43,677 nt of DNA from positions 1-43,677 of the IMG/VR virus record IMGVR_UViG_3300029258_002542; one strand, 5' to 3'. How positions within the stretch are numbered: the first letter of the stretch is position 1; each line of letters opens with the position of its first letter. Below, piece by piece: positions 1 through 43,677 of the stretch. The notes under the pieces are model-generated. The model saw nothing but the letters and a program-made list of their open reading frames with translations, searched no databases and was not told where the DNA came from. The DNA comes from a virus. A program made the translations under genes and the position numbers.

Positions 1-144
1 GAAGGTGGGACAACTGGTCTTCGCGTCAAAGTACGCTGATCGTGATTGGAACGATCCGTGGGCGATTGGCTACGTCGTAGTGCTCTACATCGACGGCAGC
101 GTCGTTGTTGGCGACTCGCAAGGTAAGTCGCTCGAGTTGGTCGG
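1..144. repeat. 144-bp direct terminal overlap (copy 1)
   Basis: Bases 1-144 are identical to 43534-43677. The reading frame of the first gene continues through the join, and its start codon and Shine-Dalgarno lie just before the second copy. This is what a circular genome assembled with a k-mer overlap looks like. A physical terminal repeat is possible but a length this short would be unusual for one. Confidence 0.95.
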
Positions 145-301
145 GCGGCGCGCGTTCAGGTACGCGGTGCCAATTACCAAAGCACAGGCGCGTCGCATCG
201 GTCCAGTGTACGTCGAGCGCGAAGGTACGGCGTTCGATCCGATTGAAGCCGCGGACTTGTTTAACGGGGAAGGAGGTGATGAATGTGGTGGGACTTGTTG
301 A
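2..301 (+). CDS. Hypothetical protein, 3' part of a gene crossing the contig junction
   Basis: The complete gene starts at ATG 43532 in the terminal overlap and would encode about 100 residues beginning MKVGQLVFASK. The first two bases of its ATG are missing at position 1. The protein is a small, probably beta-rich domain (DWNDPWAIGYVVVLY, then GSVVVGDSQ), with an acidic C-terminus ending in a CGGTC tail. No family is recognised. It is followed by a gene whose Shine-Dalgarno (AAGGAGGTGAT) lies inside its own 3' end, so the two are translationally linked. It belongs to the run of small genes that starts after the DNA ligase. Confidence 0.75.
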   Translation, partial: KVGQLVFASKYADRDWNDPWAIGYVVVLYIDGSVVVGDSQGKSLELVGRRAFRYAVPITKAQARRIGPVYVEREGTAFDPIEAADLFNGEGGDECGGTC

Positions 302-513
302 TGAACGTCGTTGACGGCTTCGTCCTTTATTGCGCCATCCGTTGGTGCCTCCATCGGGATTGGCTTGAAGAACTCAGACGCGCGTGCCCTGGGCTCATTC
401 AAATCTGGATGATGAACGGTGAGCACGTCGTGTCGTTCGGCGAACACGAGGTGCGTGACAAGTCGTTGCGTGCCGCATTGAAGAAAGCGGTGAAGAAATG
501 CTCGGACAGCTGA
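283..513 (+). CDS. Hypothetical protein, 76 aa
   Basis: Small protein starting MWWDLLMNVVDGF, followed by WCLHRDWLEELRRA, and ending in a lysine-rich helix (ALKKAVKKCSDS). The start at 283 is chosen because a near-perfect Shine-Dalgarno, AAGGAGGTGAT, lies directly upstream. The ATG at 279 opens only a very short frame. It overlaps the preceding gene by 19 bases and the next by 16. The N-terminal 20 residues are aromatic and hydrophobic and could sit at a membrane, but no clear transmembrane segment is visible. Function unknown. Confidence 0.65.
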   Translation: MWWDLLMNVVDGFVLYCAIRWCLHRDWLEELRRACPGLIQIWMMNGEHVVSFGEHEVRDKSLRAALKKAVKKCSDS

Positions 514-674
514 TCGCTGAGTGTATTGAGAACGATTGGGTCGTGAGCTTCTCGTTAGAACGCATCATGATCACAGACGCCAAGCTTCGATGCGTCACCA
601 CAACGACGCGCGGCAGGGCTCTGTGGTACGTTCTTCGTGAGTTAGTCAACGAAGCAAAGGAGAAGTGGCTATGA
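498..674 (+). CDS. Small hypothetical protein, 58 aa
   Basis: Short open frame starting MLGQLIAECIENDW and ending NEAKEKWL, which fills the space between the preceding 76-aa gene and the nuclease gene. It overlaps the former by 16 bases and ends with TGA at 672-674 that overlaps the ATG at 671 of the next gene. That tight packing is the best argument that it is real. The upstream GAAGAAA is a weak ribosome site, so translation may be coupled to the previous gene. No family recognised. Confidence 0.55.
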   Translation: MLGQLIAECIENDWVVSFSLERIMITDAKLRCVTTTTRGRALWYVLRELVNEAKEKWL

Positions 675-1018
675 AGGAAGGGCAGTGGACACGGAAGGTC
701 TGCGCCAGCTTGAAGAAGTGCAACGCCGTGATCTTCGCCTGCGTCGCTCAAGCGATGCAAGAGCCTGGTTGGCCAGACCGATGGATTTGCCATCGGCGCT
801 GGCGCGGCTGGTTGGAGTTCAAAGGAGTCAACACTCGTTTGAGCGCCATCCAACGAAAGAAGATCGATGACCTCAACGCGAGGCAGCCTGGGTCGGCCTA
901 CGTCGTCCGCCAACCTGGGATTGTGGAAGATACCAAGGGCAACGAGCTCGCGCGGTTCACGACGGCCGTAGAGCTCCTGAAGATACTCGAGGAATTGACC
1001 AATGAAGCGTCTAGCTGA
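671..1018 (+). CDS. VRR-NUC-like PD-(D/E)XK nuclease
   Basis: Protein of 115 residues with the signature of the VRR-NUC branch of PD-(D/E)XK nucleases: GWPDRWI near residue 36 supplies the acidic residue and WLEFKG near residue 50 supplies the E-x-K pair, followed by a helix with a conserved glutamine (IQRKKIDDLNA) and a beta strand (AYVVRQP). The family cuts branched or flapped DNA and stand-alone copies are common in phages as Holliday-junction or structure-specific nucleases. ATG 671 is preferred over GTG 665 because AAGGAG lies just upstream. It overlaps the following modification-related gene by 17 bases, so the two are co-translated. Role in DNA repair, recombination or packaging is inferred. 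Confidence 0.75.
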   Translation: MKEGQWTRKVCASLKKCNAVIFACVAQAMQEPGWPDRWICHRRWRGWLEFKGVNTRLSAIQRKKIDDLNARQPGSAYVVRQPGIVEDTKGNELARFTTAVELLKILEELTNEASS

Positions 1019-1835
1019 TTGGATTGAACTACGGATGCGTGCTCAAGAGACTCCGCGCCAGACTGGCGACGAGATCATGGACACGTGTCGCTTCACCCAC
1101 CCATTCCGTGAGTGGGACCTGACGACTCGCGAGCTCCGACGAATTCAACCGAAGCACGCGAGCTACGAAGACATTCTATTCAACTACCTCTGGCTGCGTC
1201 TGACGTGCAAGCCCGAGCACCCGCGGCGGGTTGGTTGGATTTACGGCCGCAAGATCACGACAGAGCTGCGAGCGCTGCTCAACAGCGACGCTTGCTTCAC
1301 GCGCAGCTTCATTTGCTCCGCGGCCTTGCCTGGGTACACCAGGGCCGAGTCGGTGGTTAACTGCTTGGAGAACGTGGCAATGCAAGACGCCGTGCTCCAT
1401 GACATCGTGGGCGAGCCGACGATCCAGAACGCGTTCAAGGTTCTCCAATGTCTGCCGCTCGTCGGGAAGTTCACGGCGTACGAGATTGCTTGCGACATGA
1501 GGTACGTCGGTCCGCTCGAGCTTGCGACTGACACTCGGACGTGGGCCAACGTCGGCCCGGGCAGCGGACGTGGGCTTGAGATGCTCGACCTCGTTCCTTG
1601 CGTGACAAACATGAGGAAGTGTCTGACTTACCTCTACGCAAAGCTCCCAGGCAAGTGCTTGAGGCCCTTGGCTCCGCCAGAGCTGCACCGGTTTGGGTAC
1701 CGGACGATCTGCCTGGAGCTCCGGGAGGTTGAACACAGTCTGTGTGAGACGATGAAATACCTTCGAGCGAAGGACGGCGGATTTGTAAAGAAGTGGACGC
1801 CGCGGAGTCCAGGATTGACCGCGGAACCGTTATGA
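1002..1835 (+). CDS. HMUDK_hel / aGPT-PPlase-like helical protein, probable DNA base hypermodification enzyme
   Basis: Protein of 277 residues. The N-terminus (WIELRMRAQETPRQTGDEI, then FTHPFREWDLTTRE) resembles the start of the helical domain of phage 5-hydroxymethyl-dU DNA kinases and alpha-glutamyl/putrescinyl-thymine pyrophosphorylases (R..I-W-D-I-F-N-FRE-D-T pattern). The middle has a helix-hairpin-helix-like segment, LPLVGKFTAYEIACDM, and then TWANVGPGSGRGLEML, matching the G-P-G-RGL motif I associate with this superfamily. Known members act on hydroxymethylated pyrimidine in phage DNA. There is no P-loop kinase domain here, so it may be a pyrophosphorylase/transferase type rather than the kinase. 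The match is from memory of the family pattern, not an alignment. The gene ends inside the left arm of the large inverted repeat. Confidence 0.6.
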   Translation: MKRLADWIELRMRAQETPRQTGDEIMDTCRFTHPFREWDLTTRELRRIQPKHASYEDILFNYLWLRLTCKPEHPRRVGWIYGRKITTELRALLNSDACFTRSFICSAALPGYTRAESVVNCLENVAMQDAVLHDIVGEPTIQNAFKVLQCLPLVGKFTAYEIACDMRYVGPLELATDTRTWANVGPGSGRGLEMLDLVPCVTNMRKCLTYLYAKLPGKCLRPLAPPELHRFGYRTICLELREVEHSLCETMKYLRAKDGGFVKKWTPRSPGLTAEPL

Positions 1836-2005
1836 AATCTGCCCTTGTAAATCTGGGATTTTGCAAGCAGGTGCCCAGCACTAGTATACATATATATAAA
1901 AGACAATGTAGGCTTAATTATATGTTTATATGCAAGCGCGGGTGGTCTGCTTGCAAAATCCGTGGGGAGTCAGGTCAAAGTTCATTACAACTTCGCGGTC
2001 AATCC
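1812..2005. repeat. Large imperfect inverted repeat with AT-rich core; possible origin or regulatory region
   Basis: Arms 1812-1870 and 1947-2005 are both 59 bp and are inverted relative to each other. The outer 12 bases (GGATTGACCGCG) and the inner 15 bases (GGATTTTGCAAGCAG) match perfectly, and the middles match partly. The 76-bp spacer is very AT-rich (TATACATATATATAAAAG, TAATTATATGTTTATATG) and begins with the small palindrome GTGCCCAGCAC. The region from the stop at 1835 to the next start at 2043 holds no gene. A TTGCAA/TATACA pair spaced by 18 bases on the + strand could act as a promoter. An AT-rich core between inverted arms fits a replication origin, but that is inference. Confidence 0.7.
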
Positions 2006-2042
2006 TGGAAAGCCTCAAAAAACTCCGAGTTTTAGGTAAACA

Positions 2043-2294
2043 ATGAAATACGACACAAGACTGAGAAGAGCCCGTCGCGACATGCGCATCCTCCGTGAAA
2101 TGTTGGAGAAGCGTGATGCTCCGCCACGAGAGGCTCGACCACGTTCCGAGCGGAGACGAATCGCTCGTGAGAAGAAGCTGCCAGCTGACCGCGTTTGTCC
2201 GCGCTGTCGGCGCGTGATATTGGAATCGAGTCGCTGGGTTGTCCGCGACGGTCTCGTCCTCTGCCTTAGCTGCTATAGGAGCAACGAACAATGA
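2043..2294 (+). CDS. Small zinc-ribbon protein, 83 aa
   Basis: Very basic N-terminal half (RRARRDMRILRE, RSERRRIAREKK) followed by a zinc-ribbon-like C-terminal half with CPRC near residue 52 and CLSC near residue 74. Such proteins usually bind nucleic acid. It is the first gene after the AT-rich inverted repeat and is followed by the sigma-like gene with a 4-base overlap (ATGA), so it may act with that protein in transcription or late gene switching. Specific function unknown. The Shine-Dalgarno AGGTAAAC is moderate. Confidence 0.7.
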   Translation: MKYDTRLRRARRDMRILREMLEKRDAPPREARPRSERRRIAREKKLPADRVCPRCRRVILESSRWVVRDGLVLCLSCYRSNEQ

Positions 2295-2773
2295 ATGGAC
2301 TCGAGTGGCTCGCTGAGAACGAAGACCTAGTCCGTGGGTTGACGCGGAACTCCTGTCGCGGCCGTGCGGACTTGATGCCCATGCTTTGGGATGAAGCCGT
2401 CGATCGGATCGGAAGACTCGTGGAGGTGACGTACGAGCCTGAGAAGGGCGACCTTCAAGCATACGTGATGGTCTCGCTGCGCTGGTACTTCTTCAAGCGA
2501 ATGAGCAAGGCCTACAATGAAAGCTTGGTGCCGCTCGAAGATGAGTTCGAGCTCGTTGACCCACGCGACGACGAAAGTACGCATGACAGTCAAGAACGGG
2601 TAGAATACATATTGAGCCACGTTGATGAAGACGACCAGGCTCTGCTCCGAATGCACTTGGTTGAAGGACTGTCGTTTGAGGCCATCAGTCGCCGAACTGG
2701 TTTCCTCCGCCCTACTATCTACAAGCGCTATCGAGCGGCCCTGGCCAGACTGAAGGAAGCGCTGTATGTCTAA
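2291..2773 (+). CDS. Sigma-70-like (ECF-type) transcription factor
   Basis: Protein of 160 residues with the layout of a small sigma factor. The N-terminal half (YEPEKGDLQAYVMVSLRWYF) resembles region 2, where an F/W-rich helix follows a G-x-L-x-A-Y motif. The C-terminal half (DEDDQALLRMHLVEGLSFEA, then ISRRTGFLRPTIYKRYRAAL) has the region 4 pattern: a D-x-x-L helix followed by helix-turn-helix. No region 1 or 3. Its place just upstream of the packaging and head genes suggests control of late transcription, which is inference. Phage small terminase subunits also carry helix-turn-helix domains and are the main alternative. Start shared with the TGA of the previous gene (ATGA). Confidence 0.6.
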   Translation: MNGLEWLAENEDLVRGLTRNSCRGRADLMPMLWDEAVDRIGRLVEVTYEPEKGDLQAYVMVSLRWYFFKRMSKAYNESLVPLEDEFELVDPRDDESTHDSQERVEYILSHVDEDDQALLRMHLVEGLSFEAISRRTGFLRPTIYKRYRAALARLKEALYV

Positions 2774-3422
2774 CCCCAACCTAGGCGGTCGTGCTGAGCC
2801 TCAACACCAGTGCAAGGCGACGAGGCGGCGAGACGGAGAGCGCTGCACCAAGTTCCGGCTGCGAGGCTCTGAGTACTGCCAATTCCACGGCGGTCGCAGC
2901 CGCAAGAGCAAGAAGCTAATTCAGACCGGACACCTGCCCATGTGGTATAAGACAGTTCTCAACGAGACACTCGCTCAAGCGCTCGAGCAAGCGACTGACG
3001 CCGCCCCGGCGGAGCAGCTCCAGATATTCGAAGAGCTCGCGCTCATGAGGCTTGCTGCTAAAGACGCCGTGGCCTTGTGGTCAGCCGCTCAAGAGTCAGT
3101 GAACAACGAGACCAAAGCAGCAGCCGCCGAGATCATGCGCGAGGCGCTCGGTGCGGTTGTCAAGACGTGTGACACAGCGGCCAAGATCAACGCAGCCGCG
3201 ACCGATAAGGTAAGTGTCCACAACATCGCTCACATCGTCAGACAGATCGTGCGGATCGCTCACGAGACCATGAGCGACGAGAAGGACGCACTCGCGTTCG
3301 AAGCCGCTGTCCGCGACCAGATCGTAATTCAGACCGGACCAGAAGGTACAACGTCAACGCCCGACCAAACCGTGGAGGCCATGGATGATACCGTGCCAGC
3401 CGCTCCGAGCTCTGCTTCCTGA
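2766..3422 (+). CDS. Zinc-motif protein, candidate small terminase-associated protein
   Basis: Protein of 218 residues. The N-terminus has a compact Cys/His motif, CKATRRRDGERC then YCQFHGG, of the kind (C-x8-C-x11-C-x2-H-GG) found in phage proteins often encoded near terminase subunits. The rest is alanine-rich and helical, with a segment from about residue 60 to 180 that could form coiled coils, and a Thr/Pro/Ser-rich tail. No DNA-binding domain other than the zinc motif is evident. It overlaps the sigma-like gene by 8 bases. Terminase small subunit is a possibility based on position only; no other small terminase candidate stands out. Confidence 0.55.
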   Translation: MSNPNLGGRAEPQHQCKATRRRDGERCTKFRLRGSEYCQFHGGRSRKSKKLIQTGHLPMWYKTVLNETLAQALEQATDAAPAEQLQIFEELALMRLAAKDAVALWSAAQESVNNETKAAAAEIMREALGAVVKTCDTAAKINAAATDKVSVHNIAHIVRQIVRIAHETMSDEKDALAFEAAVRDQIVIQTGPEGTTSTPDQTVEAMDDTVPAAPSSAS

Positions 3423-3639
3423 CGCCACGAAGGACGTCGCTCTCCTTGAGCCAGGCATCGACGCCGACTTGCTTGAGGCCCTTCGAAGATCGCCGGACTT
3501 CGCTGACTGCCCGCGCGGCACCCTCACGCTGCGCACGGTCGAGCTCGGCGGCCTTCTCTACATCTTTGAGGATGAAGCAAATGAACAACGTCGAATTGGC
3601 CTGGCACCGCCGTGCGGAGCTCGTACGAGCGATCCTTGA
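3385..3639 (+). CDS. Hypothetical protein, 84 aa
   Basis: Open frame overlapping the end of the zinc-motif gene by 38 bases, with GGAGG about six bases before the ATG. The protein begins MIPCQPLRALLPDATKD, contains a leucine-rich centre (DADLLEALRRS) and a beta-like segment (VELGGLLYIFEDE). No family recognised. It overlaps the next small gene by 59 bases in another frame, which is more than usual in this genome, so either this gene or the next may start or end differently than called. Confidence 0.45.
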   Translation: MIPCQPLRALLPDATKDVALLEPGIDADLLEALRRSPDFADCPRGTLTLRTVELGGLLYIFEDEANEQRRIGLAPPCGARTSDP

Positions 3640-3793
3640 GACAGCTGCCGAAATCAGTGCGATGCCGAAGAAGCCGTCGCTGTCCAACTCCACCTTCTGG
3701 TCCCCACTCCGTGCGAAGCAGAACGCCCGTGAAAAGCGGATCGCTGAGATTGACCAATATCTGAGTAGGCGCCGCTTGCCGAAAGAAGTATAA
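3581..3793 (+). CDS. Hypothetical protein, 70 aa
   Basis: Small, basic, helical protein (MNNVELAWHRRAELVRAIL at the start, KRIAEIDQYLSRRRL at the end). Two ATGs are possible, 3572 and 3581. I chose 3581 because the GAGG at 3568-3571 would be directly adjacent to the first but 9 bases from the second. No domain recognised. The frame after it (3794-3874) has no gene. Confidence 0.5.
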   Translation: MNNVELAWHRRAELVRAILETAAEISAMPKKPSLSNSTFWSPLRAKQNAREKRIAEIDQYLSRRRLPKEV

Positions 3794-3874
3794 ACACGGT
3801 AACGATCAGAGCTCCATATTCGCGCCGTGCCGCGTCCGGAGCGGCCCGAGGCATATCACAAGGGAAGAGGCTCA

Positions 3875-4144
3875 ATGGGCTGTTGTGGCGTGACATGGGG
3901 TGACATAGCGGCGTATCGCGAGGCTATGGCTCGTTGGCGCGCGGCTGGAAAGCCCAGGCGCTGGAAAGCCGGCATTGAAGCCATCTTCTCGATTTGTGCT
4001 GCGTGTCCGGAGTTTGATCGGATCGCGCCATGGCGCGGTCGGTGCAAAGTCTGTCGCTGCTACCTTGGTCGGCACAAGCACAAGTGGTGGCAAGCGAATA
4101 AGATCGCACTAGCGACCGAGCATTGTCCCCTGGGAAAGTGGTAA
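3875..4144 (+). CDS. Cysteine-rich hypothetical protein, 89 aa
   Basis: Starts MGCCGVTWGDIAAYRE with AAGAGG eight bases upstream. The C-terminal half has a probable zinc site: CAACPEF near residue 44 and CKVCRCYLGRHKHKWW near residue 58, followed by a last cysteine in HCPLGKW. The spacing (C-x2-C ... C-x2-C-x-C) resembles small treble-clef or zinc-ribbon proteins common in phages of metagenomes. It probably binds nucleic acid or is a packing factor; nothing more specific can be said. It lies directly upstream of the structured RNA candidate. Confidence 0.65.
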   Translation: MGCCGVTWGDIAAYREAMARWRAAGKPRRWKAGIEAIFSICAACPEFDRIAPWRGRCKVCRCYLGRHKHKWWQANKIALATEHCPLGKW

Positions 4145-4154
4145 CAAGACACTC

Positions 4155-4244
4155 GGTCACGGCGCCCGCACACGGCTGGCTTAACGTCTCAGTCTGTCAA
4201 GCTAGTCGTCAGAACCGGGGACTCTGACCGCGGGCGCCGTGACC
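4155..4244 (+). ncRNA. Candidate structured RNA: three-way junction with a 15-bp closing stem
   Basis: P1 pairs 4155-4169 (GGTCACGGCGCCCGC) perfectly with 4230-4244. Inside, P2 pairs 4174-4182 with 4199-4207 (9 bp, two G-U) closing a 16-base loop, and P3 pairs GTCAGA 4208-4213 with TCTGAC 4223-4228 closing a 9-base loop. P2 and P3 are adjacent, giving a classic three-way junction. The stem ends 6 bases before the AAGGAG of the small membrane protein gene. It lacks a T-arm and anticodon arm, so it is not a tRNA. It could be a 5' leader regulator or a free RNA. Confidence 0.6.
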
Positions 4245-4262
4245 TGGGCTAAGGAGTTTGAT

Positions 4263-4508
4263 ATGACAAACTACAAGAAGACGATTGTGGCTGCCTCGAT
4301 CCTCACTCTCATTCTGGTCGTGTGCCTCGCGGAGCAAGCGTGGCTCGCGGAGTATTATTGGGTGATGAAGCTCTGGGGCTTTGACCTCCATTTTGCGAAC
4401 GGCTTCATCGCCGTTTGCATGACGATCTTCGTCGCGGCTCAAGCGCTCGCGGCCGTGTACCTTGGACAACAAGTCTGGACCTACCTGACACGAAAGAAGA
4501 AGCAATGA
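4263..4508 (+). CDS. Small two-helix membrane protein, holin candidate
   Basis: Protein of 81 residues with two likely transmembrane helices: IVAASILTLILVVCLA (about residues 8-23) and a second near residues 48-68 (FIAVCMTIFVAAQALAAVYL). It ends with a basic tail, TRKKKQ, typical of holins and other small phage inner-membrane proteins. ATG 4263 is chosen over the in-frame GTG at 4239 because AAGGAG sits 6 bases upstream. The gene ends in an ATGA overlap with the methyltransferase gene. Assignment as holin is by size and topology alone; no endolysin was recognised nearby, so another membrane role is equally possible. Confidence 0.6.
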   Translation: MTNYKKTIVAASILTLILVVCLAEQAWLAEYYWVMKLWGFDLHFANGFIAVCMTIFVAAQALAAVYLGQQVWTYLTRKKKQ

Positions 4509-5071
4509 CTCCACACCACGCGTCGACAATCCTGCCGTTCCTCAAGCCAGGCGTTCCGATCCACGGAGTGGAGATCGGCGTCATGAAGGGTGTGAACGCG
4601 AGCAAGCTACTTGGGATGCGCCAGTTGCTGCACTTGGACCTCGTCGATCCGTGGGGAACGTATGAGGCGTACCAGGGCGCGCATGGCGGTCATGATAAGT
4701 TGTCGCCTGGCGACTGGCGCGCGATCTTCTTGAGGACGCAGCGGCTGCTCGCTCGATTCTACGGACGGACGAGAGTCATTCAGCTGCCAAGCGAGATGGC
4801 TGCTCGGGCGTACGAGGACGAATCGCTTGACTTCATCTTCATCGACGCCAACCACACGTACGAGGCCACGAAGGCCGACATCGCCGCGTGGTGGCCCAAG
4901 GTCAAGCGAGGCGGGCTGTTTGCTGGTCACGACTACGGACAGCGCCCGAAGTGGCAAGAGGCCAACCAGTGGGGCGTGCAAGAAGCGGTCGACGAGTTCA
5001 TCGCCGCGGAAGGCCAGCCTGAAGTCTACGTCGAAAACCTTTGCTGGTTTACTTGGAAAGGGAGCGCATGA
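4505..5071 (+). CDS. SAM-dependent methyltransferase (Methyltransf_24 type)
   Basis: Protein of 188 residues with a class I methyltransferase fold. The SAM-binding motif I is GVEIGVMKGVNASKLL (about residue 21), the acidic motif II is LHLDLVDPW (about residue 43), and the post-motif DFIFIDANHTYEATKADI near residue 112 with GGLFAGHDYG near 140 is typical of the Methyltransf_24 group. Members often modify sugars or small molecules, and are found beside glycosyltransferases. It overlaps the next gene, a glycosyltransferase, by 4 bases (ATGA), so I infer a shared pathway such as glycan modification of the virion or host surface. A DNA methyltransferase is unlikely: the usual catalytic (N/D)PP(Y/W) or PC motifs are absent. 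Confidence 0.8.
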   Translation: MTPHHASTILPFLKPGVPIHGVEIGVMKGVNASKLLGMRQLLHLDLVDPWGTYEAYQGAHGGHDKLSPGDWRAIFLRTQRLLARFYGRTRVIQLPSEMAARAYEDESLDFIFIDANHTYEATKADIAAWWPKVKRGGLFAGHDYGQRPKWQEANQWGVQEAVDEFIAAEGQPEVYVENLCWFTWKGSA

Positions 5072-5739
5072 TTTATTCATTCTGGGAAGGCCCACAACCG
5101 CCGCTCGTCGCTCACTGCCTCGCAAGCTTGGAAAAGCACAGCGACCAGTTCATGGTCGTGACAGAGGAGATGATGGCGCACGTGTTCAACGCTCAAGAGG
5201 ACGTCGAGGAATTCGCGGGGTTGCCCATACGTTTCCGAAGCGACCTCTACCGGCTGCTCCTGCTCCAAGAGACTGGAGGCACGTGGGTGGACTCGGACAC
5301 GCTTGCTGTCCGGCCCGTGACATTCGGCGACGTCTATCCGGGCGCTGACCTCGCGGTCGTCGGTCCGGGCAAGAAGCAACCAAACAAGTTTTACGGCTCG
5401 CCGTTCTACATGCGGCCAGGCTCTCCGATCGCCCCAGTCTTGGTCTGTCGCTGCCGCGCGCTCTTGCGAGCCTACAAGGCTGGTGCTCGTCTCCAGTACG
5501 GTGTGACGTCGACTGGGCTCATTTCGTGGGCTGTCAAGACGCTTGGCCACAAGTACAAGATTCGCGCGCTCCGGTCCGAGATGCACCATCCAGTCGCTTG
5601 GAACAAAGCAGAGGCAACTTACCTCGGACCGCGACGGACGATCGGCGGAAACATGTACCACCTCGGGAACAAGCTGGTCGACGAAGTTGACACGCCGCCC
5701 GCGGACACCTTCCTCGCTCAATTACTAGAGGAGGCGTAA
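5068..5739 (+). CDS. Glycosyltransferase, GT32-like (DXD)
   Basis: Protein of 223 residues of the GT-A type with the DXD-containing sugar motif: RFRSDLYRLLLLQETGG then TWVDSDTLAV (D-x-D, about residue 80). The start, IYSFWEGPQPPLVAHCLASL, is the usual first strand and helix of this group (I-F-W-G-P). Family members transfer sugars from UDP- or GDP-sugars, often to capsule or LPS. It forms a translational pair with the preceding methyltransferase and ends in TAATG overlap with the terminase gene. Its substrate cannot be told. If the genomic DNA carries hydroxymethyl bases, glucosylation of DNA is an alternative, but the family is not one known for it. Confidence 0.75.
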   Translation: MIYSFWEGPQPPLVAHCLASLEKHSDQFMVVTEEMMAHVFNAQEDVEEFAGLPIRFRSDLYRLLLLQETGGTWVDSDTLAVRPVTFGDVYPGADLAVVGPGKKQPNKFYGSPFYMRPGSPIAPVLVCRCRALLRAYKAGARLQYGVTSTGLISWAVKTLGHKYKIRALRSEMHHPVAWNKAEATYLGPRRTIGGNMYHLGNKLVDEVDTPPADTFLAQLLEEA

Positions 5740-7073
5740 TGCTCACACCGGCTTGGACTCCATTACGCTACCACGCTGTCCAGAGCGCGCTCTGGCGCTC
5801 TCCAGCCCGATTTGTGGCTGCTAGGGCGGGTCGTGGGTCGGGCAAGACAGAGCTCGCCCGGCGCCGCGTGGTACGATTCCTTCCGGTCAAGAAGCTTTGG
5901 ACCAATCCGTTATATTTCTACGCTCTTCCGACCTTCGCTCAAGCCAAGCGCGTCGCTTGGAAGCCGATCAAGGATTTGATCCCGCCGGAGTGGATCGCCA
6001 AGGTCAGCGAGTCGGAACTCACAATCGAGACGGTCTTCGGTTCGGTCCTCCACGTGCTTGGCATGGACAAGCCGCACCGGTTCGAAGGCGTTCAATGGGA
6101 TGGAGGCGTCATTGATGAATCGAGTGACCAGAAGCCAGGCGTATTCAAGCTCAATTTTCTTCCTGCACTTTCTCATAGACAGGCTTGGTGCTGGCGGATT
6201 GGTGTGCCCAAGCGGACTGGCGTCGGCTCGCGTGACTTTCGAGCAGCGTTCGCCGACTGGTCGACAGACGAAGACCCAACGACGGCAGCATTCACGTGGG
6301 GATCAGACACGGTCCTATTGCCGGAGGAAATCGCTTGGGCAAAGGCACACTTGGACGAGAGAGACTACAACGAACAATATGGCGGAACGGACGAAGAACT
6401 AGGCGGGCTGATCTTCTACGCCTTCGGGTCGGAGAACGTCACGGACCAAGTCACCTATGATAATACCGCACCCTTGCTCATTGGCTCTGACTTCAACGTC
6501 AATCCGATGTGCTGGGTGGTGGCGCAGCGGCGCGGCGGTGATGGCCTTGACGTTATCGACGAGCTCTTCATCAGAAACACGAACACACAACAGTCCTTGA
6601 GTTATCTCAAAGCAATGTACCCGCACCACCAAGGGACGTGGGAGTTCTACGGAGATGCCGCGGGCAAAGCGCGACATACAAGCGCGAGCCAGTCAGACTA
6701 CATTCAAATCAAGAACGATCGACGCTTTGACTACGTGGAACGGAGGCCCGGCAATGAGCCCGACCTTGTGCGATCGAGCAGAGTGTTCTATCCACGGTCT
6801 AACCCGCGGCAAGCCGCTCGGTGGGCTGCGTGCAATCGCTTGCTGCGTGATGCTGCTGGCAAGCGCCGCTGTCGCATCCATTCGCGGTGCAAGCACTTGA
6901 TCGCCGACCTGGAAGTACGAGCCAGGAAAGAAGGAACAAACCAACCCGATGATTATGGCGACATTGGTCACATCAGTGACGCCTTCGGGTATATCATCCA
7001 TAAGCTATGGCCAGTGGCTGTTGAGCGTCAAACGAGCACGGCCGCTGTCCACACGATGCAAGGAGTGATCTGA
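5739..7073 (+). CDS. terL: Terminase large subunit
   Basis: Motor and nuclease that packages the genome into the prohead. Protein of 444 residues. Walker A is GRGSGKTE at residues 31-38, Walker B is VIDE at 123-126, and the RNaseH-like nuclease domain begins at LLIGSDFNVNP (catalytic Asp near 250) with further acidic residues in VIDELFI and FYGDAAGK. A late acidic segment, DDYGDIGHISDAFGY, closes the nuclease. Length is normal for the family. The start follows GAGGAGG and shares a base with the stop of the glycosyltransferase. It overlaps the portal gene by one base. Terminase type (cos, pac) cannot be read from the sequence, though the circular overlap suits headful packaging. Confidence 0.93.
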   Translation: MLTPAWTPLRYHAVQSALWRSPARFVAARAGRGSGKTELARRRVVRFLPVKKLWTNPLYFYALPTFAQAKRVAWKPIKDLIPPEWIAKVSESELTIETVFGSVLHVLGMDKPHRFEGVQWDGGVIDESSDQKPGVFKLNFLPALSHRQAWCWRIGVPKRTGVGSRDFRAAFADWSTDEDPTTAAFTWGSDTVLLPEEIAWAKAHLDERDYNEQYGGTDEELGGLIFYAFGSENVTDQVTYDNTAPLLIGSDFNVNPMCWVVAQRRGGDGLDVIDELFIRNTNTQQSLSYLKAMYPHHQGTWEFYGDAAGKARHTSASQSDYIQIKNDRRFDYVERRPGNEPDLVRSSRVFYPRSNPRQAARWAACNRLLRDAAGKRRCRIHSRCKHLIADLEVRARKEGTNQPDDYGDIGHISDAFGYIIHKLWPVAVERQTSTAAVHTMQGVI

Positions 7074-8380
7074 TGCCCGAAGTTACCGGACCTCAGGTGC
7101 TGATTCAAGCCGACTATGACGGCACGCTTCAGCCCCCAACAACCAAGCCACAAATAACGTACGCCAAACTCCGCGAAATGCGGAAGGACCCGACGATCAG
7201 CCTAGCGCGACGCCTCATGATCGCGCCGGTCTTGGCGAGTCCTTGGTCGTTCGAAGAAGAAGAGGGAGCGCCCGAAGGAGCAAAGGAGTTCATCGCTGAG
7301 CAGCTCCAACCTTTCCGAGCGCACCTGCTCGAGTCCGGCTTCCTTGGCACGACCGACTTCGGATGGCAGCCCTACGAGAAGGTCTTCAAGACTGACTCGA
7401 AAGGACAAGTCGTCATTAGCAAAATCAAGCCATTGCTTCAAGACCACACGACCATCAAGATCATCCCGAAGACCGGCGCTTATGACGGACTCGAGCAGGA
7501 CCCGCCGGAAGGGTGCAGCATTCGGCTGAAGGCCAAGCAAACCTTGCTGCTTAACATTGACGTGGAAGGGACTGACTGGTACGGCACGAGCACCCTGGCG
7601 AACTGTGAAGACGCCTATGACTCGTGGCTCAAGAGTGATGCTGCCGCGGAGCGGTATGGCAGCAAGGTCGCGGGCGCCCACTGGGTCGTCCACTACCCGC
7701 TTGGGTACACCATGTATGAAGGCGTCGAAACCGACAACTTTGAGATCGCGAAGAAGATTCTCATGAGCCTCCAGTCAGCTGGAGCAGTTTGTCTTCCGTC
7801 AACGCTCTCAGCGTTCACAGACACGGTTGACCAAGCCGCGCAGCCGGAGTGGCGTATCGAGCTCAAGAGCGATGGCGGGGGCGGTGCGAGCGTGTTCACG
7901 GACCGACAACGATACCTTGACGCTCTCAAGGTCCGAGCACTAGGCATGCCCGAGCGTGCCATCCTCGAAGGTCAGTTCGGAACGCTCGCTGAAGCTGAAG
8001 CCCACGCCGACTTCGCGATTACCAACATGGACATGCGGCACCGGAGCATCGCGCAACTTGTGAACGATCACGTTGTGAACGATCTTCTGGAGTACAATTA
8101 TGGTCCAGACGCAAAAGACACCGTGTACGTGGAGCCCGCTCCGATTACGGACTTGGCGCTCCAGTATTTGCGGTCAGTCTATACAGCATTCCTTGGAGAC
8201 GACATGGGCCGCCTCCAAGAGATGGAGGGCATTGACTTTGAAGCCTTCCGCGATCGCCTTGGCTTGCCAACCAAGCCAGCCACGGACGTTGACCTCCCAG
8301 GCTTCGTCCCACAAGACGTTTATCCACAATCAACTGAAGCGGGCAGCGAAGGAACGGAGGACGCCGGTGAAGCCAATTAA
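7073..8380 (+). CDS. Portal protein, DUF935 / Mu gp29-like
   Basis: Protein of 435 residues that forms the dodecameric vertex through which DNA passes. The opening (ITYAKLREMRKDPTISLARR) and the middle (GTTDFGWQPYEKVFKT; SWLKSDAAAERYGSKVAG) follow the pattern of DUF935 and SPP1-gp6-type portals, and the region RALGMPERAILEGQFGTLAE around residue 290 is the usual wing-crown transition. It lies directly after the terminase with a 1-base overlap and before the serine protease gene, in the usual order. Match is by pattern and context. The C-terminal tail (last 40 residues) is acidic and probably disordered. Confidence 0.85.
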   Translation: MPEVTGPQVLIQADYDGTLQPPTTKPQITYAKLREMRKDPTISLARRLMIAPVLASPWSFEEEEGAPEGAKEFIAEQLQPFRAHLLESGFLGTTDFGWQPYEKVFKTDSKGQVVISKIKPLLQDHTTIKIIPKTGAYDGLEQDPPEGCSIRLKAKQTLLLNIDVEGTDWYGTSTLANCEDAYDSWLKSDAAAERYGSKVAGAHWVVHYPLGYTMYEGVETDNFEIAKKILMSLQSAGAVCLPSTLSAFTDTVDQAAQPEWRIELKSDGGGGASVFTDRQRYLDALKVRALGMPERAILEGQFGTLAEAEAHADFAITNMDMRHRSIAQLVNDHVVNDLLEYNYGPDAKDTVYVEPAPITDLALQYLRSVYTAFLGDDMGRLQEMEGIDFEAFRDRLGLPTKPATDVDLPGFVPQDVYPQSTEAGSEGTEDAGEAN

Positions 8381-8618
8381 CATTCTGTTGACCGTGCTTG
8401 TGGGCTTGATTCCAGTCTTTGTTGTGGTCACCGGAATGTCGGTCAGTCGAGCGCTCGCGGCGCAAGCGACGGCTGACGGGGCGCACCATCGACTCGACGT
8501 GCATGAGCGTGGTCAAGAGGGAGAGTACAAACTCCTGGTCAATAAACTAGACACCATTCAAAAACAGTTGGACGAGCAGCGACGGTTGCTCATGAAGGGA
8601 GACACCGATGAACCGTAA
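8367..8618 (+). CDS. Small membrane protein with coiled coil, 83 aa
   Basis: Starts at GTG 8367, inside the portal gene, with GGAGG six bases upstream. An N-terminal transmembrane helix (ILLTVLVGLIPVFVVVTGM, about residues 5-23) is followed by a helical, charged region (YKLLVNKLDTIQKQLDEQRR) likely to form a coiled coil. That layout is common in phage holin-associated or i-spanin-like proteins. The next gene encodes a lipoprotein and could be a partner. Function is uncertain; a lysis role is only an inference from topology. Confidence 0.65.
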   Translation: MKPINILLTVLVGLIPVFVVVTGMSVSRALAAQATADGAHHRLDVHERGQEGEYKLLVNKLDTIQKQLDEQRRLLMKGDTDEP

Positions 8619-9882
8619 ATCAATCATCATCCTCGCGATCGTTATGGGACTGGCGACGCTGCTTCAGGCGGGCTGCCACATCCTTTGCCCGCCCGCCTAC
8701 GGACAGTGCGTCGGCGGCGTGTGCCCAACCGGTCCTCGAGTCCACCCACGAGAGCACGTCGCGGCAGCGGATTACAACAAGCACGCTTCCATCTTCAAAG
8801 TCCAGTCGAACGACACGGACGGACGTATGTCCCACGGGACTGGCGTCGCGATTTGGTTCAATGAAGTGCCGGTCGTGGTGACCAATTACCACAACGTCCG
8901 AGACGCTCGCCGCGGACAAGTCTATGTCTACGACGCCAAGGGCAAGAATTATCCGTGCAAACTGCTTGGCTATAACGCTGGCGAAGACGTCGCTGCCATC
9001 TACGTCCCGGGACTGCCGCGGAGCCAGACGGCGACATACCAGAGAACGTGGGCCTTCCGTCCTCGGACTCGCGTATGGATGTACGGCTTCGGAAAGGACA
9101 GACGGCTCGCGTGGTCGACTGGTTTCACGACGTCCCTGGTCAATCCTAACAGCATGGTGGAAGTTCAAGGCATATCTACCACTCAAGGCGACTCGGGTGG
9201 CCCAGTGATCGCCCAGGGCGGCCTAATTGGCATCCAGCGGCTTGGGAATGAGCGGGGCGTGGCGATCTTCGTCCCGATCCCGCGGATTTGCACGATCTTG
9301 CAACGTCTCGGAATCTGTCGGACAGCCGCGTGGTACGTCCCGACCCAACCAGCTCAAATCGCTCAAGCGCCGCGTGGCCCACCCGCGGCCGCGGAGCCGA
9401 CTGACGAAGAGCTGATTGAGACCGCGCTCGACATGACCAAGATTGACAGCGCTATGACCTCGATGGCTGAGTCATCCCGGGTCCAAGCGGATGCCGTGGT
9501 GGCTTATCTCAATGCCCAGACCAATCAAATCAATCGCCAGATCGCCGAGGATCGCGCACAACGCATCCAAGGCCCGCTCGCTAGTGGAACAGCCTCAGCG
9601 ATGGACGGGTACGCCAGGGCGGGCATGAGAGGCGCTGCCGCCGACGTCCTTCGAAACGAACAAGCACAGACCGGCATTACTGATATTCTGCTTTGGGCCT
9701 TCGCCGCGCTTGGGTTCCTCGTGCCTGGCGGCGGAATCGTTTACACCGCCGTCCGACTCGCGCTCCCATGGGCGGTCAAGCTTGGCTCGAAGACCTTCGC
9801 AAACCTTTTGGACAGCAACGAGACGACGCCCGCGGATAACGCCGTGGCTGCCGTTCGTCGACGTGCTGCTGCCGAGGAGTAA
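8608..9882 (+). CDS. Trypsin-like serine protease lipoprotein
   Basis: Protein of 424 residues. A lipoprotein signal peptide ends in the lipobox LLQAGC (Cys 23). The protease domain follows, with the catalytic triad His 95 (TNYHN), Asp 127 (GEDVAAI) and Ser 196 (QGDSGGP). This is the S1/trypsin-like fold seen in bacterial DegP/HtrA-like and glutamyl-endopeptidase proteins. After a proline/alanine-rich linker there is a helical region and a transmembrane-like stretch (ILLWAFAALGFLVPGGG, about residues 363-379). Serine proteases in phage structural clusters can mature capsids, but the lipobox suggests export and anchoring in the host envelope instead. Start chosen from AAGGGAG upstream; overlaps the preceding gene by 11 bases. 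Confidence 0.85.
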   Translation: MNRKSIIILAIVMGLATLLQAGCHILCPPAYGQCVGGVCPTGPRVHPREHVAAADYNKHASIFKVQSNDTDGRMSHGTGVAIWFNEVPVVVTNYHNVRDARRGQVYVYDAKGKNYPCKLLGYNAGEDVAAIYVPGLPRSQTATYQRTWAFRPRTRVWMYGFGKDRRLAWSTGFTTSLVNPNSMVEVQGISTTQGDSGGPVIAQGGLIGIQRLGNERGVAIFVPIPRICTILQRLGICRTAAWYVPTQPAQIAQAPRGPPAAAEPTDEELIETALDMTKIDSAMTSMAESSRVQADAVVAYLNAQTNQINRQIAEDRAQRIQGPLASGTASAMDGYARAGMRGAAADVLRNEQAQTGITDILLWAFAALGFLVPGGGIVYTAVRLALPWAVKLGSKTFANLLDSNETTPADNAVAAVRRRAAAEE

Positions 9883-9884
9883 TC

Positions 9885-10775
9885 ATGGCCGATAATTTCA
9901 TTCTGCCCGCCACGGGCGACACGTGCGCCGCCGACGAAGTGGCCAATGTAAAGTATCAACGGACGAAGCCAGTTCATGGCGCGCCCGGTGAAGCGCCGTT
10001 AGACGTCTCGCACGCGAACCCGCTGCCGATCATTGACCAGTATCTGTCGATCGCCGCGGGCCTTTGCCCGAACTGTACGTCGATCAATAAGTTTGGCGAA
10101 AATCCGGGCATCGATGTGGCGACTGTCCCAGAAGACGTCTGGGATCATGGCGGCATCTATACCTGGTCGACAACCGCGGCCATCGACACGGTTTCAAGCT
10201 CGAACGCCGTGGACGCAGTGGACGTCGTTGTCCAAGGCCTTGATGCGAACTGGGACGAAGTACTTCAGACGGTCACGCTCAACGGTCAGAACAAGGTGAC
10301 CCTGGCGACGCCGCTCATTCGCTGCTACCGTGCGTATAACGTTGGTACGGTTGACCTCGTGGGCGACATGTACATCTACGAAGACACACCAATTATTAAC
10401 GGTGTGCCAGTCGACGACACGAAAGTCCGTGCTCGAATCACGGATGGCAACAACCAGACGTTGATGTGCATCTACACGGTGCCCGCCAACCACACGGCCT
10501 TCTTCAAAGCGGGCTATGTCGCACTTTCCGAAAAGAAGAACGCGAACGCCTCATTCACGTGGCGTGCGAGGACCTTCGGCAGCGTGTTCGCGGTCAAGTC
10601 TAAGATTGGGCTGATGGCGACGGGCAGCTCTCATTGGTCATATACGTACGGAGTGCCGGTCGTGCTGCCTGAGAAGACGGATATTCTAATCCGGTGTGAG
10701 AGCACGGATCAAAGCGACCTCGCGGTCTCCGGCGGCTTTGACCTAATCCTCCGGAACGATTCCTATACAGTGTAA
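9885..10775 (+). CDS. Virion structural protein, 296 aa
   Basis: Protein of 296 residues with a pattern (DEVANVKYQRTKPVHGAPGE at the start, then VATVPEDVWDHGGIYTW, then VVVQGLDANWDEVLQTV) that I associate with a common structural protein of tailed phages in aquatic metagenomes, usually a head or neck fibre/decoration protein. Beta-rich throughout with a Cys pair (CPNCTS near residue 60). It follows the protease gene with a 2-base gap and precedes the head-tail connector gene. Precise position in the particle is not known. Confidence 0.6.
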   Translation: MADNFILPATGDTCAADEVANVKYQRTKPVHGAPGEAPLDVSHANPLPIIDQYLSIAAGLCPNCTSINKFGENPGIDVATVPEDVWDHGGIYTWSTTAAIDTVSSSNAVDAVDVVVQGLDANWDEVLQTVTLNGQNKVTLATPLIRCYRAYNVGTVDLVGDMYIYEDTPIINGVPVDDTKVRARITDGNNQTLMCIYTVPANHTAFFKAGYVALSEKKNANASFTWRARTFGSVFAVKSKIGLMATGSSHWSYTYGVPVVLPEKTDILIRCESTDQSDLAVSGGFDLILRNDSYTV

Positions 10776-10784
10776 GGTGACGCC

Positions 10785-11807
10785 ATGCCCGTCGTACCTC
10801 TATTCGTTCAACCAACCGGCGGCGGCTTGCCTGCTGCGCTCCTAGGGAGAAGACAGATGCAACTTATTTCATTCAAGCACTCGCAAGATTCCGTGATCTT
10901 GCGAGTCTTTCTCGTTGACCCGAACGGAGCTGGACAGCCAGGCATCACGTGGGACCAAGTGGGGCTGAGCATCCAGACGGTCGCGGACAGCGAGGACACG
11001 GTCGTGGGCTACTCTGGCGGCGTCGGAAATGACATCGAGGGCATCACAGCGCTCGGGACGTATGAAGCGCCGACCGCGGGCAAGTGCCGCTTCGCGTACG
11101 TCAACGACTTGGCCATGCCTGGCGTCTACGAAATCCATCTGGCTGATGCCCGCTTCGCCGCTGCCGGCGCGAAGTCGCTCATGGTCCTGATTCGGTTCGT
11201 GTCAATCGGCTTGCTTGATGCCGTGTTCACAATTCCGCTCACGCAGACCGATCCTTATGACGGAGTGAATGGCGGGCTTGACACGCTGACCAGATACGCG
11301 ACCATGATTCAAGTCGCTGACTCGGGCGACTACCAGTTCACGGCGGAAGCGCTTGAGCTTGGCCCAACGTGCACCACATACACGTTGAGCACGCCTGGAA
11401 TCTCCGTGCCGGAGTGCTACGCTCCGGACGAGTATCTGGACTTGGTATTCGGCAAGAACAACATCGACAAGTGGGCCGACTTGGACAACGAAGGCGACGC
11501 CACCACGATCGCCAACCGACGAGCCTGGGCCACCTGCACGGCGTCAGCCTTGATCGACTCCCGCTTCCGCGACGGAACGTACGTGATTCCGTTCGTGGAG
11601 CCGATTGAGCTAGACATCGTTGACCTCTGTGCTCGTTGGGCTGGAGTGCTGCTCTACGACGGTCGCTTGATCCGCGAGGACCAAGACCAGACCGACGAGA
11701 TGGGGCACCAACGGAAGATAATCGAGGACCGGATTACCAAGCTCCTTTCCGGTCAAATGCGTTTGAACCTAACCCGCACTAGCAACGCCCCATCGGTGGT
11801 CAAATGA
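10785..11807 (+). CDS. Head-tail connector, Mu gp36 (DUF1320)-like, with N-terminal beta domain
   Basis: Protein of 340 residues. The C-terminal part (about 170-340; LTRYATMIQ, GKNNIDKWADLD, ANRRAWATCTASALIDSRFR, LCARWAGVLLYDG) matches the phage DUF1320/gp36 pattern: a helical bundle that joins head and tail. The N-terminal part (FKHSQDSVILRVFLVDPNGA, then GVYEIHLADARFA) is a beta-sandwich-like domain similar to receptor-binding upper-baseplate modules. A second in-frame start at ATG 10857 with AGGGAGAAG upstream is about as good as ATG 10785 (AAGGTGA). I keep the longer one. Confidence 0.7.
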   Translation: MPVVPLFVQPTGGGLPAALLGRRQMQLISFKHSQDSVILRVFLVDPNGAGQPGITWDQVGLSIQTVADSEDTVVGYSGGVGNDIEGITALGTYEAPTAGKCRFAYVNDLAMPGVYEIHLADARFAAAGAKSLMVLIRFVSIGLLDAVFTIPLTQTDPYDGVNGGLDTLTRYATMIQVADSGDYQFTAEALELGPTCTTYTLSTPGISVPECYAPDEYLDLVFGKNNIDKWADLDNEGDATTIANRRAWATCTASALIDSRFRDGTYVIPFVEPIELDIVDLCARWAGVLLYDGRLIREDQDQTDEMGHQRKIIEDRITKLLSGQMRLNLTRTSNAPSVVK

Positions 11808-14206
11808 TAAGCAAAGAGCTTGCTGTTGAACGGATCAAGCGAGAGCAAGACCAAACCATGCGTCGCGGTGCTCAAGAGGCCGCGGCTGCTACGGTTGGGA
11901 TTCAGAAGATGGCGCTTCGTCAGCTTCGGACGGGCGAATACCAGGACTACGAGAGTGAGATCGTAGAGCGCCTGGAAGAGCCCGTGCTCACAGCGATGAT
12001 GGTAAGCTACCTACAAGGCTACCGGCGCTCGCAGGTCCTCACGCTTGGCGACAGAGCTCCTGCCGCCACGATTGAGTTTGCCATCTCGCCCAACCAAGCG
12101 ACGTTGGCCTACTTGCTCAAGCTGACTGGAATGGATATGGGGTCGATGGCCGCGACGTTCGCGCCACTCGTCTTCCAGATCATCCAATCGGAAGGAGCGG
12201 CGGTCAACCAACTCTTGGTTGGCAAGATCAGCGGCTTGATTGCGGACGGCGCGCACGTCGCCGAAGGCAAGCAAGTACTCGGAAAGGTCTTCGACAGCCT
12301 TGGCTTGACTGGAAAGGGCCACGGCGGAAGCAGCCGCCTCGAGTCGCTCTTCCGGACGCAATCCATGACGGCGTACGGTGCCGGTCGTTGGGCGGCGGAT
12401 CAAGACCCGGACATCCAGGAGATGCTCTGGGGCTACGAGTACTCGACGGTCGGTGATGATCGCGTGCGACCGGAGCACGCCGAACTGGACGGCATACGGC
12501 TGCCTAAGGATGATCCGTTTTGGGATGTTAACTATCCGCCGAACGGCTTCAACTGCCGCTGTCTCGCCACGCCTATCATCAAGGGAACGCCTGAGGCTTC
12601 AATCAAAGGTGCGAAGCAAGCCGCGGCCTACCAGCCGGATCCGAACTTCGCGTTCAACCCGGGCAAAACGAGCACGGCTCCGAACGACGCAGCTGCGAAA
12701 GCCAAGGCCGCGGCTGCCGCACGAATGCTGGCGAAGAAAGATGACATCATCGACTACCTTCGGAACAATCCCGGTGCTTCCAATAAAGAAGTCGCTGAGA
12801 TGTTCGGCTCTACGCCTGGAAGTGTAGCGTCGATCAAGTCACGAAACAAGAAAGCGATCTTCGGTGATGGTGGTCCGAAGCCGAAACCGAAGCCCGAACC
12901 GCCGAAACCGAAGCCCGAACCGCCGAAACCCGAACCGCCGAAACCCAAACCGTCGCCGAAGCCCGAACCGCCGAAGCCGATCGCTGGGCCCAAGCCCAAG
13001 CGGAAGCCCTACACCGAAGAGCAGAAAAAGAAATACGCTGAGCAGCGCCGGAAGAAGCGCGAAGAGAAGAAAGCCGCGGCCGCTGGTGGGAAGAAGCCAG
13101 AGCCCGCGAAGAAGAAAGACGACGGCAAGAAGAAGCTCAAGCCCGGCGATCCCCCGTGGAAGGCGACTGATCCGGGTCCGGGCAAGCGTATGGTTGTGGC
13201 GCCAGAAAACCAGCCGCCACCGGAAGCGAAGAAGCACCCGGAGGACTGGGGTTGGCTACGCGGTCGGTGGGAGCATCGGTCAGAACTTGAGGCGCATCGT
13301 CCGTCGACTACGGATGCAGGGCCCGTGGCTCGCTTTGAGCATCGGAAACAGCAATTCGAAGAGGGTGTCGCACGAGCTAAGCGGCGCGCAGAGCTGCCGT
13401 CGGCAAGTCAAGCGAGGAAGCAATTTCTTCAAAGTGTGGATGAGCACGGGCGCACCAACCGAACGACAGGGCCCGCGGAGCAGCGCCGAATCTTACTGGC
13501 ACAAACGCCAGGCACGAATAAGGAAGTCCGTGTGTCGCTGAATGGGAACACCCAAAGCAAGAAGGACCTGGCGTCGTTGAAGAAAGACTACCCGGAAGAC
13601 GGAATACGTCCTGCGTCTGTGTCAACGCCAGCGTGGCGGAAGAAGCAAGAGGACGCGATTGCTTTTGTCCAAAGCATCGGGGGTGATGCAAGTGGCACTG
13701 GGCTTCGAGCAAGCGGACAGTTCGCGGAGATGACGAAAAACTCGCGGTCATACTGCTCGAGCAGAGGCCGCTTCGGGTCGGGTGTAGAAAAGCGGACCAG
13801 TGTGGTTTGTTGTTCTACTCGAGCGAGCACGTCAGTCTCCGTTCATGAAATTGGGCATGCAGTCACCAACGGCTCGCCACACGTACAGCACCGGATCGCC
13901 AACTTTTTGAACGCGCGCACGGAAGGCGGCACGATCCAGACGCTTAATGCCGTGCATCGCACATCGCGCTACGATCCGTGGGAAGTCACGGTCAAAGGTA
14001 AAGGGCTGGACCCATACTCGACCAAGATTTATGACTACGGGCGAGGTGGCGCCAGCAAGGTCGGACAAAAGCACGTCTATACGCCTTCGAATTCCGAAGA
14101 AATTTTGTCCATGGGGCTTCAGAAAATGCACGAAGACCCCGCGGGGTTCGCTCGAAAAGACCCAGAGTATTTTGATTTGGTCCTTGACATAATGAGAGGT
14201 GTTTGA
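11804..14206 (+). CDS. Minor head protein, Mu gpF-like, with HTH, PK-rich linker and C-terminal metallopeptidase-like domain
   Basis: Protein of 800 residues. The first 260 residues are a head-morphogenesis protein of the Mu gpF/SPP1 gp7 type, with the usual end motif DDRVRPEHAELDG, then NCRCLATPI (about 222-258). Next comes a helix-turn-helix-like segment (NNPGASNKEVAEMFGSTPGS, about 324-343), a proline/lysine repeat linker (about 352-400) and a very basic region. The C-terminal third carries VHEIGH near residue 680, a HExxH zinc-protease motif, and a late conserved Glu in NSEEILSMGLQKM. Similar domains are attached to minor head proteins as polymorphic effectors injected with the DNA. Catalytic activity and target are inferred. 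The start overlaps the connector gene (ATGA). Confidence 0.75.
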   Translation: MISKELAVERIKREQDQTMRRGAQEAAAATVGIQKMALRQLRTGEYQDYESEIVERLEEPVLTAMMVSYLQGYRRSQVLTLGDRAPAATIEFAISPNQATLAYLLKLTGMDMGSMAATFAPLVFQIIQSEGAAVNQLLVGKISGLIADGAHVAEGKQVLGKVFDSLGLTGKGHGGSSRLESLFRTQSMTAYGAGRWAADQDPDIQEMLWGYEYSTVGDDRVRPEHAELDGIRLPKDDPFWDVNYPPNGFNCRCLATPIIKGTPEASIKGAKQAAAYQPDPNFAFNPGKTSTAPNDAAAKAKAAAAARMLAKKDDIIDYLRNNPGASNKEVAEMFGSTPGSVASIKSRNKKAIFGDGGPKPKPKPEPPKPKPEPPKPEPPKPKPSPKPEPPKPIAGPKPKRKPYTEEQKKKYAEQRRKKREEKKAAAAGGKKPEPAKKKDDGKKKLKPGDPPWKATDPGPGKRMVVAPENQPPPEAKKHPEDWGWLRGRWEHRSELEAHRPSTTDAGPVARFEHRKQQFEEGVARAKRRAELPSASQARKQFLQSVDEHGRTNRTTGPAEQRRILLAQTPGTNKEVRVSLNGNTQSKKDLASLKKDYPEDGIRPASVSTPAWRKKQEDAIAFVQSIGGDASGTGLRASGQFAEMTKNSRSYCSSRGRFGSGVEKRTSVVCCSTRASTSVSVHEIGHAVTNGSPHVQHRIANFLNARTEGGTIQTLNAVHRTSRYDPWEVTVKGKGLDPYSTKIYDYGRGGASKVGQKHVYTPSNSEEILSMGLQKMHEDPAGFARKDPEYFDLVLDIMRGV

Positions 14207-14457
14207 TGCAATCAATTAAGATCAAGATCGCGCAGGGGACGTTCGTCATTAAAGTGGACGGCGTAACCGGGCCGGACAAAGCCGAAGCGGCACACCTCGA
14301 CCGGCTTATCACACGCGCCCACGAAACCATCGGAGGTGATGACCCCTTTCCGTTATTGACAGCGACTGAGCTTGTTCTCAAACGGTACAGCGGCAGCAAG
14401 ATTCTTGAAGTGAACAACCCAAAAGAACAATATCGCGGGGAAGCGGTCGTCTACTAG
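14206..14457 (+). CDS. Hypothetical protein, 83 aa, following the gpF-metallopeptidase gene
   Basis: Starts at ATG 14206, overlapping the last base of the gpF-like gene, and encodes a small beta-alpha protein (IKIKIAQGTFVIKVDG, then EAAHLDRLITRAH). No family recognised. Its position immediately after a gene with a toxin-like C-terminal domain is that of an immunity or cognate partner protein, but it could equally be a capsid accessory protein. A short inverted repeat CGGTATAAACCG follows the stop at 14461-14472. Confidence 0.6.
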   Translation: MQSIKIKIAQGTFVIKVDGVTGPDKAEAAHLDRLITRAHETIGGDDPFPLLTATELVLKRYSGSKILEVNNPKEQYRGEAVVY

Positions 14458-14488
14458 ATCGGTATAAACCGCGTATAAGGAGTGACGT

Positions 14489-15631
14489 ATGCCCATCAGT
14501 AAAACTGGCCAGACTTTCGGTGCCTCGCACGGCTTCTTCAAGCGCGACGGCTTGGACTCGTATGGACTCGCTAAGGTGACAGAGCGCGATCTTCGCGATC
14601 TGGACTCCATGGCGCTCGTCTGTGCCCTTCCGGCAGAGCAAGAGAAGGCTAAGCCGATCGGGAACGGACTGCGCTTCTGGAAGGAACTGGCGCGCACTGG
14701 GACGTACGTGGCAAATGGCATTGAGTTTGAGCTGTCGCCAGAGCTCTTCGATCATTGGACGCGGACCTTCGCCACGATGGTCGAAGCTGGTCACTCGGTG
14801 CCGATGCCGCTCGAGCATACTACTGACCCGGAAAAGAACCGCGGACGCGTCCTTGAGCTCGAAGTCAAACCGAATGAGCGTGGCGGCAAGTCACTCTTCG
14901 GGATGGTCGAGTTCGCGGACGAAGAGTCGGCTCGCCTCGCCAACACAGCGCAGGTGAGTGTCTTCTCTCCGCCAGAATGGATTGACGGGCAGGGCACACG
15001 CTTCGAGCGGCCCCTACGTCACGTCGCACTCACGGACTATCCGGTAATTCCCGGACTGGCGCCGTTCTCAATTGTAGCCTCTCTAGTTAACGGAGAACCT
15101 CTCATGCCGAAACTGATGGAACTGCTCAAGGAGCTCAAGATCGAAGTCGCCGAAGACGCCGCCGAAGACGTCATGGTCGCGGCGCTCAAGACCAAGATCG
15201 ATGAGCTCATGAAAAACCAGAAAGAGCCGGAGAAGAAGCCGGAAGGCGAAGGCGACGCGCCCGCTTCGCCGCCGGAAAACACCGAGGCGTCGAGCACGCC
15301 CGCGCCGACTCCGGTCGTCTCCGCGTCGATGGTCAAGATGCTCGGCGAAAACCGCCGAATGAAGCTCCAAGGCTTGGTCGACGCCGGCAAGATCAGTCCT
15401 GCCGTCCGAGATGACCTGCTCACGCAGCACGCCAGTGACGGCGCGCTCACGATCTCGCTCTCCATGACCGGCGACCAGACCGACGGCTTCGACACGCTCG
15501 TCGAAACGCTCGGGAAGAACCCCGCCGTGATTTCCATGAGCGAGCGCTCCGGTCCGCAGACCCGATTGAGCCCGGACGAAAATCCGCTGCTCGCCAACGC
15601 CAAGAAACGACGCGACGCGGCCCAGGGCTAA
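14489..15631 (+). CDS. Prohead protease / scaffold fusion, Mu gpI-like
   Basis: Protein of 380 residues. The N-terminal 200 residues form a protease resembling Mu gpI and other prohead proteases: GIEFELSPELFDHWTRTFAT, MPLEHTTDPEKNRGRV with a conserved His, then VFSPPEWIDG and LTDYPVIPGL. The C-terminal 175 residues are a charged, helical, proline/glutamate-rich scaffold (from MPKLMELLKELKIEVAED onward). The same gene also encodes the scaffold alone from an internal start. It is placed just before decoration and capsid genes. SD AAGGAG lies at 14477-14482, 6 bases from the ATG. Role: capsid assembly then cleavage of scaffold. Confidence 0.8.
   Translation: MPISKTGQTFGASHGFFKRDGLDSYGLAKVTERDLRDLDSMALVCALPAEQEKAKPIGNGLRFWKELARTGTYVANGIEFELSPELFDHWTRTFATMVEAGHSVPMPLEHTTDPEKNRGRVLELEVKPNERGGKSLFGMVEFADEESARLANTAQVSVFSPPEWIDGQGTRFERPLRHVALTDYPVIPGLAPFSIVASLVNGEPLMPKLMELLKELKIEVAEDAAEDVMVAALKTKIDELMKNQKEPEKKPEGEGDAPASPPENTEASSTPAPTPVVSASMVKMLGENRRMKLQGLVDAGKISPAVRDDLLTQHASDGALTISLSMTGDQTDGFDTLVETLGKNPAVISMSERSGPQTRLSPDENPLLANAKKRRDAAQG
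15104..15631 (+). CDS. Nested scaffold protein (internal in-frame start of the protease gene)
   Basis: An ATG at 15104, in the same frame as the protease gene, follows ACGGAG with a spacing of 8 bases and starts MPKLMELLKELKIE. The 175-residue product would consist of the scaffold region alone: a leucine/lysine heptad helix, a proline/glutamate-rich linker, and a conserved C-terminal third. The same arrangement exists in lambda (C and Nu3) and Mu (I and Z). The internal ribosome site supports it but no direct evidence is available. Confidence 0.6.
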   Translation: MPKLMELLKELKIEVAEDAAEDVMVAALKTKIDELMKNQKEPEKKPEGEGDAPASPPENTEASSTPAPTPVVSASMVKMLGENRRMKLQGLVDAGKISPAVRDDLLTQHASDGALTISLSMTGDQTDGFDTLVETLGKNPAVISMSERSGPQTRLSPDENPLLANAKKRRDAAQG

Positions 15632-15692
15632 GCGTGCCGCGTTCCTGTTCGTTTTCCGATATGTCAACCTAGAATTATGAGGAGTCACTCAG

Positions 15693-16088
15693 ATGGCCAA
15701 ACAGACCCAACTGGCGGTTGAGAGCGACCTGCTTGTCAACCACTACGCCGACAACTTCTGCTTCGAGACGAAGACGGTCGCGAATGCGACTGGCTCGGAG
15801 ATGGTGTTGCCGGTCGGACACCCGATGGACGACAATGTCCCGGTCGTGGACGGCGGTGAGGCTGGTACCGACGGCTTGCTCGTCGGACAGTCAGTCCGAA
15901 TTCCCGACGGCGAGTCGCGGAAGGTCAAAGTCCTTGCTCGCGGTCCCGCCACGTGCAAGACCGAGGGAGTTGCCGCGGTCGACTACGCCGGCGACGCCAT
16001 GACGCCCGCGACCATCATCACCGCGATGGAAGCGCTCGACGTCGTCTTCCGCGACGAGTCCGAGACCAAGGAAACCCAAACCACGTAG
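15693..16088 (+). CDS. Head decoration protein-like, 131 aa
   Basis: Protein of 131 residues located between protease/scaffold and major capsid genes, the usual place of the lambda gpD-type decoration protein or head fibre. Sequence features fit a beta-rich trimeric stabiliser: MVLPVGHPMDDNVPVVDGGE and GLLVGQSVRIPDGES, then a small beta region and an acidic tail (ETKETQTT). Shine-Dalgarno GAGGAG before ATG 15693. The pattern G-x-x-P-D-G-x-S is typical of these small virion proteins. It probably binds the capsid lattice after expansion. Confidence 0.65.
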   Translation: MAKQTQLAVESDLLVNHYADNFCFETKTVANATGSEMVLPVGHPMDDNVPVVDGGEAGTDGLLVGQSVRIPDGESRKVKVLARGPATCKTEGVAAVDYAGDAMTPATIITAMEALDVVFRDESETKETQTT

Positions 16089-16159
16089 GCACTTGCCATT
16101 GATCGCCATACGACATAGCACGAAAAACTATCACTCACCCATTTCAAGGAGCTCATGCT

Positions 16160-17185
16160 ATGCTCGACGTATTCAATGGCGACGCCTTCACAATGGCTTC
16201 GCTGACCGAAGCCATCGACATGCTGCCGTATGTCCCTGGCTACCTCGGAAAGAAAGGCCTGTTCCCCTCCAAGGGAGTCACCACGACCACGGTCGTGCTT
16301 GACCAACGCGAAGGATCGATTGTTTTGATCCCGACCGCTGCTCGTGGCGCTCGCGACACCGTGAACCCGAAGCGACCCCGCCACGCGCTGCCGCTTCTCG
16401 TTCCTCACCTTCCGCTCGACGATGCGGTCATGGCTGACGACGTCCAAGGCATTCGTGCCTTCGGTCAAGAGACGGCCACGGAGACCATCAGTGGTCGTGT
16501 GAACGACAAGCTTGGCGAGATGAAGCAGTCGTTCGAAGCGACCTGGGAGCACATGCGAGTTGGCGCTATTAGCGGCAACATTCTCGACGCCGATGGTGTC
16601 ACTTCGGTGCTCAACCTGTTCACCGCGTTCGGCTTGACCGAATCCTCGGTCGAGTTTGACTTCTCGGATGATACCGAGGACATCAAGGCGCTGGCGCTTG
16701 ACATCATCCGCCTGATTCGCGACGCCCTTGGCGCGACACCCTTCACGGGTGTTGAAGCCTTGTGCTCGGACACGTTCTTCGATGCGCTCACGTCGCATCC
16801 CAAGGTCACAACGGCCTACGAGCGATGGCAGACCGGCGAGTTTCTTCGCACGCAGCAATACGACACGGGATTCCCGTTCGCTGGCATCATGTGGAAGAAC
16901 TACCGTGGCAAGGTCGGCGACGTCGACTACATCACGGAAGGCAATGCTCGCTTCTTCCCGACCGGCGCTCCGAACCTCTTCGCGCAGTACAACGCTCCGG
17001 CGAACTTCGTCGAGACCGTGAACACGGTCGGGCGTCCGCTGTACGTGAAGCAACGCAAGATGGACTTCGACGTCGGGATCGAGCTGCACGCTCAGTCGAA
17101 CCCGCTGTTCATCTGCAAGCGGCCGCAATGCCTCATTGAAGGCACGAGTGTTATCGCGGCTGGCTCTGGCTCTGGCAGCGCGTAG
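16160..17185 (+). CDS. Major capsid protein, lambda gpE-like
   Basis: Protein of 341 residues with the opening typical of phage lambda gpE-type capsids: MLDVFNGDAFTMASLTEAI, then LPYVPGYLGKKGLF and the segment RHALPLLVPHLPLDDAVMAD near residue 75. The rest includes conserved GAISGNILDADG (about residue 137), a helical ITEGNARFFPTGAP (about 261-274), and a beta-rich C-terminal domain (GRPLYVKQRKMDFDVG). The start is supported by AAGGAG at 16147-16152. Family assignment is confident from the N-terminal pattern and genomic position. Confidence 0.9.
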   Translation: MLDVFNGDAFTMASLTEAIDMLPYVPGYLGKKGLFPSKGVTTTTVVLDQREGSIVLIPTAARGARDTVNPKRPRHALPLLVPHLPLDDAVMADDVQGIRAFGQETATETISGRVNDKLGEMKQSFEATWEHMRVGAISGNILDADGVTSVLNLFTAFGLTESSVEFDFSDDTEDIKALALDIIRLIRDALGATPFTGVEALCSDTFFDALTSHPKVTTAYERWQTGEFLRTQQYDTGFPFAGIMWKNYRGKVGDVDYITEGNARFFPTGAPNLFAQYNAPANFVETVNTVGRPLYVKQRKMDFDVGIELHAQSNPLFICKRPQCLIEGTSVIAAGSGSGSA

Positions 17186-17186
17186 A

Positions 17187-17684
17187 GTGCCTGAGCCTTT
17201 AGTCAACATCACCGTGACTATTAACTTGTCGGGCTTCGAGCGCATCGGCAGAGACCTGAATTCCAACGGCTCCGCGCGGTCTAGAATATTGACCAAGTGG
17301 GCCTTCCGGTATCGGGTCTTTGCCGAGCGCCGGTTCATCAAGTTTAGTCAAGGTGGTGGTAACTGGAAGCCGCTCAAGCGGAAGCGTGCTCGCGGTGCGA
17401 AAGCACGGGCGGCAGTCCTTCGAGACACCGGAATTCTGCTCGCGGCCTTATCGCCACGGGTCAAGATTGCACCGGGTGGATTGTACCAGCCACAAGGCTT
17501 CGGCGTGATTGTCGGATTCGGCGGTCCAGCCAAGCACAAAAGTGGCAAGGCGACTATCGCCGCGATCGCGTCTTTCCATCAACTGGGCAGCGGACACCTC
17601 CCCGTCCGTCGTGTGATTGAACAGCCAGACAAATCCGTCTTGACAGCAATGCAAGCCGATGCCGTCTCTATCCTGGACCCATAG
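17187..17684 (+). CDS. Phage virion morphogenesis (Mu gpG/tail completion) protein
   Basis: Protein of 165 residues with a pattern typical of virion morphogenesis proteins: AFRYRVFAERRFIKFSQ, WKPLKRKRARGAKARA, then DTGILLAALSP, and a C-terminal stretch with FHQLGSGHLPVRRVIE. These proteins complete heads or tails and allow joining of the two. GTG 17187, directly after the capsid stop, gives MPEPLVNITVT. An earlier in-frame TTG at 17136 lies inside the capsid gene and would extend the N-terminus by 17 residues. No strong ribosome site is visible for either start. Confidence 0.75.
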   Translation: MPEPLVNITVTINLSGFERIGRDLNSNGSARSRILTKWAFRYRVFAERRFIKFSQGGGNWKPLKRKRARGAKARAAVLRDTGILLAALSPRVKIAPGGLYQPQGFGVIVGFGGPAKHKSGKATIAAIASFHQLGSGHLPVRRVIEQPDKSVLTAMQADAVSILDP

Positions 17685-17686
17685 CC

Positions 17687-18181
17687 ATGGCCACTGACCC
17701 CTTTACAATCGCGTTCAACGGACTCTGGGCCGCTGTCAAAGCTGGCTCGCTTGGTTCGCTCATTAAAGTGGGCAACCAAATCGAGCTGGTGACGGAGGGC
17801 GAGCTGAAGGTCCGTGTGTCCAACGCCGACGCGCCTGAGCTGGTGCTGCTCCCCGTGAGCGGAGACGCAAACATACACTACACAAGCTGCTCGAGTAAAA
17901 TCGTGCGGCAGTTCGTGTTTTATATTTCGACTGGTGACCAACGTGTCCGCACGGAGCTCTTTCCAATTGAGTTCGCGCTCTTCCGTGCGCTCGCCGGATG
18001 GCAGAAGTCAGTCAGCGCCCTCACCTGGGAAGGCAAGTCCTTCATCAAACGAGTGGACATCCTGACAATCGGCAATGCACTCCAAGACAGCGAGCGGAAT
18101 CGCGGCATCGAACGTTGGTCGGCGTCATGGGCAATCGAGCTCGAAATGCACTTCGGGCATAATGACCTCTTGGAGGCTTAA
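17687..18181 (+). CDS. Tail terminator / head-tail joining candidate, 164 aa
   Basis: Protein of 164 residues between the morphogenesis protein and the probable tail tube gene, which is where the tail terminator (lambda gpU/Mu-type) normally lies. Sequence is mixed alpha/beta (AFNGLWAAVKAGSLGSLIKV, then SSKIVRQFVFYISTGDQ, ALFRALAGWQKSV). The size and order fit, but I do not recognise a family signature. Confidence 0.55.
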   Translation: MATDPFTIAFNGLWAAVKAGSLGSLIKVGNQIELVTEGELKVRVSNADAPELVLLPVSGDANIHYTSCSSKIVRQFVFYISTGDQRVRTELFPIEFALFRALAGWQKSVSALTWEGKSFIKRVDILTIGNALQDSERNRGIERWSASWAIELEMHFGHNDLLEA

Positions 18182-18183
18182 TA

Positions 18184-19068
18184 ATGAGCGCACACTCTGG
18201 CAAGTTTGGCGTCGTCAACGGCGCGGACACCATCCGCAACTGGGCTCTTGAGCAGACCTCTGCTTCGCAGCCGTTTGTGGCGTCCAACACTCGCGGTGGC
18301 ACAGGTCGCCGCCGCGGTGTGAAGGACTGGACTGGAAACTATGGCTCCTACGGATCGCTGCCGCCGGTCATGCCTGGCGACGAATTCGCTTTCGAGGGCT
18401 ACACGGCTCCCGACGACGACGCGTGGGGCTCCGACGGCTTGACTTACTATGGACAAGCCTTGGCAACTCAACTGGCCCTCACGCTCAACTTTGAGGCCGC
18501 TGAGATTTGGAACTACACGACCACCTTCGGCGGTCATGGCGCGCTCGCGCGGAAGTCGGATATTGTCACCGATGATACCGACCCAGCTGCGCCCACGCCG
18601 CTCGACAGCCGTCTCTTGATCTTGGACCCGGATCGCTCGATCTTGGGCTCAGACACGGGCTCAGCGTCCGGCGGAGCGGAGTTCTGTGCGTCCTCATGTG
18701 ACGTCACGCTCACCGTGCCCGACAATCCGTACGCCAACTCGTGCACGGATGGCTGGATGGAACGCAAGGCTGGTCCGCTTGACTTCACCGGCTCCATCCT
18801 CGTTCACGACATCGACCCGGACTCGTTTGGTCTGGAGATTGGTGACGACGTCATCCTTCAGATGTGGGTTGACGCCACGGACTACTGGGAGTTCACGTGG
18901 GTGCACATCAAGGACTTCACCGGACTTACGGTCGACCGCGAAACTGGCGCCATCATGTCGATGACGATCGCCTTCGAAATGAATGGCTTCGTCGACGGGC
19001 TTGGTGATGGCCAGATACTGCTTCCTGGGACCCCAGAGACGCCGTGGTGGCCTGTTGCTGCTTCTTAG
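18184..19068 (+). CDS. Putative major tail tube protein
   Basis: Protein of 294 residues with a beta-sandwich composition: MSAHSGKFGVVNGADTIRNW, DFTGSILVHDIDPDSFG and YWEFTWVHIKDFTGLTVD, a pattern often seen for tail tube proteins that begin with a G-x-x-V-N-G loop. The position between the terminator candidate and the frameshifted tail chaperone genes supports the call. Alternatives are a head-tail adaptor. It follows the previous gene with a 2-base gap. Confidence 0.6.
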   Translation: MSAHSGKFGVVNGADTIRNWALEQTSASQPFVASNTRGGTGRRRGVKDWTGNYGSYGSLPPVMPGDEFAFEGYTAPDDDAWGSDGLTYYGQALATQLALTLNFEAAEIWNYTTTFGGHGALARKSDIVTDDTDPAAPTPLDSRLLILDPDRSILGSDTGSASGGAEFCASSCDVTLTVPDNPYANSCTDGWMERKAGPLDFTGSILVHDIDPDSFGLEIGDDVILQMWVDATDYWEFTWVHIKDFTGLTVDRETGAIMSMTIAFEMNGFVDGLGDGQILLPGTPETPWWPVAAS

Positions 19069-19089
19069 ATATAAGGATCGAAAATACAG

Positions 19090-19626
19090 ATGAACACACG
19101 ACAGACTATGACAGCGGCCTCCATGCCGATCACCCTGGGTGGGAAGGAATTGGCCTTCTCACCCTTGACGGATAAGGACATCGCGGAGCTGGACAATTGG
19201 GTGCGCACTGAGTATATCAAGATGGCGCGCGACAGTCTGGATACCGTCGATGAACCGGCCCTTCGAGCGGAGACAATCAAGTCCGCCATGGATACCGCGG
19301 CCGGACTGACTTGGATGAGCGGCCAGGGCGCTCAGATGATGCAGACGGTCAACGGAATGTCTCGTCTTTGCTTCCAGTCAGTCCGCCGCGGCGATCCAAC
19401 CGTCACGCACGAGTGGCTCCGAGAGCAGCTACTCGATCACCGGAACGTGGCGGAAGTCCGGCGAGCGTTTGAGATGGCAAACAACATTGCCACGGATGAC
19501 GCCTCTCCGCCGGAAGAAGAAGACCTCGTGCAATTGACGCCTGGCGAGCGGAAGCGCCGCGAGCGCCGGGCAGCTAAAAAAAAGAAGAACAAGAAGCAAG
19601 CCGGTCGCAAACGTACCGGGCGCTAG
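19090..19626 (+). CDS. Tail assembly chaperone, short (G-like) form
   Basis: Protein of 178 residues made by normal decoding. The N-terminus (MPITLGGKELAFSPLTDKDI, then LDNWVRTEYIKMARD) resembles tail assembly chaperones that bind the tape measure. The C-terminus is very basic (GERKRRERRAAKKKKNKKQA) because the frame-0 sequence runs over the slippery site. A -1 ribosomal frameshift at 19578-19584 produces a longer product, described separately. The gene lies between tube and tape measure, the expected place. Confidence 0.75.
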   Translation: MNTRQTMTAASMPITLGGKELAFSPLTDKDIAELDNWVRTEYIKMARDSLDTVDEPALRAETIKSAMDTAAGLTWMSGQGAQMMQTVNGMSRLCFQSVRRGDPTVTHEWLREQLLDHRNVAEVRRAFEMANNIATDDASPPEEEDLVQLTPGERKRRERRAAKKKKNKKQAGRKRTGR

Positions 19627-19778
19627 GACAGCGATATGGCTGGACTCCGACACAGATCGCTGACCTCACTTGGGCGCAGCAGTACATGATGCTCCTTGAT
19701 GACAAGCAAGACAAGTCGGTTGACTCACTCCAGTTTGATAATATGTCCGATTTTATGAGGTGGCGAAGTGGGCAATGA
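19090..19778 (+). CDS. Tail assembly chaperone, frameshift (GT-like) form
   Basis: A slippery heptamer A AAA AAG occupies 19578-19584 at frame-0 codon boundaries. After a -1 shift the reading frame stays open for 64 more codons to TGA at 19776-19778. The extra domain includes ALGQRYGWTPTQIADLTWAQ and QYMMLLDDKQDKS, the typical helical T domain (GW-T-P-x-Q-I-x-x-L-T) of lambda GT-type tail chaperones. The product is about 229 residues. The frame then overlaps the start of the tape measure gene. No stimulatory structure was identified. Confidence 0.85.
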
Positions 19779-21582
19779 TGCGACAGTACATCTGAAGGGC
19801 GACTCTAAGCAACTCAACTCTGAGTTGAAGAAGGGCGGCCAAAGCGTCATGAAGTTTGGCAAGGCGATTAAGGCCGCGGCCGTGGTCGCGATCGCCGCCT
19901 TCGCTGTCAAGAAGCTTGTCCAATTCGGCGGAGCCGCCCTCGCTGCTTTCGAGAAGCAAGAGGCCGCCGAGCGCAAGATGGCTGCTGTTATCAAGGCGAC
20001 CGGAGGCGCGGCAGGATGGTCGGCTGACCAAATGGCACAATATGCCGGCGAGCTTCAGAAGACAACGAAGTTCGCGGACGAAGTCACGCTTGATGCCATG
20101 GCAATCATTGCCACGTTCAAGGAGATCAAGGGTGAAGCGTTCGCTCGGACGACGCGAGCAGCTCAAGATATGGCGACCGTCCTTGGTCAAGACCTCAAAG
20201 GCGCGTCCATGCAGCTCGCTAAGGCGCTCAACGATCCGGCTAAGGGCATGACAATGCTTACGAAGTCGGGCGTCTCATTCACGGACGCACAAAAAGAGAT
20301 GGTCGCGGAGATGATGAAGGTCGGCGACATCGCTGGCGCGCAGAACGTCATCCTTGGAGAGATGGAAGGCCAGTTCGGCGGAGCCGCGGCGGAAGCAGCC
20401 AAGACCTTTGGTGGCGTGATGACGCAGCTCTACAACCGGATCGGCGACCTCTGGGAAGTCATGGGCTCACTGCTTGCTCCGATCCTTGGCTTACTCGTCC
20501 CGCTCTTCGACGGATTGGTGACCGCGGCTGAGAAGTACCTCCCGATCGGAAAGCAAATTACTGACTCGATTGTCAAGATGGCCGGTGCTGTGTGGGAATG
20601 GATGCAGCCAGCGATTGAGTGGATCAATGAGACGTTCACCCAGGGCTGGGTGCTGCTTTCCATGGTCGTCGAGTCAACGGTCAAGTTCGTTGAAGAGCAA
20701 ATGGCGTACTTCGGCAACATGATGAAGGGCTCCGTAGGTGGTACGTTCTCCTGGCTTGGCGGAATCATTGAGTGGTTCCAGGATTTGTGGGTGAATGTCT
20801 GGGTTGGCGCGATGGTTGTCATCGAGAACTTCGGCACGGCGGTCAATCTCGCGACCAATCTCGCTGTTCTGGGGCTTATGCAAGCCTGGGGTGAAATAGA
20901 GCACTACTTCACGTCCACACTTCCAGCGATCCTCGGGTGGCTCGCGGACAACTGGGCCAACATTCTCATGGATATGGCCAACATTCAAGCCGCGATTCTC
21001 ATGAATATGTGGAAGAACTTCGTCAACTTCACTGGTAACATCATCGCGCTCATTTCTGGCCAGAAGACCGATTGGAAGTGGACTGGCTTGACTGAAGGCT
21101 TCAAGTCGTCAATGTCTGAATTGCCGGAGATTGCGGGCCGCGTGAAGTCCGAGGCGGAAAAGAAGCTTGAGGGCGAGATTCAAGCCGATGCGAAGATTCT
21201 GGTCAAGGCGTTCACTGAAAAGAAGTCAGACTTCGAGGCAAGGGTCGCAAAGGAGCTCGCGGGCGGCGAAGCGTTCGTTATTCCGACAGATGAGCCCGGT
21301 CGAGGCGGTGGCGACGACGAAGAGTCGAAGGAAGACGATGACAAAGGCTTCAACGCGTCCATCGAAGGACTGACCGCGCTCAATAAGCGGATCACTTCCG
21401 CCGCCGCGGACTCACCCGAGAAGAAGATTGAAGATGAAGTAAAGAAGCAAGGCGAGGCTCAAGTCAAAGCGACTGAGAAGGTCGCTGACGAGGCCAAGAA
21501 AACGAACGACAAGCAAGACGCACAAATCGCGGAGTTGATTGGGATGCGTGAAGACCTCAAGGACGTCGGAGGACTAGCCTAA
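19768..21582 (+). CDS. Tape measure protein
   Basis: Protein of 604 residues, starting at GTG 19768 after AGGTGG. It is mainly alpha-helical (LNSELKKGGQSVMKFGKAIK at the start), with a domain near residues 60-210 typical of phage tail tape measure proteins (AFARTTRAAQDMATVLGQDL, FGGVMTQLYNRIGDLWEVMG), hydrophobic segments (SLLAPILGLLVPLFDGLVTA) in the middle, and charged coiled-coil regions at the end. At about 1.5 angstrom per residue the tail would be near 90 nm. It ends with a TAATG overlap to the next tail gene. Confidence 0.85.
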   Translation: MGNDATVHLKGDSKQLNSELKKGGQSVMKFGKAIKAAAVVAIAAFAVKKLVQFGGAALAAFEKQEAAERKMAAVIKATGGAAGWSADQMAQYAGELQKTTKFADEVTLDAMAIIATFKEIKGEAFARTTRAAQDMATVLGQDLKGASMQLAKALNDPAKGMTMLTKSGVSFTDAQKEMVAEMMKVGDIAGAQNVILGEMEGQFGGAAAEAAKTFGGVMTQLYNRIGDLWEVMGSLLAPILGLLVPLFDGLVTAAEKYLPIGKQITDSIVKMAGAVWEWMQPAIEWINETFTQGWVLLSMVVESTVKFVEEQMAYFGNMMKGSVGGTFSWLGGIIEWFQDLWVNVWVGAMVVIENFGTAVNLATNLAVLGLMQAWGEIEHYFTSTLPAILGWLADNWANILMDMANIQAAILMNMWKNFVNFTGNIIALISGQKTDWKWTGLTEGFKSSMSELPEIAGRVKSEAEKKLEGEIQADAKILVKAFTEKKSDFEARVAKELAGGEAFVIPTDEPGRGGGDDEESKEDDDKGFNASIEGLTALNKRITSAAADSPEKKIEDEVKKQGEAQVKATEKVADEAKKTNDKQDAQIAELIGMREDLKDVGGLA

Positions 21583-22343
21583 TGGGAATCTATTCTGCAG
21601 TCGATTGCTGTGAGGTGCACGGGTCCAAGACCGAAACCATGGGCCAGGACAGCTTCACGGCGTCCGTGCGCTTGATGTGTGACTGGACTAACCGCCAAGC
21701 CTTGATGGCAGACATCATCGGAAACCTTTGGCCCGACCTTGCGCTCTGGAGCAAGCCTCCGGTCTGTGTGAGTGCGGGCTCGGTCCCGATGCCAACCGAT
21801 TACAACGAGGACGGTCAAGCAATCGCGTATGACAAAGCGATCATCACCGCCAACTACAGCACCGACGAAGACACGGACTTGATCACGGAGTCGCTGGAGC
21901 CGGTTGTTGAGTTCATCACGCTCGACCATAAGCGATTCCGATGGAGCTCGCCGTCCGGAGACCCGCTGCTCGAGGGCGAGGCGCCTGGTCGTCAGATGCG
22001 ATCGATGAATCTGGTCCGCACGATGAAGAAGCTGACCGCGATTCCGACGGAGGTGCTGACACTCGCGGGCTACGTCAACGACGCGGCGTACGCGAGCACG
22101 ATCTTGCCTGGTCTCAACTTCGTCAAAGAGTCGCTGCTCTACGCTTCGCCAGCCATGTCTCACACCATCACGACCGCGGGCGACGAAGGCTGGGACCTCA
22201 CAATGAAGTACGCCTACTTGCCACAAACTTGGAACAAATACTTCAGAGCGAAGACTGGGCAATACGAAGAGATGTACGAAGTCTCTGACTCGTCGCCTTA
22301 CAAGTCCTATCCGCTTGGCGACTTCACACCACTCCTCTTCTAG
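21582..22343 (+). CDS. Tail protein, unknown family, 253 aa
   Basis: Protein of 253 residues between tape measure and the modular tail protein. It is beta-rich with a pattern of conserved aromatic strands (RLMCDWTNRQALMADIIGNL, ILPGLNFVKESLLYASPAMS, YNKYF-type end). The position corresponds to a distal tail or baseplate hub component in other siphoviruses, but no signature was recognised. Start shares the last base of the previous stop (TAATG). Confidence 0.55.
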   Translation: MGIYSAVDCCEVHGSKTETMGQDSFTASVRLMCDWTNRQALMADIIGNLWPDLALWSKPPVCVSAGSVPMPTDYNEDGQAIAYDKAIITANYSTDEDTDLITESLEPVVEFITLDHKRFRWSSPSGDPLLEGEAPGRQMRSMNLVRTMKKLTAIPTEVLTLAGYVNDAAYASTILPGLNFVKESLLYASPAMSHTITTAGDEGWDLTMKYAYLPQTWNKYFRAKTGQYEEMYEVSDSSPYKSYPLGDFTPLLF

Positions 22344-22353
22344 TGAGGCACCC

Positions 22354-24771
22354 ATGACCAAGAAAATCAGTGCAACACTTCAAGAGGCCACGCGCGGGGA
22401 GAAGCTGACCGCGGACACCGTAAACGCGCTCATACGGCTCGCCAAAGCCCAGGGGTATATGCGTGAGGGAACGGTCGACGAGGACGGTGCGGCCGCCCGT
22501 GGGCTCTCCAGAGCTACTCCTCGCTGGCTACCCTCGCTTCCGGCTCCGGATAACATTCCAGCCTACTCTGTTTTCGCAATAACAGGCCAAGGATTTCCGG
22601 CGTGGGATGAACCGATGCCGGTCAAAATCTCGCAGGTCGGTGCTGGCGCCGCGACAGCCTTCGGAAATCCCGGGGTGCTCGCGACGAACGGCTCAGTCGC
22701 GGTCGTCACTGGTCAGACGTTGATGGTGCAGCCGCTTAGCTATTGGGAGCCGGTCAAAGTCAAAGTCACGGGCTCAACTCCGAAGGTCGGCGAGTTTTGC
22801 GGACTCGATCACGACAAGTGGGGAATCACTACGGGCCGCTTCGGGCTCGTCTGCACCGCTCCCGCCAAGAGCGGAGTGGTGGAAGTCATTCGGACAGACC
22901 AGCCGCACGGCGCGATTGGTATCACCTCGGGCACAGTCACGGGCTGGACTGGCGGATCCAAGATTGGCTCCGGGTTCGTCGAGCTTTGGTACCGAAAAGA
23001 CGACAACAGCATTCATCAAGCTTGGGACCCATCACTCGCCACAAAGCCGTTCAAGCTGCCAGTCTACAATCTTTGCTATGACGCGATTCCAGGCGGCACG
23101 TTCGTCCAACTGCACGACGTCATGGGCGTCGGGCTAGTCGCGATTCCATGTGCTTGTGCTTGCGATTCATCAAGCTCCGCGAGCAGCGGCAGCGAGAGTG
23201 GCAGCCCCACGCCTCCTGGTTCGGGTTGTGAGGGCTCCTTCGACTTTATCAATGGATTAGTCGCGAATGGCTGTGGGTTGACGATCAGCTGGCAGCGAGC
23301 GACCTACGTCAATGGTTGTCTCGACATCACCGATCTTGATGATACTGACTTGTTGCTTTCGGATTGCGGCAGCGGTGGTGGTGGCAGCGGTGGGTCGACC
23401 ATCGATGATGGCTGTGTGACTTGGGTCTGGTGCGATGGCGCCTGGACTACGAGCGCCACGGAGCCTGGAAATCCACCACCAGTTGATGGTCGGTTCAATG
23501 GCGAAGCGGTTGTCGTTTGCGACTGTGCAGCCGTGAGCTCGTCCGTGAGTGCTTCCGAGTCCGAAAGCGACAGCTGCTCCGACGGCAACTGCCTGGCCAT
23601 GGTCGTGCGGTGGGCTAGTACCACGGCGCGATATGAGGCGGAGCCCGCTGGCATGCGAAATGGCAAACCCTACTGGCAGTTCTCGCCTACTGGCAACTAC
23701 CCACTTAATAACGGTTCCACGTGGTATCTGTACTGGTGCGAGAGTACGACTGGCGCGGCCTTCGGCGGCGAACCTCATTGGATTTGTTCGCAGACACTCG
23801 GAGCATGCGACCAAGACGAATGGGGCGGCAACTGGATCAGCTCAAGCGACCTTCACAACAACGAAGGCTGTGACCCGCTTAACTACGGCGACCCCGATCC
23901 GGAAAGCAACTGGTCGGCAACGCTCATTAGTGGCGACGATGTTTGGTTTGAGCCGTGCGTCTCAGTCAGCTCGTCTGTCAGCTCCAGTTCTAGCTCTAGC
24001 TCTAGCGGTAGCTGCCAATCACCCGAGTGCGTCACGCTCAACTGGCAAGCGGCTGGTCAGCCCGAGGCAACAGTCGTCACCGCGAGCGCGCCTTCCGGCA
24101 CAACGAACGGCCAGCCCTACTGGACTTTTACAGACGCGGCGCTTCCAAGCGGCGAGCTCTATCTCTACTGGTGTCCAGACTTTGATGACGGAAATCGAGT
24201 CGGCCCAACGTGGATCCTCTCAGAGATTTCGGGCGAGTGTGACTATATGTCGCTCTTCAGTAAGTACGCCTACTCGCCGGAGAACAAGACTGATTGCGAC
24301 CCGACGGGCTTCGTCTTCTTCGGCGTCGGTACCTGGGCTACGACCTTCGTCAAGTTCACGGAGTGTGAGTCGTCCGCAAGCAGCGGAAGCAGTAGCGCCA
24401 GTTCTGAAGGAACGTCGTGCGAAGAGATGTGCGTCGAGATCGACTTCAACGGCGAGTTCCCGCTGGTTCAAGGAACCATCGGAAGCGAGCTCGTGAATGG
24501 CCAGTACTACTGGCACTTTGACCTCGTGGGTTATCCGGACGTTTATATTTGGTGGTGTCCGGATTGGAATAGCACGGGCAGCCCAAAGTGGGTTGCCGCG
24601 AATGTCATTGCCGCTGGCTGCACGCCAGGTGCGATTGGCACCTCGGGCTACTCATTGCTTGACCCAATCAATGACTCGCCTTGTGGCGGCCCGCTTGGGA
24701 CAAGTATCGAGTGGGTTGAATACTCTGACTGGGCAAGCCAGCCTTACTACATGTCAACACAAGAATGCTAA
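22354..24771 (+). CDS. Modular tail adhesin with serine-rich linkers
   Basis: Protein of 805 residues starting MTKKISATLQEATRGEKLTA after GTGAGG. The first 260 residues form a globular tail-attached region. The rest consists of small domains separated by serine-rich linkers, for example SSSASSGSESGS and SSSVSSSSSSSSSGSC. Three of the domains (about residues 415-505, 555-650 and 690-790) share a repeat pattern: N-G-x-x-YW-x-F, then Y-x-YWC, then P-x-W, then G-x-C, with paired cysteines. This suggests duplication of a receptor- or sugar-binding module. An adhesin or tail fibre role is inferred from position and modularity. Confidence 0.7.
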   Translation: MTKKISATLQEATRGEKLTADTVNALIRLAKAQGYMREGTVDEDGAAARGLSRATPRWLPSLPAPDNIPAYSVFAITGQGFPAWDEPMPVKISQVGAGAATAFGNPGVLATNGSVAVVTGQTLMVQPLSYWEPVKVKVTGSTPKVGEFCGLDHDKWGITTGRFGLVCTAPAKSGVVEVIRTDQPHGAIGITSGTVTGWTGGSKIGSGFVELWYRKDDNSIHQAWDPSLATKPFKLPVYNLCYDAIPGGTFVQLHDVMGVGLVAIPCACACDSSSSASSGSESGSPTPPGSGCEGSFDFINGLVANGCGLTISWQRATYVNGCLDITDLDDTDLLLSDCGSGGGGSGGSTIDDGCVTWVWCDGAWTTSATEPGNPPPVDGRFNGEAVVVCDCAAVSSSVSASESESDSCSDGNCLAMVVRWASTTARYEAEPAGMRNGKPYWQFSPTGNYPLNNGSTWYLYWCESTTGAAFGGEPHWICSQTLGACDQDEWGGNWISSSDLHNNEGCDPLNYGDPDPESNWSATLISGDDVWFEPCVSVSSSVSSSSSSSSSGSCQSPECVTLNWQAAGQPEATVVTASAPSGTTNGQPYWTFTDAALPSGELYLYWCPDFDDGNRVGPTWILSEISGECDYMSLFSKYAYSPENKTDCDPTGFVFFGVGTWATTFVKFTECESSASSGSSSASSEGTSCEEMCVEIDFNGEFPLVQGTIGSELVNGQYYWHFDLVGYPDVYIWWCPDWNSTGSPKWVAANVIAAGCTPGAIGTSGYSLLDPINDSPCGGPLGTSIEWVEYSDWASQPYYMSTQEC

Positions 24772-24781
24772 AGGACAAACT

Positions 24782-26089
24782 ATGTTTGATCGAGTGACCT
24801 GTATCTCCATGAAGAAGACGCCGAAGCGCTGGGAACGCTTCGAAAGCGACTGGCCAGAGGATTGGCCGTTCGCGCCGGTGGAAAGAGTCGAAGCCATTGA
24901 GGGCAAGAAGGTTGGCGCTCCGGATTGGTGGAAGCAAGGCGCGCCGGCGTGGGGCTGTTACCGCTCGCATCTTCGGATTATCGAAGAGTGCTTGAATGAC
25001 GGAACGGAGTCGGTCTTGTTGCTTGAGGACGACGCCATTTGCTGCGACAACTTCGCGGAGCGAGTCCAGCCGTTCATCGAGAATCTGCCCGACGACTGGG
25101 AGATGCTTTATCTCGGCGGCCAGCACCTCCACTCGCGCCGCCATCCGCCGCTAAGGGTCAACGATCACGTGGTGCGGCCTTACAACGTTAACAGGACGCA
25201 TGCGTGGGCTCTCCGTGGCAATGGCTTACGGAAAGTCTACCGGCATCTCTTGTGGATACAGGACTGGAAGAAGGGCCACCATGTCGATCACCACCTCGGT
25301 CGAATAACTCAGCGCCGCAAGATGCCGTGCTACGCGCCGACCGAGTTTTTGATCGGTCAGAACAATGAACAAAGCACAATCAACTTCAAGAAGCCTCCCA
25401 TCCGTTTTTGGACTGCCTCAGGCAAAGCCCATAAGACGATGTTCGTGATGATCGTCGGGCTCCACCGCTCGGGCTCCTCGTGCCTCGCTGGCGTCTGCCA
25501 TCGGCTCGGAGTGCATATGGGCAACAAGTTCGTCGGGTGTGAGCCAGACGGCGGATACGAAGCCCAGGAGCTGGCTAGAAAGCTGGAGCATGCGTGGCCG
25601 TACCCGGGCGTGACCCAACGCGACTCCGTGGAGATATTCGCCAAGAAGATGCAGCCGTGGGTGACTCAAAAAATGTCGGAAGCCGCTCGCTCGGACACGA
25701 TGGCCGGCGCCAAGTATCCGCACCTCTGCGTCTACGCTCCCGCGATCGAGACAATCGTCGGTGACCAGCTTCTTGTTGTCCACATCGACCGCCCACTCGA
25801 AGAGTCCGTGCAGTCGCTGATCCGTCGGTCCGGTCATAAGGAGGACCACGACATTCTTCGCAAGCACCAGGAGACGTTCCACGTCCACAAAGAGCGCTTC
25901 CTCGAGTCGACCGCTGCGCCGGTTCACACGGTCAACTACAAAGACCTCGTGGAGAACACGGCGGAGACCGTTTACTCACTGACCGACTTCCTTGGCGGTC
26001 TCAATCCGGAAGAGTCGATGATCCAAGCGGCCATTAGCTACGTCAATCCGGAGCTCCGTCACATCAAGCCCGAAGAAATTTCGGAATGA
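24782..26089 (+). CDS. Glycosyltransferase family 25 / sulfotransferase fusion
   Basis: Protein of 435 residues. Residues 1-200 resemble GT25 LPS beta-galactosyltransferases: start FDRVTCISMKKTPKRWERF, GCYRSHLRIIEECL near 58 and the DXD-like LLLEDDAI near 79. Residues 217-435 look like a P-loop sulfotransferase: VGLHRSGSSCLAGV (PAPS-binding loop, about 225-238) and the 3'-phosphate loop DRPLEESVQSLIRR. Both halves are full domains, so one polypeptide could add and sulfate a sugar, on host surface glycans or on the phage particle. ATG 24782 is chosen since the long upstream extension overlaps the previous gene. No obvious signal peptide or membrane segment. Confidence 0.8.
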   Translation: MFDRVTCISMKKTPKRWERFESDWPEDWPFAPVERVEAIEGKKVGAPDWWKQGAPAWGCYRSHLRIIEECLNDGTESVLLLEDDAICCDNFAERVQPFIENLPDDWEMLYLGGQHLHSRRHPPLRVNDHVVRPYNVNRTHAWALRGNGLRKVYRHLLWIQDWKKGHHVDHHLGRITQRRKMPCYAPTEFLIGQNNEQSTINFKKPPIRFWTASGKAHKTMFVMIVGLHRSGSSCLAGVCHRLGVHMGNKFVGCEPDGGYEAQELARKLEHAWPYPGVTQRDSVEIFAKKMQPWVTQKMSEAARSDTMAGAKYPHLCVYAPAIETIVGDQLLVVHIDRPLEESVQSLIRRSGHKEDHDILRKHQETFHVHKERFLESTAAPVHTVNYKDLVENTAETVYSLTDFLGGLNPEESMIQAAISYVNPELRHIKPEEISE

Positions 26090-26112
26090 TGGTAAGCGTC
26101 CACGGACGTGGC

Positions 26113-26121
26113 TGGTATAAA
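26113..26121 (+). promoter_or_regulatory. Extended -10 promoter before the replication block
   Basis: TGGTATAAA in the 73-base gap between the tail/glycan genes and the SNF2 gene. TG-n-TATAAA is the extended -10 form. No clear -35 lies 17 bases upstream; an imperfect palindrome (CCACGGACGTGG) does. Two other promoter candidates, at 37858 and 40071, share the TGGTA start, so this may belong to the same class. Confidence 0.5.
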
Positions 26122-26162
26122 TAGGGTGTTCGCCACACTACACATCACAAAAAGGCTCAATT

Positions 26163-28460
26163 ATGCGCTCATCGGCCCTTAAACCATGCCACGTCCGTGA
26201 GACTGACATCCTCACGCTTAAGCTGACGCCCGACGGCAAGTGGTTCACCACGAAGCACGAGTCGACTCTTGGCTACTCTGATAGCCGTCCCGCCGCTAAC
26301 CTCGCTTGGCAAGTCCCGGAGCGCGAAAGCATCAGCCATGGCTGTTGGCATTTCGCCGCGACCGACTCCACGGTCTCAGTCCTCTCCGCCCTCTGGCCAC
26401 GAGAGCAACTCCGCTTCCTTGACGAAGACACGAAAGCCACGTATGACTTCCGTTGTCTGTCGATTGAATCGCGAGAGCTCAACGCCAAACGCTACGCGGA
26501 CTACATGGAAAGCCAAGTAGTCCCAGAGCACTCCTACGTGATGCACGAGGACCTCCCGCTCGCTGGCTACCAACAAGTCGGACTTGTCAATTCGGTGCGA
26601 CAGGAGGGCTATGGGCTCTTTATGGAGCAAGGCACGGGCAAGACCGCTGTTGTCATCGCCCGAGTGTGCAACGAAGCCATGGCTTTGAGCGAAGGGCGAA
26701 TTGACTACGAGCGCTTGCGCCACTCGGAAAGCCGATTGCGAAATACGCTGGCCACGGAAATCGCTGACTCGGACGCCGTACTCCAAGCAGAGGCAGAAGA
26801 AGCGCTTGAGCGCAAACGAAAGAAGCTTGAAGCAGCCGCTAAGCGTCGCGCGGAGGCTTGGCCAGTAGAATACTCGGGTCGAGCTGGCAACGCCGTGATG
26901 GCCGCCCAGCGCGCCGTGCGTGAGGCAGAGATTTGGCTCGCCGAGCGTCTTCGCCGGGTGGTTCATGAAGTCGAGACTCTTCGAGCGGGTTACCAAAGCG
27001 GCGTAGAGCTTCGGAAAGCGGCCGCCGCCGCGGAGTTGACTGCCGCCTGCGAGCGCCGGATCAAAGCGCTTGAGCCAACCCGAGTCGCGGGTGAAGACCG
27101 CATGTACCGAGCGATCGTCGTGGCTCCAAACAACGTTCGCATGAACTGGTACCACGAGTTCGAGCGCTTCAAGACGTGCCAGGGACGCGTGGTCGTCATC
27201 CGCGGCACTGAGATTGCTAGAGCCAAGCAAATGGTCGAGGCGTTCACGCGGCAGCCCGGGGACAAGTTTGTGGTCGTTGTGATTTCCTACGACACGTTGA
27301 CTGCCGCATGGCCACTCATTCGCATGACTCAGTGGGACCTCGCGGTCTTGGACGAGTCTCACTACATCAAGACGCCGAACGCTCAACGGACCAAGACAGC
27401 GATGAAGCTGCGTGACCTCGCGGAGCAACGGATGTGCTTGACTGGGACACCCATCACCAACCACGTCATGGACCTCTACTCCCAATTCGAATTCTTGGGC
27501 GAAGGCTGCTCCGGCTTCCGAACGTTCAAGAGCTTCAAGAGCTTCTACGGCGTCTTCGAGACCTCCGCCGCCGGCTACGAGAAGCTGGTTGGCTGTCAGA
27601 ACATGCCACTCATGCAAGACCGCCTGGCGCGGCTGTCGTTCATTATCAAGAAGGAAGTGGCGCTGCCAGACTTGCCCGACAAAGTGTACGACGTCGTGGA
27701 AGTCGAGATGACCAACGCCCAAGGCACGATCTACCGCAAGATGGCGGACGAGCTGCTCGTTGAGCTTGAGGAATACGTTGAGAACGCCGAGAACGCAGCC
27801 ATGGCAGCTCAGCACGTGCTGACTCGATTGTTACGCCTCGCACAAATCACGAGCGGCCACGCCGTGATCGCGGCTGAATATGATGACGACGGTGAAGAGC
27901 TATCACCGCGGCGAGTCATCCCAATCACGCCCAATCCAAAGGTCGAGGCCTTCATGAGTTTGCTCGCTGAAAAGCCCGCCAACGAGAAGGTGATCGTCTG
28001 GGCTTGTTGGGTCGAAGACATTCGACAGCTCAGTGAAGCCCTGGAGGCCGCGGGTATCGGTCACGTCCTTTACTACGGACAGACCTCCGACGTGCAGCGA
28101 GCGGAGTCTGAGCGCGCCTTCAACCATGATCCTGCCTGTCGGGTCTTCATCGGCAATCCAACTGCCGGAGGAACTGGACTGACTTTGTTGGGCTATCCGC
28201 CCGGACAAGAAGAGCACTATACTACAAACTGCACCCAAGCGGTATACTTCTCGCAGAACTGGTCGCCGACCGCTCGCAGCCAAAGCGAAGATCGCTGCCA
28301 CCGACGTGGCACGCGGAAGCACATTCGGATCACCGACCTCTGCGTTCCCAACACTATCGACCAAAAGATCCGAGCACGAGTGCTGAAGAAGCGGCAGACG
28401 GCAGATTCCATCGCCGACGTCAGAGACATTCTGCGCTCTATCAGGGAAGGAACTGAGTAA
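26163..28460 (+). CDS. SNF2-family DNA helicase/translocase
   Basis: Protein of 765 residues, probably an ATP-driven DNA translocase in replication or recombination. Walker A is EQGTGKTA (about 155-162) and motif II is LDESH (396-400). Motif III is CLTGTPITNH, and the second RecA lobe shows RVFIGNPTAGGTGLTL and QSEDRCHRRGT (motifs V and VI). Between Walker A and motif Ia is an insertion of about 135 residues, mostly charged helix (AEAEEALERKRKKLEAAAK), likely a coiled coil. The N-terminal 120 residues are a separate domain of unknown role. First gene of the replication block, after an extended -10 promoter. Confidence 0.9.
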   Translation: MRSSALKPCHVRETDILTLKLTPDGKWFTTKHESTLGYSDSRPAANLAWQVPERESISHGCWHFAATDSTVSVLSALWPREQLRFLDEDTKATYDFRCLSIESRELNAKRYADYMESQVVPEHSYVMHEDLPLAGYQQVGLVNSVRQEGYGLFMEQGTGKTAVVIARVCNEAMALSEGRIDYERLRHSESRLRNTLATEIADSDAVLQAEAEEALERKRKKLEAAAKRRAEAWPVEYSGRAGNAVMAAQRAVREAEIWLAERLRRVVHEVETLRAGYQSGVELRKAAAAAELTAACERRIKALEPTRVAGEDRMYRAIVVAPNNVRMNWYHEFERFKTCQGRVVVIRGTEIARAKQMVEAFTRQPGDKFVVVVISYDTLTAAWPLIRMTQWDLAVLDESHYIKTPNAQRTKTAMKLRDLAEQRMCLTGTPITNHVMDLYSQFEFLGEGCSGFRTFKSFKSFYGVFETSAAGYEKLVGCQNMPLMQDRLARLSFIIKKEVALPDLPDKVYDVVEVEMTNAQGTIYRKMADELLVELEEYVENAENAAMAAQHVLTRLLRLAQITSGHAVIAAEYDDDGEELSPRRVIPITPNPKVEAFMSLLAEKPANEKVIVWACWVEDIRQLSEALEAAGIGHVLYYGQTSDVQRAESERAFNHDPACRVFIGNPTAGGTGLTLLGYPPGQEEHYTTNCTQAVYFSQNWSPTARSQSEDRCHRRGTRKHIRITDLCVPNTIDQKIRARVLKKRQTADSIADVRDILRSIREGTE

Positions 28461-28819
28461 TGAAGAAACGAGTATTCATTCTGGAGCCCACACGCGTGGA
28501 CGTGTCAGCCGCCGAAGAGTTTGGCGACATCACATACGTCTTCGGGCAAGGCGAGCGTAGGGTCTCGATTTGGAACACGCTCTTCGCGGAGCATACGGTG
28601 GCAAGCATGGAAAATGTAGGCTTTGACCCAACGACCGACTGCTTCGCGGTCGTGGGCCACTTGGTCCCGCTCACGCTTGCCTTGATCGCCCTCTTGAAGA
28701 AGCATCAAGCGGTCAACATCTTGCTCTATTCGGCAATTGACCGCTGCTACTTAGAAAGGACAGTAAATGTTAACGACGGCCCAGGAAGTATTTTCGGCAG
28801 TGAAGTCACTTCACGCTGA
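28460..28819 (+). CDS. Hypothetical protein, 119 aa
   Basis: Start overlaps the stop of the SNF2 gene (TAATG). The protein begins KKRVFILEPTRVDVSAAEEF and contains alternating beta and alpha segments (FAVVGHLVPLTLALIALLKK, then AVNILLYSAIDRCY), a Rossmann-like layout. No recognised family. The C-terminal 16 residues overlap the next gene in another frame. It is probably co-expressed with the helicase. Confidence 0.6.
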   Translation: MKKRVFILEPTRVDVSAAEEFGDITYVFGQGERRVSIWNTLFAEHTVASMENVGFDPTTDCFAVVGHLVPLTLALIALLKKHQAVNILLYSAIDRCYLERTVNVNDGPGSIFGSEVTSR

Positions 28820-29336
28820 AGTCTACGGGCACTTGCTGGCACTTAAGTCCGGCACGCAGACTTCAAACGACAAAGAAGAACTCGCTGACCTCGTGCTCGC
28901 CATGAAGCACTCGCTCAAGTACTTGAAGGACCTCCAGAAAGAGGTCAATCAATGCGCCAACATGGCAGAACGGATCGCTTGCTTGTTGTGGCTCAAAGAA
29001 GGCACTGGCGAACCGATCCGAACGGAGTACACGACAGCTACTCCGACGATCAAAGAAGTCGCGGCTATCCCCACGCGACGGAAAAACCCCGAAGCCTTCG
29101 CCGCATTGATGCGAGGCTTGAATGTCCCCGCTGATTTATGGATTGACTCGGACGTTGACGAAGTGGTCCGCGTGCACTGGCCTGGTTTCGTCGAGTACAT
29201 GACTCGCCGCGCTGGTGCTGGACTGCCGCTGCCCGCCGGAATCGACCCTCATAAGGTCTACCCGCTCTACTCGTTGACTGTCCGCAAGACCAAGGAGATC
29301 GACGCATGCACTTCCGATTCCTCGGATGGACCCTAA
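28767..29336 (+). CDS. Hypothetical protein, 189 aa
   Basis: Protein beginning MLTTAQEVFSAVKSLHAEVY with AAAGGA just upstream of the ATG. The first 70 residues are helical and could pair as a coiled coil (LVLAMKHSLKYLKDLQKEVN). The C-terminal part has a conserved-looking VPADLWIDSDVDEVVRVHWP segment. No known family. It overlaps both neighbours and sits between SNF2 and the probable ssDNA-related gene, so a replication role is possible. Confidence 0.6.
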   Translation: MLTTAQEVFSAVKSLHAEVYGHLLALKSGTQTSNDKEELADLVLAMKHSLKYLKDLQKEVNQCANMAERIACLLWLKEGTGEPIRTEYTTATPTIKEVAAIPTRRKNPEAFAALMRGLNVPADLWIDSDVDEVVRVHWPGFVEYMTRRAGAGLPLPAGIDPHKVYPLYSLTVRKTKEIDACTSDSSDGP

Positions 29337-29524
29337 TCCTCACAAGACGCTGGTGTGGTGGCGTCCGCAAACCTCGTCCCAAGCTGCTGCTTGTCGAAGT
29401 CAAGATTGTCTGGACTTCTGGACTTCTCACCGTTGTCGAGCGCTTGGACACTCACGAGCGAATCAAGCTCAACGAGCCCAAGGGCGAAATCGGCGACACG
29501 TTCTACTTTGAAGTCACTGAGTGA
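29306..29524 (+). CDS. Hypothetical protein, 72 aa
   Basis: ATG at 29306 follows AAGGAG by 8 bases. The protein begins MHFRFLGWTLILTRRW and carries a small beta-rich second half (LLLVEVKIVWTSGLLTVVER). The next gene follows after 56 bases with its own GGAG. No family recognised. The strong ribosome site is the main support. Confidence 0.6.
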   Translation: MHFRFLGWTLILTRRWCGGVRKPRPKLLLVEVKIVWTSGLLTVVERLDTHERIKLNEPKGEIGDTFYFEVTE

Positions 29525-29580
29525 CCGGCTTACGCTCGCCGCAAGAGTGCGAAATCGTTTGAACAATTGGAGATTGAACA

Positions 29581-30387
29581 ATGGCCAAAAAGAAAGCCAC
29601 CGAAGAGAAGCTGCCCGCCATCCCCGCTGCCTCGAACGTCCCGGCGTTCATGCAGAACGCGACTGACATGGGAACGGAGGCGCTCAAGGACTTCGTTGTC
29701 CCGCCACGCCTCAAGATCGTGCAGAAGCAATCGGGCGAGCAGTACGAGCAATACCGTCCTGGCGCGTGTCTGCTCATGCCTCAGATGGTTGAGCTCGCTG
29801 ACCAAGGCGAAGCCTTCCACTTCGTCCCGCTGTTCTTCTTCCCGGAATGGTGCCTCTGGAACCCGCTCGAGATGAAGGGCTCGCTCGACATGATTCGTGA
29901 GCGAACGCTTGACCCGAAGAGCGACATGGTGGCCAAGAGCCGCGATCCCGAGCGCCGCACCATCCCGTGCCCGGAGAATGAAAAGTACGAGTGTCGCTTC
30001 GTCGAGCACTTGAATTTCGTGGTCATGCCCATCGGGCATCCGGGCGTGGAGAACATGCTGGTTAACATTTCGTTTGGGAAAGCCGAGCACCGGACCGGCA
30101 CGACGCTCTCGGGTCTGATCCAGATGCGTCATGCGCCCATCTATGGCTGCCAGTTCGAAGCTCGGACTTCGCAGCGCCAGAATGCCATGGGCTCGTGGTG
30201 GGGTCTCGACATCGGTCAACCCTCGCTGGAGTCCGACGTCCCGCCGTTCGTGCAGGACGAGGCGGTCTTCGAGCAGTATTATGAGCTTCACAAGATGCTC
30301 AAGTCGAAGCACAATGACTCGCTGCTCCAAGTCGACTACGAGGACTCCGTTATTGACACCACTGCCACCGAACCCACCGAGTACTAA
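29581..30387 (+). CDS. Replication-associated protein of unknown function, 268 aa
   Basis: Protein of 268 residues located between the SNF2 group and the primase-helicase gene, with start 1 base before the next gene. Beginning MAKKKATEEKLPAIPAASNV, with an FVVPPRLKIVQKQSGEQY segment, VPLFFFPEWCLWNPLEM, and a C-terminal acidic tail (DYEDSVIDTTATEPTEY). The acidic C-terminus and central beta-rich body resemble single-stranded DNA-binding proteins in layout, but I cannot identify one by signature. GGAG precedes the ATG by 8 bases. Confidence 0.6.
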   Translation: MAKKKATEEKLPAIPAASNVPAFMQNATDMGTEALKDFVVPPRLKIVQKQSGEQYEQYRPGACLLMPQMVELADQGEAFHFVPLFFFPEWCLWNPLEMKGSLDMIRERTLDPKSDMVAKSRDPERRTIPCPENEKYECRFVEHLNFVVMPIGHPGVENMLVNISFGKAEHRTGTTLSGLIQMRHAPIYGCQFEARTSQRQNAMGSWWGLDIGQPSLESDVPPFVQDEAVFEQYYELHKMLKSKHNDSLLQVDYEDSVIDTTATEPTEY

Positions 30388-33207
30388 ATGTCCAACAACA
30401 TCAACGTCCTGGCTGAGCTAGAACGTTGTGGCATTCGGTACGAGTGGGCCGGCGATGAAGTCCGAGTCTGTTGCCCGTTCCATGATGACGCCACACCGTC
30501 CTGCCTTGTAAGCCTAGAAAAACGAGTTTTCAAGTGCCACACGGCAGGTTGTGGAGCGACCGGCGACATTATCAAGCTTCTTGCCGGAGTCCTCCGCTGC
30601 TCAAGAGCGGTGGTGCAGAAGGATTTGTCGACGAGGTACACGTTTGACGTCGGTCAGATTGTTGACCAAGACGTCATTGAGCGTTACCACGCCGCGATCT
30701 GGGACGCATCGCCGCTCTTGGCGGCTCTTTATGCCCGAGGGATTACCGACGACCTCATTCGGGAATACCGCTTGGGCGAGCATCAAGGTCGGATACAGAT
30801 TCCGATCAAAGACGAGAATGGCTACGTGGTCAATGTGCGTCGGTACTTGCCTGGAGCGCCTGGCAAGGACAAGATGCGAAATATGCGAGGACGCGGAAAA
30901 ATCCGTTTATTCCCGCTCGATCAGTTGAAGTACGACACCTTGTTCTTGTGCGGTGGTGAGGTCAAAGCGATCGCTGCTGCGTCCGTGCTCAACAAGCACG
31001 GAATCGGTGCCGTGACAACGACTGCCGGCGAAGAGAACTGGGACAGCGACTTCACTCGCTTCTTTGCTGGACGGAAGGTCTATGTCTGTATGGACATCGA
31101 TCCGGAAGGACAGAAGGCGGCGCAGGCTCATTGTGCTCGGATGCACCGTGTGGCTGACTGGGTTGGCAATGTGGTTTTGCCTCTTGACATTGAGAAGTTT
31201 CCGCATGGGGACGTCAACGACTTCATCGCCGAAAAACACTCGCTCAAGCGCTGCCTCAACGGCGTCAAGCAGTGGGAAGCGGCGCTTGCTGCCGAAGAAG
31301 AACTGGAGGAGCCACGAGACACGGACTTGAGTGTCGCGATCACTGCTCCGAACGCTGCCAAGCGGATGCGAATGAAGGGAGTGGTGTCTGCCATGGACAC
31401 TGCTCCATATATTGTGCCGAAAGTTATCTCGCTGGTCTGCGATCAAAGCTTGAAGGAGTGCGTCGTCTGTCCGGCGACTGCTCTCAATGAGGCGGACCAC
31501 ATTGATATTCCGCCGGAGTCGCCCGCGCTGCTTGATATGGTCGCTGCTCCAGCGAGCCATCAACGCGAGGCGATCATGCGGGCTTTCGGAATTCCTATGT
31601 CGTGCCGTGTGTGTCAGTTCAAAGCCCATAGCTATTACAACGTCGAAGACGCTCGAGTCTCCCCTCAACTCGAAATAAGCAACAGAACAGCCGATCGTGT
31701 GATGCAGCCGGCCTTTTGCATCGGCGATGGACTAGAGCTCAACGAATCTTATGAGATGGTCGGCAGAATGTACCCGCACCCGAAGACGCAGCAATCAACC
31801 TTGCTCATCTCCGGTTATAAGCCAACCACGGACGCCCTGAGCACGTACGTGGCTCGCGATCTTGAACGCTTGGATATATTCAAGCCTGATGAATGGAGCG
31901 CGACAGGGATCGCCCAGCGGCTTGATGATATCTACGAAGACCTGGAAGCAAACGTCACGCGGATATTTCAGCGCCGCGACCTTCACATGTTGATTGACCT
32001 GGCCTACCACTCGCCGCTGCTCTTTGAGTTTGACTCTCGACTCACGAAGGGCTGGGTGGAAGTGCTGATCCTCGGAGATTCTGCTCAAGGCAAGTCCGAG
32101 ACAGCACTCAACCTCCAGCGGCACTATGGGCTTGGTGAAAAAGTTGAGTGCAAGAACGCGTCGGTCGCGGGCTTGCTCGGCGGACTTCAACAAATGGGCG
32201 CACGGTGGTTCGTGACGTGGGGCGTCATTCCGACGCATGATAAGAGATTGGTCATTCTTGAAGAGCTTAAAGGCGCGGCCACGGAAGTCATATCGCGACT
32301 GACAGACATGCGGTCAAGTGGCATTGCCGAAATCCCAAAGATTGAGAAAAGGAAGACCCATGCTAGAACGCGCCTTGTGGCTCTATCTAACCCTCGCTCC
32401 GATATGCCTCTCGCTAGCTATAATTTTGGCGTCGAAGCCGTCAAAGAATTGGTCGGAGGCCTGGAAGACATTCGCCGTTTCGACGCCGCTCTTCTACTTA
32501 GCTCCGGTGATATTGATGCTAGTGTGCTTAATCAATTGCAGCGAGCGCGGCCAGCGGTGGTTCACCGATTCACGGCGGAAGTAACAAGGTCACTAATCCT
32601 CTGGGCTTGGACTAGGACGCAAGACCAGGTGATCTTCGAAGAATCAGCTGCCTCACGCGTCCTAGACGAGGCCACGCGCCTCTCCGAGAAGTTTACTGAT
32701 AGAATACCCTTGTTTGATCGCGGAAGCGGCAGACTCAAGCTGGCGCGACTTGCGGCCGCCCTAGCGGCGCGGACTTTCTCAACCGACGAGACCCGCGAAA
32801 AGTTGGTCGTTCGTGAGGCCCACGTTGAGTACGTGGCTGACTTCCTTGACAAGAGCTATAGTAGCCGCGCCATGGGCTATGATGACTTCACGGCCGCCGT
32901 GGAGATGACTCAAAAGCTGATTGATCCAAACATGATCCGAGCTCACATTCATGGCACGCCATTTGCACGAGACCTCGTGCAGCAGTTGCTTCATACCGAT
33001 CGCATCGACATCCAGAGTCTTCAAGACTGGTGCGCGTGGGATCGACTGGAGGCGCAGCAGCTGCTTTCCTTCTTCGTCCGCAAGCACGCGCTCATGAGAG
33101 ATGGGCGACACTACCGAAAGACGCCACCGTTCATTGGACTGCTCAAGTCCATGCTCGAAGACGACACATTCAAAGACAGACCAGACTTCATAAAAGAGGA
33201 GTTTTGA
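30388..33207 (+). CDS. Primase fused to an MCM-like AAA+ helicase
   Basis: Protein of 939 residues. A CHC2-type zinc finger (Cys 28/29, His 32, Cys 50, Cys 55: CCPFHDD and KCHTAGC) is followed by a TOPRIM primase domain with the catalytic Glu in LCGGEVKAIAA (about 189) and VYVCMDIDPEG (about 231). The C-terminal 400 residues carry an AAA+ ATPase: Walker A LGDSAQGKSET near 565, Walker B LVILEELK near 620, and sensor 1 VALSNPR near 663, a pattern close to MCM helicases rather than to the RecA-type T7 gp4 helicase. It would unwind and prime at the fork with PolA. A central domain with CxxC-type pairs (CVVC, CRVC) may bind zinc. Confidence 0.85.
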   Translation: MSNNINVLAELERCGIRYEWAGDEVRVCCPFHDDATPSCLVSLEKRVFKCHTAGCGATGDIIKLLAGVLRCSRAVVQKDLSTRYTFDVGQIVDQDVIERYHAAIWDASPLLAALYARGITDDLIREYRLGEHQGRIQIPIKDENGYVVNVRRYLPGAPGKDKMRNMRGRGKIRLFPLDQLKYDTLFLCGGEVKAIAAASVLNKHGIGAVTTTAGEENWDSDFTRFFAGRKVYVCMDIDPEGQKAAQAHCARMHRVADWVGNVVLPLDIEKFPHGDVNDFIAEKHSLKRCLNGVKQWEAALAAEEELEEPRDTDLSVAITAPNAAKRMRMKGVVSAMDTAPYIVPKVISLVCDQSLKECVVCPATALNEADHIDIPPESPALLDMVAAPASHQREAIMRAFGIPMSCRVCQFKAHSYYNVEDARVSPQLEISNRTADRVMQPAFCIGDGLELNESYEMVGRMYPHPKTQQSTLLISGYKPTTDALSTYVARDLERLDIFKPDEWSATGIAQRLDDIYEDLEANVTRIFQRRDLHMLIDLAYHSPLLFEFDSRLTKGWVEVLILGDSAQGKSETALNLQRHYGLGEKVECKNASVAGLLGGLQQMGARWFVTWGVIPTHDKRLVILEELKGAATEVISRLTDMRSSGIAEIPKIEKRKTHARTRLVALSNPRSDMPLASYNFGVEAVKELVGGLEDIRRFDAALLLSSGDIDASVLNQLQRARPAVVHRFTAEVTRSLILWAWTRTQDQVIFEESAASRVLDEATRLSEKFTDRIPLFDRGSGRLKLARLAAALAARTFSTDETREKLVVREAHVEYVADFLDKSYSSRAMGYDDFTAAVEMTQKLIDPNMIRAHIHGTPFARDLVQQLLHTDRIDIQSLQDWCAWDRLEAQQLLSFFVRKHALMRDGRHYRKTPPFIGLLKSMLEDDTFKDRPDFIKEEF

Positions 33208-33208
33208 C

Positions 33209-33757
33209 ATGATGAAGAAAGCGACATTCGCCGTGGCAGCGTTCCACAGAAAGCACTCGTTCCCAATCGGCGCTCGACTCGATCCGGCGGCAGCTCACTT
33301 GGAGCACGCCTACTTGCAAGCCTTGGCCAACGTGCTCGAGCGCCGGGCGGGAGAGGCCCACTGCCCTGCGACGCTCCGCCTTCACTTGATCGTGGAGGAG
33401 GCGGCTGAGCTCGCTGAAGCGCTTCAAGCGGGCGACGAAATCAAGATGATTGATGCGCTCGCGGACTTGCTCTATGTGACCATCGGCACTGGCGTGACGT
33501 TTGGCGTCGACTTGAACCGTGCGTTCAAGGAAGTGCAGCAAAGTAATATGTCCAAGGCCGTCCGCAAGATCGGTGACCTCAGGCTCCGCGACAAGGGCGA
33601 CTCGTTTGTCTTGCCGGAGTTTGGCAACTGCACGCGGCTTCGTGATTGCCGCAGCTGCCACTGGGCTTCGCCTGACGGTTGTCAGTCACAAGTGGTTGCT
33701 ACGCGTGACGCATTCGGAAACTGTGACCGCCGCCACTCCGCGGACAACGACTCATGA
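33209..33757 (+). CDS. MazG-like nucleotide pyrophosphohydrolase with Cys-rich tail
   Basis: Protein of 182 residues. The core has the MazG/all-alpha NTP-PPase signature: LIVEEAAELAEALQAGDEIK followed by MIDALADLLYVTIGTGV and FKEVQQSNMSKAVRKIG. The EExxE and ExxD-type acidic residues bind magnesium. Such enzymes remove unwanted dNTPs or (p)ppGpp-like nucleotides during infection. Here a C-terminal extension of about 40 residues has five cysteines (NCTRLRDCRSCHWASPDGC), likely a zinc-binding addition. It heads a compact run with the thymidylate-synthase homologue, kinase and polymerase, so I infer a role in adjusting dNTP pools. AGAGGAG precedes the ATG. Confidence 0.85.
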   Translation: MMKKATFAVAAFHRKHSFPIGARLDPAAAHLEHAYLQALANVLERRAGEAHCPATLRLHLIVEEAAELAEALQAGDEIKMIDALADLLYVTIGTGVTFGVDLNRAFKEVQQSNMSKAVRKIGDLRLRDKGDSFVLPEFGNCTRLRDCRSCHWASPDGCQSQVVATRDAFGNCDRRHSADNDS

Positions 33758-34416
33758 TCCGCTGCGACTGGGACGGCCGACTCGCGGGTGGCGAAGAGTG
33801 TCGGGTTGCACGAGTCCTCTTGTGCGACCTGACATTCGGAATGCCTTGCCTGCGACAGCGGACCCTTTACGTGACCTACCACGAGTCCAAGAACTTCAAC
33901 GTGATGCCACCGGACGTTGAGCTTGACGATCCACTTCCAACTGTTTACGACGCGGCATGGAAGCACCTAGACGGACGAAGGCCGCCAAACACCACGCGAC
34001 CTCAATGGCCAAACGGTTGGGCGCGAGAACACTTAGAGCGCTGTCGACCAAAGGTCGCGGAGTTCTGGCACGCGTTTGACCATCGTCTTCAGTGGCTGCG
34101 ACCGGCTCCACGCGGGTTTTGCTTTTCAACTTACATGCACCCATGGTTTGAGCGGCCGCTTGAGTATAACGAGCTTCAAGCCTTCAACCGCGACGAGCTC
34201 ATTCACGACTGGATCAAACTCCAGTTCACGGCCTGGCGTGAGGACTTTTGGGAGGACCAGGACTGGGAGTCCGCGTACGACTCCAAGAAGCGTCAATGGA
34301 TTGGCGGCAACGTAGAACCGGGCGCGGTCAAGACGTTTGACCTTCGCCAATACCATCCCCAACATTTCAATCTCGAGGATTATGATGAAGACGCAAGAAC
34401 TCCACTCTATCGATGA
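33754..34416 (+). CDS. Hypothetical protein in the nucleotide-metabolism operon, 220 aa
   Basis: Protein of 220 residues with high tryptophan content and no recognised family (WEDQDWESAY and WHAFDHRLQWLRPAPRGF are examples). A few conserved-looking sites, RCDWDG near the start and KNFNVMPPDVELDD, give no fold. It overlaps the MazG gene (ATGA) and the thymidylate-synthase homologue by 35 bases. Its place between those genes suggests a connected role, perhaps in nucleotide metabolism or DNA modification; nothing in the sequence confirms this. Confidence 0.65.
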   Translation: MIRCDWDGRLAGGEECRVARVLLCDLTFGMPCLRQRTLYVTYHESKNFNVMPPDVELDDPLPTVYDAAWKHLDGRRPPNTTRPQWPNGWAREHLERCRPKVAEFWHAFDHRLQWLRPAPRGFCFSTYMHPWFERPLEYNELQAFNRDELIHDWIKLQFTAWREDFWEDQDWESAYDSKKRQWIGGNVEPGAVKTFDLRQYHPQHFNLEDYDEDARTPLYR

Positions 34417-35365
34417 TCTCTTCTTCGAAGCTTTGAAGGCCGCGCTCTGGGCTGACCACTTGGGCTCGCGTGTCGGCGGCAGCCGCGAGATGCTTGGCGT
34501 GGGATTCACCCTGCCGCGTCCGTGGGAGAACGTGCTCCAACATCCGCGGCGGAAGCTCAGCTATCCGTACGCGATCGCTGAGACGCTCTGGTACTGGGCT
34601 CGTGAGGATTCGATTGATCGCTTGCTGCCCTACGCCCCGAGCTACACGAAGTTCGCGGATGAGGACGGAATCGCTCACGGTGCCTACGGCGCTCGCATTG
34701 AGAATAATGACAAATCCAGTTGCCGCCGCGGCTTCAACGACCAGTTGGAGAACGTCGTCCACTTGCTCCAGAACGAGCCCGAGACGCGCCGCGCAGTGGT
34801 GACGATATTTGATGCTACGCGTGACAACGAGCGCCTCCACGCGAGCGCCAAGGAGCCCGACGTGCCTTGTACGCTGAGTTGGCAGTTCTTGGTGCGTCGC
34901 GGGCGCTTGAATATGGTCGTGACTATGAGAAGCGAAGACATCTGGCTCGGGCTGCCTTATGACATCTTCGCCTTCACGACGATCCAGATGGTCGTGGCCA
35001 ACGAGCTTAATCTTCAGTGCGGCGCCTACCATCATCAGGTCGGCAGCTTCCACTTGTACGACAAGAACCGAGCCGCGGCGGAAGAGTGTTGGGAGCGGCC
35101 GACCGGCGAGACGTTCTTGCCGCCCGCTCACGGGCTCAACTTCGAGCACATGGATTTGCTTTGCGACCTCGAGGCTGAGCTCCGCGACTACCGCATCACC
35201 GATCCCGAAGAGCTCTACACCGACAAGCGGTTTGACTGTTTGCCGCCGTATGGGCAGCAGCTGGCTGCCGTCCTTGCTGCCCACTGGTTTCCGATTTCCA
35301 ATTCGAACTTTCCCGAGTGCATGAAGAAAGGTATGGAACGCTATGTTGATTCTCGAAGGTCCTGA
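34382..35365 (+). CDS. Thymidylate-synthase-fold enzyme, likely dCMP/dUMP hydroxymethylase or ThyA
   Basis: Protein of 327 residues with the thymidylate synthase core. The nucleophile is Cys 163 in VPCTLSWQF, followed by the phosphate-binding MRSEDIWLGLPYD and the late HLYDKN segment. In ThyA the residue after the catalytic Cys is His and the base-contacting one is Asn (in the G-x-PFN motif). Here they are Thr 164 and Asp 194 (GLPYD). Asp at this site is known from T4 dCMP hydroxymethylase, and the L. casei ThyA Asn-to-Asp mutant accepts dCMP. The enzyme may therefore hydroxymethylate dCMP (or dUMP) rather than make dTMP. The next gene is a nucleotide kinase. Start uses ATGATG at 34382; either works. 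Confidence 0.85.
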   Translation: MMKTQELHSIDDLFFEALKAALWADHLGSRVGGSREMLGVGFTLPRPWENVLQHPRRKLSYPYAIAETLWYWAREDSIDRLLPYAPSYTKFADEDGIAHGAYGARIENNDKSSCRRGFNDQLENVVHLLQNEPETRRAVVTIFDATRDNERLHASAKEPDVPCTLSWQFLVRRGRLNMVVTMRSEDIWLGLPYDIFAFTTIQMVVANELNLQCGAYHHQVGSFHLYDKNRAAAEECWERPTGETFLPPAHGLNFEHMDLLCDLEAELRDYRITDPEELYTDKRFDCLPPYGQQLAAVLAAHWFPISNSNFPECMKKGMERYVDSRRS

Positions 35366-35921
35366 TCTGATTGGCAAGACAACCCTTGCCCAACGGCTCT
35401 TGAAGGATACGCGGCTCACATCGAGCGGGTACGTTTATGGGCACCTCGGTCTGCTGCCAGACGGCTGGGAGTTGACCCAGTACCTTAATCTGGCGCAGAC
35501 GTGGTTGGTCCAAGACCGATTCCATCTGTCCGAGATTGTCTACCGAGCCATGGACGGCGGCGAGACCTTGTTCACGCCGGAGCTCTTCCGTCTGCTCGAA
35601 GGTGCGCTCAGACTGTACGGCGCCTTCACGGTGGTCATCACGGCCGAAGAGGACGTGCTCCATAATCGATGGGGCCAGCGTCCGGAGGAACTGATTTCGT
35701 TGACCCAGATCAAGCGGCTCAACCGGCTTTATCTGGACGTCATGACCGACGGCGGAGAGATGGGACCGTGGAGGGCCGACGTGGACCTGCACGTCCATCT
35801 GACGTCCGAGCATCCGTATGTGACCGAGCAGCAAGTCAACTTCATCCTAGAGCGGTACAGGCTGCGTATGGCCGCTCTGAGCCAGTTTAACCTGGAGGCC
35901 ATGGAAGATGCGAACTTTTAG
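35343..35921 (+). CDS. dNMP/thymidylate kinase-like P-loop kinase
   Basis: Protein of 192 residues. The P-loop is LEGPDLIGKTTLAQRL (about residues 4-19), the form found in thymidylate and deoxynucleoside monophosphate kinases. A LVQDRFHLSEIVYRAM segment near residue 59 is the DR-x-x-x-S motif typical of the thymidylate-kinase family. It overlaps the thymidylate-synthase-fold gene by 23 bases and would take its product to the diphosphate, with host NDK finishing the triphosphate. It lacks the length and extra helical domain of phage 5-hmdU DNA kinases, so it should act on nucleotides, not DNA, though the distinction is not certain. Confidence 0.75.
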   Translation: MLILEGPDLIGKTTLAQRLLKDTRLTSSGYVYGHLGLLPDGWELTQYLNLAQTWLVQDRFHLSEIVYRAMDGGETLFTPELFRLLEGALRLYGAFTVVITAEEDVLHNRWGQRPEELISLTQIKRLNRLYLDVMTDGGEMGPWRADVDLHVHLTSEHPYVTEQQVNFILERYRLRMAALSQFNLEAMEDANF

Positions 35922-37845
35922 GAACGGTGGCCGTCTCGTGGAAGACGTCTCTGAGTTGCCTGACCTTCGCGGCGCTCGGAATGTCTTCGTTGACTTCGAG
36001 ACCACGAGCGGCGATCCGTCTCTAGACTCCCTGGACCCGTGGCACCATTGCGGTGTCGCGGGTTTGGCGATCACTACAGACGACACGCCCGGAGCGTGGT
36101 ACGTGCCAGTCGGGCACTTCCACGGCGGTAATCTACCAGACGAGCCGGTCGAGGATTGGTGGTGTGACACCATCGACTCCGCCGAACAATGGACGAATCA
36201 CAATGTTAAGTACGACGCGCACGTCAGCGCCAACTGTATGGGCGTCCTCGCGGAGTGCGAGCTATATGACACGCTGACCATGGCGAAGCTGATAGACAGC
36301 GACCGGGCGCTCCGCGGCGGCTACGGGTTGAAGGACCTAAGCAAGGCCTGGCTTCGCGAAGACATCGGCGGCTTCGGACAAGCCATGGCCCCGTACCTCC
36401 ATCGGAATAAAGACTATGGCCGTGTGCCCGCTGACATTTGCGGCGAGTACGCTTGCCAAGACGTCTTGACCAACCGCCGGCTCTATCAGTATATCGAGAC
36501 CCACATCGCTGAGCAGTGCCGTGGCGTCCGCGATACTGAATTCGCAATGACTAGGCTGCTCTTTGAGATCGAGCGCGAGGGCATGCACGTTCATCCTCAA
36601 GAGCTGGCGATCACCGAGTATCGACAGATGGCACGGATGCTCGAGATCGACGAGCAAATGGAGGCGATTGTCGGTCGGAGTTTCCGAGCCCATGTCAACA
36701 GCGATTGCTTCGACGTTTTGTGCAATCAATATGGGTTGCCAGTCTTGGGCTACACCAAGGACAAGAGCGGACAGCCGACGAACAATCCGTCGTTTGACAA
36801 GAAGATCCTAGTTCAGTACTCGCACCATCCGCATGCTCCGCCGAACCTCATCAAGCTGATGATCGAGTACAGAAATATCGAGACGTTGTTGAGCTTCTTT
36901 ATCCGCCCATATCAGAAGCTCCACATCGACGGCGTGCTCCATCCACGGTACAACCAGATGGTTAGAACCGGACGAATGAGTTCGTCCACTCCCAACGCGC
37001 AGCAGCTCTCGCCGACGGCCAAGCGCCTCATCCACCCGCCACCTGGTCATGTCTTCATTTCTACTGACGCAAGTCAGATTGAGTTCCGTGTGATTGGTCA
37101 CTACATCCAGAACGAAGGAGTGATTGACGCGTACCAAGCGGAGCCTGATACCGACTTCCATACGTGGGTCGCTGACATGTGCGAGATGGCTCGGAAGCCG
37201 GCGAAGTCAATTAACTTCATGATGGGCTACGGCGGTGGCGAAAAGATGTGCGTCAAGATGCTCGCCGCCAACCTTGAAGTGGTCGGTGCTCTTCAAACAG
37301 AAGTCGACAAAATGATTGAGCGAGGCGACCTCAAGCCTGAGCTCGCGGATGACATGTTTGGAGAGCTCTGTCGGCGGAAGGCGAAGTCAGTCTATCGCCG
37401 CTACCATGAGACATTGCCCGAACTCAAGCGGACGAGCTACCGCGCGGCTGGCGCTTTGAAGAGCAAAGGGTTCATCTACAATCTCTATGGTCGGCACCGC
37501 CACTTGCCAGTCGACCGAGCGCACTTGGCCTTCAATAACTTGTGTCAATCGTCCGCTGCCGATCTTGTGAAGGAGCGGATGGTCGCACTCGCTGCCGCGC
37601 TCCGCGGAAGTCCGGTCAAGATCGTTGGGCAAGTCCATGATGAGATTGTCATGACGTGCCCGGAGGAATTGGTTTCGGACGAACTGCTCGATGGAATCAC
37701 GAACCTCTTGGAGCATCCGGAATGTGAGCTCCGCGTGCCAATTCGCTGGGACATCGGCGTCAGTGGGAAGAATTGGTACGAAGCTTCTTCATGCAGTTCG
37801 ACTAGGGTGTATAGCCCGAAAGGCTCCGTCCCAATAAATATCTAA
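35908..37845 (+). CDS. Family A DNA polymerase with intact 3'-5' exonuclease
   Basis: Protein of 645 residues that replicates the phage genome. The proofreading domain has exo I (VDFETT, Asp 29/Glu 31), exo II (NHNVKYDA) and exo III (YACQDVLTNRR). Polymerase motif A is TDASQIEFRVIGHY, motif B is RKPAKSINFMMGYGG with Phe at the Pol I position 762, and motif C is GQVHDEIVM. There is no 5'-3' exonuclease domain. The C-terminus ends in a Ser/Thr-rich tail. Start ATG 35908 has GGAGG 9 bases upstream and overlaps the kinase by 14 bases. Confidence 0.95.
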   Translation: MRTFRNGGRLVEDVSELPDLRGARNVFVDFETTSGDPSLDSLDPWHHCGVAGLAITTDDTPGAWYVPVGHFHGGNLPDEPVEDWWCDTIDSAEQWTNHNVKYDAHVSANCMGVLAECELYDTLTMAKLIDSDRALRGGYGLKDLSKAWLREDIGGFGQAMAPYLHRNKDYGRVPADICGEYACQDVLTNRRLYQYIETHIAEQCRGVRDTEFAMTRLLFEIEREGMHVHPQELAITEYRQMARMLEIDEQMEAIVGRSFRAHVNSDCFDVLCNQYGLPVLGYTKDKSGQPTNNPSFDKKILVQYSHHPHAPPNLIKLMIEYRNIETLLSFFIRPYQKLHIDGVLHPRYNQMVRTGRMSSSTPNAQQLSPTAKRLIHPPPGHVFISTDASQIEFRVIGHYIQNEGVIDAYQAEPDTDFHTWVADMCEMARKPAKSINFMMGYGGGEKMCVKMLAANLEVVGALQTEVDKMIERGDLKPELADDMFGELCRRKAKSVYRRYHETLPELKRTSYRAAGALKSKGFIYNLYGRHRHLPVDRAHLAFNNLCQSSAADLVKERMVALAAALRGSPVKIVGQVHDEIVMTCPEELVSDELLDGITNLLEHPECELRVPIRWDIGVSGKNWYEASSCSSTRVYSPKGSVPINI

Positions 37846-37857
37846 AAAACTATGTGG

Positions 37858-37893
37858 TGGGGTGTACGAGCTGACCGATACTTGGTACTATTA
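37858..37893 (+). promoter_or_regulatory. Repeated promoter element P1
   Basis: This 36-base element recurs at 40071-40106 with two mismatches (one in the middle, one in the -10). It contains TGTACG as the -35, 17 bases of spacer, and TACTAT as the -10 with a TGG extension (TGGTACTAT). It lies between the DNA polymerase gene and the small-gene cluster, so it should drive the cluster starting at 37943. The conserved segment between -35 and -10 suggests an operator as well. Confidence 0.75.
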
Positions 37894-37942
37894 TCATTAG
37901 TCAATCAAACACACCTCACTTCAAACTACGGAGCACATGACC

Positions 37943-38200
37943 ATGACCAACGAACAAGCCAAAGCAATCGTGACCACCCTCTTCACCCTCGCCGTCCGGT
38001 CGGAAGCCGACTGTCGCTCTCCTGAAGCCGGCGCCTACAGCATGCTGATTCAAGTCGCTGCTTGCAACGACGAAGAGAAGCAGCTGCTCGTTACCACTTG
38101 CTACGAGCGCAGTGGTGTGGGAGACGAAGACAACCACTCCGCCGACGACGCGGAATTCTACTTCTCGATTGCTGGCGACATCGAAGACACTTCCTACTAG
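37943..38200 (+). CDS. Small early protein, LF-LA-R family member 1, 85 aa
   Basis: First gene after the repeated promoter. Start chosen at the second ATG, 37943 (MTNEQAKAIVTTLFTLAVRS), because ACGGAG is 9 bases upstream; the first ATG, 37937, is too close. The motif LFTLAVR followed by a helical middle and acidic end (DDAEFYFSIAGDIEDTSY) is also seen in the genes at 39223 and 39438, so these may be paralogues. The stop codon's last G is the first base of the hammerhead ribozyme. No known function. Confidence 0.7.
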   Translation: MTNEQAKAIVTTLFTLAVRSEADCRSPEAGAYSMLIQVAACNDEEKQLLVTTCYERSGVGDEDNHSADDAEFYFSIAGDIEDTSY

Positions 38201-38250
38201 AGCGAAACGCCTTCGGGCGTCTGGTGCTACGAGGCACCACTGACGAGCTC
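38200..38250 (+). ncRNA. Type II hammerhead ribozyme (HHR-1)
   Basis: All conserved core bases are present in circular order. Stem II 3' strand GAGC (38200-38203) is followed by GAAA, stem III ACGCC-UUCG-GGCGU (38207-38220), the cleavage base C at 38221 (GUC triplet), stem I UGGUGC/GCACCA (38222-38227, 38234-38239), the core CUGACGA (38240-38246), and stem II 5' strand GCUC (38247-38250) pairing with GAGC. The 10.1 G to 11.1 C pair and A15.1-U16.1 pair are intact. Cleavage is expected between 38221 and 38222. The stop codon of the preceding gene overlaps the first base, so translation could modulate folding. Confidence 0.92.
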
Positions 38251-38255
38251 CTTCA

Positions 38256-38271
38256 CTCCATACTACAAAGG
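38256..38271 (+). promoter_or_regulatory. Recurrent leader with Shine-Dalgarno, copy 1
   Basis: CTCCATACTACAAAGG just before the 38280 gene. The same 16 bases occur at 38493-38508, and CATACTACAAAGGA occurs at 41341-41354. AAAGG serves as the ribosome site; the conserved CTCCATACTAC upstream suggests a shared translation signal or protein-binding site. Weaker variants (ACTACAGGAG at 40804, ACTACGGAG at 37925) precede other small genes. Confidence 0.65.
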
Positions 38272-38279
38272 CTGATACC

Positions 38280-38492
38280 ATGACAAACATCGACAAGCTG
38301 CTCCTCGAACTATGTCGCGTCCTCAAAGAGAACAACGGACGACCGAACGAATCACTCGCCAAGTGCCTCGCGGCAGCAAAGCCCGAGACGCTTGAAGCTC
38401 TCGACAACATGACGACCGTCATGATGCAAATGACCGACGACAAGACCTACTCCCAACTCCGTGTCTTGATCCGTCTTCGCCTCGCTAAATAA
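38280..38492 (+). CDS. Small early protein, 70 aa
   Basis: Begins MTNIDKLLLELCRVLKENNG and continues as a helical protein (SLAKCLAAAKPETLEALDNM). It follows HHR-1, so cleavage would leave its mRNA with a 5' end at 38222 just upstream of the ribosome site. The LLLELCR start vaguely resembles the LF-LA-R motif of neighbours. Function unknown. Confidence 0.7.
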   Translation: MTNIDKLLLELCRVLKENNGRPNESLAKCLAAAKPETLEALDNMTTVMMQMTDDKTYSQLRVLIRLRLAK

Positions 38493-38508
38493 CTCCATAC
38501 TACAAAGG
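38493..38508 (+). promoter_or_regulatory. Recurrent leader with Shine-Dalgarno, copy 2
   Basis: Identical 16-base copy (CTCCATACTACAAAGG) directly upstream of ATG 38517. The exact repeat supports a real translational leader; the spacing to the ATG is 8 bases in both. Confidence 0.6.
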
Positions 38509-38516
38509 ACAATGCC

Positions 38517-38855
38517 ATGACCCCGTACATCTCCGCCGCCCAATTCGAACTGACCTGCGCCTATAAAACCCGTCGCGACACCGCTCGCGAAGTCGAGGCG
38601 GCGCTGGCGACTGACTTCATCGACTCGACTTCCTTCGCTGCTTGGCAAGCGGCCGTTAAGCGTGTTGAACTCTGGAAGTCAATCCACGCTTGGTTGACCG
38701 ATGGCAAGTCGGTCACCGAGCTCTTCGCGGCTCAGCGATCCAGCTGGACTTCCGCCGCCATGCGAGCTCAGGAATACGGTCAAGAGACCGTCGCGTCTGT
38801 TTACGTCCGAACCTTGGACATCCTCGAAGCCTGGGCCGTCAACGAAACGAAATAG
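38517..38855 (+). CDS. Small early protein, 112 aa
   Basis: Helical protein (TPYISAAQFELTCAYKTRR at the start, AAWQAAVKRVELWKSIHAWL in the middle). Nothing recognised. The start follows the recurrent leader. Part of a run of seven small genes without clear membrane or catalytic signals, typical of host-takeover genes. Confidence 0.7.
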   Translation: MTPYISAAQFELTCAYKTRRDTAREVEAALATDFIDSTSFAAWQAAVKRVELWKSIHAWLTDGKSVTELFAAQRSSWTSAAMRAQEYGQETVASVYVRTLDILEAWAVNETK

Positions 38856-38867
38856 GAGACCTCAATC

Positions 38868-39218
38868 ATGTTTAATGAACTCAACGCCCAACTGAAGACA
38901 ATCCGCGGCCGCACCTACGATTATGAGTCGGCCCTTGACAAGAACGTCCGGGACATGGCGGACGACGCCTACTACCAGGGGATGTACTACGGGACCAAAG
39001 TCTCGCTGCTCTCGAACTTCGTCGTGGCGATTAGTATTCGCAAGTCCGACTCCGCGGTGCCGATGACGGAGGCTGAGGCCATCCGTGCCGTCCGCGATGA
39101 CAACCTTCGTGGTTATCTGTCCAAGTGCGCCGAAGCGAACCGAGACGGCAACAAGGCCGGCGTCGACGCGTTCCTCAGCTTCATGGCCTTGATCGAGAAA
39201 ACACTTTTGGAGGGATAG
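38868..39218 (+). CDS. Small early protein, 116 aa
   Basis: Protein beginning MFNELNAQLKTIRGRTYDYE, with an alpha-helical middle (DDAYYQGMYYGTKVSLLSNF) and an acidic end. No family recognised. Ribosome site GGAGA precedes the ATG by 9 bases. Neighbours are of similar size and probably co-transcribed. Confidence 0.7.
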   Translation: MFNELNAQLKTIRGRTYDYESALDKNVRDMADDAYYQGMYYGTKVSLLSNFVVAISIRKSDSAVPMTEAEAIRAVRDDNLRGYLSKCAEANRDGNKAGVDAFLSFMALIEKTLLEG

Positions 39219-39222
39219 AATA

Positions 39223-39441
39223 ATGGACAAGACGCTTCAAGCCTATGCTGATGTACTCTTTGACCTCGCGGACCGGATGCCCAACGAGCCTGGCGTTCAA
39301 GTGAGCATTGCGATTGACGCGCTGCTCCGCGCCGCTTCGCCCGAAGCCGTCTGCTTCGTCTATGAGGTTGCTGAGGCGGACTGTGTGCTCCGCCGGATGA
39401 TTGACGATATAAACACTTGCCGAAAGGAATCGGACTCATGA
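39223..39441 (+). CDS. Small early protein, LF-LA-R family member 2, 72 aa
   Basis: Begins MDKTLQAYADVLFDLADRMP. The LFDLADR motif near residue 12 corresponds to LFTLAVR in the 37943 gene and IFELAVR in the next gene. It continues with VSIAIDALLRAASPEAVCFV. Likely a paralogue. Stop overlaps the ATG of the next gene (ATGA). Confidence 0.7.
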   Translation: MDKTLQAYADVLFDLADRMPNEPGVQVSIAIDALLRAASPEAVCFVYEVAEADCVLRRMIDDINTCRKESDS

Positions 39442-39698
39442 GGAAGTACGTCGAAGCGATTTTCGAACTGGCAGTTAGGATTGACAAGAGCCAACCGCGA
39501 CCGGGGATGCCCGGGGATAACAAGTCGGCTGACGCCGCCACGGCGCTCCTGGCCGCCATGACCGTCCGCGACCTTGAGTTTGGCATTGACTACTGCTACG
39601 CCAAGGCGTGCCAAGCAGAAGACGACCTGCGCTCCCACGTCGCTGGTTTGTGGGAAGCAGTCCGTGAGTGGTACATCGACGAAAGGGAAAGCCGATGA
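39438..39698 (+). CDS. Small early protein, LF-LA-R family member 3, 86 aa
   Basis: Begins MRKYVEAIFELAVRIDKSQP. The IFELAVR motif is shared with two neighbours. The middle DAATALLAAMTVRDLEFGID resembles IAIDALLRAASPE of member 2. AAGGA ribosome site. Tight ATGA overlap on both sides. Confidence 0.7.
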   Translation: MRKYVEAIFELAVRIDKSQPRPGMPGDNKSADAATALLAAMTVRDLEFGIDYCYAKACQAEDDLRSHVAGLWEAVREWYIDERESR

Positions 39699-39982
39699 AG
39701 AACCTAGAGCCGATCATTGTCCGACTCCGCGACATCGCGGCAACCCACCGCCGAGCGCTTGAAGCTGGCGAGATCAATCGAGTGAACAAGACCGCGATGA
39801 TCGTCGAAGCCTTGTGGCACGAAGTCCTCACGAGGTACCAAGAGAAAGGTGGCGGCTATGCCGTCGCCGAGTGCCATAAGGCTTGGGACGCTTGGGAGAA
39901 TCGGTCTGACCTCGCGGACCGCGCCATTCAGATCGTGAACGCCCAGATCACCACCTGGCAGCGCAACGGCGATCTTGACTGA
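39695..39982 (+). CDS. Small early protein, 95 aa
   Basis: Begins MKNLEPIIVRLRDIAATHRR and ends with a tryptophan-containing helix (WENRSDLADRAIQIVNAQ). Start at ATG 39695 follows GAAAGGGAAA; it overlaps the previous stop. It is the last gene before the 12-bp hairpin and second repeated promoter. Function unknown. Confidence 0.7.
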   Translation: MKNLEPIIVRLRDIAATHRRALEAGEINRVNKTAMIVEALWHEVLTRYQEKGGGYAVAECHKAWDAWENRSDLADRAIQIVNAQITTWQRNGDLD

Positions 39983-39992
39983 TGATATGCCG

Positions 39993-40025
39993 CCAGGCGG
40001 TCCGGATGCGACACGGGCCGCCTGG
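39993..40025 (+). terminator. Strong hairpin after the small-gene run; possible terminator
   Basis: CCAGGCGGTCCG (39993-40004) pairs with CGGGCCGCCTGG (40014-40025), a 12-bp stem with one G-U, closing a 9-base loop. The nearest T tract (ATTTT) is about 17 bases further, so a classical intrinsic terminator is not certain. It stands between the last gene of the run and the second promoter copy. Confidence 0.55.
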
Positions 40026-40070
40026 GAGCTCCGGAAAGAATTTTGGACAAAACGAGAATTATTCGCGACC

Positions 40071-40106
40071 TGGGGTGTACGAGCTGGCCGATACTTGGTA
40101 ATATTA
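40071..40106 (+). promoter_or_regulatory. Repeated promoter element P2
   Basis: Second copy of the 36-base element (34 of 36 identical to 37858-37893). The -35 is TGTACG and the extended -10 is TGGTAATAT, spacing 17. It drives the small acidic protein gene at 40153. The differences fall at one spacer base and one -10 base. Confidence 0.75.
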
Positions 40107-40152
40107 AGACATCACAAACACAACACCCAACCGACCAACCACGAGAAAAATC

Positions 40153-40278
40153 ATGAACGAACGCGAATACGAACGCCGCTGCGAACTGGAAGCTGAGGGA
40201 TGCGATTTCGAAGAAACAGAAATGCGTCTCGAAGAAGAAGCTGAGGAAGAACGATACAATCGGGAAAATCAAGAATAA
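40153..40278 (+). CDS. Small acidic protein, 41 aa
   Basis: Short frame encoding MNEREYERRCELEAEGCDFE and continuing with many glutamates (EEAEEERYNRENQE). It is preceded by the repeated promoter but by only a weak ribosome site (ACGAGAAAA). Such tiny acidic proteins are often DNA-mimic or host-binding inhibitors in phages; this is inference only. Confidence 0.6.
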   Translation: MNEREYERRCELEAEGCDFEETEMRLEEEAEEERYNRENQE

Positions 40279-40292
40279 TTTCCCCACGGGGG

Positions 40293-40320
40293 TTTACAAA
40301 CCCCAACGACTTGATACAAT
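40293..40320 (+). promoter_or_regulatory. Strong sigma-70-like promoter
   Basis: TTTACA (40293-40298), 16 bases, TACAAT (40315-40320) preceded by TG (TGATACAAT), an extended -10 form. It starts inside a small hairpin, GGGGTTT-AC-AAACCCC (40288-40303), which could serve as an operator or as a terminator for the previous gene. The gene at 40371 follows. Confidence 0.7.
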
Positions 40321-40370
40321 GATACTTATCACTTGACCACGACCTTCACTACAAACCACGGAGAACTATC

Positions 40371-40721
40371 ATGGCAATCACGACCGAACAAATCACCATC
40401 CAAATCATGAACACTGTCAACGCCGCGAAGGAAGAGCTCGCTCGCTGCCGCACGCATCACGACCACTCCGCTCGTTACCACGAAGCACGCTGGTGGAAAA
40501 TCCTGATGATGGAATTCCAACGCGGCTACGACGCCTCGCTCGAACGTGGCAAGGGAATGACTGGTCGCGAAGCCTTCGACCACACCGTCCGCGTTCTGAC
40601 ACCCAACTGGCACGGACGACTGGAGTCTTGCCTCAATCACAACTGCCTGCCCGAAGCACGAGCGACGACCACCATGCTCCGCTTCGTGAACGAAGTCCAA
40701 GAGGATATGCGGACCGCCTAA
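40371..40721 (+). CDS. Small early protein, 116 aa
   Basis: Begins MAITTEQITIQIMNTVNAAK, with an HDHSARYHEARWWKILMMEF segment and a helical end. It has three histidines around residues 25-35 and no recognised family. The stop TAA overlaps the first base of the second hammerhead ribozyme, repeating the arrangement at 38200. GGAG ribosome site. Confidence 0.7.
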   Translation: MAITTEQITIQIMNTVNAAKEELARCRTHHDHSARYHEARWWKILMMEFQRGYDASLERGKGMTGREAFDHTVRVLTPNWHGRLESCLNHNCLPEARATTTMLRFVNEVQEDMRTA

Positions 40722-40791
40722 GCAACAAATCGAAACGCCTTCGGGCGTCATGGCGTGAGGGTTCGCGCCATCTGACGAGAAGCCAGTTGCT
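40721..40791 (+). ncRNA. Type II hammerhead ribozyme (HHR-2)
   Basis: The core is complete. Stem II is formed by AGCAAC (40721-40726) with GUUGCU (40786-40791) and by UC (40730-40731) with GA (40779-40780), separated by an internal loop. GAAA follows at 40732-40735, then stem III ACGCC-UUCG-GGCGU (40735-40748), cleavage base C at 40749, stem I AUGGCG/CGCCAU (40750-40755, 40766-40771) with a 10-base loop, and CUGACGA (40772-40778). The sequence of stem III and its loop is identical to HHR-1, whereas stems I and II differ but keep their pairing. Cleavage is expected between 40749 and 40750. Confidence 0.92.
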
Positions 40792-40820
40792 GCTCAGCCC
40801 ACTCACTACAGGAGCCTATC

Positions 40821-41276
40821 ATGGCCAAAGTAACGAAGAAGACCGCCGCCTCGAAGCCCGCCGCCGCCGCCGCCAAGTCCGCCGCCCCCGGCACGACCGA
40901 AGAGAAGCCGAAGAAGGCCAAGCGAATCGCTTACCCGACGCTCAACGTCGAAGAGGGTGACAACGGCAAGGCGACCACGCCGCTCGACGCGATCCCCGAG
41001 GACTATGACTCGAAGAAGCACCTGCCGCTGCGTCGCAAGGACTTCTCCGACGAGTCGATGTGGTTCGACATGAAGGCGGACGAATACGACGGCAAGGCTG
41101 CCGCGTTCCGCAAGCAAGCCGCTGACTGGCGTGCCATGGGCTCCAAGGCCGACCGTGCGAAGGCCAAGCGCCTCATCGCCATGAAGGCGAAGATGGCGGA
41201 GCTCGAAGCCGCGCTGAAGGCCGAAGGCATCGACACCGATGCGCTGCTCGGCACCGACGAAGACTCGGACGAATAG
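40821..41276 (+). CDS. Basic/acidic helical protein, 151 aa
   Basis: The N-terminus is alanine- and lysine-rich (KKTAASKPAAAAAKSAA), resembling histone-like tails, followed by an acidic middle and a helical C-terminus (AKRLIAMKAKMAELEAALKA, then GTDEDSDE). It may bind DNA through the basic tail. It follows HHR-2 and ends before the strong terminator. No family recognised. The leader CACTACAGGAG is a variant of the recurrent motif. Confidence 0.7.
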   Translation: MAKVTKKTAASKPAAAAAKSAAPGTTEEKPKKAKRIAYPTLNVEEGDNGKATTPLDAIPEDYDSKKHLPLRRKDFSDESMWFDMKADEYDGKAAAFRKQAADWRAMGSKADRAKAKRLIAMKAKMAELEAALKAEGIDTDALLGTDEDSDE

Positions 41277-41292
41277 TCGTCTGACGTCTGAC

Positions 41293-41335
41293 GACATGGC
41301 CGCTCGCCCGCGGGGGCGGCCATGTCTTTCTTCTC
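41293..41335 (+). terminator. Rho-independent terminator
   Basis: GACATGGCCGC (41293-41303) pairs with GCGGCCATGTC (41316-41326), an 11-bp GC-rich stem with a 12-base loop, followed by TTTCTTCTC. It lies 17 bases after the preceding stop codon. This is the best intrinsic terminator in the window. Confidence 0.85.
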
Positions 41336-41340
41336 CCTCT

Positions 41341-41354
41341 CATACTACAAAGGA
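41341..41354 (+). promoter_or_regulatory. Recurrent leader with Shine-Dalgarno, copy 3
   Basis: CATACTACAAAGGA precedes ATG 41363 with 8 bases of spacing; it shares CATACTACAAAGG with the leaders at 38256 and 38493. Confidence 0.6.
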
Positions 41355-41362
41355 ATAATCTG

Positions 41363-41467
41363 ATGCCCGCCGACTGGAAATACGACGACGACTATGATCC
41401 CCACGTGGTCGCTCTCATGAACGCCGACCTCGACGATGTTTTCCCCGAACTAGAGGAGTGCGAATAA
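41363..41467 (+). CDS. Very small acidic protein, 34 aa
   Basis: Encodes MPADWKYDDDYDPHVVALMN and ends DVFPELEECE. The ribosome site is the recurrent leader. Its stop TAATG overlaps the start of the next gene. The acidic, aromatic composition suits a small inhibitor or regulatory peptide, but no function is known. Confidence 0.6.
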   Translation: MPADWKYDDDYDPHVVALMNADLDDVFPELEECE

Positions 41468-41778
41468 TGTCTCTCCGCGTCAATGTTGAGATGTACCGGA
41501 CTCGGCTCAAGAGCCTCGAGTCGCCGGGCCACGCAGCCCGCCTCAATGCCATGATCGAGCACGAGGTCGAATGCCTCGCCAACATACAGGCGCGGCTTGA
41601 TCGCCTCATTCACGAGCGAGACAACTTGCCCGACGTCATTGCCACCACGCGAGCGAACCTCAAGGACGCGCTCAAGCGCGAACGACTGGGCGAGCACGCC
41701 AAGGCTGTCGACAAGATGCTCGAGCTCCAAGCAAAAATCCAGGAGATGGAAGATGCTGCCCGTAACGAAGACGACTGA
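41467..41778 (+). CDS. Coiled-coil protein, 103 aa
   Basis: Begins MSLRVNVEMYRTRLKSLESP. Two long helices with heptad leucines (ANIQARLDRLIHERDN; KMLELQAKIQEMEDA) suggest a coiled-coil dimer. It overlaps the DNA ligase start by 26 bases and may be an accessory of that enzyme. No family recognised. Confidence 0.7.
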   Translation: MSLRVNVEMYRTRLKSLESPGHAARLNAMIEHEVECLANIQARLDRLIHERDNLPDVIATTRANLKDALKRERLGEHAKAVDKMLELQAKIQEMEDAARNEDD

Positions 41779-42553
41779 GTGGAAGGGCCAAGACTTTCGC
41801 TGGCTCCACTTCAAATATGATGGCATCGCACTCGTTTGCCGCAAGCAAGGCGCGGAGTGCTGGACCCGTCGACCGACCAACCTCGCGGAGCAAATCTCAT
41901 ACGCTCCGTTCTACGAGCTCCTCAAGCGACTGCCGCCGGCTGTCGACGTCTGGGGCGAGCTCTACTGTCCTGGTAAGCCCGCGTCCTACGTCAAGTCCGC
42001 GATCAAGAAGCAAGAGCCGCTGAGCTTCCAAGCGTTCGCTGTTCCGACGCTTGGCGAAGACGCGGAGCTGTCCTTCGTCAGTCGGTGGTGCGCCGGCTAC
42101 GGGCTTGACTTCGCGCCGTACTTCCAGCCGCCCGGTTGTGGAATGGAAGAGGCCTTCGTTCAACTCCGAGCAGCGATGCCGGACATCGCGCCCGACCTCG
42201 AGGGCTTCGTGCTCAAAGCCGGTCACCTCGGACCGTGGTGGAAGTGGAAGCCGATTCGCTCCGCGACGTGCGTCATCACCGGAACGAGGGATGGCCAAGG
42301 CAAGCACCTGGGACTCATCGGTTCACTCGAGGTTTCGTGCTACGTCAATGGCATCTTGACGCCAGTCGCGTTCGCGGGTGGATTTGACGACGAGACTAGG
42401 GCCGACATGACGCTCATGGGCGACCGCTTGATCGGCAGAATCTGTGAAGTCCACTATCAATACGTCGGGAGCAAAGGGCGCCTTCGGCACCCACGGTTCA
42501 TCCGCTTCCGGGACGACGTGGCTCTCGAAGCGTGCTTATTGACGCTCAGCTAG
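41753..42553 (+). CDS. ATP-dependent DNA ligase
   Basis: Protein of 266 residues with the core of viral ATP-dependent ligases. Motif I is HFKYDGIAL with the adenylated Lys at 21, motif III is DVWGELYCP, motif IV is LEGFVLKAGH and motif V is WWKWKP. The OB-fold follows (IGRICEVHYQYVGSKGRL). It is the minimal form without N-terminal DNA-binding domain. It joins nicks during replication and repair. The start at 41753 follows AGGAG and lies inside the coiled-coil gene. Confidence 0.93.
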   Translation: MLPVTKTTEWKGQDFRWLHFKYDGIALVCRKQGAECWTRRPTNLAEQISYAPFYELLKRLPPAVDVWGELYCPGKPASYVKSAIKKQEPLSFQAFAVPTLGEDAELSFVSRWCAGYGLDFAPYFQPPGCGMEEAFVQLRAAMPDIAPDLEGFVLKAGHLGPWWKWKPIRSATCVITGTRDGQGKHLGLIGSLEVSCYVNGILTPVAFAGGFDDETRADMTLMGDRLIGRICEVHYQYVGSKGRLRHPRFIRFRDDVALEACLLTLS

Positions 42554-42563
42554 CCCACACCGT

Positions 42564-42616
42564 GCTTCGGACCCTGGGGCCGCATGTTCCTGCGCTCCGG
42601 GGTCCGAGGCTCTTAT
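42564..42616 (+). terminator. Terminator-like hairpin after the ligase gene
   Basis: GCTTCGGACCCTGG (42564-42577) pairs with CCGGGGTCCGAGGC (42597-42610), 14 bp with two G-U pairs. A small inner stem CGCA/TGCG sits in the loop. A short TCTTAT follows. It separates the ligase from the last small-gene run. Confidence 0.65.
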
Positions 42617-42661
42617 ATCGCGAATATGGAGCTCTCACTCTAGTGTACGGAGGTATATGTG

Positions 42662-43048
42662 ATGCGGAAGATTTATGACAAGATTCTACTTGGTGGCCGG
42701 ACCGCGCTGCTCGTGACCGATCCTGACGCCGGGACCGCGGTTTGCTCGAGCTGCTGCTTCCACATTGATCAGGCTTGCAAGCGACCAGTCGACGTCGATG
42801 ACTGCTCGCGGGTATCACTCACGGCGTTCTACGTCTGGGACGAGGTAAAAGTCGACGGACCGTGGACTCTTATGCTGTCTCTGATCGAGGCGCACCGCGA
42901 CCGCGTGTTCTCTATCAGGTTCCCCGCTCCGACGCGCGTAGAGATCAGACTGGGCGACCTCGCATACGTTTTCGACGCGCGGTTCGTCAAGAGCCTTGAG
43001 TCGGAAATCACCACCGCCCTTCTCGAGATGCAAAGGAAGCTCGGATGA
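42662..43048 (+). CDS. Hypothetical protein, 128 aa
   Basis: Begins MRKIYDKILLGGRTALLVTD. ATG 42662 follows GGAGGT by 7 bases and is preferred to GTG 42659. A Cys pair (CSSCCFHIDQAC near residue 28) suggests a metal site. The C-terminal part is beta-alpha (VEIRLGDLAYVFDARFVKSL). No family recognised. The intergenic region upstream holds only the terminator and a TTATAT sequence. Confidence 0.65.
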   Translation: MRKIYDKILLGGRTALLVTDPDAGTAVCSSCCFHIDQACKRPVDVDDCSRVSLTAFYVWDEVKVDGPWTLMLSLIEAHRDRVFSIRFPAPTRVEIRLGDLAYVFDARFVKSLESEITTALLEMQRKLG

Positions 43049-43326
43049 AGTTGATTATTATGGTGCCCGGTAGTTGTGAAGGCTGCATGTACGAATTGCA
43101 TGACGGCAAGCAACGGGTTGGTTGTACGCGGACCGCGAAGGAAGACGTGCCCGCGTGCTTAGAAGGTTATCACTACCAAGCCACGGAGGCGGAGTACGAA
43201 GACGAGGAAGGTCTGACGTGCGAAGGCTGTGACTTTTACCGATGCGATCATGGCTGCCTCGCGCCCCAGACGGACCTTCCTCCGTCCAAGCGCTGTTGGG
43301 CGGTCGGAAAGGTTTGGAAGAAATGA
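43045..43326 (+). CDS. Cysteine-rich protein, 93 aa
   Basis: Begins MKLIIMVPGSCEGCMYELHD. Eight cysteines in two clusters (SCEGCMYE; TCEGCDFYRCDHGC) suggest two zinc sites. Overlaps both neighbours by 4 bases. Function unknown. Confidence 0.65.
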   Translation: MKLIIMVPGSCEGCMYELHDGKQRVGCTRTAKEDVPACLEGYHYQATEAEYEDEEGLTCEGCDFYRCDHGCLAPQTDLPPSKRCWAVGKVWKK

Positions 43327-43535
43327 CGCCAGCATATTGTGGGAATTGCGGGTGGCGCAAAGACCGCCGCTGCAAGAACTCACGGTCCGTTCGTAAGATC
43401 GTGGATCGCAGCACCCAGCCGTGTGGCCATTGGGCGACGCGTGACGAGGTCATCGCGGCGCAAGCTGCTGTGATGGTTGGAATTCAGCCCGACGTGCATG
43501 AAGCTATCATTGCAATGAGGAGGGCTCAGCGATGA
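43323..43535 (+). CDS. Zinc-ribbon-like protein, 70 aa
   Basis: Begins MTPAYCGNCGWRKDRRC and has a later Cys (CGHWAT), giving a probable C-x2-C ... C ... C zinc site, then a helix (DEVIAAQAAVMVGI). It ends with a TGA overlapping the start of the gene that crosses the junction. Confidence 0.65.
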   Translation: MTPAYCGNCGWRKDRRCKNSRSVRKIVDRSTQPCGHWATRDEVIAAQAAVMVGIQPDVHEAIIAMRRAQR

Positions 43536-43677
43536 AGGTGGGACAACTGGTCTTCGCGTCAAAGTACGCTGATCGTGATTGGAACGATCCGTGGGCGATT
43601 GGCTACGTCGTAGTGCTCTACATCGACGGCAGCGTCGTTGTTGGCGACTCGCAAGGTAAGTCGCTCGAGTTGGTCGG
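43532..43677 (+). CDS. 5' part of the gene that continues at position 1
   Basis: ATG 43532 with AGGAGG 11 bases upstream starts MKVGQLVFASK. The 146 bases here equal the opening of the gene whose end is at 301. Read across the join, the complete product is about 100 residues. No family recognised. Confidence 0.75.
   Translation, partial: MKVGQLVFASKYADRDWNDPWAIGYVVVLYIDGSVVVGDSQGKSLELV
43534..43677. repeat. 144-bp direct terminal overlap (copy 2)
   Basis: Exact copy of bases 1-144. Unique circular length would be 43,533 bp. Confidence 0.95.

Follow-up and report, generated by a model that had tools for sequence, protein, structure and literature searches.

Type II hammerheads at stop codons in a siphophage contig and in other phages

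What does a complete hammerhead motif do when it begins within the stop codon of a phage gene? The question is raised by nucleotides 38200 to 38250 of IMG/VR virus record IMGVR_UViG_3300029258_002542, the whole of which (43,677 nucleotides, referred to below as the window) was analyzed. The record is a contig with siphophage genes and encodes terminase, portal, capsid, tape measure, helicase, primase, DNA polymerase, thymidylate synthase, and ligase. Type II hammerheads flanking phage genes have already been described, as the initial annotation of this locus had noted in general terms, and so has the proposal that hammerheads divide phage transcripts into mRNAs of gene length, with cleavage shown (Perreault et al. 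2011, PMC3088659). The role of prokaryotic hammerheads was still an open question in a 2017 review (PMC6155905).

The HHR1 element

The element, HHR1, and its surroundings, with positions read from the sequence, comprise the following parts.

37937 to 38200, + strand: upstream ORF, 87 aa, without a PHROG or Pfam match
38198 to 38200, + strand: TAG stop of this ORF; G38200 and C38250 form the outermost pair of stem II
38200 to 38250, + strand: HHR1, type II hammerhead of the short-loop-I class (4-bp stem II, 17- to 18-nt stem-loop I)
G38200-C38203 with G38247-C38250, + strand: stem II
38204 to 38221, + strand: GAAA (38204-38207), then stem III (CGCC-UUCG-GGCG), U16.1, and C17
A38207-U38220, + strand: A15.1-U16.1 pair
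38208-38211 with 38216-38219, + strand: stem III, closed by UUCG
C38221, + strand: C17, with the predicted cut on its 3' side
38222 to 38239, + strand: stem-loop I, UGGUGCU-ACGA-GGCACCA (stem, 38222-38228 with 38233-38239), whose last pair, U.G, closes the ACGA loop
38240 to 38250, + strand: CUGACGA core (38240-38246) and the 3' half of stem II
38280 to 38492, + strand: downstream ORF, 70 aa, preceded by a ribosome-site-like AAAGG stretch and without a PHROG or Pfam match

By motif and structure, positions 38200 to 38250 (+ strand) are confirmed as a complete consensus type II hammerhead. The parts follow one another in the type II order: one half of stem II, GAAA, hairpin III, UC, hairpin I, CUGACGA, and the other half of stem II. 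Three helices surround the core, with stems I and III closed and stem II open, and the core (C3UGANGA9, G12AAA, A15.1-U16.1, G10.1-C11.1, and H17) is complete; the same holds for the second element, HHR2, described below. The RNAfold minimum is exactly this fold (-21.8 kcal/mol; z, -2.0), and in longer contexts stem II is paired at just 0.3 to 0.6 in a folding model that includes no tertiary energy. The best-studied type II class has a Watson-Crick pseudoknot between loop I and the tail, which HHR1 lacks: its loop I and tail form at most 2 to 3 such pairs, fewer than the four that define the pseudoknot. In 300 dinucleotide-shuffled windows (both strands, 26.2 Mb), the minimal type II motif turned up 3 times, never with stems reaching 4, 4, and 5 bp. 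Type I and type III hammerheads were not found in the window.

Every conserved hammerhead nucleotide named in the initial annotation is in place, and the type II layout is borne out by the sequence, the RNAfold minimum, and the covariance model R1 (see below). The sequence of stem III supports the claim that the upstream product would end in a UUCG-capped hairpin, and the cleavage site 3' of position 38221 stands as a prediction, C17 being C38221. The annotation had also assigned the last G of the upstream stop codon to stem II. This is indeed G38200, and the placement recurs: in 79 of the 361 relatives listed, stem II has its outermost pair exactly at the last base of the stop.

A second hammerhead in the same phage

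HHR2, overlooked in the initial annotation, was found by relaxing the stem II requirement to 2 bp; reversed-sequence controls gave no matches in the relaxed scan. Like HHR1, it is on the + strand between + strand ORFs and starts at the last base of a stop codon, which makes two such elements per genome.

40371 to 40721, + strand: upstream ORF, 116 aa
40719 to 40721, + strand: TAA stop of this ORF; A40721-U40791 is the outermost pair of the HHR2 outer helix
40721 to 40791, + strand: HHR2, type II hammerhead, long class (R1 score, 38.9 bits; E, 6.6e-12)
within 40721 to 40791, + strand: inner stem II UC/GA, internal loop AAA/AGCCA, and outer helix AGCAAC/GUUGCU
C40749, + strand: predicted cleavage on its 3' side, from sequence coordinates
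40760 to 40784, + strand: possible loop I-stem II pseudoknot, GGUU (40760-40763) with AGCC (40781-40784), 4 possible pairs
40821 to 41276, + strand: gene 3' of HHR2, 151 aa, with an AGGAG ribosome site

Stem III (CGCC-UUCG-GGCG) is identical in the two elements, and stem-loop I is longer in HHR2. The possible HHR2 pseudoknot lies where a pseudoknot has been described in type II hammerheads (PMC3088659). The small ORFs adjoining HHR1 and HHR2 have no match in PHROG or Pfam.

Two further features lie nearby. A strong terminator-like hairpin at 41293 to 41326 (13 pairs, T-rich tail) closes the unit 3' of HHR2. A 36-nt repeat is present in two 94% identical copies (37858-37893 and 40071-40106), located 5' of the gene or genes preceding each hammerhead, with no further copies elsewhere in the window; it is possibly a phage promoter or regulator site.

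Covariance models and relatives

The Rfam model RF02276 gives HHR1 22.1 bits (E, 0.07) and HHR2 31.1 bits (E, 1.1e-4). At its gathering score of 37 bits it has no match in the window, both elements falling below; this cut-off is a curated database threshold that lies outside the structural definition, to which both elements conform. Model R1 was built from alignment A1, which consists of 42 short-class phage hammerheads and excludes the window sequence. It recognizes HHR1 at 56.9 bits (E, 1.3e-18) and has no match in the window beyond HHR1 and HHR2 at E values up to 1. The covariance search suggested in the initial annotation was positive for HHR1 with R1 and negative with RF02276 at its own threshold. 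In A1, 98.7% of cells are paired, a figure that is partly circular, the members having been picked by pairing. The U.G closing pair of stem I, which was not a selection criterion, is present in 30 of 41 A1 members.

Relatives were gathered by descriptor scans of viral contigs, and all counts are among the matches listed. At least 408 distinct type II hammerheads, including the two in the window, passed a pairing check, and the number later rose to at least 545 in other contigs. With the same first pattern, and 120 matches as the denominator in each case, folded hammerheads were found at 78 viral loci and in just 7 fetched stretches (8 hammerheads) of bacterial and archaeal genomes. The relatives form two classes by the length of stem-loop I, a property for which the scans did not select: 17 to 18 nt, mostly with a 4-bp stem II, and 21 to 24 nt. 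HHR1 belongs to the short class and HHR2 to the long one. Over the whole set, loop I-tail pairing is above that with shuffled tails, as expected from the published pseudoknot. The 19-nt stretch CGAAACGCCTTCGGGCGTC, which contains stem III with the UUCG loop and is identical to that of HHR1, is strikingly recurrent: at least 119 viral stretches contain it together with the 3' half of a hammerhead.

Some records carry many copies. R1 has 20 matches in the whole record G001 (L116), 12 in G007 (L275), and 11 in G009, and an array of 10 type II hammerheads is found in L279 (G002); the arrays in L116, L279, and L275 separate small genes. A fragment of G007 is 100% identical to the cultured Streptomyces phage Paedore and 88% identical to phage R4, in whose corresponding regions R1 has 13 and 8 matches, respectively. 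In R4 (L583), hammerhead matches at 3931 to 3988, 9251 to 9308, 7903 to 7959, and 11555 to 11608 overlap the annotated small genes gp60.1 and gp75.1 and the 5' parts of gp72 and gp81, which suggests spurious genes or misplaced starts.

At the DNA level, no near relatives of the window phage were found. Its DNA polymerase had a single weak match among viral contigs (22% identity), at a locus without a hammerhead (L002), and the primase and the ORF at 38280 retrieved no near relative. The DNA polymerase relative MW202657 (37.5% identity) showed just a poor 14-bit match in the region searched. R1 did not match the control PaP3, for which a hammerhead with a variant core has been published.

Placement at stop codons

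Placement at stop codons is a general rule in phages, extending beyond the two copies in the window. It was assessed, among the matches listed, in 368 relatives from other viral contigs that have the end of an ORF of 50 codons or more close by. With genes called as simple ORFs and contigs that are not fully independent, the stop ends 2 to 12 nt before GAAA in 272 of these 368 (74%) and 2 to 5 nt before it in 173. The anchoring is seen in all three scans, when one hammerhead per contig is counted (169 of 230), and in a later scan (98 of 122). The corresponding control values are 3 to 4%: 84 of 2,451 random positions and 59 of 1,423 positions at the same distance before other starts. Terminator-like hairpins lie within 12 nt of a stop in 15% of cases. 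A bacterial and archaeal replicate, too small to add much, had the stop within 12 nt in 6 of 8 hammerheads, and among the curated genes of Paedore, 8 of 13 hammerhead matches begin 0 to 10 nt after an annotated stop.

Anti-core helix

In many short-class relatives, stem II is followed by five bases, N'UCAG, that complement C3-A6 and N7 of the core. This tail is almost confined to the short-loop class: among the relatives listed, 117 of the 271 short-class members have it and none of the 271 long-class members does, the last scan having required the tail, so that 117 is inflated and the 43% is a biased frequency. That scan admitted any of the four Y/R combinations, and in it N7 covaries with its partner (U-A, 51; C-G, 35; U-G, 1; C-A, 0). 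Permutation of 86 of these N7-tail pairs gave 44 expected matches and a maximum of 61, and 85 were observed. The helix and the active core are predicted to be mutually exclusive, with the helix dominant both before and after cleavage. Carriers include L287, L018, L039, L083, and L478 to L582; the helix is absent from HHR1 and HHR2. Neither it nor the stop-codon rule was found in the literature searched, which was mostly non-subscription, and priority is not established.

Comparison with known systems

RiboJ-type insulators are synthetic elements engineered from the sTRSV hammerhead. Placed in the 5' untranslated region (UTR), the hammerhead leaves a defined 5'-OH end and a hairpin and insulates the downstream gene. 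Such insulators sit after a promoter, whereas HHR1 and HHR2 sit between genes.

With natural type II hammerheads (RF02276; PMC3088659), HHR1 and HHR2 have in common the open stem II, closed stems I and III, full core, and GUC, as well as the phage context and clusters between genes. A loop I-tail pairing is also possible in HHR2, whereas HHR1 differs in its 4-bp stem II, short stem-loop I, lack of a pseudoknot, and low Rfam score. Prophages (Agrobacterium tumefaciens ardA, Azorhizobium, and C. scindens) likewise contain close-set hammerheads flanking genes, which cleave in vitro and, in the case of the Agrobacterium trio, also in Escherichia coli (PMC3088659); their stop-codon register is not discussed in the accessible part of that paper. 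In haloviruses HF1 and HF2, a hammerhead also lies directly 5' of the start codon of a phage gene, and the 5' end of a transcript has been mapped close to where it cleaves (PMC3088659). Its core is a variant one, in contrast to the consensus cores of HHR1 and HHR2.

Proposed function and alternatives

HHR1 and HHR2 are probably cis-acting self-cleaving processing sites in phage mRNA. This reading combines the motif, statistics, placement, and recurrence in phages observed here with the cleavage of such elements reported in the literature, where 14 of 18 consensus hammerheads tested were active (PMC3088659); that HHR1 and HHR2 themselves cleave, and that the resulting ends are protected, is what we infer. 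A transcript crossing either element would be cut once, after C38221 or after C40749, leaving the gene just translated and the one that follows it on separate messages. The upstream product would retain its stop codon, and its 3' end would be a tight hairpin capped by UUCG and carrying a 2',3'-cyclic phosphate. The downstream product would start at the first base of stem-loop I, where it would have a 5'-OH, and its own ribosome-binding site would follow. As both of these ends are structured, the likely benefit would be single-gene mRNAs that are stable and can be tuned separately. Stem II, GAAA, and half of stem III would lie under a ribosome terminating at the stop, so the cut would probably be made before a ribosome arrives or in the interval between two.

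The placement itself has an even chance of reflecting compact packing and 3'-end protection alone, the hammerhead lying as near the stop as the sequence permits without any coupling to the ribosome. Contact of the stop with stem II strongly exceeds a uniform-placement null when 8 to 20 nt are reserved for the ribosome site and does not when 24 to 28 nt are reserved (z, 14.6 at 12 nt and 0.9 at 24 nt), which indicates that compactness is part of the explanation. The stem III loop is often a UUCG or GNRA-type tetraloop in the two scans that left stem III unfixed, which also fits this reading. However, how close the stop lies is unrelated to how far away the next start is (Spearman, 0.015), and of 24 hammerheads with the start at least 80 nt away, 20 are still anchored. 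Pure squeezing between genes was rejected on this ground, compactness being retained as a partial cause.

A plausible, on the whole rather unlikely, alternative is a ribosome-gated ribozyme, as put forward in the initial annotation, in which the terminating ribosome would block folding and cleavage would report upstream translation in an attenuation-like manner. The 74% anchoring among the relatives listed, its independence of the next start, and the distance that terminator-like hairpins keep from stops are consistent with gating. In the folding model, HHR1 loses stems II and III when 38180 to 38211 are masked, as by a footprint extending ~11 nt beyond the stop, and the core-complementary tail of the 117 short-class relatives would provide two exclusive folds. 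HHR1 and HHR2, however, have no such tail, a hammerhead may cut before the first ribosome comes, and the anchoring would be just as expected if selection favored a short 3' UTR. It appears unlikely that phage type II hammerheads are, as a group, stop-anchored, translation-gated mRNA cutters whose core is then locked, in a large subclass, by the covarying anti-core helix; if this were true, phage operons would be divided into single-gene messages according to translation. Finally, HHR1 scores below the Rfam gathering threshold and 4 of the 18 tested consensus hammerheads did not cleave (PMC3088659), but a chance or inactive look-alike is very hard to reconcile with the R1 E value, the lack of comparable motifs in shuffled windows, the fit to a class with a fixed stem-loop I length of 17 to 18 nt, and the second copy in the same phage.

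The processing sites proposed here belong to a known hammerhead type; their anchoring at stops and the anti-core helix are the interesting part. A strict positional rule at stop codons, seen in hundreds of cases, would tie mRNA processing to gene ends and makes the function of phage ribozymes directly testable by simple experiments. Since the cultured Streptomyces phages R4 and Paedore carry many copies, such tests are possible in vivo without the uncultured phage of the window.
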